The position numbers were made by a program, and so were the translations under genes. A DNA stretch of 60,217 nt, taken from positions 1 through 60,217 of IMG/VR virus record IMGVR_UViG_3300021962_000113; one strand, written 5' to 3'. Positions 1 to 60,217 of the stretch are shown piece after piece. Numbering within the stretch: position 1 is the first letter of the stretch; every line of letters begins with the position of its first letter. Below the pieces are notes generated by a model. The model did not search any database, had not been told where the DNA came from, and was given only the letters and a program-made list of their open reading frames with translations. Source of the DNA: a virus.

Positions 1-455
1 TTCTCGCCACAGCCCGATTTGAACACACAGGATGGACTGGTGCGCCGAAGGAACCATATCGGCATTGGTGTTACGCGCCCGACTATGAAGGTCTATTTGT
101 AAAAATATTTGAGTGCCTAAACGAATCCTTTAAAGAAGAAGGATTGAATCTAAAACCAGAACGATTATTACTAAATGTATATAATCATGGGGATAGCTCA
201 TGGCTTCATACAGATACAGAAAAGCCAGGTTACTGGACTGCCATATTATTCATGAATGAATATTGGGATGTTAACTGGGGAGGAGACTTCGTTCTTGTTA
301 AGAACAATGAAATATATAAGTCATTCGCACCCACCCCAGGAAAGTTTGTACTATTTCAATCTAATATCCTACACGGCGCTAGACCCGTATCTAGAGAAGC
401 ACAGTTTCCTAGGGCGGCACTAGCTATACAATGTTCAAACGATTCCAAGATATAA
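1..455 (+). CDS. 2OG-Fe(II) oxygenase, 5'-truncated by window edge
   Basis: The reading frame is open from the left edge (first full codon at base 3), so the real start lies outside the window; the TTG at 144 is internal. The protein has the double-stranded beta-helix signature of 2-oxoglutarate/iron(II) dioxygenases: an HTD iron-binding pair (WLHTDTE), then a distal histidine and a 2OG-binding arginine in HGARPVSR near the C-terminus. Prolyl-hydroxylase-like enzymes of this kind are common in large phages, where they may modify host or virion proteins; the substrate here is unknown. Its last 25 bases overlap the next gene, suggesting co-transcription. Confidence 0.8.
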   Translation, partial: LATARFEHTGWTGAPKEPYRHWCYAPDYEGLFVKIFECLNESFKEEGLNLKPERLLLNVYNHGDSSWLHTDTEKPGYWTAILFMNEYWDVNWGGDFVLVKNNEIYKSFAPTPGKFVLFQSNILHGARPVSREAQFPRAALAIQCSNDSKI

Positions 456-928
456 AGACAATAAAGTTTCCTGTATATGCTCTTCCATCTGTGGATTGGT
501 ATATGCAGGATGGTGTGCTGTTTATAGACGATGGCAAAGTACTAGATGATAAGAATATGCCGGGAGCTACTCTTGGCATTAGAAGAATACAGTGTGGAAG
601 AAAAGATCTATGTAGGCTTAAAAAAGCCTATACAGATTTTAATTCTATGATTAAGGGCAAGCACAAAATCTTCATAGATAGTAATGGAAATCCATTCGTA
701 TATAAACGAACTATAAACAGTCCTCTTATTCACCATAGAGTAGATAAACTTGAACTAAAGGGAGATTGCTCCGTCATTTGGTTCAAGAATATTAGTCATC
801 CAATGACTATACCTCGACCTCCATATGGTGATGCTAGATATGCTAGAATACTATATTACAAAGGGTTTCCTTGGCTAATATATGACTTCGTACTAGAAAG
901 AGGTAAGGACTCGTATCGACGAGTATGA
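431..928 (+). CDS. Conserved phage protein of unknown function (165 aa)
   Basis: The start ATG lies inside the end of the oxygenase gene and the stop is 7 bases before the PhoH-like gene, so it belongs to the same operon. The protein is soluble, basic, without signal peptide or membrane segment, and rich in aromatic residues in its C-terminal half (KGFPWLIYDFVLER). I recognise no catalytic motif. Its position between an oxygenase and nucleic-acid enzymes suggests an early or middle role, but that is only context. Confidence 0.7.
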   Translation: MFKRFQDIKTIKFPVYALPSVDWYMQDGVLFIDDGKVLDDKNMPGATLGIRRIQCGRKDLCRLKKAYTDFNSMIKGKHKIFIDSNGNPFVYKRTINSPLIHHRVDKLELKGDCSVIWFKNISHPMTIPRPPYGDARYARILYYKGFPWLIYDFVLERGKDSYRRV

Positions 929-934
929 GAAGAT

Positions 935-1621
935 ATGCGAAATAGTAAGAAGGGTCCAGGAAGGTTTGCTAAACAGCAGCACTCCATGGATTTCAAAGTA
1001 AAGAACATAACTGCACTAAATGATAGACAGTCAAAAGTATTACGTAGCGATAAGAACCTAGTTCTAACTGGTTACGCTGGGACGGGTAAGACCTTCCTGA
1101 CTTCGTATATTGCATATCATGAAATGTTTGCAGGAAACTATGACAGACTAATCTATATGAGAAGTGCTGTGCCAACTAGAAACACTGGGTTCCTGCCTGG
1201 TACTCAAGAAGAAAAACTAGCTATATACGAGGCTCCATATATTGATATTGCCTCTGAGCTATTTGGCCGCGGTGATGCATATGACATTCTCAAGAAAAAA
1301 GGATTAGTACACTTTACCTCTACTTCTTATGTTAGAGGCATAAATCTTAGAAATGCTGTAATCATAGTAGACGAGACTCAGAACATGACTTATCATGAAC
1401 TAGACTCAATTATTACGAGACTTAATGATAACTGCAGAATTATGTTCTGTGGTGATATTAGACAGGCCGATCTTTATAAGAACGGACTCGAAGACTTCTA
1501 TAGTGTTTTGAAGAAGATGGACGAATTTGATTTCGTTGATTTCAAGAAAGAAGATATTGTACGTAGTGATCTAGTTAGAAACTATATCATTAAGAAAGAG
1601 CAAATTCTAAATAAAATGTAA
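935..1621 (+). CDS. phoH: PhoH-like P-loop ATPase
   Basis: This 228-residue protein has the compact PhoH ATPase fold. Walker A GYAGTGKT is at residues 46-53, Walker B with catalytic acids is VIIVDETQN (D146/E147), and a sensor motif GDIRQ is at 173-177. The short basic leader before the ATPase core lacks the extra N-terminal domain of bacterial PhoH2 proteins. PhoH-like ATPases/helicases are very common in phages, particularly aquatic ones, but their role in infection is unsettled (RNA metabolism or phosphate stress have been proposed). It follows the 165-aa gene closely and precedes the UvsW-like helicase gene. Confidence 0.9.
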   Translation: MRNSKKGPGRFAKQQHSMDFKVKNITALNDRQSKVLRSDKNLVLTGYAGTGKTFLTSYIAYHEMFAGNYDRLIYMRSAVPTRNTGFLPGTQEEKLAIYEAPYIDIASELFGRGDAYDILKKKGLVHFTSTSYVRGINLRNAVIIVDETQNMTYHELDSIITRLNDNCRIMFCGDIRQADLYKNGLEDFYSVLKKMDEFDFVDFKKEDIVRSDLVRNYIIKKEQILNKM

Positions 1622-1639
1622 GGCTAGTAAATAGCTAAG

Positions 1640-1651
1640 GGGATATATCCC
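1640..1651. other. 12-bp perfect dyad before helicase gene
   Basis: GGGATATATCCC is a perfect palindrome in the short gap between the PhoH-like and helicase genes, 13 bases ahead of the helicase ATG at 1665. It could be an operator or a small mRNA structure near the ribosome binding site (GGGG at 1652-1655). No partner copy was noticed nearby. Confidence 0.3.
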
Positions 1652-1664
1652 GGGGATTGAATTA

Positions 1665-2966
1665 ATGAAGGCTATCATTAGCAACAAGATTTACATGACG
1701 GTAGAGCCTTCGATGTATAAGTACCTTGATAAGGAGCTTACATATCATATTCCGTCATATAATGAGCCAGAGAAATTTGTAAGTATTAAGAACTTAAAAG
1801 TCATAAACTACAATATAGCTGGTGGAAAAATGCTGGTAGCGTTTCCAGTTGGTCGTATAGATCTTATACCAAAAACTTTTGAAATAGTTGATAAACGAGC
1901 TTATAACTACTTGGAAGACTTTCCTAAGTTTAAGTTCGAACTAAGACCAAGCCAGCAAGAGATTCATAATGAAGTAGAAGATAACTGCATCATCAATGCA
2001 AAAGTTGGTTACGGTAAAACATTTACGGCTTTAGCTATCGCTGCTAAATTGCAACAGAAGACTCTTGTGGTAACTCACACAGTCGCTCTTCGTAATCAGT
2101 GGGAAAAAGAAGTAGTAAATACTCTAGGAATAAAACCTGGAGTAATTGGAAGTGGTAAGTTTAATATGGATAGCCATGTAGTAGTGGCTAATATACAAAG
2201 TCTTATTAAGCACGTCGGAAGAATAAGCAGGGAATTTGGAACTGTTATTTTGGACGAAATGCACCACGTATCTAGTCCTACTTTTTCTAAAGTTATAGAT
2301 GCTATGTTCTGTCGTTATAAGATTGGGCTATCTGGTACTATTGAACGCAAAGATCAGAAGCACGTAGTATTTAAAGATTATTTTGGTTCGAAGTTATTTA
2401 AGCCAGATAAAGAAAATACTATGGTTCCTGAGGTTCATGTTATCAACTCTGGGATATATTTCTCTGACAGCTCCGGAGCATCTTGGGCAGAGAAAATTAA
2501 TGTGTTAAAGGAATCCTATCTATACAAAGACTTAGTGGTTGCATTGGCAGATAAATACGCTAGTGAAGGGCACAAGGTCATCATAGTATCTGATAGGGTT
2601 GACTTTTTAAGAGCATGTAATCATAACTCTACTTATCCCTCCGATTTAATTATTGGAGAAGTAAAGGATAGAGACGAGATAATTAGAAAGATATTTGAAG
2701 ATGAGATTGACCAAATATGGGGAACTCAAAGTCTAGTATCTGAGGGTTTGTCAATTAATCCTTTAAGCTGCTTAATACTTGCTACTCCACTTAATAATAT
2801 GCCTCTACTAGAACAGTTGATAGGTCGTATTATTCGTGAGTATCCAGATAAACTGAAACCAGTCGTAGTGGACATTAGACTAGAGGGTAATACTGTCAGT
2901 AGGCAATATAACAATCGTCTAGGTCACTACATGAAAGAAGGCTATGAGATAAAATTCATAAAATAG
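1665..2966 (+). CDS. UvsW-like SF2 DNA helicase
   Basis: A 433-residue superfamily 2 helicase. Motif I (NAKVGYGKT) is at residues 111-119, motif II (DEMH) at 197-200, motif III (SGT) near 223-225, and motif VI (QLIGRIIRE) at 384-392, with an N-terminal accessory region of about 90 residues. This layout matches T4 UvsW, an ATP-dependent branch-migration and fork-regression helicase used in recombination-dependent replication and fork repair. It sits with gp32-, gp46- and gp47-like genes, which supports the same pathway here. The DEMH box in place of DEAD/DEAH is a mild variant and all other key residues are present. Confidence 0.88.
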   Translation: MKAIISNKIYMTVEPSMYKYLDKELTYHIPSYNEPEKFVSIKNLKVINYNIAGGKMLVAFPVGRIDLIPKTFEIVDKRAYNYLEDFPKFKFELRPSQQEIHNEVEDNCIINAKVGYGKTFTALAIAAKLQQKTLVVTHTVALRNQWEKEVVNTLGIKPGVIGSGKFNMDSHVVVANIQSLIKHVGRISREFGTVILDEMHHVSSPTFSKVIDAMFCRYKIGLSGTIERKDQKHVVFKDYFGSKLFKPDKENTMVPEVHVINSGIYFSDSSGASWAEKINVLKESYLYKDLVVALADKYASEGHKVIIVSDRVDFLRACNHNSTYPSDLIIGEVKDRDEIIRKIFEDEIDQIWGTQSLVSEGLSINPLSCLILATPLNNMPLLEQLIGRIIREYPDKLKPVVVDIRLEGNTVSRQYNNRLGHYMKEGYEIKFIK

Positions 2967-2969
2967 TTC

Positions 2970-2998
2970 TTGACTTTTATCCTTATTTTTGGTAATAT
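2970..2998 (+). promoter_or_regulatory. Sigma-70 promoter TTGACT-17-TAATAT
   Basis: TTGACT at 2970-2975 and TAATAT at 2993-2998 are separated by exactly 17 bases, just after the helicase stop. Predicted start of transcription is near 3005. It would restart transcription for the downstream gene, the single-strand binding protein and the SbcD/C genes. It also means that a coding start at 2970 or 2997 would overlap the promoter. Confidence 0.55.
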
Positions 2999-3392
2999 GC
3001 TATTATACAGTTGGAAGAAAATACTAAGAAAGTCGGGTGGCAGCTCTAAAAGGATATTGACTATCCTGAAGGCTATGATTCAACGGGATCTACCTAGACA
3101 CGTATATGATCCGGTGTATAAGTATTATTATACTGATTTTTCGGGGAACAGTTTCCTAGTAAATCCGTACGCTCTACTTGAGAATAGATTCAAGTGGAAA
3201 GATAAAGAGATAGCTGACTACATTGGTCTAGCTAGCTTTAGAAGTACTGGAGATTACATGGCATCTGGAAAATTAACATTAGACTTAGCCCATAGCCCCT
3301 TGGGACAAGACGCAATCAACAACAACAGACTACTTCGTATTGACAGAGGTGAAATCCACTTCCTTTACGAAGATTACACAGGAGAAAAATAA
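2997..3392 (+). CDS. Small hypothetical protein upstream of ssb
   Basis: I do not recognise this protein (up to 131 aa from ATG 2997). Start choice is uncertain: TTG 2970 and ATG 2997 lie inside a good promoter and neither has a clear ribosome binding site, so ATG 3075 (105 aa, beginning MIQRDLPRHV) is also possible. The conserved-looking part is the C-terminal two thirds, with a DPVYKYYYTDFSGN segment and a helix-like stretch ending in LYEDYTGEK. It ends exactly where the single-strand binding protein gene begins, so it is probably co-translated with it and may be part of the replication machinery. Confidence 0.6.
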   Translation: MLLYSWKKILRKSGGSSKRILTILKAMIQRDLPRHVYDPVYKYYYTDFSGNSFLVNPYALLENRFKWKDKEIADYIGLASFRSTGDYMASGKLTLDLAHSPLGQDAINNNRLLRIDRGEIHFLYEDYTGEK

Positions 3393-4027
3393 TGGCAGGT
3401 TTAGGCTTTGGTTCAGTTAAGGGTTCAGCTAAGAAAGAAAAAGCTGAATCATACAAAATGATTGATGGAGACAATTCAGTTCGTCTCTTCGGAAATATCC
3501 TAGCACGTTACGTGTACTGGATTAAGGGTACGAATGGTAAGAATCTTCCGTTCGAGTGCCTTGAGTTCAATCGTGAAACTGAAACTTTCGATAAGGCTGA
3601 AAAAGATTGGGTTAAAGAATTTTATCCCGATATTAAGTGCGGCTGGTCATACTCAATGATGTGCCTTGATAATGGTGTTCCAAAGATCTTCAACTTCAAG
3701 AAGAAGCTCTTCGATCAGATTATGGCTAACATTGAAGACCTTGGTGATCCTACAGACCTCGACAATGGTTGGGTTCTAAAGTTCAGCAAGAAGAAGACTG
3801 GTCCTCTACCAATCAACGTGGAGTACACTCTACAGACCATTAAGTGTCAGAAGTCGAAGGGTCCAGCTACTCAAGAAGAGCGTGATGCTATTGAAGCATC
3901 AAAGACCATTGAAGAACTTCTACCTCGCGCAACCCCAGCAGCTCAGAAGGAACTTCTAGAGAAGCTACTAAGCGGTGATGCGGACGCTATTGATGAGTCA
4001 GTAGAAGAAGAGCTCAACGTTCAGTAA
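3392..4027 (+). CDS. gp32-like single-stranded DNA-binding protein
   Basis: A 211-residue protein arranged like the T4 gp32 family. It has a basic N-terminus (GSAKKEKAESY), a central aromatic-rich OB-fold region (WIKGTNGKNLPFECLEF, later a CGWSYSMMCLD segment), and a strongly acidic C-terminal tail (DADAIDESVEEEL), the usual docking site for replication partners. Cysteines at 56, 83, 91 and 152 could bind zinc as in gp32, but I cannot confirm the pattern. Neighbours are UvsW-, gp46- and gp47-like genes, as in T4-type replication modules. A hairpin terminator follows. Confidence 0.8.
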   Translation: MAGLGFGSVKGSAKKEKAESYKMIDGDNSVRLFGNILARYVYWIKGTNGKNLPFECLEFNRETETFDKAEKDWVKEFYPDIKCGWSYSMMCLDNGVPKIFNFKKKLFDQIMANIEDLGDPTDLDNGWVLKFSKKKTGPLPINVEYTLQTIKCQKSKGPATQEERDAIEASKTIEELLPRATPAAQKELLEKLLSGDADAIDESVEEELNVQ

Positions 4028-4033
4028 TCAAGT

Positions 4034-4070
4034 AAGCCCAGCTAATCTCGGTTAGCTGGGCTTCTTATTC
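4034..4070 (+). terminator. Hairpin terminator after ssb gene
   Basis: A perfect 12-bp stem (AAGCCCAGCTAA at 4034-4045 pairing with TTAGCTGGGCTT at 4052-4063) with a 6-base loop is followed by a weak pyrimidine tail (CTTATTC). It could partly terminate and so leave more ssb mRNA than sbcD mRNA. Confidence 0.65.
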
Positions 4071-4078
4071 GGAGAATT

Positions 4079-5038
4079 ATGAGTAAATTACTAATAGCCG
4101 ATATACACATTAAGCTAGGACAGAAGAATGTACCACGTGAATGGGCGTTAAAACGCTACGATATGTTCTTCGACCAAGTAGCTGAAGTGGAAGATGATGT
4201 GGATGAGATTATCATCCCAGGCGACTTGTTCGATAGGATGCCTACTCTAGATGAGTTATCCCTATACTTCAAGTTTATTTCGCAACGTACTAAGCGAACG
4301 ATTATTAGTACAGGCAATCACGAAGCCACAAAGAAAGGTAGAAGCTTCTTCACGGAACTCAAAGGAGTTACAGAAAGACTTAATCCTAATGTGGAAATAG
4401 TGGTTGATTATATTCACGAATCAGAAGAGTACTATGTAGTTCCTTATGAGTTCGTGAAGAATAAAAGCACGTGGGACGACCTAGACCCTAGGTATGTGTT
4501 TACCCATGTTCGTGGAGAAATTCCCCCACACGTTAAGCCAGAGATTAATTTGGACTGGCTTGATAAGTTTCCTATAGTATTTGCTGGTGACTTACACTCA
4601 CACTCTAACACTCAGAGAAACATAGTATATCCTGGTAGTCCTATGACTACTTCCTTTCATAGAAATGAAGTACAGGCTGGATATATTATTATTAATGACG
4701 ACTGGACTTGGACATGGAAGGCTTTTGATCTTCCACAGCTTATTCGTAAGACAGTCTCAGATCCGTCTGAAATGCTGCCTACAGATTTCCACCATACAAT
4801 ATATGAGTTGGAAGGCAATATTAAGGACCTAAGTAAAATCGAACATAGTGATCTACTAGATAAAAAGCTAGTAAAACGTAGCAGTGATACTGCTCTCGTC
4901 TTAGATAAAAAGATGACTATTTCCGAGGAACTAACAGAGTATCTACGGTATATTCAGGAACTACCTGATATTGAAATAGATAACATTATGGAGGTGTTTA
5001 ATGAGTACGGTGGTACTTCAATCAATCAAATGGGATAA
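4079..5038 (+). CDS. SbcD/gp47-like metallophosphoesterase nuclease subunit
   Basis: A 319-residue Mre11/SbcD-type nuclease. The calcineurin-like metal-binding motifs appear in order: DIH (D8, H10), GDLFDR (from G48), GNHE (G79-E82), a histidine at 143, and GDLHSH (170-175). The family acts as an Mn-dependent exo/endonuclease with an SbcC-type ATPase to resect and process DNA ends. The gene overlaps the SbcC-like gene by 38 bases, which couples translation of the two subunits of one complex. In T4 the equivalent pair gp46/gp47 is essential for recombination-dependent replication. Confidence 0.9.
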   Translation: MSKLLIADIHIKLGQKNVPREWALKRYDMFFDQVAEVEDDVDEIIIPGDLFDRMPTLDELSLYFKFISQRTKRTIISTGNHEATKKGRSFFTELKGVTERLNPNVEIVVDYIHESEEYYVVPYEFVKNKSTWDDLDPRYVFTHVRGEIPPHVKPEINLDWLDKFPIVFAGDLHSHSNTQRNIVYPGSPMTTSFHRNEVQAGYIIINDDWTWTWKAFDLPQLIRKTVSDPSEMLPTDFHHTIYELEGNIKDLSKIEHSDLLDKKLVKRSSDTALVLDKKMTISEELTEYLRYIQELPDIEIDNIMEVFNEYGGTSINQMG

Positions 5039-6803
5039 GTGCTTTAGCTTTGGTGAAGATAACTTCATCGACCTTAGCACTGAGCCACTAACACAAATTA
5101 TCGCCCCTAATGGTTATGGTAAGTCCTCTATCCCACTTATTATGGAGGAAGCCCTCTACAATAAGAACTCTAAAGGAGTAAAGAAAAGTGACATTCCTAA
5201 TCGTTTACTTGATGGTAGTTATTCTGTTAAACTTCAGTTCTCCGTCGATAATGATATATACTTGGTATCTACTGAACGTAGTTCCGGTATTAAAATCCGT
5301 CTCTTCAAAAATGATGAAGATATTAGTAGCCACACTGCCACCAATACCTTCAAACAAATCGAAGAACTAATTGGAATAGACTTTAAGACATTTCAACAGT
5401 TGGTATATCAATCGACAAATAGTAGTTTGCAATTTTTGACGGCTACTGACACTAACCGGAAAAAATTTCTAATAGATCTATTTGACCTAAGCGAGTATAC
5501 GAAGTTGTTTGAGGTTTTTAAAGAAGCCGCTAAACACTTAGGACTGGAAGTCAATACGTTAGAGAGTCGGATTGAAACTATTAACAAGTGGGTTAGCAAT
5601 AACTCTACGTTAGATTTGGTAAAATACGATTTAGAAGAAATTCCAGAACGGCCTGATTTCGGCACAGAAGTCGGGGATTTGAACTCCAAACTCTCAAATA
5701 TAAAATCTCACAATACAGCAATTCAAAAGAATAATCTACTGAAGAAGCAGTTGAGTGAAATTGATATTGAGGAGCTACGTAGTGTTGATATTGTAAAAGA
5801 ATCTTACGACGAATATCAAGGCGAGATTGGTGAATTAAAGTCTGCCAAGACTGCCGCGGATGCAGTCATTAAGAAGCTAAAAGGCCTAGAAGATAAGTGT
5901 CCTACTTGTCTACAGGACATTGATAGAAATTTTTATGATGATCTGCTAACAACTAATACTGCTGATTCTGCTACATACGCTGGTCGTATATCAATGCTAG
6001 AAACTGCGGTTGAGCAAATTAAAAAGAATAACCGTCTTTTTGATATGACTCAAGCAGAGATCAAAGAATGGGAACAGCTTAATAAAATGGTAGATCACAC
6101 TATGGGTGATGATCTGCTTAGTGCTTCTGATATTGAAGAAGAACTGAAGATAATTAAGAATACCCTATCTAAAGTTGATGCTGAAATTACTAAGCTGACA
6201 GCCGCTAATAATGAGGCTATCAAGCACAACAGTAAGATTGATATTTATCTGGAACAGAACGAGGCGTTTGCGGAACAGCTTAAAGAAGCTAAAGAGCAAG
6301 TCTGGGTTCTAAATGATAAGTATAAAAATCTTGAAGTATTAAAGAAAGCCTTCAGCACTAATGGTCTGATTGCCTACAAACTAGAGAACCTCGTTAAGGA
6401 CTTGGAAGTATTTACAAATGAGTACCTATCAGAACTATCAGACGGACGCTTTACGATTGAGTTCAGCATATCCAGTGATAAGCTTAATGTTGTTGTCACA
6501 GATGAAGGCAAAGAGATCAGTATCAGTGCGCCTTCGAGTGGAGAAATGGCTAGGATCAACATTAGTACACTACTTGCCATCCGAAAGCTCATGTCTAGCA
6601 TCTCAAGGAACACCATCAACGTCCTATTTCTCGACGAGGTCATTAGCGTCCTCGACGATTACGGACGGGAACGTCTCGTTGAGGTATTGTTACAAGAAGA
6701 AGGCCTTAATACTTTCCTCGTTAGTCACTCCTGGACACACCCCTTGGTGGATAAATTAACCATCAAGAAGAAAGATAGCATTAGCTGGATTGATCGTGGT
6801 TAA
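5001..6803 (+). CDS. SbcC/gp46-like SMC-type ATPase
   Basis: A 600-residue Rad50/SbcC-family ATPase. Walker A APNGYGKSS is at residues 35-43, the zinc hook CPTC is at 300-303 at the apex of a long charged coiled coil, and the C-terminal half carries an ABC signature (SAPSSGEMARI) and Walker B (VLFLDEVISVLDD) with a downstream histidine (VSHSW). It is shorter than bacterial SbcC (about 1000 aa), as in phage gp46 proteins, because the coiled coil is short. It should form the ATP-driven clamp for the SbcD-like nuclease encoded just upstream. Confidence 0.92.
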   Translation: MSTVVLQSIKWDKCFSFGEDNFIDLSTEPLTQIIAPNGYGKSSIPLIMEEALYNKNSKGVKKSDIPNRLLDGSYSVKLQFSVDNDIYLVSTERSSGIKIRLFKNDEDISSHTATNTFKQIEELIGIDFKTFQQLVYQSTNSSLQFLTATDTNRKKFLIDLFDLSEYTKLFEVFKEAAKHLGLEVNTLESRIETINKWVSNNSTLDLVKYDLEEIPERPDFGTEVGDLNSKLSNIKSHNTAIQKNNLLKKQLSEIDIEELRSVDIVKESYDEYQGEIGELKSAKTAADAVIKKLKGLEDKCPTCLQDIDRNFYDDLLTTNTADSATYAGRISMLETAVEQIKKNNRLFDMTQAEIKEWEQLNKMVDHTMGDDLLSASDIEEELKIIKNTLSKVDAEITKLTAANNEAIKHNSKIDIYLEQNEAFAEQLKEAKEQVWVLNDKYKNLEVLKKAFSTNGLIAYKLENLVKDLEVFTNEYLSELSDGRFTIEFSISSDKLNVVVTDEGKEISISAPSSGEMARINISTLLAIRKLMSSISRNTINVLFLDEVISVLDDYGRERLVEVLLQEEGLNTFLVSHSWTHPLVDKLTIKKKDSISWIDRG

Positions 6804-7251
6804 CCCTCGACAAAAAGGCGCTATAGGAGAAAACAAAGTTAAGGAGTTCCTAGATTCTAGGACTCCTTATACTTTCGAACGCACTCCTGGGTCAGGAAGC
6901 GGAAGCATAAAGGGAGACTTATACATTCCGAAATACAGGAATGTATTCTGCATAGAGGTTAAGAACTATGCGGAGTCTCCCTTTAATGATAAAATTTTAA
7001 CAAACAAAACGAACGACTTTGTACTATGGTGGACTAAGCTACAGAAACAATCTGGAGTAATGAGACCGCTTCTTTTCTTTAGGTACAATCGTTCAAAGAT
7101 ATTCGTCGCTACAGATATAAAGCCAGCTAATGTTGAAAAATATATTGACATTCCGTGGCTAAATTGCTATGTTATGTTATCAGACGAATGGATAGAAAGG
7201 GAAACAATTCAATGGCTAATTTTGCCAACAATAGGCGGTCAGAAAATCTGA
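6796..7251 (+). CDS. PD-(D/E)XK Holliday-junction-resolvase-like nuclease
   Basis: A protein of about 151 residues with a resolvase-type PD-(D/E)XK core: an N-terminal helix with glutamate (GAIGENKVKEF), then RTPGSGSGSIKGDLY (catalytic D about 41) and FCIEVKNY (E54, K56). Archaeal Hjc and phage VRR/Hjc-like nucleases share this order and cut branched DNA. The start is uncertain: TTG 6790 or GTG 6796, both inside the end of the SbcC-like gene, and I chose GTG for its nearby GGA. The gene overlaps its upstream neighbour and is linked to the FEN nuclease gene, so it probably processes recombination intermediates. Confidence 0.75.
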   Translation: MVNPRQKGAIGENKVKEFLDSRTPYTFERTPGSGSGSIKGDLYIPKYRNVFCIEVKNYAESPFNDKILTNKTNDFVLWWTKLQKQSGVMRPLLFFRYNRSKIFVATDIKPANVEKYIDIPWLNCYVMLSDEWIERETIQWLILPTIGGQKI

Positions 7252-8045
7252 TGATCGTCGACACGATGAACCTCGCTTTCCGATGGAAACACGCGGGACA
7301 GAGTCGTTTCTCACACGACTATCTTAGTACAGTATTATCACTTGCCACGTCCTATGACGCTGGCACAATTATTGCTGCTGCTGACTGGGGTGGTTCTTCT
7401 TATCGCAAGGGAATCTACCCAGAGTACAAAGCTAATCGTAAAGAACTAGTAGAAAAGCAAACTGCTGAAGAGAAGGAACAGGCCCGCCTATTCTTCGATG
7501 AGTATGAACGCACTTTAGAGGTTCTAGATCAGCATAAAGATATTCAAGTGTTTAGATATAAAGGTGTGGAGGCAGATGATATTGCAGCGTATATATGCTC
7601 TAGGCTATATGACTATGGCTTTAATCAAGCTTGGCTTATCAGCTCTGATCGTGACTGGGATCTTCTTATTAGTGAGTATGTTTCTCGTTTTTCTTATGTT
7701 ACTAGAAAAGAGCACACGCTCGATACGTGGGATTATCCAGTAACACCAGACCAATACATTTCATACAAGGTTCTAACTGGAGACGCTGGAGACAATATTC
7801 TCGGTGTGCCCGGTATAGGACCAAAACGTGCAGCCGCTCTCATAGAACAATATGGTAGCGCGCTTGACATACACGATCAACTCCCTCTGCCTGGTAAACA
7901 AAAGTTTATACAAGCACTAAATGACAGTAAGGATCTAATCCCCCTCAATTATGAACTAATGGATCTTGTTAGCTTCTGTCAAGAAGCTATAGGATACGAC
8001 AACGTTCAAGATATTGGCCGCAGACTGGCCTTTGGAGAAAAATAA
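7212..8045 (+). CDS. FEN/T4 RNase H-like 5'-3' exonuclease
   Basis: A 277-residue structure-specific 5' nuclease. Acidic metal ligands are seen in MIVDTMNLAFRW (D17), EADDIAAYI and SSDRDWDLL, followed by TGDAGDNILGVPGIGPKRA, which joins the final acids to the helix-hairpin-helix DNA-binding motif. The family removes RNA primers and flaps during lagging-strand synthesis. The frame is open from 7155, but ATG 7212 has a good ribosome binding site (AAAGGG) and gives a normal N-terminus. It lies between the resolvase-like nuclease and the ribonucleotide reductase. Confidence 0.88.
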   Translation: MANFANNRRSENLMIVDTMNLAFRWKHAGQSRFSHDYLSTVLSLATSYDAGTIIAAADWGGSSYRKGIYPEYKANRKELVEKQTAEEKEQARLFFDEYERTLEVLDQHKDIQVFRYKGVEADDIAAYICSRLYDYGFNQAWLISSDRDWDLLISEYVSRFSYVTRKEHTLDTWDYPVTPDQYISYKVLTGDAGDNILGVPGIGPKRAAALIEQYGSALDIHDQLPLPGKQKFIQALNDSKDLIPLNYELMDLVSFCQEAIGYDNVQDIGRRLAFGEK

Positions 8046-8047
8046 GC

Positions 8048-10012
8048 ATGGTTAGTACCCGCGCACAAATTATTACAAGACGTACATATAATCGCCCACT
8101 TAATGAAGAGGGCACAGAATTTGAAACATGGGCACAAACAGTAGCACGAGTTATTGACCATCAAGAATGGCTGTGGACACGAGCCGTAAATGGTCGTGAA
8201 CTAACTGATATTGAATACGCAGAACTGTACGACCTAGAGCGACTTATGCTAGAGCGTAAGGTATCTATGTCGGGCCGCACACTATGGCTCGGAGGAACTA
8301 AGGTTGCTAAGACTCGTGAAGCTAGTCAGTTTAACTGTAGCTTTACAGAAGTAGAAACAGCATACGATGTAGTTGACTGTCTATGGCTACTTCTACAAGG
8401 CTGTGGCGTTGGCTTCAAGCCTGTAATCGGTACTCTTAATGGCTTCTCAAAGCCTATTAGAAATATCGAAGTTGTTCGCAGCACCCGCACAGAAAAGGGA
8501 GGCAAGGAATACAATGAAGAATTTTGGGACGAAGAATCAAAAATCTGGGTCATCAAAGTTGGTGACAGCGCCGAAGCATGGGCAAAGTCCATTGGAAAGT
8601 TACTCGCGGGTAAGTACCCAGCCAACACACTGGTACTGGACTTCTCGGAGCTACGTCCTGCAGGAGAACGACTAAAAGGTTACGGCTGGATTAGTAGTGG
8701 TGATACTGCGATCTCCAAGGCATATCTAGCTATTGCTAATATCCTTAATGGCCGCGCTGACTCGCTTCTAACCCGTATGGACATTCTAGATATTGTCAAC
8801 TGGCTTGGCACTATTCTAAGTTCACGTCGTAGTGCTGAAATCGCACTATTCGAGTATGGACAGCCTGAATGGGAAGAATTCGCTGTAGCTAAGAAAGACT
8901 TCTGGCTCTATGACCGTGCACATCGCACTCAGTCAAACAATAGCTTAGTATTCAACGATAAGCCTACTCGCCAAGAACTATCAGATATCTTTGCACTAAT
9001 GCAAGAAGCTGGCGGTTCTGAGCCTGGCTTTATTAACGCCGTAGAAGCACGTCGTCGTGCTCCTTGGTTCAAGGGTTGCAACCCTTGTGTAGAAATTTTA
9101 TTAGGAAACAAAAGTTTCTGTAACTTAACGGAGATTGACATTGGAAAATTCAAAGGCGATACAGCCGGACTGCATTATGCAGTTAGACTTGCATCAAGGG
9201 CTAACTACAGACAAACATGCGTTAACTTGCGCGACGGTATCCTTCAAGAAGCTTGGCACCTCAACAACTACTTCCTTAGATTGTGTGGTGTGGGACTTAC
9301 CGGGATCGCTAAGCGCCCCGACATGGATTCCTACGCATACGAATACTTAAGCCGTACCGCTACAGCTAGTGCTGTTTCAATGGCCGAAGAGCTGGGTCTT
9401 CCATATCCAAAGAATGTTACTTGCGTTAAGCCAAGTGGCACTTTATCGAAGATTATGGATACGACCGAGGGTGTGCATAAGCCACTAGGTAAGTATATTT
9501 TCAACAATGTTACTTTTAGTAAGTATGATCCTATTATTGATAAGCTTCGTGAGGCTAAGTACGTTGTTGTAAATCACCCGACAGATCCAGATGGCGTACT
9601 AGTAACCTTCCCTGTTGCTTATGAGGATGTTCCGTTTGATAATTTCAACGGAATGGAAGTTAACTTGGAGTCAGCTCTTGCACAGCTTGAGCGCTATAAG
9701 CTGCTTCAGACTAGCTGGACTCAGCAGAACACTTCGGTAACTATCAGCTATGACCCTACGGAAATTGATGATATTATTGACTGGCTTCTAGCTAACTGGG
9801 ATATTTATGTAGGAGTTAGCTTCCTATATAGGAATGACCCAACTAAAACTGCCAAGGATCTCGGTTATCTATATCTTCCACAAGAAGTAGTAACCAAGGA
9901 AACCTACGACAAATATGTATCTACACTACTTCCAGTAAGTCTTGAGAATACTGAGAGTTTTGAAGAGCTTGTTCAGGATGATTGCGCTACTGGCGCTTGT
10001 CCAATCAAGTAA
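8048..10012 (+). CDS. nrdJ: Class II (B12-dependent) ribonucleotide reductase, monomeric
   Basis: A 654-residue reductase of the monomeric adenosylcobalamin type, best compared with Lactobacillus leichmannii RTPR. Radical-site residues are in CNPCVEI (N345, C347, E349). The disulfide pair is C97 (FNCSF) and C358 (FCNL); the 11-residue distance from C347 to C358 equals the C408-C419 distance in RTPR. The C-terminal shuttle cysteines C646 and C651 (CATGAC) match the RTPR C731/C736 spacing. It makes deoxynucleotides from ribonucleotides for phage DNA, independent of oxygen but dependent on host cobalamin. It starts 2 bases after the exonuclease gene and ends at a strong terminator. Confidence 0.92.
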   Translation: MVSTRAQIITRRTYNRPLNEEGTEFETWAQTVARVIDHQEWLWTRAVNGRELTDIEYAELYDLERLMLERKVSMSGRTLWLGGTKVAKTREASQFNCSFTEVETAYDVVDCLWLLLQGCGVGFKPVIGTLNGFSKPIRNIEVVRSTRTEKGGKEYNEEFWDEESKIWVIKVGDSAEAWAKSIGKLLAGKYPANTLVLDFSELRPAGERLKGYGWISSGDTAISKAYLAIANILNGRADSLLTRMDILDIVNWLGTILSSRRSAEIALFEYGQPEWEEFAVAKKDFWLYDRAHRTQSNNSLVFNDKPTRQELSDIFALMQEAGGSEPGFINAVEARRRAPWFKGCNPCVEILLGNKSFCNLTEIDIGKFKGDTAGLHYAVRLASRANYRQTCVNLRDGILQEAWHLNNYFLRLCGVGLTGIAKRPDMDSYAYEYLSRTATASAVSMAEELGLPYPKNVTCVKPSGTLSKIMDTTEGVHKPLGKYIFNNVTFSKYDPIIDKLREAKYVVVNHPTDPDGVLVTFPVAYEDVPFDNFNGMEVNLESALAQLERYKLLQTSWTQQNTSVTISYDPTEIDDIIDWLLANWDIYVGVSFLYRNDPTKTAKDLGYLYLPQEVVTKETYDKYVSTLLPVSLENTESFEELVQDDCATGACPIK

Positions 10013-10018
10013 AGAAAA

Positions 10019-10055
10019 AGCCCCGCTAGAGCGATCTAGCGGGGCTATTTTTTTA
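10019..10055. terminator. Bidirectional rho-independent terminator between convergent arms
   Basis: AGCCCCGCTAGA (10019-10030) and TCTAGCGGGGCT (10035-10046) form a perfect 12-bp stem with a GCGA loop. A T-run follows on the plus strand (10048-10054) and an A-rich run (AAAGAAAAAG) precedes it, which gives a U-rich tail on the minus strand. It ends both the replication operon and the late operon. Confidence 0.92.
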
Positions 10056-10730
10056 ATAATTAGTAACATCTATGGCAATTAGCCCACCATTATATACAGG
10101 TCCGCTGCTAGATAATCTCTCCCCTCTTATGCTCGAGAATTGGGCACTAACTCCCCCAGAGTATGTTCTTATAACAGGGAAAATCTTTACATCTGGTGCA
10201 GCCTTAGTAGGTGCTACAGCTGTATTATATACCGAACCATAGAGCAAGAAAGCAAACCTTCTATCTGTTGGTAAAGAATAATTCTGAGTAGTACTTAAAG
10301 TTGTTATTGGTATAGTTGAAAAAGACCTCATTAGTTTTGGATAATTACTGCTAAAAGCTACTCCGCCAGTACTATTATATATTTCTATACCGTATCCGGA
10401 TGTAGATGGCGACAAAGAAGTATATTTTTTAAATAACCAATATTTAACGGTGGTCTGTGTACTTAGCTCGTTACTAGTTATAGTTGTAGAAGTTGTACTT
10501 TGAGAGAATACAGCTTTAGGTATTACGAGACCGTCTTCGGTAGCAACACATATGGCATCGAAGGCGATAGGGTGAGATACAGTTACTACAGTACCCCTAT
10601 TAATACTAGTGGATAGTGGAGATTTGGGCGGAACAATTATTGTGCCTGAGTATAGCATATAATAATTAGCTACTGAGTCGCTTATTTGTATATACCCATT
10701 GTCATTTTTAGATTCAAAACCGTAAGCCAT
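10053..10730 (-). CDS. Tail-associated protein, DUF6453-like
   Basis: A 225-residue protein with the N-terminal signature MAYGFESKNDNGYIQISD, which I associate with small phage tail proteins of the DUF6453 type found beside tail-tip genes. The rest is beta-rich, with many Ser/Thr/Tyr and no enzymatic motif. It is the last gene of the late operon, starts 4 bases after the fibre gene ends, and terminates in the bidirectional terminator. It is probably a structural or accessory tail component; family assignment is from recognition only. Confidence 0.6.
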   Translation of the reverse strand: MAYGFESKNDNGYIQISDSVANYYMLYSGTIIVPPKSPLSTSINRGTVVTVSHPIAFDAICVATEDGLVIPKAVFSQSTTSTTITSNELSTQTTVKYWLFKKYTSLSPSTSGYGIEIYNSTGGVAFSSNYPKLMRSFSTIPITTLSTTQNYSLPTDRRFAFLLYGSVYNTAVAPTKAAPDVKIFPVIRTYSGGVSAQFSSIRGERLSSSGPVYNGGLIAIDVTNY

Positions 10731-10734
10731 ATTA

Positions 10735-13482
10735 TCACCTATAATCCATTAAATTTATTGTAGCCAAGAACCCGGATCCTCCGGATACAACTAGTAGTTT
10801 ATTTATATAATCTATACTAACACTTCCAACAGCGAGTGGGTCTGTTCCTGAGCTTAGTTCTATTACTTGAGCTACGGTATCGGATATTATGCTTGGTACA
10901 CTTATTGAGGTGGAAGCAGTGACTGAGACTGAATACTTAACCTCTTTTACTGTATAAGTGCTCGTATCCATTACTATATTTCCATTTGAGTCAAGTATCT
11001 GCATACCATACGCGTTCGCAGGAGGATCAGTAACTAAAACCGTTGAGGTAGTTAATACTGTTCCTGAAGTAGACCCAGATCTTACTGCTAATGTATAAGT
11101 TTCTGTACCTTCCGTTAAAGCATCTGGTGAGGCTGTAATACTAAAGGTCCCTGTGTCAGAATTTACAGTGAAAGACCCACTAACCGCAGAAAAGTCAGCA
11201 GTTGTGGCCCCATTTAAAGTCCAATATAAAGTAGTACCATTAGCCACTCCTACTGTTTCTAACACTAGAGGCATCGTACTTCCTTCATACATGCTTATAA
11301 AGTTTGGCGTAAGTGAGTAGTCAAACCTCCGAGTAGTTACAGTAAAAGTATCTGATATAATTGCGCCTGTAGTTGTATAGATATATAATTGAGCACCTAG
11401 TGAAGTACTGTAGTTAGGGCTACTTGTGGCTCTAACTGTTATAGTATCATTATTTGTTACAGAACCGGGACTAGACGTATATGCTAGCCCGTTTTTACTG
11501 TACGTACCATTGTTAATAGTTACTGTGGCTGATAATCCAGTATTTAAACCTGATACAGTTATAGTATTGGAAGTATAAACCGTACTAAAAGCTGCATTGG
11601 TTATATCATCAAAGGTGAACTGATTTACTTGATTTCCAGAAGAAAATGTAGTTACTGAGAAAGTATCAGACAGAGTGCCAATAGTAACTACACAATTAAC
11701 TGTAGTACCAGCACTAGCACTACTTGTCACTCTTGCAGAGACAACTATAGAACCCAAGGCATCTGTAGTTACCGTTTTACTAGTAGCGAAAGTGCCTGAT
11801 AGAGCTGAGGTACCAGCATCTACTGTTCCACCACTTGCTGTTACGGTTATACTATAATTTGGCTGTAATCCAGTAATAGTTACATTGTCAGTAGTATATA
11901 CTGTATTAGTTGTGGCCCCGCCAACATCAGTGAAGCTAAATGCATCAGGTGTAGTATCACTAACGAAAGCCAGTGTAGTACTGGTAAAAATATCTGATAC
12001 TCCACCAATTGTTAGTGTAGTATTAGTAGCCGTACTATTACTTGCTGAACTAGTATGCCTTACTGATACTGTCTGACCGTTGGTTACTGTTCCGGATGTT
12101 GAAGTATAGGCGCCACCATTAATACTATATGTACCGCCACTGATAGATATGGCTGATGCCGCATTAATACCAGATACCGTTATAGTATTGGATGTTATAG
12201 TATCATTTAATGCGACGTTAGTTTGGTCAGTAAACGTGAAAGCATCTGGGGTAGTATCAGCAACAAAAGCTAGCGTAGTGCTTGTGAAAGTATCTGATAC
12301 GCCACCAATAGTTAGTGTTGTATTAGTAGCTGTACTATTGCTTGCTGAACTTGTATGTCGTACTGAGACTGTCTGACCGTTTGTAATGGTCCCAGATGTG
12401 GCAGTATACGCTCCACCATTTATACTGTACGTGCCTCCACTGATAGATATAGCCGAAGCTGCACTTATGCCGGAGACAGTGATAGTATTAGAAGTAATTG
12501 TGCTACTTAAGGCAACGTTAGTTTGATCAGTGAATGTAAATGCATCAGGCGTAGTATCTGCTGGTGATGTACTAGTATCATTTATTGTTATGGCTGAACT
12601 AGCTAGAACTGTGCCCGATACTGAACCACTTCTAATATAAACAGTTAAAGACTCAGGATTACTTTCTGTAAGAGAGTCTGCCGATATAGTAAAATTAAAT
12701 AGTCCAAAAGTTGAACTGACAGCAAAGCTACCGTCGACAGGAGATACCAAGTCGGAACCACTAGAAGTATTCCAATAATATGTACCATCGGGGGCTGTAG
12801 TAGATAGAAAGGCGTATACAAGTTCGCCTTCGTTGAAGTTGGTTCTTACACTAGCAAAAGACGAGTCATAAAAGTTTAAAGTATACGTTGCTGCTGCGGC
12901 CGTAGTACTAGTGAATGTATCTGATACGCCACCAATAGTTAGTGTTGTATTAACAGCCGTGTTGTTGCTTCCGGAGCTAGTATGCGCTACTGATACGGTC
13001 TGGCCATTTGTAACTGTACCGGAGGAGCTTGTGTAAGCCCCTCCGTTTATACTGTAAGTACCTCCAGAGATAGATATAGCCGAAGCAGCATTTATGCCAG
13101 ATACTGTTATAGTGTTGGATATAATAGTACTATTTAAAGCTACTCCAGTTTGGTCAGTAAAAGTGAACGCATCTGGAGTTGTGTCAGATGCGCCACTACT
13201 TATAGTTCCACTTAGTACACTAGAGTACCATATGGCTTGCTCTGTATCACGAGTACGAAACGTAACAGAATAGCTTGTAGCACCCGATATGGGAGTAAGA
13301 GTAGTAGTCGATCCGTCTGACCCAGTAGTAAAGTTTAAAGTACAGCCAGTAGGACTTAGGGATAGCCAGGTACCAGTAGTACCAAAGGTAGTACCAACGG
13401 TTACTAGTATAGTATCTGTGGGGCTTATATTTTGAACGACATTTGGATCGCCACATTCTACGAATACTGAATAAGTTGTCAT
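10735..13482 (-). CDS. Large tail fibre/adhesin with Ig-like tandem repeats
   Basis: A 915-residue Ser/Thr-rich beta protein with very few charged residues. It contains three nearly identical repeats of roughly 100 residues opening with DTTPDAFTFTDQT and ending in GGVSDTFTSTT, a fourth diverged copy, and two Calx-beta-like segments (LTESNPESLTVYIRSGS and LTEGTETYTLAVRSGS). Such Ig-like/Calx-beta arrays form stalks of tail fibres or weakly adhesive virion decorations that bind carbohydrate. The DNA repeats are about 300 bp. The start ATG overlaps the end of the upstream tail gene by 4 bases. The repeats make copy-number change by recombination likely. Confidence 0.75.
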   Translation of the reverse strand: MTTYSVFVECGDPNVVQNISPTDTILVTVGTTFGTTGTWLSLSPTGCTLNFTTGSDGSTTTLTPISGATSYSVTFRTRDTEQAIWYSSVLSGTISSGASDTTPDAFTFTDQTGVALNSTIISNTITVSGINAASAISISGGTYSINGGAYTSSSGTVTNGQTVSVAHTSSGSNNTAVNTTLTIGGVSDTFTSTTAAAATYTLNFYDSSFASVRTNFNEGELVYAFLSTTAPDGTYYWNTSSGSDLVSPVDGSFAVSSTFGLFNFTISADSLTESNPESLTVYIRSGSVSGTVLASSAITINDTSTSPADTTPDAFTFTDQTNVALSSTITSNTITVSGISAASAISISGGTYSINGGAYTATSGTITNGQTVSVRHTSSASNSTATNTTLTIGGVSDTFTSTTLAFVADTTPDAFTFTDQTNVALNDTITSNTITVSGINAASAISISGGTYSINGGAYTSTSGTVTNGQTVSVRHTSSASNSTATNTTLTIGGVSDIFTSTTLAFVSDTTPDAFSFTDVGGATTNTVYTTDNVTITGLQPNYSITVTASGGTVDAGTSALSGTFATSKTVTTDALGSIVVSARVTSSASAGTTVNCVVTIGTLSDTFSVTTFSSGNQVNQFTFDDITNAAFSTVYTSNTITVSGLNTGLSATVTINNGTYSKNGLAYTSSPGSVTNNDTITVRATSSPNYSTSLGAQLYIYTTTGAIISDTFTVTTRRFDYSLTPNFISMYEGSTMPLVLETVGVANGTTLYWTLNGATTADFSAVSGSFTVNSDTGTFSITASPDALTEGTETYTLAVRSGSTSGTVLTTSTVLVTDPPANAYGMQILDSNGNIVMDTSTYTVKEVKYSVSVTASTSISVPSIISDTVAQVIELSSGTDPLAVGSVSIDYINKLLVVSGGSGFLATINLMDYR
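11962..13187 (-). repeat. About 300-bp tandem/dispersed repeats within fibre gene
   Basis: Three near-identical units encode the Ig-like repeat: about 12900-13187, 12259-12562 and 11962-12262. The last two are directly adjacent. The first is separated from the second by about 340 bp encoding a Calx-beta-like segment. Shared blocks such as GATACGCCACCAATAGTTAG mark each unit. Confidence 0.75.
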
Positions 13483-16460
13483 GCCGCTAGATTTCCTATC
13501 TTCACTCTAAGGTTCGCACCTTCAAAGATTTTTATAACTTGACCATCCATCTCTATTCTAGACAGAGAAGTATTAGTAGATGTTCTTACACTAAAATTAC
13601 TTGTGCCAGTAAGCGCTATACTTCCTATTTGTGCGGATCCAATCGCGGCGTTAGCAATAAAAGTGCTTGCATTACCTGCCGTAATCTGACCACTAATATT
13701 GGTTCCAAAAGTTGCACCATACGTAGCATTGAGATCACCAGTGTATCCGAGACCTCCAATAGTAACCTGACCACTACCCCCTCCACTTAGAGTACCATTG
13801 TTATTAATACTAATATTGGAGTTATTGATTGAAGAGGCCGCAGTAGTACTAGAAATTACTATCTCACCACTGGTATTTCTTATCTGGAATCCTACTGTGT
13901 TTGCATCTACGTAACCTAATTTAATTAAATCGTAAGTGCCGTTACTTACAGTAAGAGTACCTTTGCCTGCACCTTGTTCGGCACCATTTATTCTAAAGTT
14001 TGTACCGCCGACATATAGTCTATTACCAATTACACTATCGGCTTTAAATCTATCAGCGTTTACAGTACCAGTAGTAATTTGACTTCCGTCAATTATGGTT
14101 CTGCCGTAATTTGCTACAAAGTCTACGCCACCTCTATATGTGGCAAATACTATGTTGTCAGCACCGTATGCTGTACCTGTAGCGGTACTAGACTGAAGCG
14201 TAGTATTTGGAGTCGTGTCGTTTTTTACCCAGTAAATATATAATGTGCCTGAGGACCAAGTAGTATTACCTGCTGCAATATTAACTACTAATATTGCACC
14301 GTCATCTTTGGTATATGTTATAGTACCTGCGGTCCAGCTTAAAGTATTAGTGGCTTCATTTGCTTGAAACTGAATACCTGCTATATCTACGCCACGCATA
14401 CCTATCTGTAGCTTATTAGCTGAAACGGTATTCGTAGCAAGAGACCCACCCTCTATCTTGGTAGCATCACTGCCATTTCTCCAATTAGCGAGAGTTGTTG
14501 ATCCACTTATAAGAATCTTACCAGGATCAATAGTAGTTGCTCCAGCGTTAATTCTTGTAGTAGGATTAGTAGCACCTGTAGCGGCATCAGTCTGTACGGT
14601 TCCTATGCTTACACCAGTTGCCCCTACTGTGATAGTGCCCGGAAGACTTGTGGTAGTGTTAAATCTATCTCCAGTTAAGCTCCCTGCTTGTACTCTATCA
14701 GCAGTTATAGATCCTACTACAATATCTGAAGTTCCGACTGCTGCTGGAATAGCGGCTGATCTAACTACTGTGAAAGTTAATCCAGTAATCGAACCAACAC
14801 CTGTTGTTAATGTAGTACCATTAGCAGCTACTAGAGTGGCTGTAGTGGATCCATTAGTAGCACTTACTACATAGTTAGTACCACTAGTATATCCAGAAAT
14901 AGTGGCACCTCCTAGAGTACCAGTGATCGTCACAACATTACCTAGACTTAGTGGAGTAGAATTTCCTGTGAATGTAAATACTCCACCAGCTGCTACAGTT
15001 ACTGAGGATTGATTGGTGGCCGCGCTATTTGTTGATGTGAACGCTGAAATATTGTTTGAAGTATCTACTGACTTTAAGAAGTAATAATAAGTAGTACCAT
15101 TTGCTACGCCTGATCTAGTAAATCCGCCAGGGGCACCTTTTACAGCGTTAACTGTAGCTATTTTAGTAGCTGAAGCAGAGTTATTAGTTGTTGCTTCCCA
15201 TATTTCTACAGCTGCTAAATCTGTATCCGTAGCTCCATCAGTATTTGTCCAAGATAAGAATATATTCTTAAAAGTAGCTATAGCAGTTAGTGTCGTAGGT
15301 ATTCCAGGTGCTACACTATCTGTGCCGGATATAAGGGCAACCGGGGCAGAATATGCACCTTTATTGTCACTCTTATCGGCAGCTCTCACTCTTACAGTAT
15401 AGCTTGTACCTGCTGTTACTGGCCATTCGTAAGAGTTAGTAGCAGTCTGATAACCAATGTAAGTAGCGTCTCCTGCGGCTGTTAGTTTTATCTCTGGTTC
15501 ATAGTAGGATAGATCCGCCTCAGTATTAGCCGTCCAAGTTGCTTTAAGTTTAACTTGAATACTTCCACCAGCCAGAGTCTCAGTACTCGTAGTAAGAGTT
15601 AATCCAGCTACTTGTCCTGGTGGGGTAGTGTCTACTACTGCTCCAATTAAGCGAGTAAACGTCTGTACAACAGAAGTAGTAAATACTACGCCAGAGCTAT
15701 TTTTACCACTAATATTATAAGTAATACTAGCTGTAGCTGCTGATATAGCGCTATGGTCATTTATTATAGCATAAGATGCTGAGTCAACAGCCGTAGTCCC
15801 GGCAGTTATACCACTAGCCACGACTGATAATATTTTCCAAGTACCTGAGGAAGTGCCTACACCATCATACTCTAGAGTAGTTAACCCCTCTATTACTGAT
15901 ATATTTGTACCTGAATTTGTGTAGATTCCATTATTACCATTACTGTCAGTCATGATATTAACGGTTGGTCTACTTAAACTTACTAGTATAGGAGATACGC
16001 CTGAGGTTCCGTCTGCTCCCTTAAATCTAGACCATACGTAGTCGACATAACTATTACTTTCAACAGCCGATGTTTTATTAACAGCTATACCTATATACGC
16101 TCTTGTTATACCTCCGGAATCATATGTTCCAGTAGTAAAGTCTGTGGCTCCGTCCGCACTATTAGCATAGGCTATCCACACGAAAGTCTGAGTAGTCTGT
16201 GTACCTACTAACTCCCAATATGCGTTAGATATTGTAGGAAGTGTTGGAGGCGGATTACCAGAGGAAGAAGTATTATTTATGTATACCCATATTGAATTCT
16301 GGTCATATGCAAGATCACCCTTTTTATAGGTTACTCCTGCAGCATAGTTAGTTGCTTGTGCAAATAACTCTGCAAAAGACGTTGACGTAAGATCAATTAG
16401 GGAGGTGCCTAAGACACCTCCCGTAACATTCTCTGGATGATAAATAGAGTTAAAGATCAT
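13479..16460 (-). CDS. Tail-tip/fibre protein with FN3-like domains
   Basis: A 993-residue protein between the tip protein and the fibre. Residues about 1-170 have a KKGDLAYDQNSIWVYINNT segment typical of carbohydrate-binding-like stalk modules. Residues about 260-480 hold two fibronectin type III-like domains (YTVRVRAADKSDNKGAYS; TYYYFLKSVDTSNNISAF). The C-terminal half resembles the C-terminal region of lambda-J-type tip proteins, with repeated short motifs such as GSITADRVQAGSLTGDRF and TTGTVNADRFKADSVIGNR. It probably continues the host-recognition structure of the preceding gene, from which it may have split. It overlaps its neighbours by 4 bases on each side. Confidence 0.75.
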   Translation of the reverse strand: MIFNSIYHPENVTGGVLGTSLIDLTSTSFAELFAQATNYAAGVTYKKGDLAYDQNSIWVYINNTSSSGNPPPTLPTISNAYWELVGTQTTQTFVWIAYANSADGATDFTTGTYDSGGITRAYIGIAVNKTSAVESNSYVDYVWSRFKGADGTSGVSPILVSLSRPTVNIMTDSNGNNGIYTNSGTNISVIEGLTTLEYDGVGTSSGTWKILSVVASGITAGTTAVDSASYAIINDHSAISAATASITYNISGKNSSGVVFTTSVVQTFTRLIGAVVDTTPPGQVAGLTLTTSTETLAGGSIQVKLKATWTANTEADLSYYEPEIKLTAAGDATYIGYQTATNSYEWPVTAGTSYTVRVRAADKSDNKGAYSAPVALISGTDSVAPGIPTTLTAIATFKNIFLSWTNTDGATDTDLAAVEIWEATTNNSASATKIATVNAVKGAPGGFTRSGVANGTTYYYFLKSVDTSNNISAFTSTNSAATNQSSVTVAAGGVFTFTGNSTPLSLGNVVTITGTLGGATISGYTSGTNYVVSATNGSTTATLVAANGTTLTTGVGSITGLTFTVVRSAAIPAAVGTSDIVVGSITADRVQAGSLTGDRFNTTTSLPGTITVGATGVSIGTVQTDAATGATNPTTRINAGATTIDPGKILISGSTTLANWRNGSDATKIEGGSLATNTVSANKLQIGMRGVDIAGIQFQANEATNTLSWTAGTITYTKDDGAILVVNIAAGNTTWSSGTLYIYWVKNDTTPNTTLQSSTATGTAYGADNIVFATYRGGVDFVANYGRTIIDGSQITTGTVNADRFKADSVIGNRLYVGGTNFRINGAEQGAGKGTLTVSNGTYDLIKLGYVDANTVGFQIRNTSGEIVISSTTAASSINNSNISINNNGTLSGGGSGQVTIGGLGYTGDLNATYGATFGTNISGQITAGNASTFIANAAIGSAQIGSIALTGTSNFSVRTSTNTSLSRIEMDGQVIKIFEGANLRVKIGNLAA

Positions 16461-19400
16461 TGTTGTGTTATCCTATATCTTACCCAGTAGTACTGATTAA
16501 TACTACTTACTCCCCCAGCCACTGGAGTTATTGAATCTACATATCGATTTTGTCCAGTTGCTACGGGAACTATAGCTATGATACTAGCAGTACTTAGATT
16601 GTTGGTTGTTGACCTCCAAATCTCAGTTACCATGTTTTCTATCCCTGTGTTGGAGTCATTTTGCCAAGTGAGAGTAATTTGATTATACTGATTAGTCGTT
16701 GCTACAAGCGAGGTAGGTCCAGAAGTACTTGGGTAAATTACTTTACCAGGATTTGTAGTTGCTCCTGTACCTTCTACTCTTTTAATGTTTGATAGAGTAT
16801 AAAAACTATCATCATATTCTTTAGCTACAATGTCTACTAGTCCATCCGGTTGATAATTCACTGATTCTACTCGGAAGTTCTTTCCTGGAGCTGTCCAGTC
16901 ATACCTAGGATAAATCACTTGTATAATTGTACCCGCTAGTATCAAGAATCCGGAGGGCCTTATCGTCATACTAATACTTAGACCAAAACGAGACTTGTTT
17001 AAGAAACTATCGGCTAGTAATCTAGTATTATAGTAATTGGTTATTCCTGGTACGGATAGATTGCCTTTCTTGAATACATTCCTATCAGTTTTTAAATAAT
17101 CGGAATTAAAGAAACTAACATTACGAGCTTCGAACTTATTCGCTGGGTCAGCAAATGAGGCTGTTAATGAGTTGAAAGCGGATCTTGTACCCTCGTCGGA
17201 TAGTTGAATCTTTCCAATTATATCATCAACAGTAATAGTTCTTATATCTAGTTCCCAAGCATTTGATTCATTGTATCTATATCTTCTCTTGTCAGTAGTT
17301 AATAATACGCTTCTTCCAATATAATTATTGCTAGATGGTAGCGAAGCAAAGGATTCATAGGAATCTATTTCCTCTACATCCAAAGAATACTTACCTGCGC
17401 TATATCTTAGTATACCACTAAAGTGGTCCAATAATGCATTCGTATTATCAAACAATGGTAGAGAAGTATCTAGGGTGATATTACACTGATTTCTAGTAAC
17501 GTATCTCTGAGCATGTTCATCCCATCCTGACATTCTCCAGTAATTTACGTCATCACAATCATAAATAGAATAACCTGATATAGATTGTCCATCTGCGTTT
17601 ATTCCCTTAATAGGATTTCCAGAAGTAGTAGGGGATAATGTCGCGCTTCCAGTTCCAGATACTCTTGTAAGAATAAATGAAGTCAGGGTGCTAGTCATGC
17701 CTGAAGGTGCTGTGGTAGGGCTCGACGCCCACGTATTATCTTGTGCTGTAGCATATACGCCCGCAGTATTAACTATAAATAGTGAGCCTGCGCTATTATA
17801 TACTACTTCATTTTGTTTCCATGATTTCCAAGAATTCCACTTATTGGTTAATTTACCTATAACATCAGTAAATTTAATATAAGAGCCTGAAATTGAGCTG
17901 ACAGTACCCTGCCATAGTATATTGCCAGTAGCAGGATATTTATATACATCACCAACTACTGGAGTACCTGCTGATGTTAATACTGTTACATCGGATCTTG
18001 TATCACACTTTCTGGCGGATTCTGTAAAAGAAGGTAGAATTAGATCGTCTGTATAGTCTAATCCTTTGCCGTATGTTTGTGATGTTAGATAATCCAATGT
18101 TTGTATTGCTGGATTTATGCTTACTCGTCTATCCGAATATTTAGGGTAGATTCTTACATAATCAGATGCAACTGGAATAAAGTCCCAAATGCCATCAATA
18201 GCTGCTACTTTGTTAGTGCCATCATAAGCTGATATAACCCCTGATTGAGTAATTAGCTTTCCAGTACCCGCAATGTATCTGGTTATCTCTATATTATCGC
18301 CCACATAAAAAGTATTATCACTACTTGCTGTATTAGGCAATTTTACAGTATTTTTAGATGCTATAAGTAATGTACCTGTTGTACCATTTATTGTCTTTCC
18401 GCTTGTACTTGCTAGTGCCGTTGCTTCTGATCCGTATGACGCTGAAGTATAGTAACTAACCAATGATGTACTAGTAGGTGTGGAGCTGCCTTCCATTATA
18501 GCATATGGGAATGTATTACTTCCAGTTATATTATCATATACTGAATTATTTAAATAAACTATTTGATAAGTCTTTGTTGCAGATGCAGGATAAGTCATAT
18601 CGTTATTTGCAGTGTAATTAAAGGTTACATATGTTCCTGCTGTCGAAGGTGTAGAACTTAATCTGGCTACTATAGCTCCACCTAGAGTTACTCTATTTGC
18701 GCTATCTGAAAATTCTGAACCTAACTTGTTATAGTTGAAAGTATTCATGGTCCAAGTATTGGTACCACTTTTCATATAGAACTTTTTAATAAGTGGTTTA
18801 CCGTTTGAATCATACATAAGACTAGGTGGAGTACTAAATCTAAATCTAACATTCTCAGATCCGTCTGGATTATAGAAAGTCCACTTATCAATAATTTGTA
18901 CGTTTGAATTCAATAAAGTCTCTGTTCCATCATAGTTAGTGCCAGTCTTATAGTATAGTGATACAGTCTGACCCAATACAAAGTTATCTGCAGATTCTCC
19001 AGTAACTTTATTATCATGAATATAACTATAATCATAGTTATAGCAGTCTAACAGCTTTCCTCTCACTACTACATTCATTTCTGGAATAGTGGTTTCGCCC
19101 TCTTTAATGATGAACTTACCAACTATATAAGCAGTGTCTAGTAGTCTGTGGTTTGGACCCCAGTATTCATAAGTATTGCTACCAGTCCAGTACGATTTTT
19201 GTATCTTGAATTTCTCTTCAAATGCTAGGCTTGATAGTTGAGCTGAGGCTTTCTGTCCTGGCTTGCCTGTAAATATATCTAGTGTTATTTCTTGTTGACT
19301 TGTTGGAGGAGCTAGTCTTAGCGAGTCTCCGTCTTTTAGTCCATATCCTGTTGGTGCTTGTGTAACTATTGGATTAGTACCTAAATAATTAAAGCCTCTC

Positions 19401-20908
19401 CATTCTGTAACATAGTTAGCTATACCAGGCTCAGAGATAGATATGGCTTCTCCATCAGGCCCATAAAAAGTATATGGTGTGCCTATTAACTGTTCTCCAC
19501 CAAGAGCATCACCTCTATCGGCTCTTCCTCTACATACTAATTCTACTGTATTTTCTGCAGACTGACTACCTCTAGCATCAGAGTCTGCTTTGTCGCTGCA
19601 TAAAAGGCTGTTGCCATTTATGCTGACGTCGTATATTCCGCCAATCTCACCTTCTGATATAGCTGCTACTACATAGACCTCACTACTGTCTGAGGATAGT
19701 GTATCAGCGAATACAGGTATTAGGGTTTCAGGCTTTCTAACTCCATAAATTACTGGAATAGCCTTGGCTTGTATTTGGAAATCTAAGTTGGTAAAACGAT
19801 CTTCTGGAACATTGTACTTCTTTACTTTTACACTGGCTCCAATACCTAGAACGCCTTTCTTCGATTTAATATCTTGTTTCTCTACCTGCACAACATATTT
19901 TGTGAGCATGTTAACCGAAGTTTCACCATGAATGAAACCCTTATCGTATGCATAAATAGGTTTTAGTGCAGAGTTAGGTTGTGGCGCTCCATTAGCATCC
20001 AGCGCTCTATGTGCCGAGTCAGAAGTTACTCTTCCTTTTACCTGGGCAAAATCTGCCCAGTGGCTAGAAAGATTCCAGCTTACTCTGATAGCGCCTTCTG
20101 AGTCTTCGAACCCTACACCACTTATGATGCCCTTGAATAGTAATACAGCTCCATCTTTTTTGGTAGTAGTATTTTGACCCACCATTATGCCATCTTTGAA
20201 ATACGCTCTGTAGATAAATACTTCTCTGTTAATAAAGGAAGCATAGTCAGCTGCATTCTTATTTAAAAGAATACTAATAATTTCTTCTGAGGCTAGTTTA
20301 AGCTGAGTAGATTGAGTAGCTGTAGTTAGATTTTCGTCGATTTTTGAGACTCTTAACACATTGCCGGATCTAAACGAGGTTATGTTAACTGTAATTCCGT
20401 TACCAGAAACACCTAAGTTAGAGGCACCTTTAACAGTTACTTTGTCTCCCTCTCTAAAGCCTTCAGCGAGTAAGTCGTCTAAAGAAATTGGTGCTGCATA
20501 AGTAATGTCCCATAATGCAAGTCCAGTAATAGGATCAATACCGGCGGAGGCTATAGTAGCAGTGCCAGTAATATCTGCACCTAGACCATTCCCATCTAGT
20601 ACTACTGTGGTATTAGATGGGGTTGCTCGTGTCTGCTCTTGAATAGCACCAACATTTAAAACCTTATTAGCTAGATATGTTTGTATGCCATTAGCTACGC
20701 CATCTAGACTGTTACTAGCATCATCAAAGGATACATTTATGCTGGCATCTGTTAAGTATGTGTATCTTTGTTCAGAAGTAGAGACCTGCCCGAATTCATC
20801 CGGTCTTGAAGGTCTTTCGAACTTTATAAGATGTGCATACTGAAACGGCTCGTTATTAACAAGCATAGTTTTCAGAGCTGTCGATACTGGTCTTTCTGTT
20901 GCGCTCAT
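16457..20908 (-). CDS. Tail-tip hub protein (lambda gpJ-like)
   Basis: A 1483-residue protein that follows the tape measure and a small minor tail protein, as tip/hub proteins do. The N-terminal part (to about residue 700) has the appearance of a siphovirus tail hub (SINVSFDDASNSLDGVANG; IPVIYGVRK), and the C-terminus has a single FN3-like domain (ITLTWQNDSNTGIENMV). gpJ-type proteins close the tail tube and contact the receptor. Overlaps of 4 bases at both ends indicate coupled translation. Sequence similarity in this family is low, so the assignment rests on size, order and beta-rich composition. Confidence 0.75.
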   Translation of the reverse strand: MSATERPVSTALKTMLVNNEPFQYAHLIKFERPSRPDEFGQVSTSEQRYTYLTDASINVSFDDASNSLDGVANGIQTYLANKVLNVGAIQEQTRATPSNTTVVLDGNGLGADITGTATIASAGIDPITGLALWDITYAAPISLDDLLAEGFREGDKVTVKGASNLGVSGNGITVNITSFRSGNVLRVSKIDENLTTATQSTQLKLASEEIISILLNKNAADYASFINREVFIYRAYFKDGIMVGQNTTTKKDGAVLLFKGIISGVGFEDSEGAIRVSWNLSSHWADFAQVKGRVTSDSAHRALDANGAPQPNSALKPIYAYDKGFIHGETSVNMLTKYVVQVEKQDIKSKKGVLGIGASVKVKKYNVPEDRFTNLDFQIQAKAIPVIYGVRKPETLIPVFADTLSSDSSEVYVVAAISEGEIGGIYDVSINGNSLLCSDKADSDARGSQSAENTVELVCRGRADRGDALGGEQLIGTPYTFYGPDGEAISISEPGIANYVTEWRGFNYLGTNPIVTQAPTGYGLKDGDSLRLAPPTSQQEITLDIFTGKPGQKASAQLSSLAFEEKFKIQKSYWTGSNTYEYWGPNHRLLDTAYIVGKFIIKEGETTIPEMNVVVRGKLLDCYNYDYSYIHDNKVTGESADNFVLGQTVSLYYKTGTNYDGTETLLNSNVQIIDKWTFYNPDGSENVRFRFSTPPSLMYDSNGKPLIKKFYMKSGTNTWTMNTFNYNKLGSEFSDSANRVTLGGAIVARLSSTPSTAGTYVTFNYTANNDMTYPASATKTYQIVYLNNSVYDNITGSNTFPYAIMEGSSTPTSTSLVSYYTSASYGSEATALASTSGKTINGTTGTLLIASKNTVKLPNTASSDNTFYVGDNIEITRYIAGTGKLITQSGVISAYDGTNKVAAIDGIWDFIPVASDYVRIYPKYSDRRVSINPAIQTLDYLTSQTYGKGLDYTDDLILPSFTESARKCDTRSDVTVLTSAGTPVVGDVYKYPATGNILWQGTVSSISGSYIKFTDVIGKLTNKWNSWKSWKQNEVVYNSAGSLFIVNTAGVYATAQDNTWASSPTTAPSGMTSTLTSFILTRVSGTGSATLSPTTSGNPIKGINADGQSISGYSIYDCDDVNYWRMSGWDEHAQRYVTRNQCNITLDTSLPLFDNTNALLDHFSGILRYSAGKYSLDVEEIDSYESFASLPSSNNYIGRSVLLTTDKRRYRYNESNAWELDIRTITVDDIIGKIQLSDEGTRSAFNSLTASFADPANKFEARNVSFFNSDYLKTDRNVFKKGNLSVPGITNYYNTRLLADSFLNKSRFGLSISMTIRPSGFLILAGTIIQVIYPRYDWTAPGKNFRVESVNYQPDGLVDIVAKEYDDSFYTLSNIKRVEGTGATTNPGKVIYPSTSGPTSLVATTNQYNQITLTWQNDSNTGIENMVTEIWRSTTNNLSTASIIAIVPVATGQNRYVDSITPVAGGVSSINQYYWVRYRITQQ

Positions 20909-21684
20909 GGTAATATTTCTTCCAATGATAGAGAGAATTGATAGAGATTATCAGTATCTAGATCATACTCCATCGTATCTCCTTTTTGAATTACTCTGAA
21001 TTGTGGATTTATAAAATTAATAACAGCAGTAGCAGCTACAGCTCTTGAGATCGGAGGCTGAGTCCAGACACGTCTCTGAGTATTTAACGCTGGTGCTGTA
21101 GTTCCAGCCTGATATGTGCCGTTGTCTTCTACTCTTATTACTTTATAAGCTTTCTTGTGATTTACATCAGAAGAATCAGTAATAGTAAAGAAGTCTCCTG
21201 GACTAGGGCTTCCTGATATTGCTGAGAACCCATTTAACATAAGAGTAGGCGAACCTGCAGCAGTTGCTGATGCAACAGTTATAGCACTAAGATTGGCTAG
21301 TGTATATGCTGCGAAGGTAGCATTCTTCGGTTTAGCGTGCTGTGGTAAAATAACATAAAAAGGGTTTAATCTTCCTCTGCGACTCTCAAGAAATGAACCT
21401 ACAGGATCAAACTCATCACGAGTTAGTGGATTGTAAGATATATCGAAGGACCACTTATGATAACTGGGAGAGGCGGTTACGCCCCTCCCACTTATTGTTC
21501 TTGACACCTGTGTAGTGTTATCTGATGTAAACTTTACTTTAGTAAAGCCAGGACCAGCTACGCCGTCCGTAACTTTAGTAGACGTTGTGCTAAATTGAGA
21601 GCTATTACTAAAAGTAGCTCCTGCGCTATTGATACCAAAGTTTGGATCTGGTAACAAGTCTGAAAAGTTTGTAAAAGTTGCCAT
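20905..21684 (-). CDS. Minor tail protein (distal tail/tip region)
   Basis: A 259-residue protein between the tape measure and tip hub genes. The N-terminus (MATFTNFSDLLPDPNFGINS) and the middle segment HKWSFDISYNPLTRDEFDP look like proteins that occupy the lambda gpM/gpL or distal-tail-protein position in siphoviruses. A RVIQKGDTMEYDLDTDNLYQ segment is near the C-terminus. It has no membrane segment or enzyme motif. It shares one base with the tape measure stop region and overlaps the hub gene by 4 bases, so it is translated with them. Confidence 0.65.
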   Translation of the reverse strand: MATFTNFSDLLPDPNFGINSAGATFSNSSQFSTTSTKVTDGVAGPGFTKVKFTSDNTTQVSRTISGRGVTASPSYHKWSFDISYNPLTRDEFDPVGSFLESRRGRLNPFYVILPQHAKPKNATFAAYTLANLSAITVASATAAGSPTLMLNGFSAISGSPSPGDFFTITDSSDVNHKKAYKVIRVEDNGTYQAGTTAPALNTQRRVWTQPPISRAVAATAVINFINPQFRVIQKGDTMEYDLDTDNLYQFSLSLEEILP

Positions 21685-24600
21685 TAGAGTTTCCCTACTG
21701 AAGGACGAGTATAAACATTAACGTTTACATCTTCCATGAATGTCTTGCCACTAGCATTGGCTGCTTCGCGTAGCATCTTGATTATGTTACCCTTCTGACT
21801 TACAAGAACATCTTGGATGCCTTGTGAGTCGATAGCATTGATGGAGAAGTTGGCATTGATTGGCGATCCGCCTCCAACATCATTAGCTGGTGTTACTGAG
21901 ATTGGAGTTTCTGGAGTAATAACTTCAGGACCCTTCTCACCAACAACGAAGCCTCGGTTTCCATATCCTCTCATTAGCTCACCACCGTAAGCCGAGCCTA
22001 CTGTGCGATAATTTGAGGCATTTGAGCCTGTGCCCTGTGAGCCACGTAGATAAGCTACTTCTCCGCCTGCGCTAGCATTTGGACCCTTAGCTAAGTCTAC
22101 TGTATCTGAGCGCTTGCCTATTGATAGTGATGTTGGCATAGATGCTGCTTTTGGAGTATAGCTGCTTTCGTATTGAGTACCAGAAATAATCGCTATCTGA
22201 GCAAGACCCATAGCACCTATCATACCTGCTAATATAGCTGCTGCAATAGGACCTACTTGTGCTGATGAAGCAAGAGCCCCAGCCACACCAGCTGCTGTTG
22301 ACATAACTGCTTGTGCCATCATTAGCTTTTTGTTAGTATTGAACTGCTTTCTAGCTATTCCGTCCTTTTTCTTTTCTAGAGCATCTAATTTGGCCACGCT
22401 AGCGGCCGATTTACCATCTCTCTTTTCTTCTGCCGATATTTCTTTGTCTATGTTCTCTATCTTAGCTTTGGAAGTAGCATTTAGTATGCTCATTACTCCA
22501 CCAATAACAGAAGATATAGCAGAAGCTACAGCGGCTACCTTATCGCCGGCACTAGCACCTGCGTCAGCTAATACGGCGAAAGTATCTTGGAAAGAATTGG
22601 AAATATTGACAGCGGACTGACCTATCGCCAGTACTATCTCTCCTTGCGGACCAAGGGCCTGTAATGACTCTTTCATTTGATTAACGAAAGCTCCGAGTCC
22701 TTCGGTAACAAATTCCGTTCTAGTCATTAGCCCGTCTTTTACATCAGCAGCCATGTTTCTTACATTATTATACATGGAGATTAAGCCGTCGGGAGACTTT
22801 AATCCTTTTTCCATTGCTTTCTGTAAGTTTATACCTAAAGTATCTAAAGCCTTCTGTACAGTATCTACAGCATTAGTTTCGGCTCTATCTATAGACTCGT
22901 TAGTAACTTTGCCTAGCCTTGTACTGGCGTCTTTAAATGTAGCTATCTGAGTATCTACAGCGGCAAGTCTTGCAGTTAGACCTTCTACTGAATCCTGCTG
23001 TGCGGTAACTACTATATCACCAGGAGCTTTTGTGCCTGCGGCAGCGGTAGTTGCTGCTGGAGCCTCTGCTTTCTTTGTTTTTGCTGCTGCTAGTTTATCC
23101 GCTATATCTTTTCTTTCGTCGGCTAATACCTTGGATCTACTTTCTATATCTGCTAGCATAGTATCTCGTTTAGCTTTTAGAAGAGCAAATTCTAGACGAA
23201 TTATAGCTATTTTACCTTCGGCCTCTGCCTTTGCAATATCAAAAGCATCCTGAGCAGCCTGGACTTGTCTACGATACTGTACAGCTTCGGTATTTTCTAT
23301 GCCCTTTCTCTTGGCCATGAGATCGAATACTGCGAGATTGTAGTCTTTCTGGGCCTTTATAGCCTCTGTAGCAGCCGATACTATTTGCTGCTCTATATTT
23401 AGAACTTCTTTCTTAAAATTTAGTCTATCTTCTTCGTTCTTAAAAGCGGCTAAAGCTATTCTCTGGCCTCTTTCTTCTACATCGACTAATGCGTCTGCGG
23501 CATCGTATCTTTCTTTTTCTATATCACGAAGATTAGTATAATACTTTACTTGAGAGGAATTTCCACGTCCAGTCGCTCTCTTTATTTCCTGATCTAGAAT
23601 CTGCTGTCTAATGTCCCACTCTTCTGACAGAGAGTCTCTCTTTTGCCGAGCAATTCTACCAATGTTGTCCAATTCTCTGGCGGTACTGTCATTAGCCATA
23701 GTTAGTAGACTTAAGGACTCTGCTTCTGACTTGGTTATGCTATCTTTTACCGCTCTAGTTTCTCTTTGTATTGCTAAAGACTCTCTTTCGTTTTCTAAGT
23801 CTTTAATTTTACTTGCTACTGACCTCTCCAGGGCCGAATTGCCTTGCATTAGTGCGGCGGTTATTTGCTTTTGTAGTGCTACGCTCTGTGCGTCTCCTAC
23901 TCTTAGTTCATCCTTCTTATCTGATATAGCGTCCGTTAATCTTTGCTGCTCTTTATTATAGTTTAATTTGGCCTGCTCCAAGCTAACTATTTTACCTTCT
24001 GCAGCTGCGACAGCTACAGCTTTTTTAGGGTCATTACTGTCAGTCTTAACTTGAGTACGTAATATAGAAAGTTGATCCTCTATATTTTGTTTCTCTTTTT
24101 CTGCTGTTATGTCCTTTAAGCTTTTAAGAAGTTCTAGAGTATCCTCTAGCTCTTTTAGTCTATTTCTCTGTTTTTGTAGATCAATATCCAAAAAGCTTTT
24201 TTGTATTTTTAGCTGCTCTACTTGTAGCGCGATGATTGCATTCTCAGCTTTCATCTGTCTAGCAACATCGTCTCCGGTTACGATACCCTGCTTTTGTATA
24301 ACGTTTAACTGCGCCTGAGCTATTGCTAAGTTACCTTGAGCTAATATACTTTGTTCTTGAGCGTTTGCTAATAACTTATTATAATCCTGTACCTGCTTTG
24401 AGATTAGAGGAGTTATAGCCGTCATTATCTTTGAGCGTTTGTCCTCAACTGGCCCTATTTGATTAGCTAAAGCACTGTACTCTTTCGTTCCCTCATTATA
24501 CTTAGCTTGTTCTGCCTTTAGATTTTGTAGTTTAAGATCTACGTCATCAAATACAGATAAATTAGCTTGTACATCTAATGAGAAAATGTTTCTTGCATCG

Positions 24601-26993
24601 CCCTTAAATCCTGTGAGAGTTTCAGATAATCTCTTATTAAGATCAGTAGTTGATGTGCCTATAGATCCTGAATCTTCAATTGCCGCATTTACTTCTCTGA
24701 AAGAAGTCTTGAACGACTTGAATTTATCTATGATCGTATCATAAGCGGTTGTAGGAGTTATGCTCTTAATAAAGTCGGTATAGCCAGTATTAATACCAGA
24801 TATAGATTTAGATAGAGAGTCAAATCCTGATTCTATTCTTTTTAATGCAGTACTTGTTATACCAGCTTGTTGTGCTATGGCAGCTAGTTTTTTATCTGTA
24901 TCGAGCTTATTGAACTTCTCTGCACCCCCTTGAGCAGCATAAAATGCTTTAGCTACTCCAGGTAGTTGTTTCTCTAAATTATCTAGATACTGTGCGCCTG
25001 CTTCTGCATCATTCGACAGGTATAATCCACTAGCCTCGTTTTGGAAAGCTTGAGCTGCTTGTGTGCTTGAGGATACGCCGAGTCTGTTCGCGTTATTTAG
25101 AAGTTTTTGCTTATTCTGTAAATTTCTAACTTCCTCAGCATCACCTTTATTAGTGGCTTCTATCAGCTTCTTTTGTAACTCTAATCTTTCATTTACCTTC
25201 TCTTTTGCTGAGGAGTCTTCCTTTTCTGATTTTCGTCTAGCCTCATAAACAGCTACGTATGCGTCGGCTAGTTCATAGATTGTAGCTGATTGGTTTTTAA
25301 CTGCAGCTACGGCTCTATCAGCCGCGCTAGCTGTGCTTGCTTCTATTTTCTTTAATCCATCTATTTTTTTAGAAGTAGAATCTAGTACAGTATTGAATTC
25401 TTCGAAGGCTTTAATTGTATCTTCTGTTTGTCCGGTTAGTTTGTTAAATAACGGTCTTCCTATAAATTCCCAGAGTATACTTACAACGGCAATAACTTGA
25501 CCTATTACTGGAAGGAAGTTTAAGAATCCAATTGCGGCTACTTTACCGGCCGCAGCTATACCCTTACCAGTAGCTGTGGCTGTATTAAGTAAGCCTTTTA
25601 ATGATTTTTCTGAAGTCTTAGCTGCATTATAATTGACTGTAAACGAGTTACTTAGTGCTCTTACTGTTTCACCTAATTTTTGCTTACTATTAGCTAAGCC
25701 CACTCCCTCCGAGGCTGCGAAGCCCTGTGCTTTAGCTTCTTCAAGTAATACTTTCGACTGAGTTTTCTGTATTGACTCTAAACTTTTTCTTCTAGCTATT
25801 TCAGCTTCTTGTACTTTCTCTTTATTTTTAGCATTTCTATCCATCGAAGCTTTTTCTCTGGCTTCGGACTCTTCTCTGGCAGCCTTATACTGCTCCGTAG
25901 TAGCCTGACCCTGCTTAGCGGCAAGTATATAGTCATTAATAGCTTTTCTTTTACCGCCAGCTAGTGTTTTCTGTCCTTCTAATTCTGTTACGGCGGCTTT
26001 CTTATTATTTTCCGCTGCCTTTAAAGCTGTCTTAGATGCGTCCTGCAATCCAGGAATAATTTGTCCACGTATACTACTTACGAATAGAGTAGAGAATCCA
26101 AGTAGTATCATCTGACTAGAGGATAAGAAAGATACTAATGGTTTTAGTAGAACATTTATTATGCCTAATCCTGATTTTATTAAGTTATCAAATGTTGATG
26201 CTAACTGGTTATATGGATTTGGGTCTACTTCTTCTGCTAATCCACCGAATTTTAAAGTACCCTGCTCAACCCAAGCATTTAGTAGTGCTTGTTGTTTTTG
26301 CATTTGAGTCATACTGCCAGCAGTTATATTATTCTGTCTAGCATACTTTTCGGAAGCTTCTGTTATCTTGGTGGTTAATCCAAGTTCGTCGACTAGTTCT
26401 GGCTCCATCTTAGTGACGGCTAGTATCATACGATTTAACGAATCCGGAACATCTCTACCGAGGGCTAATGAGGCTTCATAAGCTACTTTTGTAAGTTTTT
26501 CTAAATCGGCTGAGCTTATACCTGAGGTGGAACCTTGTGCTGTAGCTCTCATAGCTTCGGTCGTACTGATTGAGTCTTTTGTTATATCTTTTAGTCTTGA
26601 ACTAAGTACACTAAGTGTCTTACCAGTTCTTGCTCCTTGAGCTTCTAATCCTTGTAATAAAGATTCTGCTTGTGCTGCATTATTTAATGCACTAAAAGCG
26701 GCCGACACGGCGAAGGCGTTCGCTGCAAGTGCTGCGTATGCGCCAACTAAACCATTATTCCCATCTCCGATAGTCTGGCTTAATTTAGCGAAACTTTTAG
26801 TAGAATTAGCAGTACCAATTATACCTTTATTCTGCTTAGAATAGTGATCGTCCGCCTGCTTTCCAGCAGCAACTTGTGCGTTGCCTAAGCCAGTTACAGC
26901 TTTACCAGCTTTATTGATTTGCTTTTCAGCTAATGCTAAGGATCCGTCTTCACGGACCTTGAATGTCATTGTAAATGTTGCGTCGTTAGCCAT
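21684..26993 (-). CDS. Tape measure protein
   Basis: A 1769-residue tail tape measure protein, the largest gene in the window. It opens with the typical prophage tape-measure start (FTMTFKVREDGSLALAEKQI), followed by Ala/Lys/Gln-rich helical coiled coil. Hydrophobic segments lie near residues 270-310, 480-515 and in the last 300 residues (MAQAVMSTAAGVAGALASSA). The C-terminus is Gly-rich and proline-punctuated (GNRGFVVGEKGPEVITP), a common tape-measure ending. At roughly 1.5 angstrom per residue its length implies a tail of about 250 nm. It overlaps the tail-chaperone gene by 8 bases, as usual. Confidence 0.93.
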   Translation of the reverse strand: MANDATFTMTFKVREDGSLALAEKQINKAGKAVTGLGNAQVAAGKQADDHYSKQNKGIIGTANSTKSFAKLSQTIGDGNNGLVGAYAALAANAFAVSAAFSALNNAAQAESLLQGLEAQGARTGKTLSVLSSRLKDITKDSISTTEAMRATAQGSTSGISSADLEKLTKVAYEASLALGRDVPDSLNRMILAVTKMEPELVDELGLTTKITEASEKYARQNNITAGSMTQMQKQQALLNAWVEQGTLKFGGLAEEVDPNPYNQLASTFDNLIKSGLGIINVLLKPLVSFLSSSQMILLGFSTLFVSSIRGQIIPGLQDASKTALKAAENNKKAAVTELEGQKTLAGGKRKAINDYILAAKQGQATTEQYKAAREESEAREKASMDRNAKNKEKVQEAEIARRKSLESIQKTQSKVLLEEAKAQGFAASEGVGLANSKQKLGETVRALSNSFTVNYNAAKTSEKSLKGLLNTATATGKGIAAAGKVAAIGFLNFLPVIGQVIAVVSILWEFIGRPLFNKLTGQTEDTIKAFEEFNTVLDSTSKKIDGLKKIEASTASAADRAVAAVKNQSATIYELADAYVAVYEARRKSEKEDSSAKEKVNERLELQKKLIEATNKGDAEEVRNLQNKQKLLNNANRLGVSSSTQAAQAFQNEASGLYLSNDAEAGAQYLDNLEKQLPGVAKAFYAAQGGAEKFNKLDTDKKLAAIAQQAGITSTALKRIESGFDSLSKSISGINTGYTDFIKSITPTTAYDTIIDKFKSFKTSFREVNAAIEDSGSIGTSTTDLNKRLSETLTGFKGDARNIFSLDVQANLSVFDDVDLKLQNLKAEQAKYNEGTKEYSALANQIGPVEDKRSKIMTAITPLISKQVQDYNKLLANAQEQSILAQGNLAIAQAQLNVIQKQGIVTGDDVARQMKAENAIIALQVEQLKIQKSFLDIDLQKQRNRLKELEDTLELLKSLKDITAEKEKQNIEDQLSILRTQVKTDSNDPKKAVAVAAAEGKIVSLEQAKLNYNKEQQRLTDAISDKKDELRVGDAQSVALQKQITAALMQGNSALERSVASKIKDLENERESLAIQRETRAVKDSITKSEAESLSLLTMANDSTARELDNIGRIARQKRDSLSEEWDIRQQILDQEIKRATGRGNSSQVKYYTNLRDIEKERYDAADALVDVEERGQRIALAAFKNEEDRLNFKKEVLNIEQQIVSAATEAIKAQKDYNLAVFDLMAKRKGIENTEAVQYRRQVQAAQDAFDIAKAEAEGKIAIIRLEFALLKAKRDTMLADIESRSKVLADERKDIADKLAAAKTKKAEAPAATTAAAGTKAPGDIVVTAQQDSVEGLTARLAAVDTQIATFKDASTRLGKVTNESIDRAETNAVDTVQKALDTLGINLQKAMEKGLKSPDGLISMYNNVRNMAADVKDGLMTRTEFVTEGLGAFVNQMKESLQALGPQGEIVLAIGQSAVNISNSFQDTFAVLADAGASAGDKVAAVASAISSVIGGVMSILNATSKAKIENIDKEISAEEKRDGKSAASVAKLDALEKKKDGIARKQFNTNKKLMMAQAVMSTAAGVAGALASSAQVGPIAAAILAGMIGAMGLAQIAIISGTQYESSYTPKAASMPTSLSIGKRSDTVDLAKGPNASAGGEVAYLRGSQGTGSNASNYRTVGSAYGGELMRGYGNRGFVVGEKGPEVITPETPISVTPANDVGGGSPINANFSINAIDSQGIQDVLVSQKGNIIKMLREAANASGKTFMEDVNVNVYTRPSVGKL

Positions 26994-27357
26994 TTCCCTT
27001 CTTTTTGACGGAATCCCGTGCTTTTTTCATTTGCTCTGCCGATCTCTGTATTAAATGAGCATCAAGGCGAACTAGAGCTTCTAGAAAAATATCTTTCTCT
27101 GTTACCCCGACTACATCCATGTGTAGTGGTAATGATGTATAATCTTTACCCATATAACCTATATCGGGGTAAACTCTATCGCCGAGCCTGTTAAAGACTT
27201 CGATTGCTTGCTGCAATGGTATCGGGAAATCTCCGTATTCAGGAGGACATTTATCTTCGGAAGGATCCTGACCCATCTGGTCACAGAGGGTCAGGTATTT
27301 ATCCTTCGTCATCCCGATATCAAGGTTCTTGTGCCACTTTTCCAGCCTTTCCCACAT
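26986..27357 (-). CDS. Tail assembly chaperone, second (T-like) frame
   Basis: This frame sits directly before the tape measure and overlaps the end of the G-like chaperone gene, the classical place of the lambda T frame. The frame is open from 27408; ATG 27357 (MWERLEKWHKNL, 123 aa) has the strong site AAGGGAG just upstream, so independent initiation is possible. Relative to the G frame it lies +1 (equivalent to -2), not -1 as in lambda. Frame-shifted fusion must therefore occur between 27320 and 27405, where runs such as GGGAAAGG and GGAAAAG occur. The product would help keep the tape measure soluble during tail assembly. Confidence 0.7.
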   Translation of the reverse strand: MWERLEKWHKNLDIGMTKDKYLTLCDQMGQDPSEDKCPPEYGDFPIPLQQAIEVFNRLGDRVYPDIGYMGKDYTSLPLHMDVVGVTEKDIFLEALVRLDAHLIQRSAEQMKKARDSVKKKGNG

Positions 27358-27772
27358 CTGCTCCCTTTGTTCCTGAACGAAAGTTCTCAAGATCGAACAC
27401 CGTATCATTTACCCAGGTATCAAACTCTGATGAGTTAGTAACTAGTAGCTTGGCGTTGTCTTGTGAGTAAGGAAGGAGATCTTCTGGATTAACTGAAGAT
27501 AAGTTAACTAGAATGAAGTCTTCGAGATACTTATACTTAAATCCTTTCCAGTTCTTGATTGTAGCCTTAGTGAACTCTGAAATGAATTTTTCTTCATTTA
27601 GTTCTTCTACTGGCTTACGTGTAGCCTTATCATATTTAGTAATTAGGCAGCGCTTACGTAGCGCTGTTAATTCTGGGCGAGAGAGGTTTACTACCTCTAC
27701 TTCGAAGCCTTCGTAGCCTGGATATTCTACCCACGCTGACTTTGTATCGACCATTAGTTCACTTAAATTCAT
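27320..27772 (-). CDS. Tail assembly chaperone (gpG-like)
   Basis: A 150-residue acidic-then-basic protein upstream of the tape measure, between tail-tube genes and tape measure as lambda gpG is. It contains FEVEVVNLSRPELTALRKRC near residues 23-42 and FISEFTKATIKNWKGFKYKY near 64-83, resembling phage tail-chaperone proteins. Its last 89 bases overlap the second chaperone frame, consistent with a G/GT pair. It starts one base upstream of the tail-tube-like gene's stop, suggesting co-translation. Confidence 0.72.
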   Translation of the reverse strand: MNLSELMVDTKSAWVEYPGYEGFEVEVVNLSRPELTALRKRCLITKYDKATRKPVEELNEEKFISEFTKATIKNWKGFKYKYLEDFILVNLSSVNPEDLLPYSQDNAKLLVTNSSEFDTWVNDTVFDLENFRSGTKGADVGKAGKVAQEP

Positions 27773-28696
27773 TTATGCTCCTTTGTAAAGAGGTTTTACA
27801 ATTGTTGAGTTGGAATTGAGTCTAAAATCGTAGACTCTGTTAATAAGCTCCTCAAAATTCAATCTTCTTGTAAATACTGTAGAAGGTAAGTTGAATTGTA
27901 ATATTGGAGTTGTTGTTGAATATGACTGCTCGTATATTTCTATATTAACGGCTGCAGTCGTACTTGAATCTGATATTGAATCTACGTTATCAGACGTAAT
28001 AAATTGAGTTACTGAACCAGAGAAAGTTCTTTTCTCTAATACATATGAAGTAAGATATTTAATAGTATTCTCTGCTAGAGACTCCTGTAAGGTGTTCCCA
28101 TCGTACCATTTTATATCATTTTTTAAATCCATGTTAATGGACGCTATACTATCTAATACTGTACCACCTATTGTGACTCTCATAGTATCAATAGTAGCGT
28201 ACTTATTGCCTACTCCATATGTTGGAGTAAATACTGTGCCTGGTATTGCTGTTGGTACATTTCCATGCTTAGAAATCTTAGACGCAGTACCAGAAACTGA
28301 CATAGTTATAACAGATCTCATTTCTAAATTAAAAGTAATGGATTCTATAACGCACTTAGCAATCTTATATATAACATTGTCCGATTCTATATACATATCG
28401 AAATTAGTTATAGTGCCAGTACTATATTCTCTAGCTAATGTTAACACTATTGGTGTTGTAGTAATATTTAATACAGGAGTAGTAAAACTAAAATTGGCCA
28501 CATTAGCACTATTAACTACAGCGTATTCATGTAGAGATGTTTGGCTGTGCAGTGTTTTTCTAGGGGCGCTTTGCTCGTCAAATGTCTGAGAAGCACTAAT
28601 GTCGGAATATATTTCTATAGAGTGCTTATTGGTAGCAGTACCAGTAGCATCTAACTCTACAATATACAGTTTTGCGTTTTTCTTAAGGTTGTACAT
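27773..28696 (-). CDS. Second tail tube-like protein
   Basis: A 307-residue protein positioned after the major tail protein and with the same general features: beta-rich, repeated aromatic-acidic alternation, and an ITFNLEMRSVITMSVSGTAS segment like the INFEIDGIATVSWSGMG block of the neighbouring major tail protein. It has its own strong promoter at 28748-28776 followed by a 5'-leader hairpin. It may be a tail tube paralogue or a tail-tube-capping/initiator component. The resemblance to the neighbour is by eye only. Confidence 0.6.
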   Translation of the reverse strand: MYNLKKNAKLYIVELDATGTATNKHSIEIYSDISASQTFDEQSAPRKTLHSQTSLHEYAVVNSANVANFSFTTPVLNITTTPIVLTLAREYSTGTITNFDMYIESDNVIYKIAKCVIESITFNLEMRSVITMSVSGTASKISKHGNVPTAIPGTVFTPTYGVGNKYATIDTMRVTIGGTVLDSIASINMDLKNDIKWYDGNTLQESLAENTIKYLTSYVLEKRTFSGSVTQFITSDNVDSISDSSTTAAVNIEIYEQSYSTTTPILQFNLPSTVFTRRLNFEELINRVYDFRLNSNSTIVKPLYKGA

Positions 28697-28708
28697 ATCT
28701 TACACGAA

Positions 28709-28736
28709 GGGGGAGCAAAATTTCTTCTGCTCCCCC
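28709..28736 (-). other. GC hairpin in the 5' leader of tail gene
   Basis: GGGGGAGCA and TGCTCCCCC form a perfect 9-bp stem with a 10-base A/T loop between the promoter at 28748-28776 and the gene starting at 28696. No T-run follows on the minus strand, so it is more likely a stabilising or translation-modulating leader, or a processing site, than a terminator. Confidence 0.55.
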
Positions 28737-28747
28737 GAGTTTCTATA

Positions 28748-28776
28748 ATTATAGAATGGTTGGTCCTTAATGTCAA
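28748..28776 (-). promoter_or_regulatory. Consensus sigma-70 promoter TTGACA-17-TATAAT
   Basis: On the minus strand a perfect TTGACA (28776-28771) and a perfect TATAAT (28753-28748) are separated by 17 bases, in the only sizeable gap of the tail module. Predicted start is near 28741, driving the second tail-tube-like protein, chaperones, tape measure and tip genes. Confidence 0.85.
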
Positions 28777-28789
28777 GAACTATTTTTTA

Positions 28790-30211
28790 TTAGGCTACGT
28801 AACGAATTTTTGTTAGTTCATCTGTGCCACTAATAGTTGTTGGCAGGGCGGTGAAGTTTACTTCGAATGCGATTACATCGTCAATATTAATGCTAGGAAT
28901 TTCTAAGTGACACTGGCCCATTTCGAACATAATACCTGGAGAGGCCGGATACCCAGCAGTATTGCCCTTTCCACCTACAAAGAATTCTAGATCGAACTTG
29001 TTAGTAACAGTTGTGGTAGCACCTAGAAGATCCTGATAAAGATCTATACTTCCGTTTGTTGCCTCGTCCAGGTAGCAAGTGAATGATCCTGAAACAGAGC
29101 GAGTACCTGTTACGTGCTCAAGTGGCTGATTAACAACACCAATTACTTCTGGTGTTAGGAAACTCATGTTATTACTAATCGTGATGCTTCCTCCAGTTAG
29201 AGTAACTGCGTAAGTCTTAGCGTTAGGTGTTACACCAACAGCGTTTAGAGCAGTTAGACGGTTACGAATCATGTTACTTGTTGAAGTAACACCATTAGTG
29301 ATTAGGGTATAACCAGCAGCTGAGAAGTCTACAGAAGCTACTTCTGAGATTGTTCTACCCATTCCTGACCAAGAAACTGTTGCGATACCGTCAATTTCAA
29401 AGTTAACAGTAGCTTCATTAACACAAGCATTGGCAATTCTATAAATTGTTGTGGCTTCACTTGCAGGGAATACGCCGTTTGTTGCCCCATCCTGGATGGC
29501 TTTATTGGCACCTAGAACAAAATAAAGGTCAAAAGTACCTAGTCTTGTTTTATTTGACCCGGTTGTAAAGAAGTCCAGTTCTGTTGCTGTTGTAGCGAAG
29601 GCAGTAGAAGCTACCTTACCAGAAGTTGCGGTTACTGCTGTTGTACCTGCTGGTGCAGCATAGCTTACTGTGGTATTTGTTACGGCTGTAACTACGAAGG
29701 TATTTGTACCAGTAACTGCAGGGCTACTGTTAGTATAGGTTACTCCAGATACTGAGATTGGATCTCCGACCTTGAAGTATGTTCCTCCTGCTGATGCAGC
29801 TGTTGTAAATGTAAGTGTAACTACGCCTGAAGCCAGTGCAGCGCCTGTACCAAAAGGAAGACCTGCGGTTTGACCTGCTGTTGCTGTGTAGTTAGTTTCT
29901 GCAAACATAGAGTGCCATAGAATTTCTTCTGGTGCACGAACTACGGTAGCTAGAGTTGGGCGAGCATATGTATCGAAGCTCCACTCAGCTGGTGCTAGTG
30001 AGTCATTGAATGAGCGCTGACCACGACGGCTTCTGCCAGTAGCATCTGCCATTTCATTTAGCGTAATCTGACTTGAATTTGTTGATTGACTGAATGAGTA
30101 ACCACTTAGAACTGGGATTTCCCATACGTTGAATGTTGAGGTACCTACAGCCTGAACTGCGTATACCTTTGTATCTCTATTGAAGAAGAGGTTTGAATCA
30201 CCTACTGCCAT
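28790..30211 (-). CDS. Major tail (tube) protein with Ig-like insertion
   Basis: A 473-residue tail tube protein. The first 120 residues (VYAVQAVGTSTFNVWEIPVL; SQITLNEMADATGRSRRGQR) and the last 200 residues (IDGIATVSWSGMGRTISEV; PLEHVTGTRSVSGSFTCYLD) form the tube-like parts. Residues about 125-205 are a Thr/Ala/Gly-rich Ig-like insertion (VTLTFTTAASAGGTYFKVGD), such as decorates the tube surface in several siphoviruses. Codons are more regular here, as in the capsid gene, consistent with high expression. A stem-loop lies just before its ribosome binding site. Confidence 0.78.
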   Translation of the reverse strand: MAVGDSNLFFNRDTKVYAVQAVGTSTFNVWEIPVLSGYSFSQSTNSSQITLNEMADATGRSRRGQRSFNDSLAPAEWSFDTYARPTLATVVRAPEEILWHSMFAETNYTATAGQTAGLPFGTGAALASGVVTLTFTTAASAGGTYFKVGDPISVSGVTYTNSSPAVTGTNTFVVTAVTNTTVSYAAPAGTTAVTATSGKVASTAFATTATELDFFTTGSNKTRLGTFDLYFVLGANKAIQDGATNGVFPASEATTIYRIANACVNEATVNFEIDGIATVSWSGMGRTISEVASVDFSAAGYTLITNGVTSTSNMIRNRLTALNAVGVTPNAKTYAVTLTGGSITISNNMSFLTPEVIGVVNQPLEHVTGTRSVSGSFTCYLDEATNGSIDLYQDLLGATTTVTNKFDLEFFVGGKGNTAGYPASPGIMFEMGQCHLEIPSINIDDVIAFEVNFTALPTTISGTDELTKIRYVA

Positions 30212-30222
30212 TTTAATCTCCT

Positions 30223-30243
30223 AAAGTACTTCACTAGTACTTT
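30223..30243 (-). other. Stem-loop just upstream of major tail protein start
   Basis: AAAGTACT and AGTACTTT form a perfect 8-bp inverted repeat around a 5-base loop. It overlaps the stop of the upstream gene and ends directly before the AGGAG of the major tail protein gene. A processing site or 5' stabiliser that raises expression of this abundant protein is plausible. Confidence 0.45.
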
Positions 30244-30680
30244 ACCTGTAGGGTCATCTCTCCGACTCCAAGTGGTGCGAGAGCTCCCTGATCTGTATCT
30301 ATGTCTGTTATAATAATATCTCTTGTGTGACCACTGTTACCGGAAGAGTCGACGTATGCCAACCTGCCATTTCTGTCTATGATTAATTCGACATCTTCCA
30401 GTAACTTTTCAAGAGCCATCGTTGAATCTTCTTCGTTAACGTAAGCACGAAGGATGACGTCTAGGTATCTATCCTTAGCTCCTCCGCCTTGGTGGACGAT
30501 AGATTCTGCTCCGGCGACTAAACATATACAAGGAAATTCTTGGATCTCGTCCCAGAATCTCATTTTAGGATATGCCTGTTCGCCTAAATCTGTTGAATAA
30601 CCATTAGCATAGCTAACGGTTTTTAGCTTGTCCGTAAGAGCTTCTACAATTGAGCTTCTACGAGTTCTATTTGTAACCAT
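30234..30680 (-). CDS. Tail terminator/completion protein (gpU-like)
   Basis: A 148-residue protein directly upstream of the major tail protein, the usual place of the siphovirus tail terminator. It begins with a basic helix (NRTRRSSIVEALTDKLKTV), contains RYLDVILRAYVNEEDSTMAL in the middle, and ends in LGVGEMTLQVKY, a beta ending resembling gpU/neck-type proteins. Start and stop abut its neighbours. The function is inferred mainly from position, size and the alpha/beta pattern. Confidence 0.6.
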   Translation of the reverse strand: MVTNRTRRSSIVEALTDKLKTVSYANGYSTDLGEQAYPKMRFWDEIQEFPCICLVAGAESIVHQGGGAKDRYLDVILRAYVNEEDSTMALEKLLEDVELIIDRNGRLAYVDSSGNSGHTRDIIITDIDTDQGALAPLGVGEMTLQVKY

Positions 30681-32081
30681 TTAGGCTCTCCTTGTGTAGA
30701 ATCGACCTATTGCCATTGCCTGTACGATTTCTCGTACGGATTTGTCAACCAAAGTTCTTGGATCTCTTGCTGGAGTGTTCCATGGCGGCGCTCCTTTTGT
30801 CCTATCAAATACATCGTATGGATCTCTTTGATAATCAAATACAACGCTTGGGTATCCATCTTTTGTAGTCTCTACATTAACTATTCGGGTACTGTTTGCA
30901 AAACGACCAGTTCTATATACCAGTCCTGGTGCTCCCATGTTATTGGCCACTTGTTCTGGTAGTCTTTTATTAATGATAGCTATTAATGATGCCCAATTAG
31001 TTTTTGGTCTAGCCGTTGCCTCCTCTTTAGGGGCAGATAACTTATTACCTTTAAGTGACTCTTTTTCGGCACTAGTGCTTGATCGTCCTGTTATTTTTGA
31101 TTGGGCCTGGCTTTTAGATGAAGTAGCTTTGCTTATTTTTGAGGTCTTGGCTCCACTATTTTTAGCTGCGGTACCTAGTCTAGAAACTGCTATTTCTACG
31201 GCACTGCTGGAACTTTTTGTAGTAAATAGATTTGTACTTTTTAATAAGTACCTTTCCACTTCTTTACTTAATGCATTAAGAGTAGCTTTTTCCCTGCTAG
31301 AATCTCTTTGGTTTCTAAAGGCTGATTCTTCGTTGAGCTTCAAAGTAGTAGTAAATTGCTTTATTAAATTACCTGCCTCTTTTTTCGCATAGCTAGCTAC
31401 TTGTATCTTTAATTCTGCTCTATCTTCTTTACTGGCTTTTATTCCAGATAATGCTGTCGAAGCTCCCTTTATAGAAGATAGCTTCTTAAGTATTTCAGCC
31501 TTTCTTCTAATACTTACTGATCCACTCTTGTCATGACCTAACTGAAATAGACCACTACTTCTTACCTCGTTTCCGTATTCGTTTATGTATTTATTACCAT
31601 ATAAGGCTTTATCCACAGATTCGGAGTCATCAGCAAAAAATACGTCTAAATGAATCTTATCTCTTAGTCCTGGTAATTTACGTGCTCTAACTTGGTTAAT
31701 AGATCTAAATACATCTATATTTCCTGACCCAGATTTTTTCTTACCACCAGTAGCTATAACTACAAAAGACTCGGCCGTACTACCTTTGGAGAATCTTAAA
31801 GAAGCCTCTCCCTTAAACTTACGCATTGAATCGTATAAATCTTTTACATAATCTTTTAATAGTGCATGTAGGACTTGTTTGCGTCTGGCTATTTCACCAG
31901 CAGTAGGATTTCCTACAGTCATTATTAGATTATCTAACTGGTATAGAGCCTCTTCGTTTAGACTATTAAGATCTACACTAAATTCATGTTTATAAGAGTT
32001 TAAGGTCTCTCTTAAAGTACTATTAGCCTCTATCTGTTTGGTTATATTACCTACTATAATAGATAGATTGCGACTAGACAT
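30681..32081 (-). CDS. Neck/tail completion protein, long variant
   Basis: A 466-residue protein between the head-tail connector and the tail terminator. The N-terminal two thirds are Ser/Lys/Ala-rich and helical. The C-terminal part (RLPEQVANNMGAPGLVYRTGRFANSTRIVN; shown only to mark the region around residue 375) followed by FDYQRDPYDVF resembles HK97 gp10-like neck proteins, which are normally only about 130-180 residues. The long N-terminal extension is unusual. It overlaps the connector gene by 8 bases. Neck function is inferred from order. Confidence 0.5.
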   Translation of the reverse strand: MSSRNLSIIVGNITKQIEANSTLRETLNSYKHEFSVDLNSLNEEALYQLDNLIMTVGNPTAGEIARRKQVLHALLKDYVKDLYDSMRKFKGEASLRFSKGSTAESFVVIATGGKKKSGSGNIDVFRSINQVRARKLPGLRDKIHLDVFFADDSESVDKALYGNKYINEYGNEVRSSGLFQLGHDKSGSVSIRRKAEILKKLSSIKGASTALSGIKASKEDRAELKIQVASYAKKEAGNLIKQFTTTLKLNEESAFRNQRDSSREKATLNALSKEVERYLLKSTNLFTTKSSSSAVEIAVSRLGTAAKNSGAKTSKISKATSSKSQAQSKITGRSSTSAEKESLKGNKLSAPKEEATARPKTNWASLIAIINKRLPEQVANNMGAPGLVYRTGRFANSTRIVNVETTKDGYPSVVFDYQRDPYDVFDRTKGAPPWNTPARDPRTLVDKSVREIVQAMAIGRFYTRRA

Positions 32082-32652
32082 TACGGTACATATCTAATAT
32101 TCTAATAATATGTACTGGCCACTCCGTAGCTAGGCTCGATCCTTTGCTAGTGCTATTATCAATAGAGGTATTACCAAGTGTACGCTTTTCTTTATACTCT
32201 TCTTTGACATACATATGTATTAAGTCTAAGCAGGCCATTCTTAGATCGAGAGGTACAGTAGCGTAGCCAGCTGTATAAGTTACTTTTACAGCGCCATAGC
32301 CTTCAGGCCAGTATGCTGATTTTCCGTGTATGTATATGCAGTCTACATCAGGGTCCACGTAGTATTCTACAGGATCCATAGTCACATATGCTTTATCGTA
32401 GTCTTCTCTAGTCTGTACGCTCACTACTGCTTTTATTGGCCATTCATTTAATTGTAAGGAAGCCTGGCCCTGTTGTACATTAAATGTTTCAACACGTGGA
32501 GTAGTGTAGTAGTCTATAATAGAGTGTCCCACGAAAGTTCTTACAAGAACATTTACAGAGTTGATAATGTACTGTAGTTCAGTATCTGCGTCTGTTTTAG
32601 TAATCTTCTTATAAGTTTTGTAATCTTCTAAAGTTACTAATGGTGCTCCCAT
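32074..32652 (-). CDS. Head-tail connector (HK97 gp6-like)
   Basis: A 192-residue protein after the capsid gene. It starts with LVTLEDYKTYKKITKTDADT and contains KVTYTAGYATVPLDLRMACLDLI, the classic gp6-like connector pattern (a helical N-terminus, a beta middle and a YTAGY...P..L..A...L motif). Such proteins form the ring between portal and tail. A hairpin precedes it at 32672-32697 and its stop overlaps the next gene by 8 bases. Confidence 0.82.
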   Translation of the reverse strand: MGAPLVTLEDYKTYKKITKTDADTELQYIINSVNVLVRTFVGHSIIDYYTTPRVETFNVQQGQASLQLNEWPIKAVVSVQTREDYDKAYVTMDPVEYYVDPDVDCIYIHGKSAYWPEGYGAVKVTYTAGYATVPLDLRMACLDLIHMYVKEEYKEKRTLGNTSIDNSTSKGSSLATEWPVHIIRILDMYRNV

Positions 32653-32663
32653 GGTGTCTCCTA

Positions 32664-32697
32664 ATAAGAAAGGGGGCTGCTGGTAGCAGCAACCCCC
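32664..32697 (-). terminator. Hairpin after capsid gene, partial terminator
   Basis: On the minus strand GGGG..GCTGCT pairs with AGCAGC..CCCC (10 bp with a 2-base bulge, 3-base loop), followed by TTTCTTATT. It sits between the capsid and connector genes and could reduce read-through so that capsid mRNA exceeds connector mRNA. Confidence 0.55.
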
Positions 32698-32714
32698 TCC
32701 CAGTTAATGTAGAA

Positions 32715-34079
32715 TTAAGCGTACTTAAGACCGATAACTGACTTAGCGTTTGGAATGATTTCCTTGAAGCCAAGACGCTGAGTTGTTGCAAGAACCTTGT
32801 GCTGATTTTCAACTAGGTACTGGCTCTCAACTGTTACGCCACGCTGACGTGGAACAACGAAGTTACGTGTGTTAACTGCTAGCGCGTGGTACTTACCAGT
32901 TGCTGCTGCTGGGAATTCGTCGCAAACCATTACGGATGAACCGAAGATCTGACCTACTTCACCAGTTAGCTTTGTAGCCTGCTGGTTAACTAGGTTGAAG
33001 TCCTGGAATTCAGCATCTTCTAGTAGTTCGAAGTAGCACTGCTGTGAAACGATGTATGCAACGTCATTTGGACGTAGACCATACTTGCCCATGTTCTTAC
33101 GTAGGCCTAGTAGAGCAGCTGCGGTTAGCGGTGTTGCTGTACCAGCGGCTGTTACTGTGCGGCTCTGTGTAGAAGCGTACTTTAGAAGACCTGATGCAGC
33201 TGTTGCTGAAACTGAAGGATATGCACCATCAGCGTGTCCACCAAGAAGGATTAGGTTTTCAACACCACGTGCGTGCTGACGGATCATGCCTTCGCGTAGT
33301 AGTGGAAGAATTGGGATAATTCCATCTTCTTCTGTTTCGTTACCTAGGTAGCTCTTAGCAATCATCTTGATTGTGCGTAGTTCGATTTCAGTTAGTGCTA
33401 TACCATCTTCTGAACCTACTGCAACGCCACGTGAATCAAGAGTACCAGCTGGTGCTGTACCTGGAAGCGCAGCATTACCTGTGATAGTTGCATAGTTGGT
33501 GTCTGGCATGATCGGTAGAACCATGCTTGCAGTTGTCATCGCGATTTCACGGAACATAGGAGCTAGGATTAGTTCTAGCTGGATATCACGTTCGATATTG
33601 ATTGAAACTTCGCGCTCGAAGTTATCGCTTGATACAGCAACGGATGACATTGTGTTGACCTTCTGAAGAAGATTCTTTGCAAACTCTGTGTTATATCCCT
33701 TTCCAGTGATACGACCTAGTAGGAATGCATCGTCCATTTCCTGGGCGAATTGCTTCTGCCATTCGTTGCTGTTGCCGCCACGGTCAGCGAATACACGCTT
33801 GCTGTTAGCAATGTTCTGTAGTTCAGCTGACTTTTCAGCTAGTTCTGTACGTAGACCTTCGAGCTTTGTATTTAGGTCTGTGTTGTCATCCTTGAAGCGC
33901 TTTTCTAGTTCTGCGAATAGCTTTTCTTCTGAAGATGCGATAACTTGTGCTACGATCTTTTCGTTAGCAGCCTTTTCGTCAGCAGCCTTCTGTGCAGCAG
34001 CTGCATCAGCGGCAGCCTTTGCTGCCATTGCGTCTGCAATGCCTTTCTGAATCTGTGCGTTAATTGTTTCGTCGTCCAT
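32715..34079 (-). other. Probable internal in-frame start giving free capsid protein
   Basis: Within the fused gene, ATG 34079 (MDDETINAQIQKG) is preceded by GAGGA with an 8-base spacing, as good a site as those of independent genes here. Initiation would yield a 454-residue capsid precursor beginning with its delta region. Capsids need hundreds of capsid subunits but few proteases, so internal initiation would solve the stoichiometry problem of a fusion. Confidence 0.55.
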
Positions 34080-35354
34080 TTTAATTTTCCTCGACGCCAT
34101 TTCAGCGCCCTCTGATGAGCCTCCGGTTTCAGCGAGAGGCTGACCACCTAGAGCATTTTCGAATTGTTTTCTAAAAGTAAGATAGTCGCTTTGACTATCG
34201 AATGATTTAGCTACAGAGAATGTAGCGTCTTGATTACAAGGTATAGAAACTACTGATACCTCAAGTAATTCTGCATCTTTAACGATTAAGCCATCAACTG
34301 ACTTATCGTATTCCGCATCTTTAATTAAAAAGCCTACAGAGAATGTCGAAAGAACTCCTTCTTTGACTAAGTTGTGAATATCTCCAGCACTCTTGCTGAT
34401 GATTCCCTTGATCTTTAGTCCTGTATTATCTGTAAGTATTTCTACAACCTTGCCTATTGGTTTATCATAATTATGATTGAATAGTAAGATTGGATTGGTT
34501 TGAAAGTTTTTTAGGCCTCCCTTAGTCCATGCAGTAGATAAGATTCTATCAGCTGAACGGTCAATAGCGTTTGTGCTAGCATAACCTGCTATAATAAGCT
34601 CACCGTCACTATCTTCGTGCATGTCCTTGATGGAGGAATCAAGCTTAAATATTTTATTCACACTATTCTCCTCTGGAGCAGGCACATTTTCGATACCTTT
34701 TCTCTTAACTTTAGTAAGCGTAGAAAAACGATGACCTACAAGAGTATCAGTTTCTACTTCATCCTTATATATCCGAATGAGTGCCGCGGGGTCTTCTTTA
34801 GTTGCATCTATGGAGAAGCTGCTATCAGGAATACCTAAAGTGCCTTCTCTCATAATGTGCTCTATACGGCCCATTGCCTTTCCGCCAGAAGAGTTCCACT
34901 CTACAAAATCACCAAGTTTTAAATCTTTTGGACCTGCTGTTTCATGTACGTCTTCTAGACCGTCCTCGTCTTCATCTTCAGAGTATTCTTTAGTATAGTC
35001 TAGGGATTTACCTTCTAGCCTATCTAGCGTCTCACTCTTGGCTCTAGCCCATGTCTGGCCGGGGTCTCCACCCCAAAGTGCCCAAGCAACTCTACCGTTA
35101 GAAGGAAAACCAGGCTCTCCAGGACTAAATCCTTCGCCTTGTTTATCTACTTCGTGTCTGCTGAAAAAGCTATGCATCCTACGTACAGTACTTGGTGATA
35201 GTTCTTGCTTATTTACAAGTTGCCTTGCACGAGCTAGACCTACCGGAGTACCTCCGTCGAATCCATCCTTTCTCCAGTCGAGAGCTTTTTGTGCCTCTTT
35301 TGCCATGCCATCGGTAGGAGTTAAATCAATATCTTCTCCACCTACTCTCGCCAT
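32715..35354 (-). CDS. Fused prohead protease and HK97-type major capsid protein
   Basis: An 879-residue polyprotein. Residues 1-120 carry a phage head-associated domain (HSFFSRHEVDKQGEGFSPG; GRVAWALWGGDPGQTWA). Residues about 140-220 form a small TUDOR-like domain (KLGDFVEWNSSGGKAMGRIE). Residues about 235-400 are an HK97-type U35 protease with histidine (LLFNHNYDKPIG), serine (STFSVGF) and the LLEVSVVSIP motif. From about 426 comes an Ala/Lys-rich helical delta/scaffold region, then the HK97 capsid fold (RGVAVGSEDGIALTEIEL; DVAYIVSQQCYFELLED). Usually protease, scaffold and capsid are separate genes. An internal ribosome binding site before residue 426 may also give free capsid protein. Confidence 0.9.
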   Translation of the reverse strand: MARVGGEDIDLTPTDGMAKEAQKALDWRKDGFDGGTPVGLARARQLVNKQELSPSTVRRMHSFFSRHEVDKQGEGFSPGEPGFPSNGRVAWALWGGDPGQTWARAKSETLDRLEGKSLDYTKEYSEDEDEDGLEDVHETAGPKDLKLGDFVEWNSSGGKAMGRIEHIMREGTLGIPDSSFSIDATKEDPAALIRIYKDEVETDTLVGHRFSTLTKVKRKGIENVPAPEENSVNKIFKLDSSIKDMHEDSDGELIIAGYASTNAIDRSADRILSTAWTKGGLKNFQTNPILLFNHNYDKPIGKVVEILTDNTGLKIKGIISKSAGDIHNLVKEGVLSTFSVGFLIKDAEYDKSVDGLIVKDAELLEVSVVSIPCNQDATFSVAKSFDSQSDYLTFRKQFENALGGQPLAETGGSSEGAEMASRKIKMDDETINAQIQKGIADAMAAKAAADAAAAQKAADEKAANEKIVAQVIASSEEKLFAELEKRFKDDNTDLNTKLEGLRTELAEKSAELQNIANSKRVFADRGGNSNEWQKQFAQEMDDAFLLGRITGKGYNTEFAKNLLQKVNTMSSVAVSSDNFEREVSINIERDIQLELILAPMFREIAMTTASMVLPIMPDTNYATITGNAALPGTAPAGTLDSRGVAVGSEDGIALTEIELRTIKMIAKSYLGNETEEDGIIPILPLLREGMIRQHARGVENLILLGGHADGAYPSVSATAASGLLKYASTQSRTVTAAGTATPLTAAALLGLRKNMGKYGLRPNDVAYIVSQQCYFELLEDAEFQDFNLVNQQATKLTGEVGQIFGSSVMVCDEFPAAATGKYHALAVNTRNFVVPRQRGVTVESQYLVENQHKVLATTQRLGFKEIIPNAKSVIGLKYA

Positions 35355-35356
35355 TA

Positions 35357-35665
35357 TTAAGCTCCTTTAGTCTTTTCGACTGCTGGCTTAACTGCTGGTG
35401 CCGGTGCTTCTACTGGAGCCTCTACTGGAGCTTCTGTAGACTGGGCTGGAGCTGAAGGAGTAGTTGGTACTGATGTGGAACCATCATACTGCTTAATATC
35501 TCCAACCATATTTAATAAACGTGACCATGATCCGATTCCTCTTTTTACGAGTTGGAATCTAATTGGAACATCATTAGCGTTTTTATATTCTTCTGCAGTT
35601 AGTACTCTACCTTTAGAGGCAAAATATGCACCAATCTGCTCTACGATATTTGTTCGTCTAGTCAT
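35357..35665 (-). CDS. Small head-region protein with proline/alanine-rich tail
   Basis: A 102-residue protein between portal and protease-capsid genes. Residues 1-60 are helical (TRRTNIVEQIGAYFASKGRV; VPIRFQLVKRGIGSWSRLL). Residues 65-102 are a low-complexity Pro/Ala/Glu linker (APVEAPVEAPAPAVKP). It overlaps the portal stop by one base and ends 2 bases before the capsid polyprotein. It may be a head assembly or decoration protein; no family recognised. Confidence 0.6.
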   Translation of the reverse strand: MTRRTNIVEQIGAYFASKGRVLTAEEYKNANDVPIRFQLVKRGIGSWSRLLNMVGDIKQYDGSTSVPTTPSAPAQSTEAPVEAPVEAPAPAVKPAVEKTKGA

Positions 35666-36852
35666 TAGTTGTTTCCTGTGTTATCATCTTGAGGTGGTGC
35701 GCCCCCTTGTGAAGGATCTACTGCACTTCCTGCTATATTTTGAGGTATACGTATACCATCATTTCCAGGCAGTACATCCCTACCCAATCCGATTCTAGCT
35801 TCATTGGCAGTAATAATACCGCCATTGACTAGTGTTGAGTAGAAGGCTGCTTCGTCTCTTAACTCTGGCTGTAGAGCGGGTATTCCGGATACGTTCTCTA
35901 TAATCTCAAATCCAAAGAACATTTGTAACGCAGAGTTCACCTTCTTAATAATAGGAATGATGGTCTCTAAGTAGTATAGTCTATGGTTTGGTCTAAGATT
36001 AGCGTTATTACCGCTATCAACTAGGACAGGTGGTACGCCTAAAGCCTTTAAAATTACTTTTTCGTTGGTGTCTATTGACCCAGCGAAATCTAAATCTTTA
36101 AAACTGACAGTAGTTAGTGGATCTACCACCATACCGCCGTCTAGAATTAATGGACTTCTTCCGCCAGACTGAGGTCTGTAAGAAGTCTTCCAATCTTCTT
36201 TCATTCTTTCTTTAATACGGTGACTTAGTACGTCCGGACTTCTAATCACTAGGCCCGGTACTGCTCCGTTTGTAAAGAAGTTATCTTGAAAATCTCTCAT
36301 TGACTTCATAAGCTTCATTGTTCGTAAAGCTGGTTTCAGTCGAGATGCGCCTCTATAAAGTGAGATAGCGCTATTATCTTTGATATGAATAATTTCATTA
36401 ACATTGAAATCTATAGTCCCTTGGAACGTATATTTTTCAACATATGTCTTTTCGTCTGAGTAGATAGTTACCTTATTCGCTGGTAGCTGATATAAGTGCT
36501 GACCGTCCCAATATAGGAAGATGTTACCATCAATAATCAGGTCCATAATCATATTTCGTCTAAACGAGTGAATGTCTTGGAAAGGGTTAGGCTGAACATT
36601 TAGTAATGTTTCTACCGTTTTCTTCTTTACTCCGCTTACTTTAGGAAATCCAATCTTGTCAGATCCTACTTTGAAATTTATCTCAGCGGCATCGTCAATA
36701 ATCATATTAACTGCGCGATTAACAATTTCTAAGTTTTCATAATAATAAATGTAAGTGCGTTCTGGCTCAGTGCTAGGACTTTGTGACTCCATATAGGAGA
36801 TCCAGCGCTGACCAGGATTTAGTTTTTCAACTAGCCAACTTCCTAGTTTCAT
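35665..36852 (-). CDS. Portal protein (HK97 family)
   Basis: A 395-residue HK97-type portal. Recognisable blocks include NPFQDIHSFRRNMIMDLIID, the wing/stem segment with IIHIKDNSAISLYRGASRL, and FKDLDFAGSIDTNEKVILKA, followed by LGVPPVLVD and an NLRPNHRLYYLETIIPIIKK helix. The portal forms the dodecameric DNA channel at one capsid vertex and binds terminase. The start overlaps the HNH gene by 26 bases and the C-terminus is Gly/Pro/Asp-rich. Confidence 0.9.
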   Translation of the reverse strand: MKLGSWLVEKLNPGQRWISYMESQSPSTEPERTYIYYYENLEIVNRAVNMIIDDAAEINFKVGSDKIGFPKVSGVKKKTVETLLNVQPNPFQDIHSFRRNMIMDLIIDGNIFLYWDGQHLYQLPANKVTIYSDEKTYVEKYTFQGTIDFNVNEIIHIKDNSAISLYRGASRLKPALRTMKLMKSMRDFQDNFFTNGAVPGLVIRSPDVLSHRIKERMKEDWKTSYRPQSGGRSPLILDGGMVVDPLTTVSFKDLDFAGSIDTNEKVILKALGVPPVLVDSGNNANLRPNHRLYYLETIIPIIKKVNSALQMFFGFEIIENVSGIPALQPELRDEAAFYSTLVNGGIITANEARIGLGRDVLPGNDGIRIPQNIAGSAVDPSQGGAPPQDDNTGNN

Positions 36853-37219
36853 ATTTCTCCTTTTGGATCATTACCCAATTTTTCTGCTTATCAGCAGTAA
36901 AAAGTGCTGGATCCTTACCATAGACACTATGAAGCCTCAGGTGATGTTCGTGGCACAGCGTTACAGTTTGGTTGTAGACCTTATCTTCTTCTTCAAGTAT
37001 AAATTCGTCTCTGATTTTCAAGATGTCATCTACTACTTTAACTGTATAACCCTTCGACTTACACCATTTATTAAACAATGGAGTCATTGTATAATAATGA
37101 TGAAAATCGAGAGATTCTGTTGCCCCACAAATCTCACATTGAGAGCCTTTTTCATATCTAGACTTTGCTCTATCCCTCACATATTTGATAGGGTCTCGAA
37201 GCAGAGTTGTTCCGGACAT
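36827..37219 (-). CDS. HNH endonuclease
   Basis: A 130-residue HNH nuclease with zinc-finger cysteines C28/C31 (CEICG), the catalytic HH pair at 40-41 (LDFHHYY), and CHEHHLRLH near residues 89-97. A frame exists upstream to 37273, but that region contains a consensus promoter, and ATG 37219 has AAAGGAG just upstream, so I start there. HNH proteins beside portal and terminase genes of HK97-like phages stimulate terminase cleavage during packaging, so it may be a packaging factor rather than a homing enzyme. Confidence 0.87.
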   Translation of the reverse strand: MSGTTLLRDPIKYVRDRAKSRYEKGSQCEICGATESLDFHHYYTMTPLFNKWCKSKGYTVKVVDDILKIRDEFILEEEDKVYNQTVTLCHEHHLRLHSVYGKDPALFTADKQKNWVMIQKEKYETRKLAS

Positions 37220-37244
37220 TTTTGTCTCCTTTTCTTCTTTTGTA

Positions 37245-37273
37245 ATTATATTATTTTGAGGGGATAAAGTCAA
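37245..37273 (-). promoter_or_regulatory. Sigma-70 promoter TTGACT-17-TATAAT
   Basis: On the minus strand TTGACT (37273-37268) and TATAAT (37250-37245) are spaced by 17 bases. Start of transcription is predicted near 37238, 19 bases before the HNH ATG. It drives HNH, portal and capsid genes. Confidence 0.82.
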
Positions 37274-37306
37274 GGTGCAAATTACAATAGGTACGAAAAT
37301 AACTCA

Positions 37307-37498
37307 TTAAGTAAAGAAACCTGCATTTATATTCTGCGTCAGTTCCTGAATCATTTGCGTATTGCCTACTTTTTTAGCAACTCCATCTACATCTGTAAGA
37401 TACTGTTCAGCATAATTACCGTTTCTAACAAAGTATAGTGCATTAGGCACTAACGTTGTTGGTAATACTGTTACTTTAAAAAATCTTATATCTGCCAT
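37307..37498 (-). CDS. Small hypothetical protein (63 aa)
   Basis: A 63-residue protein with a FFKVTVLPTTLVPNALYFVR segment and a variable C-terminus ending in ELTQNINAGFFT. Similar short beta-rich proteins occur near fibre or head genes in phages, often as decoration or fibre-linked proteins, but I cannot assign a function. It forms a tight cluster with two more small genes between large terminase and the HNH promoter. Confidence 0.6.
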   Translation of the reverse strand: MADIRFFKVTVLPTTLVPNALYFVRNGNYAEQYLTDVDGVAKKVGNTQMIQELTQNINAGFFT

Positions 37499-37499
37499 T

Positions 37500-37706
37500 T
37501 TACCACCCTACTGTTTCCCAATTATAGATTTCAACACTAAATATAGCTTGAGGGATTATAGTGCTTGGCCCGCTGGAAGGATAGACCTGGTCTGGATTCT
37601 CTAGCACTCTTTTACCTGAGTGCAGCCAATCTACTTGTGCTGGAAATACGTAAGTAGCCCAGTTTATTTTTGCTGCAGGCTCTAGCCTTTCCAGTAGTTC
37701 TATCAT
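37500..37706 (-). CDS. Small hypothetical protein (68 aa)
   Basis: A 68-residue protein (MIELLERLEPAAKINWATYV) rich in Trp and Pro, with no signal peptide, membrane span or catalytic motif. It overlaps the preceding gene by 4 bases and ends one base before the 63-aa gene. Function unknown; it is a late gene by position. Confidence 0.55.
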   Translation of the reverse strand: MIELLERLEPAAKINWATYVFPAQVDWLHSGKRVLENPDQVYPSSGPSTIIPQAIFSVEIYNWETVGW

Positions 37707-38020
37707 ACTACGCTTTCCTTGACTGTGACTTTCTTAGGTATACCCTTAAAAGTTAGCCCAGTCACAATGTACTCAAAGTTAACATAATATATTCCTGGGG
37801 CTAAAGAATCTGTATTGGATAGAGTAAATAGATAACCTTGAGTCACTTCTGGACTAGTATAATCTGCAACAGTAAACGTTTTGAGTACTGCGGCTGATTC
37901 TAATGGTACTTCGCCTCTTTGAGACGCTTTTAGTACTGCGGTTACTCCTGAAATAAGTGACTTAGTGCCAGTTACTACAGCGGGAATAACCAGGCTCTCA
38001 CCTTGATATATAACGTACAT
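37703..38020 (-). CDS. Small beta-rich hypothetical protein (105 aa)
   Basis: A 105-residue beta-rich protein (YQGESLVIPAVVTGTKSLIS; LAPGIYYVNFEYIVTGLTF) with the look of a small Ig-like or decoration domain. It has an excellent ribosome binding site (GCAGGAGG) overlapping the end of large terminase and ends overlapping the 68-aa gene by 4 bases. It could be a capsid or tail decoration protein; that is inference from fold appearance only. Confidence 0.6.
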   Translation of the reverse strand: MYVIYQGESLVIPAVVTGTKSLISGVTAVLKASQRGEVPLESAAVLKTFTVADYTSPEVTQGYLFTLSNTDSLAPGIYYVNFEYIVTGLTFKGIPKKVTVKESVV

Positions 38021-39309
38021 TAAAAACCTCCTGCGCTAGTTTTATAGCTATAAAGCGCGTACCTAATAGCGTCGGCCATGTGGGACGCGTCATTATGTAG
38101 TGGCTTTTCTTTTTGTAAACTTTGATTTGGATCCCACTGATACTGATCAATTGAATACAGAGTATTCTTTAAATTGGGATCCACAATAATTCTATCATTA
38201 TCCGCTAGGGAGGCTACATAGCCTATACCATCTAAAACGGATTTTTTCGCATTTGTAGTGGGAATATCGTATTCCTGCGCGAAGTCATAACGCTGCTGCT
38301 GGTTAGCAGAATCAATATAAATATAATCTATATTCCACTTATCCATCAGAGCTTTAATATTTTTAGCGTGTCCAGAGGTAACTTCCTCGTTATCTAGGTA
38401 TTCATCTAGTATATAGAACTTTTCATCTTCCCAATTGAACGCTATGACACACATTGCTGTTGGGTCACGGAAGCCAAGGTCGAGTCCTGCGAATACGTCG
38501 CATTTCTTAAGATTTAAATCCTTAGTATCACGAACACACTCTTCTTTGATCTGCCAGCATTTACCTTCGAAGGTAGAGAAGTCAGCTTCATATTCCTGTC
38601 TGAACTCTGCGTCTGACATTGATCTGCGTGCCTCTTGAACATCTTGTTCCGACATTCTAGGATTATCCTTATAAGTGGCCTTAACAGAGAACCACTCTGG
38701 GAATTCATTAGTAAATCCTCTATCAAATAGCTTTGAAAACCAGTTATTCTTACCACGAGGTGTAGAAATAAATAGTGCCTTTGAGTTTGGCTTATCTAGT
38801 GTAGGTCTTAGTGATACGTTGAACGCATCTAGTCCATCTGTAAGCGCGGCTTCGTCAAAGATAATTAGATCATAAGAACGACCTACGCAGCTATCAACCT
38901 GATTAATAGAACCGATTCTAATTGTGGATCCGTTAGATAGCTCAATAACTCTATCTTTTGCGTTATCCTTAGCTACCTCTAGATTGAACCTCTTAATAAG
39001 CGATCTTTGTAAATCAAAAGAAATACTCGATAGATTATAGTTTGGCGCCATGATTAGTACATTGGAGCCAGGTACTAATGAAACTACCTGGCCCACAACG
39101 TTTGCTATGTAGGTCTTGCCTTGACGACGTGATAGAGCAGCACACCCAAAACGATACTTAGGGTTATTTATACCATTTATAAGAGCTATCTGAGAGGGTA
39201 AAGGATCTATCTCTAACTCTTTTAGATAGTTTCCAATGGGTACGCGCATAAACGCATTTGGATATTGAACTATAACGTCTTGTGGTATGTCTGCTCTACT
39301 TACTATCAT
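38020..39309 (-). CDS. terL: Terminase large subunit
   Basis: A 429-residue packaging motor. The ATPase has a Walker-A-like SRRQGKTY (about residues 60-67) and Walker B DLIIFDEAAL (D152/E153), with a coupling motif near STPRGKNNWF. The RNase H-like nuclease begins at GLDLGFRDPTA (D277), with further acids in YIDSAN (D333) and near HNDASHMADAIRYAL. It pumps DNA into the prohead and cuts concatemers. Unusually, the probable small subunit is about 8.7 kb upstream in the same operon, with lysis and curli-like genes between them. Confidence 0.93.
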   Translation of the reverse strand: MIVSRADIPQDVIVQYPNAFMRVPIGNYLKELEIDPLPSQIALINGINNPKYRFGCAALSRRQGKTYIANVVGQVVSLVPGSNVLIMAPNYNLSSISFDLQRSLIKRFNLEVAKDNAKDRVIELSNGSTIRIGSINQVDSCVGRSYDLIIFDEAALTDGLDAFNVSLRPTLDKPNSKALFISTPRGKNNWFSKLFDRGFTNEFPEWFSVKATYKDNPRMSEQDVQEARRSMSDAEFRQEYEADFSTFEGKCWQIKEECVRDTKDLNLKKCDVFAGLDLGFRDPTAMCVIAFNWEDEKFYILDEYLDNEEVTSGHAKNIKALMDKWNIDYIYIDSANQQQRYDFAQEYDIPTTNAKKSVLDGIGYVASLADNDRIIVDPNLKNTLYSIDQYQWDPNQSLQKEKPLHNDASHMADAIRYALYSYKTSAGGF

Positions 39310-39321
39310 ATTATTCCTAAA

Positions 39322-41382
39322 CTACTTTGAGGTTGCTCTATATATTCCATCCCAATTAGTGGGAGGATTACTCTTGTATTCTTTAATTCTTTCCAGCATC
39401 ATATCGTAATACTGGGTCATTTCATCTTTCCAGCATTTCTTTAGATCATTTGCGTACTTTTCCGCAACTTGCCAATTACCCAGACGATATAGCTCTAAGA
39501 ACTTGACATGCTGTTTCTCAGCTAATGGGTCATGGAACGGTAACACGGTAAATATTGTGGCGGGCTCGGTCTTACCTTTTACTGCGAGTAGATCGAGCTC
39601 AACGACTTGGTATGTTTCTCGCACATACTTAGCCGTTTTTGGTCCAATGACGATTTTGACACCGTAAGGCTTGGATTGACCTTCGAGGCGAGCAGCAAGA
39701 TTAACGCCATCGCCAAGACAGGTATAATCAAAACGCTGATCAGAGCCCATATTGCCAACAACCACGGTATCAGTATTAATACCGAGGCCCATACCAAAAG
39801 CTGGTATACCTTCTTTCGTAATTTCTGCATTAAATTCCTCCAGGGAGCTCATCATCTGGAAGGCAGTCTTCACAGCATCCAGTGCGTGGTCTTGATTATT
39901 AACAGGTGCATTCCAGAATGCCATCTGAGCATCTCCGATGTACTTATCTAGTGTGCCCTTGTTCTCAAGAATTGCTTTAGTCATAGCAGTCATGTAGCGG
40001 TTCATGATCTGCGTGAGCCCCTGCACATTCTTACCATAGTGTTCAGAAATTGTAGTGAATCCGCGAACGTCTGTGAACATGATTGATAGTTCTTGTTCAG
40101 TGCCACCAAGTTGTAGTAGTTCTGGCTGACGTTGTAGCTGAGCAACTAAGTCTGGGCTTAGATAAGTACCAAACTGCTTCTTAATCTGTTGTTTCTGTAA
40201 ATACTCACTGATAAACTTAACGGTATAGATGTGTAAGTAAATTACCAATGCTGCAAGAATGTTGAAGGAAATATCAAACAATATCATACTATGGGTAAAC
40301 AGATAGATTGGAGCGTAAACATACCCAACTAGCAATATACCAATCCAGACTATTGAATACCTTACTCTTGACAGTATTATAATCGACAACGAAAGTACCA
40401 CGAATGCCACAAGATCAACAAGACCTACCCAATTCGGAATTGATACTGAATCTCCCTTTATTAGAGTTTCAAGCAGACTGGCTTGTAGCTGATGGGGGTG
40501 CTGCGCGCCTGAAGGAGTTGCTACAGGATTATTCAATCCAGCTGCAGTCACTCCTAGAATCACGATTTTACCTTTCAAATCAGGTAAAGGATCAGCACCA
40601 ATTTCTACTGACTGGAATCGGTAATTAGGATTAATGAATGTTCTTCCATATTCATCTGTTTTAATTGTTTCAAAAGAAGGAATTCGTAATGCTTCAACAC
40701 CCGTCTGATTTACCTTTGCCTGATACGAAGGATCTCCGGCAGCAACACGCAGCATCTCTAGAGCAAATGCGGGGTAGTATTCCCCGGATGATTGCGCTAG
40801 AAGAGGAACTCGCCTTACGACCCCGTCAGTCTCAGGTAGAGTTGATGTTACTCCCACACCGGCAGCGGCTTCTTGAAGAAGTGGGATATTACTTAGAACG
40901 CATGGATATTGAGGAAGAAATTCAGTTGCTTCTCCATCGCCGACTATTGCTACTCCAGTACGGCGGGTTGTTAAAGCACTCTTTGAACCAGAGCAATCCG
41001 TGGTTACGGTTTGACTTAGGACTGTTGGAGTGCCTGTGAGACTTTCTGAAAAAGCTTTGTCTCCGCCGAAGCGATCGGCTTCAGGATAAAGTATTGTGCT
41101 GCCAACGATACCAGCGCCAGCGCTATAAATATCTGAATTAATTTTAGCATAAACACTCCTCGGGAAAGGCCATTGTCCATACTTTTCAATTGCCTTTTCA
41201 CCAATATTTGCGACTACAATCTGTTCTGATTGTACTGGACTATCTAGCATAAGATAGTCGTAGTACTTTAATTTCATGCTGTCGACTAAGAACGGATTCA
41301 TCAACTTTACTGATAACAATAGCAGTACTGTAGCTACTGCTAGCCACGGTGATAATAGAATTTTACTCGCCTTGTTTAACAT
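39322..41382 (-). CDS. CHASE2-domain class III adenylate/guanylate cyclase
   Basis: A 686-residue membrane-bound cyclase. Order: an N-terminal membrane anchor (about 10-28), an external CHASE2 sensor domain (about 35-310), three membrane segments (about 315-385), then a class III catalytic domain. From this start the metal aspartates are D438 (MFTDVRGFT) and D484 (KYIGDAQMAFW), base-selecting residues are K480 and T554 (DYTCLGD), and the transition-state pair is N561/R565 (VNLAARLEG). All catalytic residues are present and the K/T pair favours ATP, hence cAMP. ATG 41382 follows GGAGGA; an upstream ATG at 41409 has no good site. FecR and CHASE2-cyclase genes are often neighbours in bacteria. 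It is most unusual in a phage. Confidence 0.92.
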   Translation of the reverse strand: MLNKASKILLSPWLAVATVLLLLSVKLMNPFLVDSMKLKYYDYLMLDSPVQSEQIVVANIGEKAIEKYGQWPFPRSVYAKINSDIYSAGAGIVGSTILYPEADRFGGDKAFSESLTGTPTVLSQTVTTDCSGSKSALTTRRTGVAIVGDGEATEFLPQYPCVLSNIPLLQEAAAGVGVTSTLPETDGVVRRVPLLAQSSGEYYPAFALEMLRVAAGDPSYQAKVNQTGVEALRIPSFETIKTDEYGRTFINPNYRFQSVEIGADPLPDLKGKIVILGVTAAGLNNPVATPSGAQHPHQLQASLLETLIKGDSVSIPNWVGLVDLVAFVVLSLSIIILSRVRYSIVWIGILLVGYVYAPIYLFTHSMILFDISFNILAALVIYLHIYTVKFISEYLQKQQIKKQFGTYLSPDLVAQLQRQPELLQLGGTEQELSIMFTDVRGFTTISEHYGKNVQGLTQIMNRYMTAMTKAILENKGTLDKYIGDAQMAFWNAPVNNQDHALDAVKTAFQMMSSLEEFNAEITKEGIPAFGMGLGINTDTVVVGNMGSDQRFDYTCLGDGVNLAARLEGQSKPYGVKIVIGPKTAKYVRETYQVVELDLLAVKGKTEPATIFTVLPFHDPLAEKQHVKFLELYRLGNWQVAEKYANDLKKCWKDEMTQYYDMMLERIKEYKSNPPTNWDGIYRATSK

Positions 41383-42454
41383 TGATGATGGTTCCTCCAG
41401 CCGGGTCATTTATTTCAATTAGGAATGACTTTCCATTACTATCTATAAAGAGATTTTTATTCTCATCTTTCTTGAATCTTACGTCAATGGTAGTTCCTAA
41501 TGATCTTACGAGACGAATAGAATCACCAGATAAAATAGTGGCAATCTGAGTTACAGTATCTAAACCGAATGTAGTGCCACATAACTTAGTCTCTTCTCTA
41601 GTGATACAGTTATCAATCCCTAAACTATTGTCAAGAAAGTCTTCTTTGAGAAAGTCAGCATCTATTGTATTAATATCTAGATCTGAACTTGCAAGCGTGT
41701 CTTCTGCAAGATCATCTTTTGCTAAGAAGTCTATATCTAGTTCACTTAGGTCAAGAATGTTCTCTCTTCTGTCACTACCATCTTGATCATACTGCATTTC
41801 TTGTGCAGGAGACACGATTAGCATATTGTCAATCATATCTAGCGTTAGGTTAAGAATAACAGGTTGTGATGGTCTGCTGTCCATCGTAGATACCATAGTA
41901 GCTTGGAACGCTTTAGTAAGAATAACTGATCCGGCAGCATTAGACACTGTAATTTCCCCTACCGAACCATCAGGTTCCGGAAGTAGAATGACCAAGCTTT
42001 TACCGAAGTCATCTACTGTTGTAGCGAAATCCGTACCGCGTACCGCGATGGTAGCGGTTGGAGTTCTAAGACTAATATTACTCTTGCTTATTCTGCCGCT
42101 CTGTCCTGTTGCGAATCTTGCTGTACCACTTGCGAACTTAAGAGCCATTCTTGAAGTAGAGGGTTTGCCACTATATACAAAATCGTCAATCACAAGCTTA
42201 GAATGCTCAGTGACCTTAACAATAGAGTTATCTATAAATGTAATTTCAACTCTACCATTACCAGTTTGCACCTTATCTAATTTGGCAATAGGTAGCTGAG
42301 GTCGTGTAGCAACCTTAGTGGTTTTCTTCACGACCTCACTTATACCTCGGTTTTGTGTAACTTTACCTATATTAGCATGGGCCACCGGCGTTACACTGAT
42401 TAATAGTAATAGTGCTGCCGTTGCTTGTGCTATTGATCTTAAGTGTGTCAACAT
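41363..42454 (-). CDS. Exported FecR-domain protein
   Basis: A 363-residue protein with a signal peptide (hydrophobic core ATAALLLLISVTPV, cleavage after about AHA-27) and a FecR-type beta domain at about 40-165. Characteristic stretches are KVQTGNGRVEITFIDNSIVK, FASGTARFATGQSG and SLRTPTATIAVRGTDF. The acidic linker (residues about 225-285) and a C-terminal domain with cysteines (NCITREETKLCG) are not recognised. In bacteria FecR-domain proteins of this soluble type often lie beside CHASE2 cyclases and may present periplasmic signals to them. It overlaps the curlin gene by 83 bases and the cyclase gene by 20. Confidence 0.85.
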   Translation of the reverse strand: MLTHLRSIAQATAALLLLISVTPVAHANIGKVTQNRGISEVVKKTTKVATRPQLPIAKLDKVQTGNGRVEITFIDNSIVKVTEHSKLVIDDFVYSGKPSTSRMALKFASGTARFATGQSGRISKSNISLRTPTATIAVRGTDFATTVDDFGKSLVILLPEPDGSVGEITVSNAAGSVILTKAFQATMVSTMDSRPSQPVILNLTLDMIDNMLIVSPAQEMQYDQDGSDRRENILDLSELDIDFLAKDDLAEDTLASSDLDINTIDADFLKEDFLDNSLGIDNCITREETKLCGTTFGLDTVTQIATILSGDSIRLVRSLGTTIDVRFKKDENKNLFIDSNGKSFLIEINDPAGGTIINVKQGE

Positions 42455-43070
42455 TAGTTGTACTCTGTTGGTTTATTGCTACTGTATTAGTGTTGCCTGT
42501 AAGAAGCATTTCAATGTTCTTCCCAGCAGTGCCGTTCTGTACGGTAGTAATAGTATTACCATCGCCTGCTATTGTCTTGGTGTTCACAACATCATCTGCG
42601 TTTATAGTAGATGTAAGTGTATTGGTGTCGCCAGTGACTGTGATAGTCTGAGTTGCATTCGTAGCAGAAGCCGCTGTACCTTGGTTAAATGTGAGATTAT
42701 TTGAATCCCCAGTAACTTCAAGGGTCTTGGTTGAACCAGCTACACTAGCGGCATCACCTTGATCATATATTAATTCGTTACTATCTCCTGTAACAGTAAC
42801 ATTCATATCAACATTATCCGCCTGAACAATAGAGCCTTGTATAGAGTTGTTATTGCCTTCTTGAGTTGTTGTTATTGTTTGACTATTTCCCTGAAGAACT
42901 ACACGATTTTGTTCTGTTCCAATAGTATTGCCCTGCCCCTTTTGAGTAACAGTAATTACACTACTATCACCGACCTGGTCAATAAAGATTGAGTTAGTAG
43001 TTGATTGTGCCATCACTGCTGTACTAGCTAGTGATGACATTGCTACAAGTATTAATGAATTCCTTCCCAT
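42372..43070 (-). CDS. Curlin-repeat amyloid-like secreted protein (CsgA/CsgB-like)
   Basis: A 232-residue protein with a signal peptide (cleavage about AVMAQ, residue 22). The mature protein is made of Asn/Gln/Thr/Gly-rich repeats. The first two resemble curlin repeats (SIFIDQVGDSSVITVTQKG; VVLQGNSQTITTTQEGNNNS), with Gln and Asn at ladder positions. About five later repeats of roughly 25 residues share a TVTGDSN.L...QG pattern. This composition predicts a beta-solenoid amyloid subunit exported through CsgG. It ends in CNAGGPC with two cysteines. It starts at the CsgG stop, so the two are co-translated. I cannot tell CsgA from CsgB. Confidence 0.8.
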   Translation of the reverse strand: MGRNSLILVAMSSLASTAVMAQSTTNSIFIDQVGDSSVITVTQKGQGNTIGTEQNRVVLQGNSQTITTTQEGNNNSIQGSIVQADNVDMNVTVTGDSNELIYDQGDAASVAGSTKTLEVTGDSNNLTFNQGTAASATNATQTITVTGDTNTLTSTINADDVVNTKTIAGDGNTITTVQNGTAGKNIEMLLTGNTNTVAINQQSTTNVDTLKINSTSNGSTITINQCNAGGPC

Positions 43071-43861
43071 TACTCCCTTCCAACATAGTTAAAGTATCCT
43101 TTCTCTATTCCTTGTTTTATTAATTGTAAAACTGCTTCTTCAATGGCCATCTTTACGGCCATAGTATTTGCTTCATTTTCAGTCATGCCTACTTCGGCCT
43201 CGACTAACTTTGTGCCTACATCTACAAACTTAAATAGTGACAAGTCCCTTCCGACGGACAATACCGTTTTAGAAACCTGTACATTAAGAATTACTTCTCC
43301 CGTGTTAGTGTTAACGGCACGTAACGCTACTACCACTTGATCCTTTCTATACATGGTTGTGCCACCAATGCCTAAGTACCTAGCACCAGCACCTCCGGTT
43401 TGTATATTGGTGTCATATCCTATGATGCCTCCCTGAATGATAAGGCCTGCGAATAACATTGGTTCGAGTTTATTTACACCCTCACCTAAATACTCTTCTC
43501 GAGTTTGGCGAACAATTTGACGCTCCTTTGCAAGATCATCAACTCTATTACGCTCCACTACCCTAAACCACGTTCCCCCACCAGCATCTTTTAATGCTGC
43601 AATAAGGAGTGAAGTTCCTCCTTGAGTTACTGCGGTTGAAAGATCTGCTCCGGCTGCCGAAGCTTTACGCTGACCAGTTAGGTCTGGAAAATCATATACT
43701 GCAACAACAGCTTGTCTTTCTGGGGGAGGTAGACTTCGCAAGTCTTTAGACTGCGTATTTACTACGGCTGCCTTTTCCCTGATGTCAAGAATTCCGGTCC
43801 CGGTGGACACACAGCCGCCTAATAACAGGGGCGCTAGCAAGACTACGTACTTCATTACCAT
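43070..43861 (-). CDS. csgG: CsgG-like curli secretion lipoprotein
   Basis: A 263-residue outer-membrane lipoprotein matching E. coli CsgG along nearly its whole length (277 aa). The lipobox LLGGC puts the lipidated cysteine at 17. Matching blocks include VAVYDFPDLTGQ, ALKDAGGGTWFRVVERNRVD, IQGGIIGYDTN, GGAGARYLGIGGTTMY and NTNTGEVILNVQVSKTVLS. Several of these correspond to the constriction loop and barrel hairpins of CsgG. CsgG forms a nonameric 36-strand channel that secretes curli subunits. It overlaps the CsgF gene by 7 bases. Its presence with CsgF and a curlin-like substrate indicates a working export unit. Confidence 0.93.
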   Translation of the reverse strand: MVMKYVVLLAPLLLGGCVSTGTGILDIREKAAVVNTQSKDLRSLPPPERQAVVAVYDFPDLTGQRKASAAGADLSTAVTQGGTSLLIAALKDAGGGTWFRVVERNRVDDLAKERQIVRQTREEYLGEGVNKLEPMLFAGLIIQGGIIGYDTNIQTGGAGARYLGIGGTTMYRKDQVVVALRAVNTNTGEVILNVQVSKTVLSVGRDLSLFKFVDVGTKLVEAEVGMTENEANTMAVKMAIEEAVLQLIKQGIEKGYFNYVGRE

Positions 43862-44298
43862 TTGAATCCGCTCGTTGGAATTATAATTTCTGTTTGATTA
43901 CCTTGAGCATCAACGATAACCAATTTTATCTCAGTGTCAGTCTTTTCATACTTAATAACATTACCTTCGAGGGTAAATTCTCCGGATTCTCCACCCATTT
44001 CACCAAACAGGTTATTAGTTAACTGTTGAGCTAACTGAGAATATATACGAGATTGTAAGTTGTTTAGAAAGCGATTGAGAATAGAATTCTTTTCTTCAAG
44101 AGCCTGTGCCTTTAGGTCAGCTTCTATCTTATCTTGGATAGCTTTCTTACGTAGAGTTTCTTGGTTTTCAATGGTCAACCATTGCGCTCCGGCATTGTTA
44201 CCCGAGAAAGATGGATTCTTGAATTGAAATACTATATCACTTGCATGTGCAGGAGTGCTTACTAAGAGTAGTGACAGTATGATTATTCTTTTCGGCAT
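43855..44298 (-). CDS. csgF: CsgF-like curli assembly factor
   Basis: A 147-residue exported protein. After a signal peptide ending in PAHA it has DIVFQFKNPSFSGNNAG, the CsgF N-terminus (TFQFRNPNFGGNP in E. coli), which inserts in the CsgG channel. A helical middle (LNNLQSRIYSQLAQQL) is followed by a beta C-terminal domain (IKLVIVDAQGNQTEIIIPTS), as in CsgF (138 aa). CsgF caps CsgG on the outer face and couples secretion to nucleation. The gene is the first of the csgF-csgG-curlin-FecR-cyclase run. Confidence 0.92.
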   Translation of the reverse strand: MPKRIIILSLLLVSTPAHASDIVFQFKNPSFSGNNAGAQWLTIENQETLRKKAIQDKIEADLKAQALEEKNSILNRFLNNLQSRIYSQLAQQLTNNLFGEMGGESGEFTLEGNVIKYEKTDTEIKLVIVDAQGNQTEIIIPTSGFKW

Positions 44299-44308
44299 TT
44301 GTTCTCCC

Positions 44309-44611
44309 TTAGTTACTATCTTGTTTTTTAGTGATTTTGTTGATCTCTTTCTCTGCCTCTAGTCTTTCGTGTTCGATTGATTTACCGCGCAAATAGAGTA
44401 CAGTATCTACTTTTTGCTTTAAACGAATTAAATCGTTGTCAAGCATACGAATACGATCAATTAATCCAATTAATGTAGAGTTTGCTTGGCTCAACACTGG
44501 ATCGACTTCCTCAGTTGCCCACTGCCAAACATAAAATACAAAGTATCCCATACCGGCGGCGGCAATGACTGGGAAACCATACTCACTGATTAGTGCACCA
44601 ATATCTCCCAT
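44309..44611 (-). CDS. Small membrane protein, paralogue of next gene
   Basis: A 100-residue protein with one membrane segment (FPVIAAAGMGYFVFYVWQW, about residues 13-31) and a charged helical coiled-coil tail (residues 45-95). It is clearly related to the gene immediately upstream (both have GFP.AAA..GYFVF at the same place, then an L/I-heptad helix), so they arose by duplication. One-TM proteins with a helical cytoplasmic tail resemble BhlA/UviB-type bacteriocin or phage holin-like proteins. Position next to csgF suggests either lysis or a link to the curli unit. Confidence 0.7.
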   Translation of the reverse strand: MGDIGALISEYGFPVIAAAGMGYFVFYVWQWATEEVDPVLSQANSTLIGLIDRIRMLDNDLIRLKQKVDTVLYLRGKSIEHERLEAEKEINKITKKQDSN

Positions 44612-44892
44612 TAATCTTTCCTAGCGTCATCTTTGCCGTCTGCTCTAGAAATACGGTCAATGTCAGGTCTAAGACCTAGTGCATTGGATACAACTGTATC
44701 AATACGTATAACGTCGTGATTCATAGTTTTAACACGATTGTCTAGTCCCGTAATGATGCCCTTCATGCCACTGATACTGCTAGTGACACCAGCAAGGATG
44801 AACTTAAGTGTTAAAAACACGAAATACCCAGCAGCTAATGCCGCGGCAATAGGAAATCCTACGTCGGCTATAAGTTTAAAGAACTCTTCCAA
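44611..44892 (-). CDS. Small membrane protein, holin-like
   Basis: A 93-residue protein with one strong membrane segment (GFPIAAALAAGYFVFLTLKF, about residues 12-31) and an amphipathic, partly charged tail. The start is TTG 44892 with a perfect GGAG seven bases upstream. It is a paralogue of the 100-residue protein whose start coincides with its stop. Both could act as a pair of holin-like proteins or as subunits of one membrane complex. Confidence 0.7.
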   Translation of the reverse strand: MEEFFKLIADVGFPIAAALAAGYFVFLTLKFILAGVTSSISGMKGIITGLDNRVKTMNHDVIRIDTVVSNALGLRPDIDRISRADGKDDARKD

Positions 44893-44923
44893 CTTTTAGC
44901 TCCACGACTAATTTTATAGTCCC

Positions 44924-44970
44924 TTGGGTATGTAACCCACTTGTTAACATACCATAGAGAATATGTTAAC
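44924..44970. promoter_or_regulatory. Two inverted repeats in endolysin-membrane gene gap
   Basis: The 113-base gap between the endolysin stop and the holin-like gene has GTTAACATA/TATGTTAAC (44943-44951 and 44962-44970, perfect 9-bp arms, 10-base spacer) and, next to it, TGGGT-ATGTA-ACCCA (44925-44939). No T-run follows either. They look like operator-type dyads or RNA hairpins at the border of the curli cassette. No clear promoter is seen here. Confidence 0.5.
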
Positions 44971-45005
44971 CTATTTATTAAATTTCATTTAATTTAAACC
45001 TTAGA

Positions 45006-46196
45006 TTAGAGTTGAGCAGCAAATTTACGGGTAAGAGATTTTCTTTCCTCTAGGCCAATTGTACCACCATTAATTTTTTTAGTCAAAGCCAGGATAACCG
45101 CATCACTAACTCCTAGATCACATACTGACCATAGTTTGTTGCGTTCGAAGAAGAATAGCGCTGACTCAAAGGCTAGTTCTCCTGCTACTAGATCTGGATT
45201 ATCCATAATCTCTGGGCGACCGCAGAATTTTGCAAATGCGGTATAATTATCTTTTCCGGTTAACTGAAGAGCGCCGCGTCCACGATACTTGTATCCGTCT
45301 CCAGAAGACTCAGGACCATTACCCATTCTATTGGCATATACTTTATTAGCAATCTTTTCTGGATTACGAGCATAGCCTGCTGTAGAAGCAATAGTTGGGA
45401 AGTACTTGCGGAAAGTACTATTTAATCCTTTATCTGAATAGTTTAGGTTTTCTGAGAAAGCCTTGAAATGTCCACTTTCGTGACAGGTCTGAGCAAAGAA
45501 GTGAGCCGCTCTAGCAGGAGTCATTTTGAAATGGGCCATCGCCGCTTTCATAGTTCCTGGGCCAAAAGCTCCGTCTGCTGTTACACCACATTTTTCTTGT
45601 AGTGCTGCAATAGGATTCTTTGATTTAACGGCTGTGGCTACTGCAGCTACTGCTACTGTTGCCGCTACAGGCGCTGCTGACATGACCTTATCTTTTAGTT
45701 CCAAAGGAACGGTGGAAGGGTCGAAGTCCGCGACTGGCGTATAAACGGTGCCGCCTTTTGCTGATTTAGTAGCAATTAGGCGCTGTCCTCTATTATTACC
45801 ATTGCGCTTTAAAGAGGCATGAACCCATCCTGAGTTAGCTCCTTCTTTAGCGCTATAAAATTCTAAGATGACCTGGTCGAATACTAAATGATCCGCTACC
45901 CAGTCTGCTAGCTCTTTATTGGAGATACCAGGTACCTCGAAGTCAATAGCCTCACCATTACAGTGCTGCGAAGTCTTTGAACCCTTAACCTTAGCATTTA
46001 CGGCTGGAGACCTGTAACAAGAATTTACTTTTACTGGCTTTCCGTAGTGTGAACGAACCTTCTCAAGAATATTTTCACATACGTGTCTCATATTCTCAAT
46101 ATGTTCTTGAGTTGGCATATTGGAAAGTCCTAGCTTCTTAGCCGTAGGAGATGCAGTTAGCTCTTCTAGGGTAAAATGTTCCGTAATTTTGGTCAT
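45006..46196 (-). CDS. Endolysin: M15 peptidase + PG-binding + GH19 glycosidase
   Basis: A 396-residue modular lysin. Residues 1-145 are an M15-type D,D-carboxypeptidase-like domain with zinc ligands H78, D85 (SQHCNGEAIDF) and H126 (WVHASL). Residues about 170-185 are an Ala/Val-rich linker. Residues about 193-220 are a short PG-binding-1 motif (LQEKCGVTADGAFGPGTM). Residues 221-396 are a GH19 chitinase/lysozyme-like domain with catalytic E240 (CHESGHF) and GYKYRGRGALQLTG. Two catalytic activities (peptide and glycan bonds) in one lysin are not rare but the combination is elaborate. There is no signal peptide, so it needs a holin. Confidence 0.92.
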   Translation of the reverse strand: MTKITEHFTLEELTASPTAKKLGLSNMPTQEHIENMRHVCENILEKVRSHYGKPVKVNSCYRSPAVNAKVKGSKTSQHCNGEAIDFEVPGISNKELADWVADHLVFDQVILEFYSAKEGANSGWVHASLKRNGNNRGQRLIATKSAKGGTVYTPVADFDPSTVPLELKDKVMSAAPVAATVAVAAVATAVKSKNPIAALQEKCGVTADGAFGPGTMKAAMAHFKMTPARAAHFFAQTCHESGHFKAFSENLNYSDKGLNSTFRKYFPTIASTAGYARNPEKIANKVYANRMGNGPESSGDGYKYRGRGALQLTGKDNYTAFAKFCGRPEIMDNPDLVAGELAFESALFFFERNKLWSVCDLGVSDAVILALTKKINGGTIGLEERKSLTRKFAAQL

Positions 46197-46468
46197 TACT
46201 TCACCTTTTTAGCTAGTTTAGTTACCTGAGTCGCTGTCTTCTTTAGCTCGGTCTTAGCAATGGTTAAATCAGCTACATCTACTTTACCATCCTTATTAAG
46301 GTCTAGTGCGAGTTGTGCGTCTTTAACATCTAGCTTGCCGTCTTTATTGAAGTCTAGCATTTCTTTAGCTTGTGCTTCGAATGAGCCGTTTAATTTATTT
46401 CCTAGTGCGATGCCTACTAAAATACCGGCTAGAAACGCTAGGACTGCTGCTATAATAATTGTTGTCAT
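46196..46468 (-). CDS. Membrane-anchored protein with two EF-hand/dockerin-like loops
   Basis: A 90-residue protein with an N-terminal membrane segment (residues 3-22). It is followed by two canonical 12-residue calcium loops, DFNKDGKLDVKD (39-50) and DLNKDGKVDVAD (56-67), spaced as in dockerin/EF-hand pairs, and a basic tail. It shares its boundary base with the endolysin gene, so it belongs to the lysis group. It could sense calcium or pair with another membrane protein; holin-regulator or spanin-like roles are guesses. Confidence 0.8.
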   Translation of the reverse strand: MTTIIIAAVLAFLAGILVGIALGNKLNGSFEAQAKEMLDFNKDGKLDVKDAQLALDLNKDGKVDVADLTIAKTELKKTATQVTKLAKKVK

Positions 46469-46478
46469 TTATATCTCC

Positions 46479-46844
46479 TTAGAACGGACCGTGGTCTTCG
46501 TCATCATCGTCTTGTGTTATTTCTACGGCATCAGGGAGTGCAGGCATCTTAAAATCTGCGTAATTAGTTGTTCCCATCTGTTGCTGCTTGATATTTGGAT
46601 CGAAAGTTTCAGTCTTCATACCCATCATAGTAGCAAAGGAGCCTACAAACGCACCTATAACCATACTAAATGCTGGACCTATAATTTTAAAGATCTCGTT
46701 GTTGTCTATCATCGCGTTAGGTAGAAATAATCCTACTAGTAGAACCAGGACAACGCCAAGCATTACGGAAGCTAAAGTCACCGCCATCAGCCATAGAACA
46801 CGAAGCTGTACGACCACTTTTGTGTCTTCTATACTCTGCGACAC
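46479..46844 (-). CDS. Two-TM holin-like membrane protein
   Basis: A protein of about 121 residues with two strong membrane segments (VLWLMAVTLASVMLGVVLVL; IIGPAFSMVIGAFVGSFATM) joined by a short acidic loop, and an acidic C-terminus (DDDDEDHGPF). This fits a class II holin. GTG 46844 with CCGGAG seven bases upstream begins 5 bases after the preceding stop and is preferred to the TTG at 46865. It lies immediately before the EF-hand and endolysin genes. Confidence 0.7.
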   Translation of the reverse strand: MSQSIEDTKVVVQLRVLWLMAVTLASVMLGVVLVLLVGLFLPNAMIDNNEIFKIIGPAFSMVIGAFVGSFATMMGMKTETFDPNIKQQQMGTTNYADFKMPALPDAVEITQDDDDEDHGPF

Positions 46845-46848
46845 AGGC

Positions 46849-47010
46849 TTACTCCGGAAGAACAACAGTTTCTTCCTCTACGGGTGCTTCTACTACTGCC
46901 GGTACTTCTTCTACCACTGCAGGTGCTTCTTGGGTTAAAGGCACTTTATAGACTAGCTTGTCGCCTTCATATCCCATTTTTTGATTACGCTTAATATATT
47001 CAATAACCAT
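46849..47010 (-). CDS. Short acidic protein (53 aa) in lysis cluster
   Basis: A 53-residue ORF starting MVIEYIKRNQKMGYEG and ending in Ala/Val/Glu/Pro repeats (VVEEVPAVVEAPVEEE). It overlaps the end of the preceding gene by 11 bases and ends 5 bases before the holin-like gene. The Pro/Glu/Val-rich tail resembles that of the 102-aa head protein. No function recognised; too short for most gene callers. Confidence 0.6.
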   Translation of the reverse strand: MVIEYIKRNQKMGYEGDKLVYKVPLTQEAPAVVEEVPAVVEAPVEEETVVLPE

Positions 47011-47653
47011 TGTTTAGGTATCCTGTAACACTCTTTGCTAATACGGAAGTTCTACGAAGAGTAACGTCATCAGCTGTCGTGTTGCTTTCTGAAAACCCAA
47101 CGACCATTATGCCGATAGGATAGTTCAGTAAATTTACTAGTGGACATACCACTGCTTTGTTTAACTTGTGCGCTTTGAAATATCTACGAGTAGAAGTATC
47201 TACTGGTGAATACAGCACTATACACTCCGGTTTGTCTATACGTTGCCAAACCTGACGTAAGCTTCTATTCATAGCTGAGATGGGTTCATCTATATCGGGC
47301 TCGTGCCCATCATCATCCGAGGGATCTACATAATAAGTTGTTGAGACATTAGTAAAAGGTATCCCTGTTAAATCATGTCGCCCATTATGAAATTGCTTAA
47401 TAATAACATTATCAGCTTTCGTATATACCCTAAGGTCTTCTATGCTTTTATTTATAATGTCTGTACTATGCAATTGAGCTTTGAATCTTGCTGCTTGTTG
47501 GTCGGGTGTAACTACTAAGCTCTGTATCGTGTTATAGCTCTTCACGCCTACATAAGAGGCAAAGACTATAAATACAGCCACCATAGTAGCTACTGGCTTC
47601 GCGGACAGGGAATCTATAAGTGCTTTGACAGCCTTACTTAGATCCTTTATCAT
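47000..47653 (-). CDS. Membrane-anchored GAF-like domain protein
   Basis: A 217-residue protein with one N-terminal membrane segment (AKPVATMVAVFIVFASYVGV, about 18-37) and a soluble C-terminal domain. Residues about 70-200 (VYTKADNVIIKQFHNGRHDL; CIVLYSPVDTSTRRYFKAH; LLNYPIGIMVVGFSES) have the strand-helix order of a GAF/PAS-like sensory fold. Similar QFHNG-containing proteins occur in lytic clusters of aquatic phages, without known function. It overlaps both neighbours. The fold assignment is from pattern only. Confidence 0.6.
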   Translation of the reverse strand: MIKDLSKAVKALIDSLSAKPVATMVAVFIVFASYVGVKSYNTIQSLVVTPDQQAARFKAQLHSTDIINKSIEDLRVYTKADNVIIKQFHNGRHDLTGIPFTNVSTTYYVDPSDDDGHEPDIDEPISAMNRSLRQVWQRIDKPECIVLYSPVDTSTRRYFKAHKLNKAVVCPLVNLLNYPIGIMVVGFSESNTTADDVTLRRTSVLAKSVTGYLNNGY

Positions 47654-48062
47654 TTGTTAATAGTTTTTCCATCAACTGTCCATAGTTTCCTTGGCCAAAG
47701 TTAGCAATATTAACTGTGGGGCCACCATTTCCATTCTCCTGCTTCAGCTCGTCCATTCTTATCTTATGAGCAAACTGTAACAGCTCTAGTAAGTCCTTCG
47801 AGGTATACATACCGGACTCTTCTGCTTCTTCAAGTTTAGCGTCAATCATCCGGTCGAGAACCTGTCCCAACTTATGTCTATTTCTAAAGCCCCTATCAAG
47901 ATAGACGCCCGTTATATAGTCTTTAACATCCTTGCGCTCTAATAGCTGAATAACTTGATATTCAGGAACTTGAAGCTGGTTAGCCGTTTCCTGTGCGGAA
48001 CCATATTCAAGATAGGCGTTTGCAATGTCAAGACATTCTGGAGTAAGTGCGATTTGTGTCAT
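47634..48062 (-). CDS. Probable terminase small subunit; leaderless start
   Basis: A 142-residue helical protein. The N-terminal part (CLDIANAYLEYGSAQETANQLQ; region about residues 10-35) looks like a helix-turn-helix, followed by long charged helices (LGQVLDRMIDAKLEEAEESG) and a Gly/Asn-rich C-terminus, the usual form of small terminase subunits. It is the first gene of the late operon. ATG 48062 is one base downstream of the predicted start of transcription from the promoter at 48070-48098, so the mRNA would be leaderless; upstream ATGs lie inside the promoter. Confidence 0.6.
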   Translation of the reverse strand: MTQIALTPECLDIANAYLEYGSAQETANQLQVPEYQVIQLLERKDVKDYITGVYLDRGFRNRHKLGQVLDRMIDAKLEEAEESGMYTSKDLLELLQFAHKIRMDELKQENGNGGPTVNIANFGQGNYGQLMEKLLTNDKGSK

Positions 48063-48069
48063 AATGTGC

Positions 48070-48098
48070 ATTATAACAGCAAGGGGATTGTGGGTCAA
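48070..48098 (-). promoter_or_regulatory. Late-operon promoter TTGACC-17-TATAAT
   Basis: On the minus strand TTGACC (48098-48093) and a perfect TATAAT (48075-48070) are 17 bases apart. The first transcribed base should be about 48063, directly at the terminase small subunit ATG. It is back to back with the plus-strand promoter at 48153-48181. Confidence 0.82.
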
Positions 48099-48152
48099 GC
48101 TATTTTTAGGCTAGGTGCCGGTATAGGCGATTCAACTCGCAAAATATTTATC

Positions 48153-48181
48153 TTGACTTTCGTTCGTGGATGATGTATATT
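48153..48181 (+). promoter_or_regulatory. Promoter TTGACT-17-TATATT for leaderless gene
   Basis: TTGACT (48153-48158) and TATATT (48176-48181) with a 17-base spacer. The expected transcription start is 48188, the A of the ATG of the next gene. It forms a divergent pair with the late promoter. Confidence 0.72.
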
Positions 48182-48187
48182 AACAAA

Positions 48188-48313
48188 ATGGAAATAGAAA
48201 CATTAAAGAGCATTTCAGAGGCATTGCTGCCGCTGGACGATATTAACGAGCAGTGGGAGCAATCCTGGAAAGCAATAGAGGAGTTTTTAGATGAACTACA
48301 TATTAGCAGGTAA
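48188..48313 (+). CDS. Small hypothetical protein (41 aa), leaderless
   Basis: A 41-residue acidic helical ORF (MEIETLKSISEALLPLDDIN...) whose ATG coincides with the predicted +1 of the promoter at 48153-48181. There is no upstream ribosome binding site, so a leaderless mRNA is implied. It overlaps the next gene by 23 bases, whose site GAGGAG lies in its coding sequence. Function unknown; first gene of the rightward arm. Confidence 0.5.
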   Translation: MEIETLKSISEALLPLDDINEQWEQSWKAIEEFLDELHISR

Positions 48314-48425
48314 TCGTCCAGGCTGGAGTCTAGAAGGTCTGAGAAGAGAAGATAGAGGTGAATACAGCTTCTTTTATAGGGGCGACAAGTGTGTACGAGT
48401 AATCGCGACCTGGCTACTCGCCTAA
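48291..48425 (+). CDS. Small hypothetical protein (44 aa)
   Basis: A 44-residue ORF (MNYILAGNRPGWSLEGLRRE) with a good GAGGAG site eight bases before its ATG, nested at the end of the leaderless gene. Composition is basic and aromatic with one cysteine. No family recognised. Confidence 0.5.
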   Translation: MNYILAGNRPGWSLEGLRREDRGEYSFFYRGDKCVRVIATWLLA

Positions 48426-48428
48426 TGT

Positions 48429-48457
48429 TTGGTTTCCGCGACGCGATTTTTTAAAAT
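48429..48457 (+). promoter_or_regulatory. Weak promoter TTGGTT-17-TAAAAT
   Basis: TTGGTT and TAAAAT with a 17-base spacer lie just ahead of the SGNH gene. The -35 box is poor, so this is tentative. Confidence 0.35.
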
Positions 48458-48469
48458 GGAGAAAAGTTT

Positions 48470-48886
48470 ATGTTAGAATGTTTAATTTTGGGCGACTCGA
48501 TTGCAGTCGGTACAAAAATGTTCGCCCCTCAGGAGTGCGTCTCCTATGCTAAGGGCGGATTTAACTCTTGGCAGTGGAATCGGCGTTGGGGTACGAGTCC
48601 TGTCGAGGCTAAAACGGTGGTGATTAGTTTGGGAGCGAATGATCACGCGGGTGTGAAGACGGAAGCGGAGCTGCTGAAGCTTCGTAAGCGAATTCGGGCG
48701 TCTAGAGTGGTGTGGATTATGCCTCCTTGTAACGCGAGATTCTGTAAGTTGGGCGTAAATACGGTGGTTCGTAGCGTGGCGGTGAGCTACGGGGACAGAA
48801 CGATCTCGACGAGTTACTTGCAACCGGATAAAATCCACCCTAGCTGGCGTGGATATAAAGAATTGGTGAGGTTGGCTGGTATTTAG
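48470..48886 (+). CDS. SGNH/GDSL-family hydrolase
   Basis: A 138-residue minimal SGNH hydrolase. Block I is LILGDSIAVG (nucleophile S10), block II glycine follows in YAKGGFNSW, block III is SLGAND (N57), and block V is DKIHPS with D120 and H123. The family includes lipases, esterases, thioesterases and carbohydrate deacetylases. There is no signal peptide, so it acts in the cytoplasm or is a virion cargo. A GGAG site precedes the ATG. The substrate cannot be predicted; deacylation of a host surface sugar or of a lipid are possibilities. Confidence 0.82.
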   Translation: MLECLILGDSIAVGTKMFAPQECVSYAKGGFNSWQWNRRWGTSPVEAKTVVISLGANDHAGVKTEAELLKLRKRIRASRVVWIMPPCNARFCKLGVNTVVRSVAVSYGDRTISTSYLQPDKIHPSWRGYKELVRLAGI

Positions 48887-48905
48887 CACCTTAGTCGGTG
48901 TTTTT
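48887..48905 (+). terminator. Short hairpin plus T-run after SGNH gene
   Basis: CACC and GGTG form a 4-bp stem with a 6-base loop, followed by TTTTT. It is weak, but the position directly after the stop supports partial termination. Confidence 0.4.
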
Positions 48906-48965
48906 ACCCAAAGTGGTACGTGCGGAGTAGTCTGAGCGTGTTAGGAATCAACTAGTCTAACAACC

Positions 48966-48994
48966 CCCATACCATACCCGCCCCCTCCTGTCAA
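48966..48994 (-). promoter_or_regulatory. Weak minus-strand promoter TTGACA-17-TATGGG
   Basis: A perfect TTGACA (48994-48989) with a poor -10 preceded by TGG (extended -10-like). It is back to back with the plus-strand promoter at 49030-49058, as for the other units of this region. Confidence 0.35.
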
Positions 48995-49029
48995 GCATTA
49001 TTTTTATTTTATTTTTTTTATTTTTTATA

Positions 49030-49058
49030 TTGACAAGGCAAGCGGTCATTGGTATAAG
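49030..49058 (+). promoter_or_regulatory. Promoter TTGACA-17-TATAAG with conserved leader
   Basis: TTGACA (49030-49035) and TATAAG (49053-49058), 17-base spacer, followed by the leader GTGCATCAAGACAGAAGGA that recurs before other genes. Drives the membrane protein gene at 49087. Confidence 0.8.
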
Positions 49059-49086
49059 GGTGCATCAAGACAGAAGGACTAAGACT

Positions 49087-49269
49087 ATGGTTGAATATGT
49101 TGTTTCTCTTATCGTTTACTTTGCATCTATCGCTGGCGTGTTTGTGTGCTTGTGGGGCATGGTTCAGATGCGGGATGACCGCAAGATGGTTTGGTTTTTT
49201 ACTCTGACCTCATTTGTTTTTATGTTTACAATGTGGCTTGGCGTTACTATGTTTCAGAATATGGCATAA
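49087..49269 (+). CDS. Small two-TM membrane protein (60 aa)
   Basis: A 60-residue protein starting MVEYVVSLIVYFASIAG, with two membrane segments (about 4-23 and 34-54) separated by a charged turn (QMRDDRKM). The frame continues upstream, but the region contains the promoter; ATG 49087 follows AAGGA at 8 bases. Function unknown; early membrane proteins of phages often target host envelope functions. Confidence 0.7.
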   Translation: MVEYVVSLIVYFASIAGVFVCLWGMVQMRDDRKMVWFFTLTSFVFMFTMWLGVTMFQNMA

Positions 49270-49280
49270 GGAAAATGGAC

Positions 49281-49478
49281 ATGGAATTTGAATCTTGGCT
49301 TGCCGCCGTTGACAAGGCTTTCAATCGCATTACTGGCATGAGCCGCGATTGTTGGCCTGACCAAGATTATTGGTCAATGTATGATGCAGGCGACACGCCA
49401 ACGGAAGCGGCCATTGCCGCAATCGAAAATGAATATGGCGAGGAAGGCTTAGAAGCCTTCGGCCTTCAACTAGCATAG
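49281..49478 (+). CDS. Small acidic hypothetical protein (65 aa)
   Basis: An acidic protein of 65 residues (MEFESWLAAVDKAFNRITGM) with a Trp/Asp/Tyr-rich centre (RDCWPDQDYWSMYDAGD) and a helical end (AIAAIENEYGEEGLEAFG). ATG 49281 is best spaced from AAGGA; ATG 49275 is the alternative. It lies in one unit with the membrane protein upstream. The centre is loosely like the WEDQDIW part of the gene at 58584. Confidence 0.65.
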   Translation: MEFESWLAAVDKAFNRITGMSRDCWPDQDYWSMYDAGDTPTEAAIAAIENEYGEEGLEAFGLQLA

Positions 49479-49491
49479 AAGGGAAAGAATA

Positions 49492-49632
49492 ATGGTTACG
49501 CCAATACAAGCGGCCCCAATGGGCAAGACCTATCGCGTATCATCCGAAAGCGCATGGCCCTTGCGAGGACTGGACGGCAAGACCTTTGCCGAACGGCGCA
49601 AAGAAAAAGACAATGGCCCTAGCAAAAGCTAG
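49492..49632 (+). CDS. Small basic hypothetical protein (46 aa)
   Basis: A 46-residue ORF (MVTPIQAAPMGKTYRVSSES) with a basic C-terminus (AERRKEKD). It follows the 65-aa gene by 13 bases with GGGAAAG as ribosome site. Its stop lies within a hairpin (49615-49636). No family recognised. Confidence 0.5.
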   Translation: MVTPIQAAPMGKTYRVSSESAWPLRGLDGKTFAERRKEKDNGPSKS

Positions 49633-49640
49633 GGCCTATT
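49615..49640 (+). terminator. Hairpin overlapping stop of 46-aa gene
   Basis: GGCCCTAGC-AAAA-GCTAGGGCC is a perfect 9-bp stem with a 4-base loop. Only a short TATT tail follows, so termination may be partial. It separates this unit from the minus-strand promoter at 49669-49698. Confidence 0.55.
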
Positions 49641-49668
49641 GGCGCCAAAAATTTTGCACGCTACCTTA

Positions 49669-49698
49669 AATGTAGCACGTGCGACTAGGGCCTGTCAA
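49669..49698 (-). promoter_or_regulatory. Minus-strand promoter TTGACA-18-TACATT (class A)
   Basis: A perfect TTGACA (49698-49693) and weak TACATT. The first transcribed region holds GTAGCG, CAAAATTTTT and GGCGCC, shared with the copies at 50404 and 51819. It is divergent from the promoter at 49733. Confidence 0.5.
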
Positions 49699-49732
49699 TA
49701 GCATTTATTTTTTATTTTTGCGATTTTTTCTG

Positions 49733-49761
49733 TTGACACTATGGCAAGGCATTGGTAAAAG
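49733..49761 (+). promoter_or_regulatory. Promoter TTGACA-17-TAAAAG with conserved leader
   Basis: TTGACA (49733-49738) and TAAAAG (49756-49761) followed by GTGCATCAAGACGGAAGG, the conserved leader carrying the ribosome binding site of the HAD gene. Confidence 0.72.
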
Positions 49762-49788
49762 AGTGCATCAAGACGGAAGGAAAAACAA

Positions 49789-50271
49789 ATGGCTTATGTA
49801 ATTTTTGACCTCGACGGCACTGTGATTGATTCGACGCATCGCCAAGCGACTAAGGCTGATGGCTCGCTTGACCTTGACCATTGGATTGAGCGCAACAAGC
49901 CAGAAATGATTATGCGCGATTCGCTTTTGCCATTGTCTCGCGTTATGCGTATCATCAAAGCAAACGGCCATAAGGTTATCGTTTGCACTGCCCGCTCTTA
50001 TCAAATTGCTGATGAGGAATTTTTGGCAATGCATGGCCTTGACTATGACGTTTATTTGTCACGCGCTGCTAAAGGCGATATGCGTGACGATGCCAGCCTT
50101 AAGGTTCAATTGCTTAATGATTACTTCACTGGCCTAGGCTTTCGGTCGGTTGAAGCTGCCAAGCCAATGATGTTTGACGATAACCTAAAGGTTATTGATG
50201 CAATGATTGCAATTGGCGTAACTTGCTATGATGCAAAATATGCTAACCACCGCCTTGCAAAGCGCGCTTAA
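49789..50271 (+). CDS. HAD-superfamily phosphatase (T4 Pnkp phosphatase-domain-like)
   Basis: A 160-residue HAD phosphatase. Motif I is FDLDGT (D7/D9), motif II VCTARS (T67), motif III lysine K105 (ASLKVQLL), and motif IV MFDDN (D130/D131). Size and cap-less layout match the 3'-phosphatase half of T4 polynucleotide kinase and related phage nucleotidases, which repair RNA/DNA ends or dephosphorylate nucleotides. It is a single-gene unit: own promoter, conserved leader, own terminator. All eight Gly codons are GGC, unlike the replication genes on the left. Confidence 0.85.
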   Translation: MAYVIFDLDGTVIDSTHRQATKADGSLDLDHWIERNKPEMIMRDSLLPLSRVMRIIKANGHKVIVCTARSYQIADEEFLAMHGLDYDVYLSRAAKGDMRDDASLKVQLLNDYFTGLGFRSVEAAKPMMFDDNLKVIDAMIAIGVTCYDAKYANHRLAKRA

Positions 50272-50275
50272 GGAA

Positions 50276-50308
50276 TAGGCGGGAGCAATCCCGCCTATTT
50301 TTTTTTTT
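50276..50308 (+). terminator. Strong rho-independent terminator after HAD gene
   Basis: TAGGCGGGA and TCCCGCCTA form a perfect 9-bp stem with a GCAA loop, followed by about eleven T residues. Confidence 0.92.
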
Positions 50309-50318
50309 ATTTTTCCTA

Positions 50319-50348
50319 TTGACAAGGCCAGGCCCACTATGGTATAAT
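50319..50348 (+). promoter_or_regulatory. Intergenic promoter TTGACA-18-TATAAT, face to face with a minus promoter
   Basis: Perfect -35 (50319-50324) and -10 (50343-50348) boxes with 18-base spacer. No coding start follows before the next promoter. The start (about 50355) faces that of the minus promoter at 50404-50433 (about 50397), so the first about 42 nt of the two transcripts are complementary. Confidence 0.8.
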
Positions 50349-50403
50349 GGGCTGATGCCCAAAATTCGCGCCAAAAGCGCCGAAAATTTTGCCCGCTACT
50401 ACC

Positions 50404-50433
50404 ATTATAGCACGCGCGGCTGGGTGCTGTCAA
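50404..50433 (-). promoter_or_regulatory. Minus-strand promoter TTGACA-18-TATAAT (class A)
   Basis: Perfect -35 (50433-50428) and -10 (50409-50404) boxes. The initial transcribed region has GTAGCG, CAAAATTTT and GGCGC like the copies at 49669 and 51819. It faces the promoter at 50319 and backs onto the one at 50499. Confidence 0.8.
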
Positions 50434-50498
50434 TAGGGAAAATGAAAAAATGCGATGAACGGTTCGTCGCATTTTTTGGCGTTTGGTGTTTTTTTCTC

Positions 50499-50527
50499 TT
50501 GCAAGCTTTGCCGATTGCGTCTAATAA
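50499..50527 (+). promoter_or_regulatory. Promoter TTGCAA-17-TAATAA
   Basis: TTGCAA (50499-50504) and TAATAA(T) (50522-50527), followed by GGTTCATCAAGAGGGG, a relative of the conserved leader. Drives the 103-aa gene at 50577. Confidence 0.6.
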
Positions 50528-50576
50528 TGGTTCATCAAGAGGGGATGGGCCTCTCCTGATAACGAAAGAAAATTTT

Positions 50577-50888
50577 ATGACTAAGGTTGTTGAAAAGAAT
50601 TACTCTGAAGCCCAAGAATCGGCTTTGCTTGCGGCTGGCGTTATTGATAACGCAAAGGCTTTGGAATTTGCCGAAAAATTCGGCAAGGATGTTCGCTCGA
50701 TTCGCGCTAAGGCGGTTCGCATGGGCATTTATAAGGCACAGCCCAAGGTTTCCAAGACTGGCGGTAAAATCGAATCCAAGGAAGCGATTGCTGCCGATAT
50801 TTCGGAAATCATTGGCAAGAGCCTTGAAGGTCTGGAAAAGGCCCCTAAGCTGGTTCTGCAAATTTTGCGGGAAAAGCTTTCGGCTTAA
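50577..50888 (+). CDS. HTH-like small phage protein, paralogue 1 (103 aa)
   Basis: A 103-residue protein (MTKVVEKNYSEAQESALLAA). The central block FAEKFGKDVRSIRAKAVRMG reads like a helix-turn-helix with a basic recognition helix. The end is helical (LEGLEKAPKLVLQILREKLS). It is clearly homologous to the gene at 53545 (same length, same order, long identical blocks), so the two are duplicates diverged mainly at synonymous positions. A DNA-binding or regulatory role is likely but unproven. It is a single-gene unit with its own promoter and terminator. Confidence 0.78.
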   Translation: MTKVVEKNYSEAQESALLAAGVIDNAKALEFAEKFGKDVRSIRAKAVRMGIYKAQPKVSKTGGKIESKEAIAADISEIIGKSLEGLEKAPKLVLQILREKLSA

Positions 50889-50910
50889 CCGATAAAATCT
50901 AAAGCCTAAC

Positions 50911-50942
50911 GGCGGGGAGAAATCCCCGCCATTTTTTTTTTG
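50911..50942 (+). terminator. Strong rho-independent terminator
   Basis: GGCGGGGA-GAAA-TCCCCGCC, perfect 8-bp stem, followed by about nine T residues, ends the paralogue-1 unit. Confidence 0.92.
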
Positions 50943-50961
50943 TTTTTTGCAATTTTTCCTA

Positions 50962-50990
50962 TTGACAAGGCCCGACCAATATGGTATAAT
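50962..50990 (+). promoter_or_regulatory. Intergenic promoter TTGACA-17-TATAAT, face to face
   Basis: Perfect boxes at 50962-50967 and 50985-50990. The predicted start (about 50997) faces that of the minus promoter at 51036-51064 (about 51029). No gene starts in between; the segment has GGCGCC and a GCACC-GATA-GGTGC hairpin. Confidence 0.82.
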
Positions 50991-51035
50991 GGGGTGATGC
51001 GCTGAAGGCGCCAAAGCACCGATAGGTGCGCCGAA

Positions 51036-51064
51036 ATTATACCAGATTTCCGCGTGCCTGTCAA
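51036..51064 (-). promoter_or_regulatory. Minus-strand promoter TTGACA-17-TATAAT (class B)
   Basis: Perfect boxes (51064-51059 and 51041-51036), followed within a few bases by CGGCGC. Faces the promoter at 50962 and is back to back with that at 51122. Confidence 0.82.
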
Positions 51065-51121
51065 GCAAAAAAATTCGATTGAACAAACTTTTTTAATCGG
51101 TTTTTTCCATCAATAAATCGC

Positions 51122-51150
51122 TTGCAATAGGGGCAGGGATTGGCTATAAA
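51122..51150 (+). promoter_or_regulatory. Promoter TTGCAA-17-TATAAA
   Basis: TTGCAA (51122-51127) and TATAAA (51145-51150) precede the membrane protein gene at 51177. Confidence 0.62.
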
Positions 51151-51176
51151 GAGGCATGGAAACGAAAGGAAACGAA

Positions 51177-51464
51177 ATGAAAAAAATGTTCAATAAAATC
51201 AAGGAGATGCCAAAATCCGAATTGTGCGGCTGGCTTGGCATGATACTTGTGCAATCGGCAACATTGCCTACCACAATTTCGGTTCTGCTAGGCTATAGCG
51301 ACAAATTGCCGCCTATTTCTATGGTTCTGCTAGTCTGGGCTGGCTTGGCGCTTTACTTTGTCCGCGCTTTCAAGAATAAAGATGTTCTTTATATGGTATC
51401 TAACGGATTCGGTTTTTTCGTTAATACTATTCTACTCGCCCTAATCGTTTATCCTCAATACTAA
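51177..51464 (+). CDS. Three-TM small membrane protein (SemiSWEET/PQ-loop-like pattern)
   Basis: A 95-residue protein with three predicted membrane helices (about residues 19-38, 45-63, 72-92). The first helix contains CGWLGMILVQSATLPTTISV and the third VSNGFGFFVNTILLALIV, a pattern like the three-helix repeat of SemiSWEET/PQ-loop transporters (proline in helix 1, Asn in helix 3). Homology is uncertain and the PQ pair is PT here. ATG 51177 follows AAAGGA; the frame opens at 51156. It could alter solute transport or the membrane of the host. Confidence 0.68.
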   Translation: MKKMFNKIKEMPKSELCGWLGMILVQSATLPTTISVLLGYSDKLPPISMVLLVWAGLALYFVRAFKNKDVLYMVSNGFGFFVNTILLALIVYPQY

Positions 51465-51478
51465 GGAAAGGAAAGAAA

Positions 51479-51757
51479 ATGCCTGTTACTTTCAACTCTG
51501 ATACTGTCGCGTTTCTTATTCATGAGATTGACGACATTTTATCCCATGCCGATATTACTGCGGGCATGTGCGATGATTTGTCTAACTTTCTCAATGGGTT
51601 GGTCGATATAAATAAAGCTGGATCAATCGTTATTGTTCCCGATGATGATAATATCGGGGACGATTGGGACGATGATTTGGACGGCTACCCGCCCGATGAT
51701 GACGGCCCGAATTATGACGGCGGCGAGCTTGTAGGCTGGACTGTTGCCGATACCTAA
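51479..51757 (+). CDS. Very acidic small protein (92 aa)
   Basis: A 92-residue protein with net strong negative charge. Residues 1-50 are helical (FLIHEIDDILSHADIT). Residues 55-85 are an Asp-rich tail (DDDNIGDDWDDDLDGYPPDD). Highly acidic small phage proteins can mimic DNA and block host DNA-binding enzymes; that is a suggestion from charge alone. It lies in one unit with the three-TM protein (15-base gap, GGAAAG site). Confidence 0.72.
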   Translation: MPVTFNSDTVAFLIHEIDDILSHADITAGMCDDLSNFLNGLVDINKAGSIVIVPDDDNIGDDWDDDLDGYPPDDDGPNYDGGELVGWTVADT

Positions 51758-51762
51758 AGACT

Positions 51763-51788
51763 GGGTGTGTTACTTCGGTAACACACCC
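51763..51788 (+). terminator. 11-bp hairpin with TTCG loop
   Basis: GGGTGTGTTAC-TTCG-GTAACACACCC is a perfect stem with a tetraloop. The next bases (TAGCGCC) give no U-tail, so it may act as a stabiliser or weak terminator. Confidence 0.6.
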
Positions 51789-51818
51789 TAGCGCCGAAAA
51801 TTTTTGAACGCTACTCTA

Positions 51819-51848
51819 AGTATACCACGCAAGCGTATGGGCTGTCAA
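51819..51848 (-). promoter_or_regulatory. Minus-strand promoter TTGACA-18-TATACT (class A)
   Basis: TTGACA (51848-51843) and TATACT (51824-51819), followed by GTAGCG, CAAAAATTTT and GGCGC as in the copies at 49669 and 50404. Back to back with the promoter at 51915. Confidence 0.7.
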
Positions 51849-51914
51849 CCCACAAAATGAAAAAATATGAAAAAAGTTATCCACAGCTTTCGCATTTTTT
51901 TATGTCGATTTTGT

Positions 51915-51943
51915 TTGACGGCATGGGCTGGATTTGGTAAAAG
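51915..51943 (+). promoter_or_regulatory. Promoter TTGACG-17-TAAAAG with conserved leader
   Basis: TTGACG (51915-51920) and TAAAAG (51938-51943) followed by GTGCATCAAGACGGAA, the same leader as at 49061 and 49763. Drives the exonuclease gene. Confidence 0.65.
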
Positions 51944-51976
51944 AGTGCATCAAGACGGAAACAAGGAAAAAACGAA

Positions 51977-52702
51977 ATGGCTGCTAAAAAATTCTTCGTC
52001 ATCATTGACACGGAAACCACGCAATCGGGCATGGTTGCCGATATTGGCATTATTGTGTCTGACCGCAAGGGCAATATTCATCATGAGGCTGGAATCCTTA
52101 TTGGCGATTTTTTCTCTGACCGCGAGGCTCACCCGTTGTTTCATATCTATGGCGACAAAAACGACGTTTTTTCTGCCGAATCGCTGCCTAAGCGTTACGC
52201 GAATTATGAACAAATGTTGCAAGATGGTCGTCGCGTTTTGGCAAGCGTTGGCGCTGTCAATCGTTTCTTGTCTAAAGTAAAGGCAAAGTATAACCCGACA
52301 ATGACCGCCTATAACTTGGCTTTTGACTCTAACGTCATGGACAAAAGCGGAATTGTCGCAAACGAATTGTTCCCCGAATCGTTTTGTTTGTGGCACGCTG
52401 CTGTTGCCAAATGGGGCAATACTAGGGCGTTTAAGCAATTCGCGCTAGAAAATCACTTTTTCGGCAACCGAACAAGTAAAACGGGCCACATGGGAATTAA
52501 AACCAACGCAGACGTTATGGCGAAATACTTGCTAGGCATGGGTTTGCCTGACGAGCCACACACTGCGCTAGAAGATGCCAAGTATTATGAGCTGCCTATA
52601 CTTACCGCTCTGGTCAAGAATACTTCACCAAAAGAGTATATGTCGCCACCACCTTACAATTACCGCGCTTTTGCTGTCCGCGACCACTTCAAGGTCAAGT
52701 AA
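51977..52702 (+). CDS. DEDDh 3'-5' exonuclease (DnaQ-like)
   Basis: A 241-residue exonuclease with the DEDDh residues in order: D11 and E13 (IIDTETT), D117 (YNLAFDS), and H195/D200 (PHTALEDAKYYELPIL). This is the DnaQ/RNase T-type fold; substrates can be ssDNA or RNA. It lacks a polymerase domain and could proofread or degrade host nucleic acid. It is a single-gene unit with its own promoter, leader and terminator. Gly codons are mostly GGC, as in neighbouring units. Confidence 0.87.
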   Translation: MAAKKFFVIIDTETTQSGMVADIGIIVSDRKGNIHHEAGILIGDFFSDREAHPLFHIYGDKNDVFSAESLPKRYANYEQMLQDGRRVLASVGAVNRFLSKVKAKYNPTMTAYNLAFDSNVMDKSGIVANELFPESFCLWHAAVAKWGNTRAFKQFALENHFFGNRTSKTGHMGIKTNADVMAKYLLGMGLPDEPHTALEDAKYYELPILTALVKNTSPKEYMSPPPYNYRAFAVRDHFKVK

Positions 52703-52720
52703 AGGCCAAGTAAAACTAAA

Positions 52721-52754
52721 GTCCGCTCAAGTAAAACTGGGCGGATTTTTTTTT
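52721..52754 (+). terminator. Terminator after exonuclease gene
   Basis: GTCCGC (52721-52726) and GCGGAT (52741-52746) form a 6-bp stem around a 14-base loop, followed by nine T residues. Confidence 0.65.
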
Positions 52755-52774
52755 GTCTGGGGCAATTTTTTCGC

Positions 52775-52803
52775 TTGACACAAGAAAAAAATCCTGTTAA
52801 AAT
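52775..52803 (+). promoter_or_regulatory. Promoter TTGACA-17-TAAAAT
   Basis: TTGACA (52775-52780) and TAAAAT (52798-52803), followed by a GCCCTGCGGGC mini-hairpin and GGCGCC. No gene follows directly. Confidence 0.6.
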
Positions 52804-52889
52804 GCCCTGCGGGCGCCGAAATTTTTGTTCACGTTTTGTTCCATGCCGCGCTAGGGCGAGAATTATTTTTCGGATGGCGATTTTTTCTA

Positions 52890-52918
52890 TTGACAAGGCC
52901 GCTGGACTCTGCTATAAT
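52890..52918 (+). promoter_or_regulatory. Intergenic promoter TTGACA-17-TATAAT, face to face
   Basis: Perfect boxes (52890-52895, 52913-52918). Start about 52925 faces the minus start at about 52945 across two GCGCC-containing arms. Confidence 0.8.
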
Positions 52919-52951
52919 GGGTTTGATAGCGCCGAAATTGGCCTGGCGCCG

Positions 52952-52980
52952 ATTTTAGCAGGATTCGCCGCGCTTGTCAA
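52952..52980 (-). promoter_or_regulatory. Minus-strand promoter TTGACA-17-TAAAAT (class B)
   Basis: TTGACA (52980-52975) and TAAAAT (52957-52952), then CGGCGCC directly after the -10. Faces the promoter at 52890. Confidence 0.7.
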
Positions 52981-53230
52981 GAGAAAAAATTTTCTGGACG
53001 CAATTATTCTGGGCGCGATAAATGATATTATGTTAAATGAAAAAACGTATTGGAATCAATCACTTAGGGCGGCTGGGGCTGATAAATGGCGTTATGTTAA
53101 ATGCGTGATACGATATATCATCACCAATGATATGTTATATCATCTCATGAGGCTTATTGATAATGATTCGCAATAGCAGCGCTATTGCGCCAGAGTGCAA
53201 AATAAACAAGTGCTAAAATTACGTGCGCCA

Positions 53231-53259
53231 ATTATAGTGCGAAAATTACAGGTTGTCAA
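53231..53259 (-). promoter_or_regulatory. Minus-strand promoter TTGACA-17-TATAAT (class B)
   Basis: Perfect boxes (53259-53254, 53236-53231) followed by TGGCGC. No minus-strand gene lies downstream. Confidence 0.78.
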
Positions 53260-53326
53260 GCGATTTTTTTTTTGGTTAGCGAAAAAATTTATTTTAACCT
53301 ATTTGGTTAAAGCGCGCAGCGCCAAA

Positions 53327-53355
53327 AGTATAGTGCAAATTTGACCCGCTGTCAA
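53327..53355 (-). promoter_or_regulatory. Minus-strand promoter TTGACA-17-TATACT (class B)
   Basis: TTGACA (53355-53350) and TATACT (53332-53327), then TTTTGGCGC. Back to back with the promoter at 53399. Confidence 0.75.
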
Positions 53356-53398
53356 GTGAAAAATTTGCATGTGGCCGGAGCAGATGCAAAAATTGCAC

Positions 53399-53427
53399 TT
53401 GACCGGCCCACCCCTTTCCGCTATAAA
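53399..53427 (+). promoter_or_regulatory. Distal promoter TTGACC-17-TATAAA for long isoform
   Basis: TTGACC (53399-53404) and TATAAA (53422-53427). Its transcript includes ATG 53452 (after GGGAGAGGGA), which is in frame with paralogue 2. Confidence 0.65.
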
Positions 53428-53451
53428 GGATGGGTCGGAAGGGAGAGGGAA

Positions 53452-53856
53452 ATGCAAATTATTTCAACGCTGAAAAAATTGTTCTTGACTTCTCTGTCCG
53501 ATCTAGGTATAATCAATCATCAAGACACGGAAGGGAACATTGATATGACTAAGGAAGTTGTGAAGAACTACTCGGAAGCGCAAGAAGCCGAAATGCTGGC
53601 TGCTGGCGTTATCGACAACGACGCTGCGATTGAGTTCGCTGCGAAGTTCGGTAAGGACGTTCGTTCTATCCGCGCTAAGGCTGTCCGTATGGGCATCTAC
53701 AAAGCTAAGGACAAGGTGTCCAAGAGCGGTGCTCCTATTGAGCGCAAGGAAGAAATTGTTGCGGACATCGCAGCAATCATCGGCAAGAACCTCGACGGCC
53801 TCGAAAAGGCTCCTAAGCAGGTTCTCGTTGCGTTGCGTACTCGCTTGAGTGCGTAA
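53452..53856 (+). CDS. HTH-like small phage protein, paralogue 2 (103 or 134 aa)
   Basis: From ATG 53545 it encodes 103 residues (MTKEVVKNYSEAQEAEMLAA) closely matching the gene at 50577, including FAAKFGKDVRSIRAKAVRMG, a helix-turn-helix-like block. An upstream in-frame ATG at 53452 with a good ribosome site and its own promoter would add 31 residues (MQIISTLKKLFLTSLSDLG), so two isoforms are possible. Codons differ from paralogue 1 (more GTT/CGT/CTC), so the copies did not arise by very recent duplication. Function unknown, probably DNA-binding. Confidence 0.75.
   Translation: MQIISTLKKLFLTSLSDLGIINHQDTEGNIDMTKEVVKNYSEAQEAEMLAAGVIDNDAAIEFAAKFGKDVRSIRAKAVRMGIYKAKDKVSKSGAPIERKEEIVADIAAIIGKNLDGLEKAPKQVLVALRTRLSA
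53485..53513 (+). promoter_or_regulatory. Proximal promoter TTGACT-17-TATAAT
   Basis: TTGACT (53485-53490) and TATAAT (53508-53513), followed by AATCATCAAGACACGGAAGG, a copy of the conserved leader. It lies inside the coding frame of the long isoform and drives the short one from ATG 53545. Confidence 0.8.
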
Positions 53857-54038
53857 CTAATAGGAAGGGGCGAGAGGGCAGATAGCTTTCACACCCCCTT
53901 CCGAAAGCCTACAGTACACGACCGGCTCCCGCCGAGTACCAGTTATTCACCCTAGGTTGTATATAACTGAGTCTCCACACGGATCGGCTAAGTACGAAAT
54001 AAGCCTGCTACCAGCCCATCTGGTAGCAGGCTTTTTTG
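53857..54038 (+). ncRNA. Candidate structured 3' region or small RNA ending in a terminator
   Basis: No ORF is seen in the 180 bases after paralogue 2. GGAAGGGG (53866-53873) can pair with CCCCTTCC (about 53895-53902), further short helices are possible, and the segment ends in the 14-bp terminator at 54001-54038. It could be a long 3' untranslated region or a separate processed RNA. No tRNA fold was found. Confidence 0.35.
54001..54038 (+). terminator. Very strong rho-independent terminator
   Basis: AAGCCTGCTACCAG and CTGGTAGCAGGCTT form a perfect 14-bp stem with a 5-base loop (CCCAT), followed by T residues. Confidence 0.93.
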
Positions 54039-54058
54039 CGTCCGCCTGCGGCGCCAAA

Positions 54059-54087
54059 ATTATAGTGGAAAATCGACGTGAAGTCAA
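54059..54087 (-). promoter_or_regulatory. Minus-strand promoter, tandem copy 1 (TTGACT-17-TATAAT)
   Basis: TTGACT (54087-54082) and TATAAT (54064-54059), followed by TTTGGCGCC. First of three tandem copies spaced about 91 bp. Confidence 0.82.
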
Positions 54088-54149
54088 GACAAATTTTTAG
54101 CAGCCCTGCGCGTTCCACCGCGCAAACTCGCACCCGCCCAGGGGCGCCG

Positions 54150-54178
54150 ATTATAGTGGCAAATCAATGCAAAGTCAA
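54150..54178 (-). promoter_or_regulatory. Minus-strand promoter, tandem copy 2 (TTGACT-17-TATAAT)
   Basis: TTGACT (54178-54173) and TATAAT (54155-54150), directly followed by CGGCGCC. The spacer ends in GATTTGCCAC, as in copy 3. Confidence 0.82.
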
Positions 54179-54241
54179 GTCAAATTTTTTAAGCCCTGCC
54201 ACATCTACACCCAGAAACATCCAAATCGCCAAAAGGCGCCG

Positions 54242-54270
54242 ATTATAGTGGCAAATCAACACCCTGTCAA
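54242..54270 (-). promoter_or_regulatory. Minus-strand promoter, tandem copy 3 (TTGACA-17-TATAAT)
   Basis: Perfect TTGACA (54270-54265) and TATAAT (54247-54242), directly followed by CGGCGCC. Back to back with the plus promoter at 54314. Confidence 0.85.
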
Positions 54271-54313
54271 GTACAATTTTTACCAAGCCTCGCGACTCCG
54301 TCGCAAATTGGTC

Positions 54314-54342
54314 TTGACTTGCGAGGCCAAACGCAGTATAGT
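54314..54342 (+). promoter_or_regulatory. Promoter TTGACT-17-TATAGT
   Basis: TTGACT (54314-54319) and TATAGT (54337-54342), upstream of the 86-aa gene; start about 54349. Confidence 0.75.
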
Positions 54343-54367
54343 GTATCTTCAACCTAAGGAGAGAACC

Positions 54368-54628
54368 ATGCGTAAGATTTTCATTCTAGATGACATTGAA
54401 GTAGTGCTCTATCAGAGTGCTATTGCTATTCCTGAAATTTTCCTTAACTACGACGTAAATAAGATCGAGCTTCACGTCGACGACGTAGATCGTCCGACTG
54501 TTTGGGAGATCGTATTCGTCGAGTCTGACGATAGTGAAGTAGTAATCGGTGAAATCACCCTTATGGAGGATTTTTCTGCGTACTTTGACCTATTTGACGA
54601 TGATGAGGGAATTATCGACGAAAGTTGA
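54368..54628 (+). CDS. Acidic hypothetical protein (86 aa)
   Basis: An 86-residue acidic alpha/beta protein (MRKIFILDDIEVVLYQSAIA), with alternating beta strands (KIELHVDDVDRPTVWEIVFV) and an Asp/Glu-rich C-terminus (FDLFDDDEGIIDES). ATG 54368 has a perfect AAGGAGA site. It is a single-gene unit with promoter and terminator. No family recognised; acidity suggests binding to a basic partner. Confidence 0.75.
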   Translation: MRKIFILDDIEVVLYQSAIAIPEIFLNYDVNKIELHVDDVDRPTVWEIVFVESDDSEVVIGEITLMEDFSAYFDLFDDDEGIIDES

Positions 54629-54652
54629 GATAAACCCAGATAAGTTGACATA

Positions 54653-54686
54653 AAGCCCGTTGGACTAGTTCCGGCGGGCTTTTTTG
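54653..54686 (+). terminator. Terminator after 86-aa gene
   Basis: AAGCCCG..GGA and TCC..CGGGCTT form an interrupted 10-12-bp stem, followed by TTTTTT. Confidence 0.85.
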
Positions 54687-54808
54687 TTGTCTAAAATCAA
54701 CTTGGCGCCGACAAAAACGAAGATTTTTTACGTGCGGCGGACCTTTTGCACACTTTTGCGTACTTTTTCAACCTCAGGGGAAGTTTATTCCAAACCACAG
54801 CAAGCAGA

Positions 54809-54844
54809 CAAAAAAATAGCCCACTACAGTTTAGTAGCAGGCTA
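54809..54844 (-). terminator. Minus-strand terminator of candidate RNA
   Basis: Reading leftward, TAGCC-TG-CTAC pairs with GTAG-TG-GGCTA (9 bp plus a 2-base internal mismatch) around a 6-base loop, followed by seven T residues and GTC. No minus-strand ORF lies upstream, so it must end a non-coding transcript. Confidence 0.85.
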
Positions 54845-55377
54845 ACGATCTTCGTCGTAATTCTAGTAGTATTTAAGTGTAATAGTAACGCTACGGCGGG
54901 CTAGAGTGGGCTGACGCGCGACTAGTATGGTATGGACAAGTTTGCGTTGAAAGGGTTATAAACCAGTATAAATTTAAAAATAAGTAGGAACAGTTGTTGA
55001 CCAACAAAGAGGCTTAAAATGACCTTTGTAGCTTGTTTGTATTGCAAATACAATTGTAGCCGTTAAATCGGATATTATACTGTTTTAGTTGAGCATAAAC
55101 AGTTGTCTCAAACTTTGTTGCGTGTTTGGTGTATCTTCGATACTTATTGGTGAACTTCGTTCGGTTACTTGTTCTTAGGTTGATGCTTTAGTTTGAGACT
55201 TCGTCTCTGTGTGCTTGCTTTATATTAAACAGTATAAAATAGATTCTTAAAATCTTCTCCGGTACTGTTGTAGAAAGACTACCGCTTACGCTCCCGTCTT
55301 TCTGACAACAACCCTGGAGGTTAAACTAGTGTGTAATAAACTGTATAAGTAAATATAAGCTATTACCAACTAACTAT
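54809..55377 (-). ncRNA. Candidate large structured non-coding RNA (about 570 nt)
   Basis: A leftward transcription unit without ORFs: promoter 55384-55412, body, terminator 54809-54844. The body has many hairpins. One is a long interrupted stem at 55257-55320 (CTCC/GGAG, GTTGT/ACAAC, AGAAAGAC/GTCTTTCT). Mini-hairpins with a C-GAA-G tip include GAGAC-GAA-GTCTC, GAAC-GAA-GTTC and GTATC-GAA-GATAC. Others are ACTGTTT/AAACAGT and TTGTATT-TGC-AATACAA. GTCTCAAAC/GTTTGAGAC (55104-55112 with 55191-55199) closes a multibranch domain. Size and style recall large ornate phage RNAs (ROOL about 580 nt, GOLLD about 800 nt), but I cannot show homology. Confidence 0.6.
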
Positions 55378-55383
55378 GTTAGT

Positions 55384-55412
55384 ATAATATCATGACTTTT
55401 GCGAAAAGTCAA
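55384..55412 (-). promoter_or_regulatory. Minus-strand promoter TTGACT-17-TATTAT for candidate RNA
   Basis: TTGACT (55412-55407) and TATTAT (55389-55384), 17-base spacer, start about 55377. Confidence 0.7.
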
Positions 55413-55497
55413 GAGTTATTTTTCTAAGGTATGGTTTAAACTTATTGTATCCTAGCGTTTGGAAACTTCGTTTCCCTGGTTGGGCTGTGATGAACTC

Positions 55498-55526
55498 TGT
55501 ATAACACGGCCTGGGCTTGAAGTCAA
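55498..55526 (-). promoter_or_regulatory. Minus-strand promoter TTGACT-17-TATACA
   Basis: TTGACT (55526-55521) and TATACA (55503-55498), start about 55491. It would give a longer form of the non-coding RNA whose leader includes a GGAAAC-GAA-GTTTCC hairpin. Back to back with the promoter at 55543. Confidence 0.55.
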
Positions 55527-55542
55527 GTGCTAAATTTATGTC

Positions 55543-55571
55543 TTGACTTTAGCTTGTTTATGTAGTATAGT
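55543..55571 (+). promoter_or_regulatory. Promoter TTGACT-17-TATAGT, leaderless
   Basis: TTGACT (55543-55548) and TATAGT (55566-55571). The expected start of transcription is 55578, one base before ATG 55579. Confidence 0.78.
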
Positions 55572-55578
55572 GTCAACT

Positions 55579-56175
55579 ATGTTTAAAGATGCAGAAATAT
55601 CTAACGAGAATTACTTCAATAGGCCCTTTGCCTACAGAGACTTTACACAGTCTGAATTTAAAGATTGCGAGTTCGAGGACTGTGGCTTTACAAAGGCGGA
55701 CTTCCTAGGCGCGATCTTCGTCGGTTGCGACTTCTTTAGGTGCGACCTTGATATGGCGTATCTAACTGGCGTGCGCTTCGAGCACTGTCGTTTTATAGAG
55801 TGTAGCTTCAATGAAGCCTACATCTTTAGGTCGCAGTTCAAAAACTGTGAGATTACTCTATGCACGATGCGTGACGCGATGCTGTCAACTGTAGACTTTC
55901 CTGGCACGGACTTCGACTCTGTGAGCTGGAATGGCACTATAATCCATAGTGCTCCTATAATCATAGATGGGATAGAGTATCCTATTGTAGCACTAGACAA
56001 TGGCTATATGCACGTCGGGTGTGAGTTCAATACTATGGATTGGTTTTATACTACAGAAGAGCAGTATAGTGCTAGAATGGAAGGGCTTCGCGCTCGCCGC
56101 TTCTGGAAGCAGAATAAGAAGTGGATATTTGATATGTTAGTAGCAAGGAAATTATATGTATACCCTGAAAATTGA
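55579..56175 (+). CDS. Pentapeptide-repeat protein, leaderless start
   Basis: A 198-residue protein. Residues about 20-115 are pentapeptide-type repeats with F/L at the centre (FKDCEFEDCGFTKADFLGAI; CDFFRCDLDMAYLTGVRFEH), forming a right-handed quadrilateral helix; the C-terminal 80 residues are non-repetitive and basic. Proteins such as Qnr and MfpA of this family mimic DNA and protect gyrase from inhibitors, so gyrase or another DNA-binding protein is a candidate partner. ATG 55579 coincides with the predicted +1; the TTG at 55543 is the -35 box. Confidence 0.85.
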   Translation: MFKDAEISNENYFNRPFAYRDFTQSEFKDCEFEDCGFTKADFLGAIFVGCDFFRCDLDMAYLTGVRFEHCRFIECSFNEAYIFRSQFKNCEITLCTMRDAMLSTVDFPGTDFDSVSWNGTIIHSAPIIIDGIEYPIVALDNGYMHVGCEFNTMDWFYTTEEQYSARMEGLRARRFWKQNKKWIFDMLVARKLYVYPEN

Positions 56176-56353
56176 ATCAGTAAATGATGACTTTCTAAGA
56201 GCTGTACAGGCCGTTATTCAAGAGAATAAACTATGGCGTTATCGCGAAGTCACAGTAGGACTCTACAGTACTAGTGTAGAAGTAAGTACTATGAGTATAA
56301 AAGAACTTAATTATCTAATAAATGTTCTAAGGGAACTTGAGCATAATGAATGA
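56156..56353 (+). CDS. Small hypothetical protein (65 aa)
   Basis: A 65-residue alpha/beta protein (MYTLKIESVNDDFLRAVQAV) ending in a Leu-rich helix (IKELNYLINVLRELEHNE). It starts inside the end of the pentapeptide gene with an AAGGA site. No family recognised; translation is coupled. Confidence 0.65.
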   Translation: MYTLKIESVNDDFLRAVQAVIQENKLWRYREVTVGLYSTSVEVSTMSIKELNYLINVLRELEHNE

Positions 56354-56570
56354 CAGGATACAAGATGAATCAACGGCGTACTTTCATTATTATAGTGAAT
56401 TCTCCCGAGATAGAACCACCAGTATAGTTAAAGAAACTGAAGACGGCGAGTTATATATAGAACTATCCGATGAACTCCTGGAACGAATGGGCTGGACAGA
56501 AGGAACAGCACTAGTCTGGATAGTAGAGGATGATAGAATTATTCTACGCGAAGAAAAGGAACAATTATGA
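56346..56570 (+). CDS. AbrB/MazE-like protein (74 aa)
   Basis: A 74-residue protein whose C-terminal half (LYIELSDELLERMGWTEGTA, then LVWIVEDDRIILREEKE) is a SpoVT/AbrB swapped-hairpin motif. The typical lead-in (E.DG.LYI.LSDELL) is present. Such domains bind DNA as dimers, either as regulators or antitoxins; no toxin gene is recognisable beside it. It overlaps both neighbours by a few bases. Confidence 0.75.
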   Translation: MNDRIQDESTAYFHYYSEFSRDRTTSIVKETEDGELYIELSDELLERMGWTEGTALVWIVEDDRIILREEKEQL

Positions 56571-56746
56571 AGTATGCAATTAAGGTATATTTACCAGACA
56601 ATAGCTGGGTCTACGTAAGTGAGGGGCCGGTTGATGAAATGCGTGTATGGACTACTGACTCTCTAGAGAAAGCGGAAGCCTACAGACAGGTCTGGGTAAT
56701 TGATGGTAACGAGGAAGAAGTCGAGATAGTTGAATATCAACCTTGA
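56567..56746 (+). CDS. Small hypothetical protein (59 aa)
   Basis: A 59-residue protein (MKYAIKVYLPDNSWVYVSEG) with a beta-alpha-beta pattern (TTDSLEKAEAYRQVWVIDGN). ATG overlaps the previous stop (ATGA), so it is translationally coupled to the AbrB-like protein. The pattern is widespread in phages as small proteins of unknown role. Confidence 0.65.
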   Translation: MKYAIKVYLPDNSWVYVSEGPVDEMRVWTTDSLEKAEAYRQVWVIDGNEEEVEIVEYQP

Positions 56747-56771
56747 CATCTTCGTGTCAATCCGCTATTAT
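56743..56771 (+). promoter_or_regulatory. Promoter TTGACA-17-TATTAT
   Basis: TTGACA (56743-56748) overlaps the stop codon of the 59-aa gene and TATTAT is at 56766-56771. Drives the cluster from 56793. Confidence 0.8.
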
Positions 56772-56792
56772 CATTGCATAAGGAGAGAAACG

Positions 56793-56972
56793 ATGACATT
56801 TGATGATATGCTAGACCGAGTTTATGATGACCATGACCTAGTTGAGTGGGTTGAGAATGTTAGCCGCGAGACGCTGGAGCTTCAGTACATGGAACTCGTT
56901 GCTCGCTATCGACTCAAGTTTAAAGAATTGCGTGATCTATCTAAGTGTATACAGGAGGTTCACTATGGTTAA
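56793..56972 (+). CDS. Small acidic hypothetical protein (59 aa)
   Basis: A 59-residue helical protein (MTFDDMLDRVYDDHDLVEWV) with a perfect AAGGAGA site. First gene of a tightly overlapping string (56793 to 58114). No family recognised. Its MTFDD start recurs in the protein at 57684. Confidence 0.65.
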   Translation: MTFDDMLDRVYDDHDLVEWVENVSRETLELQYMELVARYRLKFKELRDLSKCIQEVHYG

Positions 56973-57165
56973 AAATATAGTTGAAAACCTATCCGACATG
57001 GAGCGAGAATGGCTGTCAGGATGGCAGGGGGTAACAGGTGCAGCATTTAATTGTGTTGCTACTGATTTACTCCGCAAAGGTCTTTTGAGAAGCAACGTGG
57101 ACTGGAACTTATCTCCTCTAGGAGTAGAAGTTCTTAATTACATAAAGGAACATGACAATGTCTAA
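56965..57165 (+). CDS. Small winged-helix-like hypothetical protein (66 aa)
   Basis: A 66-residue protein (MVKNIVENLSDMEREWLSGW) whose order resembles a small winged helix (helix LSDMEREWL, helix FNCVATDLLRKGLL, wing-like SNVDWNLSPLGVEVLNYI). Such proteins often regulate transcription. AGGAGG precedes the ATG and the gene overlaps the previous one by 8 bases. Confidence 0.65.
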   Translation: MVKNIVENLSDMEREWLSGWQGVTGAAFNCVATDLLRKGLLRSNVDWNLSPLGVEVLNYIKEHDNV

Positions 57166-57358
57166 GCATTTTATTACTGTTATGGAAGGCATGAATGGCT
57201 TCTTCGGAGTCCATGTATGGCTTAATGAGGAAGAAGAAGATATTGGCCCCTTCTGGGAACCATATGAGCGTAGCCTTCTCACTCATCCGACTCGTGAAGA
57301 AGCTGAAGTAGAAGCCCAACAGTGGGCAGAAGATATGGAGATGGAATACCGTGCTTAA
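57158..57358 (+). CDS. Small acidic hypothetical protein (66 aa)
   Basis: An acidic protein of 66 residues (MSKHFITVMEGMNGFFGVHV) with a pattern typical of small phage proteins (PFWEPYERSLLTHPTREEAE, then AQQWAEDMEMEYRA). ATG 57158 is best spaced from AAGGAA; 57152 is the alternative. Overlaps both neighbours by 8 bases. Confidence 0.65.
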   Translation: MSKHFITVMEGMNGFFGVHVWLNEEEEDIGPFWEPYERSLLTHPTREEAEVEAQQWAEDMEMEYRA

Positions 57359-57542
57359 TATTTATTTTGATAATCTTTCACCACAGGACGCGAAGGCACT
57401 CTTTGATGCGTTCGCTGATAAAAGCTATCTGTCTAATGCAGAGTGCAATCTAAACGGGCATAATTCAAGTGTTCGTCTAGAGGGCTACGATCGTTACACC
57501 TTTCTCTCTGACCTAGCGGATCATTTCTATGTCTCCCGATGA
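57351..57542 (+). CDS. Small hypothetical protein (63 aa), GTG start
   Basis: A 63-residue protein (MLNIYFDNLSPQDAKALFDA) with an alpha/beta pattern. Start GTG 57351 is preceded by ATGGAG inside the previous gene. No family recognised. Confidence 0.6.
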   Translation: MLNIYFDNLSPQDAKALFDAFADKSYLSNAECNLNGHNSSVRLEGYDRYTFLSDLADHFYVSR

Positions 57543-57687
57543 TATTGATAGTATTGTTCTTGCTCTAAATGACTTCATGCACGATAGCATGGGCATTGAC
57601 TTGGACGATCAAGAGTATGATATGCTGTATAACTTTATGCACAATCAGATTGACCCATTTGTAACTAAAGAAAGGAATTTCAATTGA
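57529..57687 (+). CDS. Small acidic hypothetical protein (52 aa)
   Basis: A 52-residue acidic helical protein (MSPDDIDSIVLALNDFMHDS), overlapping its upstream neighbour by 14 bases and its downstream one by 4. Too short for most gene callers but fills the space exactly. No family recognised. Confidence 0.6.
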   Translation: MSPDDIDSIVLALNDFMHDSMGIDLDDQEYDMLYNFMHNQIDPFVTKERNFN

Positions 57688-57953
57688 CCTTTGATGATCT
57701 AGAATTTGGACCTCGTAATTCGGGCCTTCCAGGTGTTCAAGCTATGGTCTTCTTCGGCAACGGCTATGGTGCTTCTGTAATTAAAGGTTATGGAAGCTAT
57801 GGCGTTGACGATGAACTGTATGAACTTGGAGTCGTGAAGGTTGATGGTGATAGTTGGGATCTTTGCTACGATACTGAAATCACTAATGACGTTGAGGGCC
57901 ACCTCACTGAAGACGACGTGACTAATCTACTACAGGCAATCGAAGCTCTGTGA
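57684..57953 (+). CDS. Small hypothetical protein (89 aa), TTG start
   Basis: An 89-residue protein (MTFDDLEFGPRNSGLPGVQA) with a Gly/Tyr-rich beta centre (FFGNGYGASVIKGYGSYGVD) and an acidic helical end. TTG 57684 follows AAGGAA at 6 bases and overlaps the upstream stop. Similar proteins are known in phages without function. Confidence 0.68.
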   Translation: MTFDDLEFGPRNSGLPGVQAMVFFGNGYGASVIKGYGSYGVDDELYELGVVKVDGDSWDLCYDTEITNDVEGHLTEDDVTNLLQAIEAL

Positions 57954-58114
57954 TTAGTTGGTTTTTAATTATCTATGTGGCTACTGGAACTTACATAATG
58001 ATGGATGCTCTAGTAGACTCATGGTACTGGGAAGAGTATAGTCCGTTTGTAAAAATTGCTGGCGGTTTTGTTTCAGTGCTACTATGGCCTTTAATATATT
58101 TTATAGATTCATGA
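57950..58114 (+). CDS. Small two-TM membrane protein (54 aa), GTG start
   Basis: A 54-residue protein (MISWFLIIYVATGTYIMMDA) with two membrane segments and a short acidic loop (WYWEEYSPF). GTG overlaps the previous stop (GTGA). It ends exactly at a terminator. Function unknown. Confidence 0.62.
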   Translation: MISWFLIIYVATGTYIMMDALVDSWYWEEYSPFVKIAGGFVSVLLWPLIYFIDS

Positions 58115-58146
58115 AAATGGCCCTTGACTTCAGGGGCCATTTTTTG
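58115..58146 (+). terminator. Terminator whose loop contains a promoter -35 box
   Basis: AATGGCCC and GGGCCATT form an 8-bp stem, followed by T residues. The loop holds TTGACT, the -35 box of the next promoter, so the two signals are superimposed. Confidence 0.85.
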
Positions 58147-58152
58147 TATTAT
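58124..58152 (+). promoter_or_regulatory. Promoter TTGACT-17-TATTAT inside terminator
   Basis: TTGACT (58124-58129) and TATTAT (58147-58152). Start about 58159, 15 bases before the next ATG. Upstream transcripts end where new ones begin. Confidence 0.78.
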
Positions 58153-58173
58153 GAGTAATAAGGAGAAAAGACA

Positions 58174-58299
58174 ATGTTTATTCAATCACCAGAGTATCGT
58201 TGGTATAATGCTTACCAAGCCTATCGTCGTGCCAAGAATCCTGAGTTCAAGAAGTTCTGGTTTGGTGTAATGCAGCATCTTAGCAAGCAGTTCAACTAA
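58174..58299 (+). CDS. Small basic hypothetical protein (41 aa)
   Basis: A 41-residue basic aromatic protein (MFIQSPEYRWYNAYQAYRRA) with an AAGGAG site. Predicted helical. It shares a base with the next gene (TAATG). No family recognised. Confidence 0.6.
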   Translation: MFIQSPEYRWYNAYQAYRRAKNPEFKKFWFGVMQHLSKQFN

Positions 58300-58466
58300 T
58301 GGATATTCAACCTAAAGATACAAGCCGTGGACATTTCTATGTATCATTGGCTAAGAGCGGCCTGCGCATTGCAGCAGGCGCATTTCTAGTGGTAGGTAAC
58401 GTAGTCGGAGCTGGCTGCCTTCTAATCGGAGCAGAAATTCTAGGAATTGTAGAGGAGATGGTATAG
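58299..58466 (+). CDS. Small membrane protein (55 aa), Gly-rich
   Basis: A 55-residue protein with one or two Gly/Ala/Val-rich membrane segments (GLRIAAGAFLVVGNVVGAGC). No clear family. Its ATG overlaps the upstream stop and its TAG overlaps the next GTG. Confidence 0.6.
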   Translation: MDIQPKDTSRGHFYVSLAKSGLRIAAGAFLVVGNVVGAGCLLIGAEILGIVEEMV

Positions 58467-58603
58467 TGGATATTCGAGAAAAAGAAACCCTCACCTATAG
58501 CGAGGCTATAGCTCACCTAAACAGGGCCTTTAACAAGGAAACCTTCCAGAAACTTCATGATGCTATCCGAAAGGAAATCGAACGTGAACAAGCAACTAAT
58601 TGA
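58466..58603 (+). CDS. Small hypothetical protein (45 aa), GTG start
   Basis: A 45-residue helical charged protein (MDIREKETLTYSEAIAHLNR). GTG 58466 follows GAGGAG. Overlaps the next gene by 20 bases. No family recognised. Confidence 0.55.
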   Translation: MDIREKETLTYSEAIAHLNRAFNKETFQKLHDAIRKEIEREQATN

Positions 58604-58790
58604 AGCTGTTATTTTTCATGCAGCAAACCATTATGAGTTTGAAGGGTGGGACATTCTAATCGAGTGTTGGGAAGACCAAGATATTTGGAATGTAATCGAA
58701 GGCTCGACTTCTGAGAAGGAAGCCATTCGTCTAGCCGCTCAAGCACTCAAGCCACTGAATGACCGTCGAATGGAAATTGTCAATTCGTGA
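58584..58790 (+). CDS. Small hypothetical protein (68 aa), GTG start
   Basis: A 68-residue protein (MNKQLIEAVIFHAANHYEFE) with a Trp/Asp-rich middle (WDILIECWEDQDIWNVIEGS) and a helical end (SEKEAIRLAAQALKPL). GTG 58584 follows AAGGAA. The middle and end loosely resemble the gene at 49281. Function unknown. Confidence 0.65.
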   Translation: MNKQLIEAVIFHAANHYEFEGWDILIECWEDQDIWNVIEGSTSEKEAIRLAAQALKPLNDRRMEIVNS

Positions 58791-58799
58791 AATTAAGTC

Positions 58800-58828
58800 T
58801 TGATTCTATTTGCCATTTCGATTATATT
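58800..58828 (+). promoter_or_regulatory. Promoter TTGATT-17-TATATT
   Basis: TTGATT (58800-58805) and TATATT (58823-58828), with the leader ATCGAAAGGGGAAAA that resembles the one before the last gene of the window. Confidence 0.6.
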
Positions 58829-58852
58829 TATTAAATCGAAAGGGGAAAAGCC

Positions 58853-58975
58853 ATGAAGCAATTTAAAGACATGAATGAGTATCGTAAGTATCTTATGCTT
58901 CAGAGAGCACTTCTCTGGAAGCGTAAAATTGAAGAAGATCGGAAAAGGGACAGCTTCGGTGGCTCTTACTCGTAA
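58853..58975 (+). CDS. Small basic helical protein (40 aa)
   Basis: A 40-residue basic protein (MKQFKDMNEYRKYLMLQRAL) ending in RDSFGGSYS. AAAGGGG precedes it. Overlaps the next gene by 17 bases. No family recognised. Confidence 0.55.
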   Translation: MKQFKDMNEYRKYLMLQRALLWKRKIEEDRKRDSFGGSYS

Positions 58976-59090
58976 TCCTATCGCTCGCAACCTGTGGAAA
59001 TTCAATAAACCCAAAGTTGTTAAATCAAAGAAACTCTATTGCAGGAAGGGAAATAAAAATGCTTACAAGTCATGTGACAGCCAATCTTGA
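58959..59090 (+). CDS. Small basic phage protein, DUF7230-like (43 aa)
   Basis: A 43-residue basic protein (MALTRNPIARNLWKFNKPKV, then KKLYCRKGNKNAYKS). The RNP.AR....FNK..V pattern with a basic end recalls the widespread small phage family DUF7230. GTG 58959 is preceded by AAGGGA. Its function is unknown; binding of nucleic acid would fit the charge. Confidence 0.6.
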   Translation: MALTRNPIARNLWKFNKPKVVKSKKLYCRKGNKNAYKSCDSQS

Positions 59091-59364
59091 CCAGTGGGTC
59101 GAGAACGGCTTTATTACTACGGAACAGCGTGATGCTGTAGAGCAGCTCATGGAAACTGCTGTGCAGGATGCCTATGAAGCTGGTCTATTGAATACCGACG
59201 ATGGCTATGATGATGGCTACTCTGATGGAGTTGACAGTGGTTACGATAGCGGTTGGGATGCTGGCTACGAACAGGCTAAGAAGGAGCTTCGTGACGAACT
59301 TCGTGACGAATGGTTTGAACAAGGCTGGGCGGAAGCTCTTGCCGAACATGGTATTGAGGAGTAG
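59059..59364 (+). CDS. Acidic protein with GY..GY repeats (101 aa)
   Basis: A 101-residue acidic protein (MLTSHVTANLDQWVENGFIT). Residues about 47-72 are a repeated Gly-Tyr-x-x-Gly-type run (DDGYDDGYSDGVDSGYDSGW), followed by a charged helix (KKELRDELRDEWFEQGW). Such GY-repeat linkers occur in several phage proteins and may be flexible or bind metal. ATG 59059 has AAGGGA upstream. Confidence 0.68.
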   Translation: MLTSHVTANLDQWVENGFITTEQRDAVEQLMETAVQDAYEAGLLNTDDGYDDGYSDGVDSGYDSGWDAGYEQAKKELRDELRDEWFEQGWAEALAEHGIEE

Positions 59365-59369
59365 TTGAT

Positions 59370-59660
59370 ATGAATACGAAGTATTGTTTCGAAGAACTAG
59401 ACATTAATGGTGTCAGCGTCGCGGAAGCTATCGCTGCACTTCAGGCATGGGAAGCTGAAAACCCAGAAGCAACGGAATCTTCTCTCAATATCTATAGTGA
59501 CGGATACGAGGGCGCAGGTGTTGAAATTACTTTTCATCGTCCGATGACTGAAGTTGAACTCGATGCTTTCAAGATTCAGCAGGCTAATGCTGTTGCCTAT
59601 CAGCAAGAGCGTGACCGCGCAGAATATATACGACTCAAAGTATTGTTTGAAGGTAACTAA
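59370..59660 (+). CDS. Hypothetical protein (96 aa)
   Basis: A 96-residue alpha/beta protein (MNTKYCFEELDINGVSVAEA), with SSLNIYSDGYEGAGVEITFH in the middle and a long helix at the end. GAGGAG precedes the ATG. Conserved-looking in small phage early genes, but no function is known to me. Confidence 0.65.
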   Translation: MNTKYCFEELDINGVSVAEAIAALQAWEAENPEATESSLNIYSDGYEGAGVEITFHRPMTEVELDAFKIQQANAVAYQQERDRAEYIRLKVLFEGN

Positions 59661-59661
59661 G

Positions 59662-59865
59662 ATGCAAGTAGTAATTGATATGGACTCCGAACAGATTTCC
59701 AATCTAGTGTTTAATGAACTAAAAGAAACTCTATTCCAGTTCGAAGAAGATATGGAAAAGGATAAGCCTGGCATATTTTCTATGAATGAAATCTATGATA
59801 AGATGCAGATTCAACAGCATATTGATGCAATTCTACTGCTTTTGGAGTGGTATCGAGTACCATGA
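59662..59865 (+). CDS. Hypothetical protein (67 aa)
   Basis: A 67-residue acidic helical protein (MQVVIDMDSEQISNLVFNEL). ATG 59662 directly follows the previous gene; its stop overlaps the next ATG (ATGA). No family recognised. Confidence 0.62.
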   Translation: MQVVIDMDSEQISNLVFNELKETLFQFEEDMEKDKPGIFSMNEIYDKMQIQQHIDAILLLLEWYRVP

Positions 59866-59975
59866 TTACAACATTAGTAGGAGCTTTCCTGCTAATACCT
59901 GGGTCGTTCGTAGTGCCTCTATTGGTACTACGAGCGGCCTATAAACGTATAAGGAGAGTAAAAAGTGACTTGTGA
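59862..59975 (+). CDS. Short single-TM protein (37 aa)
   Basis: A 37-residue protein with one membrane segment (TLVGAFLLIPGSFVVPLLVL) and a basic tail (RAAYKRIRRVKSDL), so N-out/C-in is likely. It is coupled by ATGA to the previous gene and overlaps the next by 11 bases. Confidence 0.55.
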   Translation: MITTLVGAFLLIPGSFVVPLLVLRAAYKRIRRVKSDL

Positions 59976-60129
59976 AATTTGTAAATATTGGAATCCTACA
60001 CCCGCTGTTGGTGGTGGTCAGTGTCAACGCTATGCGCCTCGTCCATCTAATTCTAAGCTAGATCGGACATATTGGCCTCGTACAGATGCGGATGCAAGCT
60101 GTGGCGAGTATGTGGGCAGGAACGCTTAA
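59965..60129 (+). CDS. Cys-rich small protein, probable metal-binding (54 aa)
   Basis: A 54-residue protein with four conserved-type cysteines: CEICKYW (C3, C6), GGGQCQRYAP (C20) and DASCGEYVG (C46). The pattern C-x2-C...G.C...AP...WP.T...CGE occurs in small proteins of bacteria and phages and suggests zinc or iron binding. GTG 59965 follows AAGGAG. Function unknown. Confidence 0.62.
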   Translation: MTCEICKYWNPTPAVGGGQCQRYAPRPSNSKLDRTYWPRTDADASCGEYVGRNA

Positions 60130-60137
60130 AATCAGTG

Positions 60138-60166
60138 TTGACCTTTCCTCGTGATTCGGTTATTAT
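60138..60166 (+). promoter_or_regulatory. Promoter TTGACC-17-TATTAT
   Basis: TTGACC (60138-60143) and TATTAT (60161-60166), start about 60173, drives the last, truncated gene. Confidence 0.72.
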
Positions 60167-60186
60167 GATTACATCGAAAGGGAGAA

Positions 60187-60217
60187 ATGAAAATGTCTAA
60201 AATTAACTACACTGAGA
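60187..60217 (+). CDS. Start of a gene cut by the window edge; perhaps a third HTH-like paralogue
   Basis: Only the first codons are visible (MKMSKINYTE, or MSKINYTE from ATG 60193) after AAAGGGAG. The beginning resembles the KNYSEAQ start of the proteins at 50577 and 53545, so it could be a third copy; too little is seen to be sure. Confidence 0.45.
   Translation, partial: MKMSKINYTE

Follow-up and report, generated by a model that had tools for sequence, protein, structure and literature searches.

What does a phage do with genes for curli secretion? The question is raised by a DNA stretch of 60,217 nucleotides (hereafter the window; IMG/VR record IMGVR_UViG_3300021962_000113, positions 1-60,217), where such a cassette belongs to a long-tailed, siphovirus-type phage. 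For phage curli, the available passages of PMC9599517, PMC7029224 and PMC9004378 offer sibling capture, superinfection defence, uptake and lysis timing as purposes, put forward untried. The original prediction placed five genes, for CsgF, CsgG, a curlin, a FecR-domain protein and a CHASE2 cyclase, between the endolysin and the large terminase. The ORF list of the window (five cassette ORFs, all on the minus strand), Pfam and the annotation of the neighbours bear this out; CsgG, CsgF, FecR, CHASE2 and Guanylate_cyc passed their Pfam cut-offs in the HMM search that had been called for. The five genes are real, but two small membrane-protein genes of the cassette (44309-44892) had been missed. 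The features are as follows.

44611..44892, minus strand: TMa, 93 aa, first gene of the cassette (phrog_18771, 8.9e-35)
44309..44611, minus strand: TMb, 100 aa, paralogue of TMa (phrog_18771, 5.2e-29)
43855..44298, minus strand: CsgF (PF10614, 3.6e-24; PDB 6l7a, 3.7e-5)
43070..43861, minus strand: CsgG, outer-membrane lipoprotein pore (PF03783, 1e-50; PDB 3x2r, 1.1e-48)
42372..43070, minus strand: candidate curlin-like fibre subunit (family profile against 8c50, 7.8e-10; PF07012 in 26/33 relatives)
41363..42454, minus strand: secreted FecR-domain protein, proposed fibre anchor (PF04773, 5e-11; model and fold matches)
39322..41409, likely start 41382, minus strand: CHASE2 class III nucleotide cyclase, AC (PF05226, 5.2e-36; PF00211, 3e-20)
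45006..46196, minus strand: neighbour, endolysin (M15 peptidase and GH19-like)
38020..39309, minus strand: neighbour, large terminase (TerL)

Successive ORFs from CsgF to the cyclase overlap by 7, 1, 83 and 47 nt, the last overlap shrinking to 20 nt if the cyclase begins at its likely start, ATG 41382, which has GGAGG upstream. In the window, the codons of the FecR tail also contain the ribosome-binding site and start of the cyclase. The cassette is presumably expressed late; a scan of the window for promoter-like sites (25 versus 26.7 in shuffles) and terminator-like sites (9 versus 6.7) gave no information. Coupling to lysis and packaging, also predicted, is not supported as a general property, since the cassette has different neighbours in HTVC008M and Melnitz.

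Pore, candidate fibre and putative anchor

We consider it fairly probable that the whole cassette, a curli (type VIII secretion) system, provides three modules: an anchored amyloid fibre on the infected cell, a cAMP arm and the TM pair. Module 1 (CsgF-CsgG-curlin-FecR) would build an extracellular amyloid-type fibre, CsgG and CsgF forming the outer-membrane pore, curlin the exported fibre, and FecR a periplasmic or outer-membrane anchor that would hold the fibre and stand in for the absent CsgE/CsgB. The CHASE2 adenylate cyclase, as module 2, would read the envelope and make cAMP in answer, and module 3 would be a small inner-membrane protein pair dedicated to the cassette.

The pore components were identified by sequence search. 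CsgF aligns to 6l7a over residues 7-123, and carries a signal peptide (judged by eye) and the conserved N-terminal stretch QFKNPSFSG; CsgG, which matches 3x2r, has the lipobox LGGC. Both the lipobox and the CsgF N-terminus had been read from the window, where they are indeed present, and the corresponding patterns are kept in 117/123 CsgG and 118/122 CsgF sequences. This conservation suggests that pore, collar and lipid anchor are retained. Among NCBIfam models CsgG matches HfaB (2.1e-7) far more poorly than CsgG (1.8e-53). No CsgE match was found among the ten proteins scanned with Pfam and NCBIfam, or among the cassette ORFs, and the available part of PMC9599517 reports CsgE as missing from phage cassettes. 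A pore without visible CsgE gate, in which CsgG is the best-conserved export part, could be taken for an uptake pore admitting large nutrients or cofactors during infection (proposed in the available parts of PMC7029224 and PMC9599517), but the co-inherited curlin and FecR are then not accounted for, and we judge this quite improbable.

The predicted curlin holds through its relatives and not through the window protein itself, which has no curlin Pfam match at E<=1 and only a weak NCBIfam CsgA match, far below the family cut-off (0.0021). PF07012 (Curlin_rpt) is found at E<=1 in 26 of the 33 family members, the best at 2e-8, and searching with the profile of the family finds Pontibacter CsgA 8c50 (7.8e-10) and a curlin of 8enq (8.7e-4). 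Judged by its family, the protein is probably a curlin-repeat fibre subunit. Its AlphaFold2 model is an all-beta solenoid (pLDDT 83, pTM 0.80), for which Foldseek gave no PDB match at E<=0.001. In VIA-align the top of the ranking is held by SufB/SufD and other beta-helix proteins (Z up to 18.5), 8c50 coming seventh (Z 15.3, rmsd 9.0); because these proteins outrank 8c50, the model supports a predicted beta-solenoid but not curlin in particular.

At the N-terminus of the FecR-domain protein, a helix resembling a signal peptide leads straight into the FecR region. Model comparison matches the fold of the protein to the PupR anti-sigma C-terminal domain at Z 16.2 (6ovk Z 16.2, 4m0n Z 14.9); no sigma factor partner was matched among the proteins in the Pfam scan. 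Residues 26-120 also match the "cell surface anchoring domain" of 5ix9, which we take to be a Marinomonas adhesin, with Z 10.6, rmsd 2.1 and 25% identity over 73 of 76 residues. The FecR profile finds 5ix9 as well (E 0.0086), and NCBIfam gives the Lsa33 surface adhesin at 8.2e-9, below the family cut-off. The model is weak overall (pLDDT 68.6, pTM 0.50), with a low-confidence acidic stretch around residues 210-280 and a beta-rich C-terminus. On this predicted fold, which resembles a cell-surface anchoring domain, we propose a putative anchoring role.

A C-terminal motif, [GN]..I.I.Q, is present in 86/105 FecR proteins versus 4% of shuffled tails. It occurs in 44/51 where the cyclase abuts, in 41/47 where it lies >100 nt away, in 12/20 TM-selected regions, and in 0/6 where no cyclase is in view. 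Homology of this tail to the curlin repeat was not supported (hhalign probability 4%, E 0.01), and is kept as a lead only: the curlin HMM gave nothing above 8 bits on FecR tails, and its best match fell in the tail in 26/88 real versus 5/77 shuffled cases.

Block-wise inheritance of the pore and fibre genes

The survey of relatives covered 132 contigs; the sets selected by cyclase, CsgG and TM genes held 49, 24 and 46 members respectively, the last being entries not dereplicated. Purifying selection acts on all seven cassette genes: the median dN/dS is 0.03 for TMa, 0.07 for TMb, 0.06 for CsgF, 0.05 for CsgG, 0.09 for curlin, 0.08 for FecR and 0.11 for the cyclase, and no positive selection was seen in the 14 chosen pairs (11 to 14 usable per gene). 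The seven genes are colinear in 71/132 contigs. No contig of the 132 contradicts the order CsgF-CsgG-curlin-FecR(-curlin)-cyclase, and in seven the TM pair is inverted, behind the cyclase. The original prediction had asked for such a survey, lest the cassette be a decayed one-off insertion; the cassette is intact and its order is kept over many phage contigs. Order conservation and purifying selection support a curli export unit that is maintained together with its curlin, its FecR protein and a catalytically complete CHASE2 cyclase. The cassette is absent from most phages of the collection, CsgG being found in just 7/50,697 records, as might be expected of neutral or decaying host cargo. Such cargo is nevertheless contradicted by the selection test (dN/dS 0.03-0.11), by intact frames and conserved order, and by carriage in unrelated phages, and is highly improbable.

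Pairwise identities show that CsgF, CsgG, curlin and FecR are inherited as one swappable block. In the 38 cassettes of types I and II their mutual rho is 0.82-0.87, and that of TMa with TMb 0.89; the cyclase reaches at most 0.26 with any cassette gene. FecR gives 0.85-0.87 with CsgF, CsgG and curlin versus 0.21 with the cyclase, and in 51 dereplicated cassettes 0.63-0.82 versus 0.25. The clustering of FecR with CHASE2 cyclases in bacteria, stated in the original prediction, agrees with the available parts of PMC9239204 and PMC5498481, but the link is not supported in the phage cassettes, where FecR identity tracks CsgF, CsgG and curlin and not the cyclase. The cyclase-selected set shows this block structure clearly; the CsgG-selected set, where all genes correlate (0.51-0.94), does not, and in the TM-selected set the coherence of module 1 is only 0.41-0.66. 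Order and strand of module 1 are kept in all 20 TM-selected regions fetched, the cyclase and TM pair being detached or inverted: these are separable satellites of the block.

The block has been exchanged repeatedly. Type I, the block type of the window itself, requires nine changes on the cyclase tree, at least six of them forced by starred branches (AU p 2e-17 against one clade), and nine on the TMa+TMb tree, versus one on each of the CsgG, FecR, curlin and CsgF trees. Between the type I contig L024 and the type II contig L040, DNA identity is 81-93% over most of the flanks; it breaks off near codon 31 of csgF and resumes some 84 nt inside the cyclase ORF, with 204 nt at 66% as the sole exception in between. 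Two other pairs, L039/L051 and L035/L027, have breakpoints at nearly the same two places. Ordinary homologous recombination, with no selection for a diverse surface, could account for this swapping.

The cassette has also spread among unrelated phages. A copy 77-84% identical to that of the window is present in a phage whose terminase is unrelated, and a copy nested among phage copies is carried by two Caulobacteraceae MAGs. No empty site could be recognized for the MAG copies, as the flanks of one copy were not found intact in the other genome, and MAG chimerism is possible. A more elaborate scenario, which we hold as tentative and rather doubtful, is a serotype-like amyloid coat: the block would be swapped at fixed borders while cyclase, TM pair and backbone stay, related phages would dress the cells they infect in different fibres, a FecR anchor would replace CsgE/CsgB, the cyclase would report on the coat, and freshwater Caulobacteraceae would have recaptured the cassette as an adhesin system. 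That the phage benefits from an altered surface of the infected cell, which would ward off competing phages or promote adhesion between cells, is the most speculative point, the serotype-like swapping of the exposed block being the sole hint. Superinfection block, aggregation and lysis timing are unproven candidates for the benefit. In PMC9004378 clumping was looked at with Melnitz and none was observed, which counts against the fibre reading.

The cyclase and the small membrane-protein pair

The cyclase combines CHASE2 and Guanylate_cyc domains and matches adenylate cyclases of the PDB by sequence search. The original prediction of a complete active site is consistent with residue counts over 72 cassettes: D447, D493, K489 and R574 are present in all 72 and N570 in 70, and position T563 is T, S or D in 65, 5 and 2 respectively. 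We take these six residues to have their usual catalytic roles, the Lys/Thr pair presumably indicating ATP as substrate.

The cyclase could itself be the business end of the cassette, its cAMP flooding and rewiring the host or the cyclase and TM pair forming a Pycsar-like unit for signalling or exclusion, with the fibre genes as accessories. Cyclase identity (median pairwise 62%) is above that of the fibre block (32-45%), the PADLOC PycC model matches the cyclase domain at 5.6e-24, the TM pair adjoins the cyclase in 53/80 TM-selected loci, and TM and cyclase identities correlate at 0.67-0.75 in the cyclase-selected set. The correlation nevertheless falls to 0.25-0.26 in types I/II and to 0.13-0.29 in the TM-selected set. 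The class III domain is common to PycC and adenylate cyclases, which makes the PycC match non-discriminating, and the Lys/Thr pair, as noted above, suggests ATP. No effector-type nucleotide-binding domain was matched in TMa/TMb (Pfam on 30 family members; PADLOC), and neither the defence library nor NCBIfam yielded a decisive match. As the export block is also left unexplained, we regard a primary role of the cyclase as unlikely. Correlations in the full set (0.56-0.85) and in the cyclase-selected set had pointed to a single TMa/TMb/cyclase unit, an idea dropped because it fails in types I/II and in the TM-selected set.

TMa combines a single hydrophobic stretch at its N-terminus with a charged C-terminal region, and its listed start codon is TTG; TMb can be aligned with TMa. 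Both are confined to the same six cassette-bearing records of the "phages" collection. A TM pair living without curli was considered and rejected: where no CsgG is in view at TM-selected loci, 23/27 records hold CsgG elsewhere, and in the other four the contig ends at or just past the part of the cassette in view. The pair is named here as a dedicated, unexplained component of the cassette.

Small one-helix proteins beside an endolysin could also be holins. In this extension of a proposal found in the available part of PMC9004378, CsgG would provide a pore, pinholin-like or in the outer membrane, and TMa/TMb would be holins, timing lysis with the neighbouring endolysin. The cassette adjoins the endolysin in the window, several other contigs carry endolysin relatives at this locus, and 9/30 TMa/TMb members show weak YvrJ matches (best 0.027). 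But curlin and FecR, needless for a mere pore, are under purifying selection, the CsgF N-terminal stretch is kept, the 16.8-kb stretches of HTVC008M and Melnitz have no annotated endolysin, and a pair restricted to six cassette records is not a general holin. We give lysis timing little credence, and retain the anchored fibre with its cAMP arm and TM pair as the preferred reading.

Comparison with known systems

The cassette shares the CsgG pore, CsgF and a predicted curlin fibre with bacterial csgBAC-csgDEFG. It differs in that no CsgE, CsgC or CsgD is seen, and in the additional FecR, CHASE2 cyclase and TM pair; 73/79 bacterial CsgG loci fetched have no FecR, cyclase or TM match nearby. In Campylobacterota and Sinorhizobium clusters (PMC9239204 and PMC5498481, available parts) a CHASE2 cyclase lies beside a secreted or outer-membrane FecR protein, as here, but the partners described are TPR/phosphodiesterase proteins or Clr, those parts mention no curli pore, and the FecR of the window is inherited with the pore and not with the cyclase. 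The fold of FecR residues 26-120 matches that of 5ix9, one of the surface-anchoring (retention) domains of large adhesins; these adhesins use type I secretion, unlike the window, where the partner pore is CsgG and anchoring is suggested by fold. The Caulobacter holdfast anchor includes HfaA/HfaD, and a CsgG-type pore (HfaB is CsgG-like) serving an anchored amyloid is an idea common to both systems; the NCBIfam scan of ten proteins gave no HfaA or HfaD match.

The closest relatives are the T8SS cassettes (CsgF/CsgG/CsgA-B/FecR/cyclase) of pelagiphages and a methylophage (PMC9599517, PMC7029224, PMC9004378, available parts). With HTVC008M and Melnitz the window shares the order CsgF, CsgG, curlin, FecR, optional second curlin and cyclase, and two small genes ahead of csgF, among them a TMa homologue; identity is 45-50% for CsgG and 40-41% for the cyclase. 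The available part of PMC9599517 describes one or two "histidine kinase" genes at this place. Those of the window encode 93-100 aa, and 30 TMa/TMb family members gave no kinase Pfam match at E<=1; the label may name the same genes, position and number fitting when compared by description. Unlike the published carriers, the window is of siphovirus type with its cassette between endolysin and TerL, and the carriers now also include a phage of this type, contigs as long as 360 kb and two bacterial MAGs; the MAGs may be cases of domestication where function could be studied without the phage. This kind of cassette is already published in phages; what is new is the block-wise inheritance of its fibre and pore part, a modular structure that makes testable which parts must match (pore, collar, fibre, FecR), which exchange, and where the borders lie.

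Cassette genes and carrier phage

All five open reading frames of the original prediction were recovered at exactly the same positions in the ORF list, and its assignments of CsgF, CsgG, FecR, CHASE2 and Guanylate_cyc lie above the curated Pfam cut-offs. The curlin is the weakest assignment of the five: its own Pfam scan gave no relevant match, and the claim is carried by family-level matches, 26 of 33 aligned relatives matching Curlin_rpt at E<=1 (best 2e-8) and the curlin family profile matching a Pontibacter CsgA (7.8e-10), together with an all-beta, solenoid-like AlphaFold2 model (pLDDT 83, pTM 0.80). Catalytic residues are kept in the cyclase (AC), which, judging from its sequence, should make cAMP. 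The cassette also includes two small putative membrane proteins, the TM pair, for which no kinase match was found:

TMa, minus strand, between endolysin and csgF: 93 aa, paralogue of TMb
TMb, minus strand, between endolysin and csgF: 100 aa, paralogue of TMa

Two other small putative membrane proteins without family matches lie beside the endolysin (46479-46865 and 46196-46468); the first has relatives 44-53% identical near endolysins in three surveyed loci (L041, L044, L098) and is possibly a holin. In the window, the end of the curlin frame and the FecR frame share 83 nt (42372-42454); this overlap is 80 nt in locus L024, 29 nt in L027 and absent in L064. The window FecR gene carries, near its 3' end (41363-41409), a GGAGG and an ATG (41382) where the cyclase seems really to begin, so that codons of the FecR tail also serve as translation signals.

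Neighbouring proteins match tape measure, distal tail, central tail fibre J and major tail families, as well as head maturation protease, portal, TerS and TerL families, which indicates a siphovirus-type carrier; SbcC/SbcD-like and ribonucleotide reductase families were also matched. The best identity of the window TerL (48%) is to TerL of 113-116-kb Vibrio phages, which we take to be T5-like; the window is a separate virus record of 60,217 bases. The same seven genes, with 99-100% protein identity, are present in IMG/VR contig 3300021963_000083.

Gene order and exchange of the fibre block

IMG/VR was scanned with the cyclase (best 80 matches) and with CsgG (69 loci); the matches listed in the two scans, with the cultured phages HTVC008M and Melnitz, amount to 132 distinct contigs. 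Conservation of gene order among related phages, which the original prediction had left to a survey, holds: the order of the main block is contradicted by none of the 132. All seven genes are colinear in 71 contigs (a single curlin in 57, another one behind FecR in 14), the TM pair is inverted behind AC in 7, and the remainder are partial, many being truncated by contig ends; AC alone is visible in 11, mostly at a contig edge.

The cassette is found in unrelated carriers. That of L071 resembles the window (CsgG 80%, FecR 77%, AC 78%, TMa 84%) whereas the terminases are only 19% identical. DNA polymerase phrog_262 was matched in the flanks of L082, L008, L015, L048 and L027, tail fibre J in those of L115, and further phage families elsewhere; several of the 20 scanned had no match. 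Terminase PF03237 is present in 16 of 27 carrier records tested, of up to 360 kb.

Pairwise identities in 72 complete cassettes correlate at 0.67-0.86 within CsgF-CsgG-curlin-FecR, but merely at 0.25-0.26 between CsgG or FecR and AC; dereplication to 51 cassettes gave 0.63-0.82 and 0.25-0.29. Among the 38 dereplicated cassettes of types I and II, the block reaches 0.82-0.87 and TMa-TMb 0.89, AC remaining at or below 0.26 with any gene. This pattern is clear in the AC-selected set (n=49) but not visible in the CsgG-selected set (n=24), where all genes correlate at 0.51-0.94; among the 46 TM-selected entries, which include repeats of one contig, the block still stands out (0.41-0.66; AC <=0.29 with any gene). 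FecR is a member of the pore-and-fibre block. A first reading of TMa, TMb and AC as one unit was not borne out by the later sets.

Block types were defined by CsgG identity, type I comprising 31 of the 72 cassettes, window included. Type I changes once on each of the CsgG, FecR, curlin and CsgF trees, and 9 times on the TMa+TMb tree and on the AC quick tree, at least 6 of the latter being forced by starred branches; a single type I clade on the AC tree is rejected (AU p 2e-17). Loci L024 and L040 share 85.6% DNA identity until about codon 31 of csgF, have no detectable similarity inside the block except 204 nt at 66%, and resume at 81% some 84 nt past the start of the cyclase ORF; their flanks are at 69-93%. 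L039/L051 and L035/L027 have their breakpoints at nearly the same places, and the unit exchanged is therefore mature CsgF, CsgG, curlin and FecR.

In the best 80 matches of a third scan, with TMa/TMb, the TM pair is colinear with csgF in 20, adjoins an AC of opposite orientation in 53, and is cut or incomplete in 7. CsgG lies on the same contig in 23 of 27 TM-selected records tested; the other four end at, or shortly past, the visible cassette part. Twenty regions from the 23 records hold all seven genes, with constant order and strand of the block, while AC and the TM pair move. L387, L391, L393, L394 and other large contigs have the cyclase apart from the fibre block and sometimes inverted; L393 has two cyclases. 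TMa and TMb each occur in six records of the "phages" collection, exactly those with cyclase and FecR too; CsgG has a seventh record, of 1.5 kb. Median dN/dS, from our own Nei-Gojobori-type count on 14 selected pairs, of which 11-14 could be used for each gene, is 0.03 for TMa, 0.07 for TMb, 0.06 for CsgF, 0.05 for CsgG, 0.09 for curlin, 0.08 for FecR and 0.11 for AC; every part is maintained.

A candidate fibre anchor and bacterial copies

The FecR model resembles FecR-type domains (6ovk, Z 16.2; 4m0n, Z 14.9) and also a "cell surface anchoring domain" (5ix9, Z 10.6, rmsd 2.1, 73/76 residues), likewise reached by a FecR profile search (0.0086); NCBIfam surface adhesin Lsa33 matches below its cut-off (8.2e-9). 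Passages of PMC13090378 describe such membrane-anchoring domains as first found in a Marinomonas adhesin and as a wider feature of adhesins displayed on the outer membrane. These matches, with inheritance within the block, lead us to propose that FecR may hold the fibre as its anchor, the whole-protein model being weak.

Among the best 79 bacterial CsgG loci, 73 have no FecR, AC or TM match close by. Two Caulobacteraceae MAGs (L144, L145) carry CsgF, CsgG, two curlins, FecR and AC without the TM pair, flanked by amidohydrolase, phosphoesterase, haem-degrading-type, glycosyltransferase and TonB-plug genes. Their CsgG is nested in the type I phage clade (support 100/99) and is separated from the 17 other bacterial CsgG by a branch supported at 100/99, which, within this sampling, points to a probable capture from phages. 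Only the cassette is common to the two (DNA 87% identical as far as the AC stop), in unrelated genomic places, and among 299 Caulobacteraceae genomes these two alone have the full-length cassette FecR (385 bits); in another 26 the FecR domain is matched with scores of 98 bits at most. Several phage-type cassettes were observed in bins G004 and G003 (L159, L181, L146, L152), named Rhodobacteraceae and Sphingobacteriales. DnaB and DNA methylase flank L146/L152, and one such bin has five TM pairs across five contigs; L146/L152 and L159/L181 are probably phage contigs placed in bacterial bins.

Relation to published phage cassettes

The window cassette belongs to an already published kind: the observation is confirmed, and the original interpretation, an amyloid export unit coupled to cAMP signalling, is supported in part. 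CsgF and CsgG were first reported in PMC7029224, where a passage suggests sibling capture. The relevant parts of PMC9599517 describe a type VIII secretion cassette in podo- and myoviruses among the pelagiphages, made up of histidine kinase(s), CsgF, CsgG, CsgA/B and FecR, commonly a second CsgA/B and adenylate cyclase, and its transfer between viral families. For Melnitz, sections of PMC9004378 model CsgGF, report that clumping was not seen, propose lysis timing and give csgA and csgB as absent; two curlin-repeat proteins are nevertheless annotated in its GenBank record (L142). An excerpt of PMC9636769 refers to csgGF in temperate viruses from sediment; judging from search results on phage curli in the open-licence literature, we recognised no further description of a phage cassette. 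Compared with these reports, the new elements here are a modular organisation in which the block is exchanged, a TM pair dedicated to the cassette, carriers outside the pelagiphages, and a cassette that Caulobacteraceae have probably captured.
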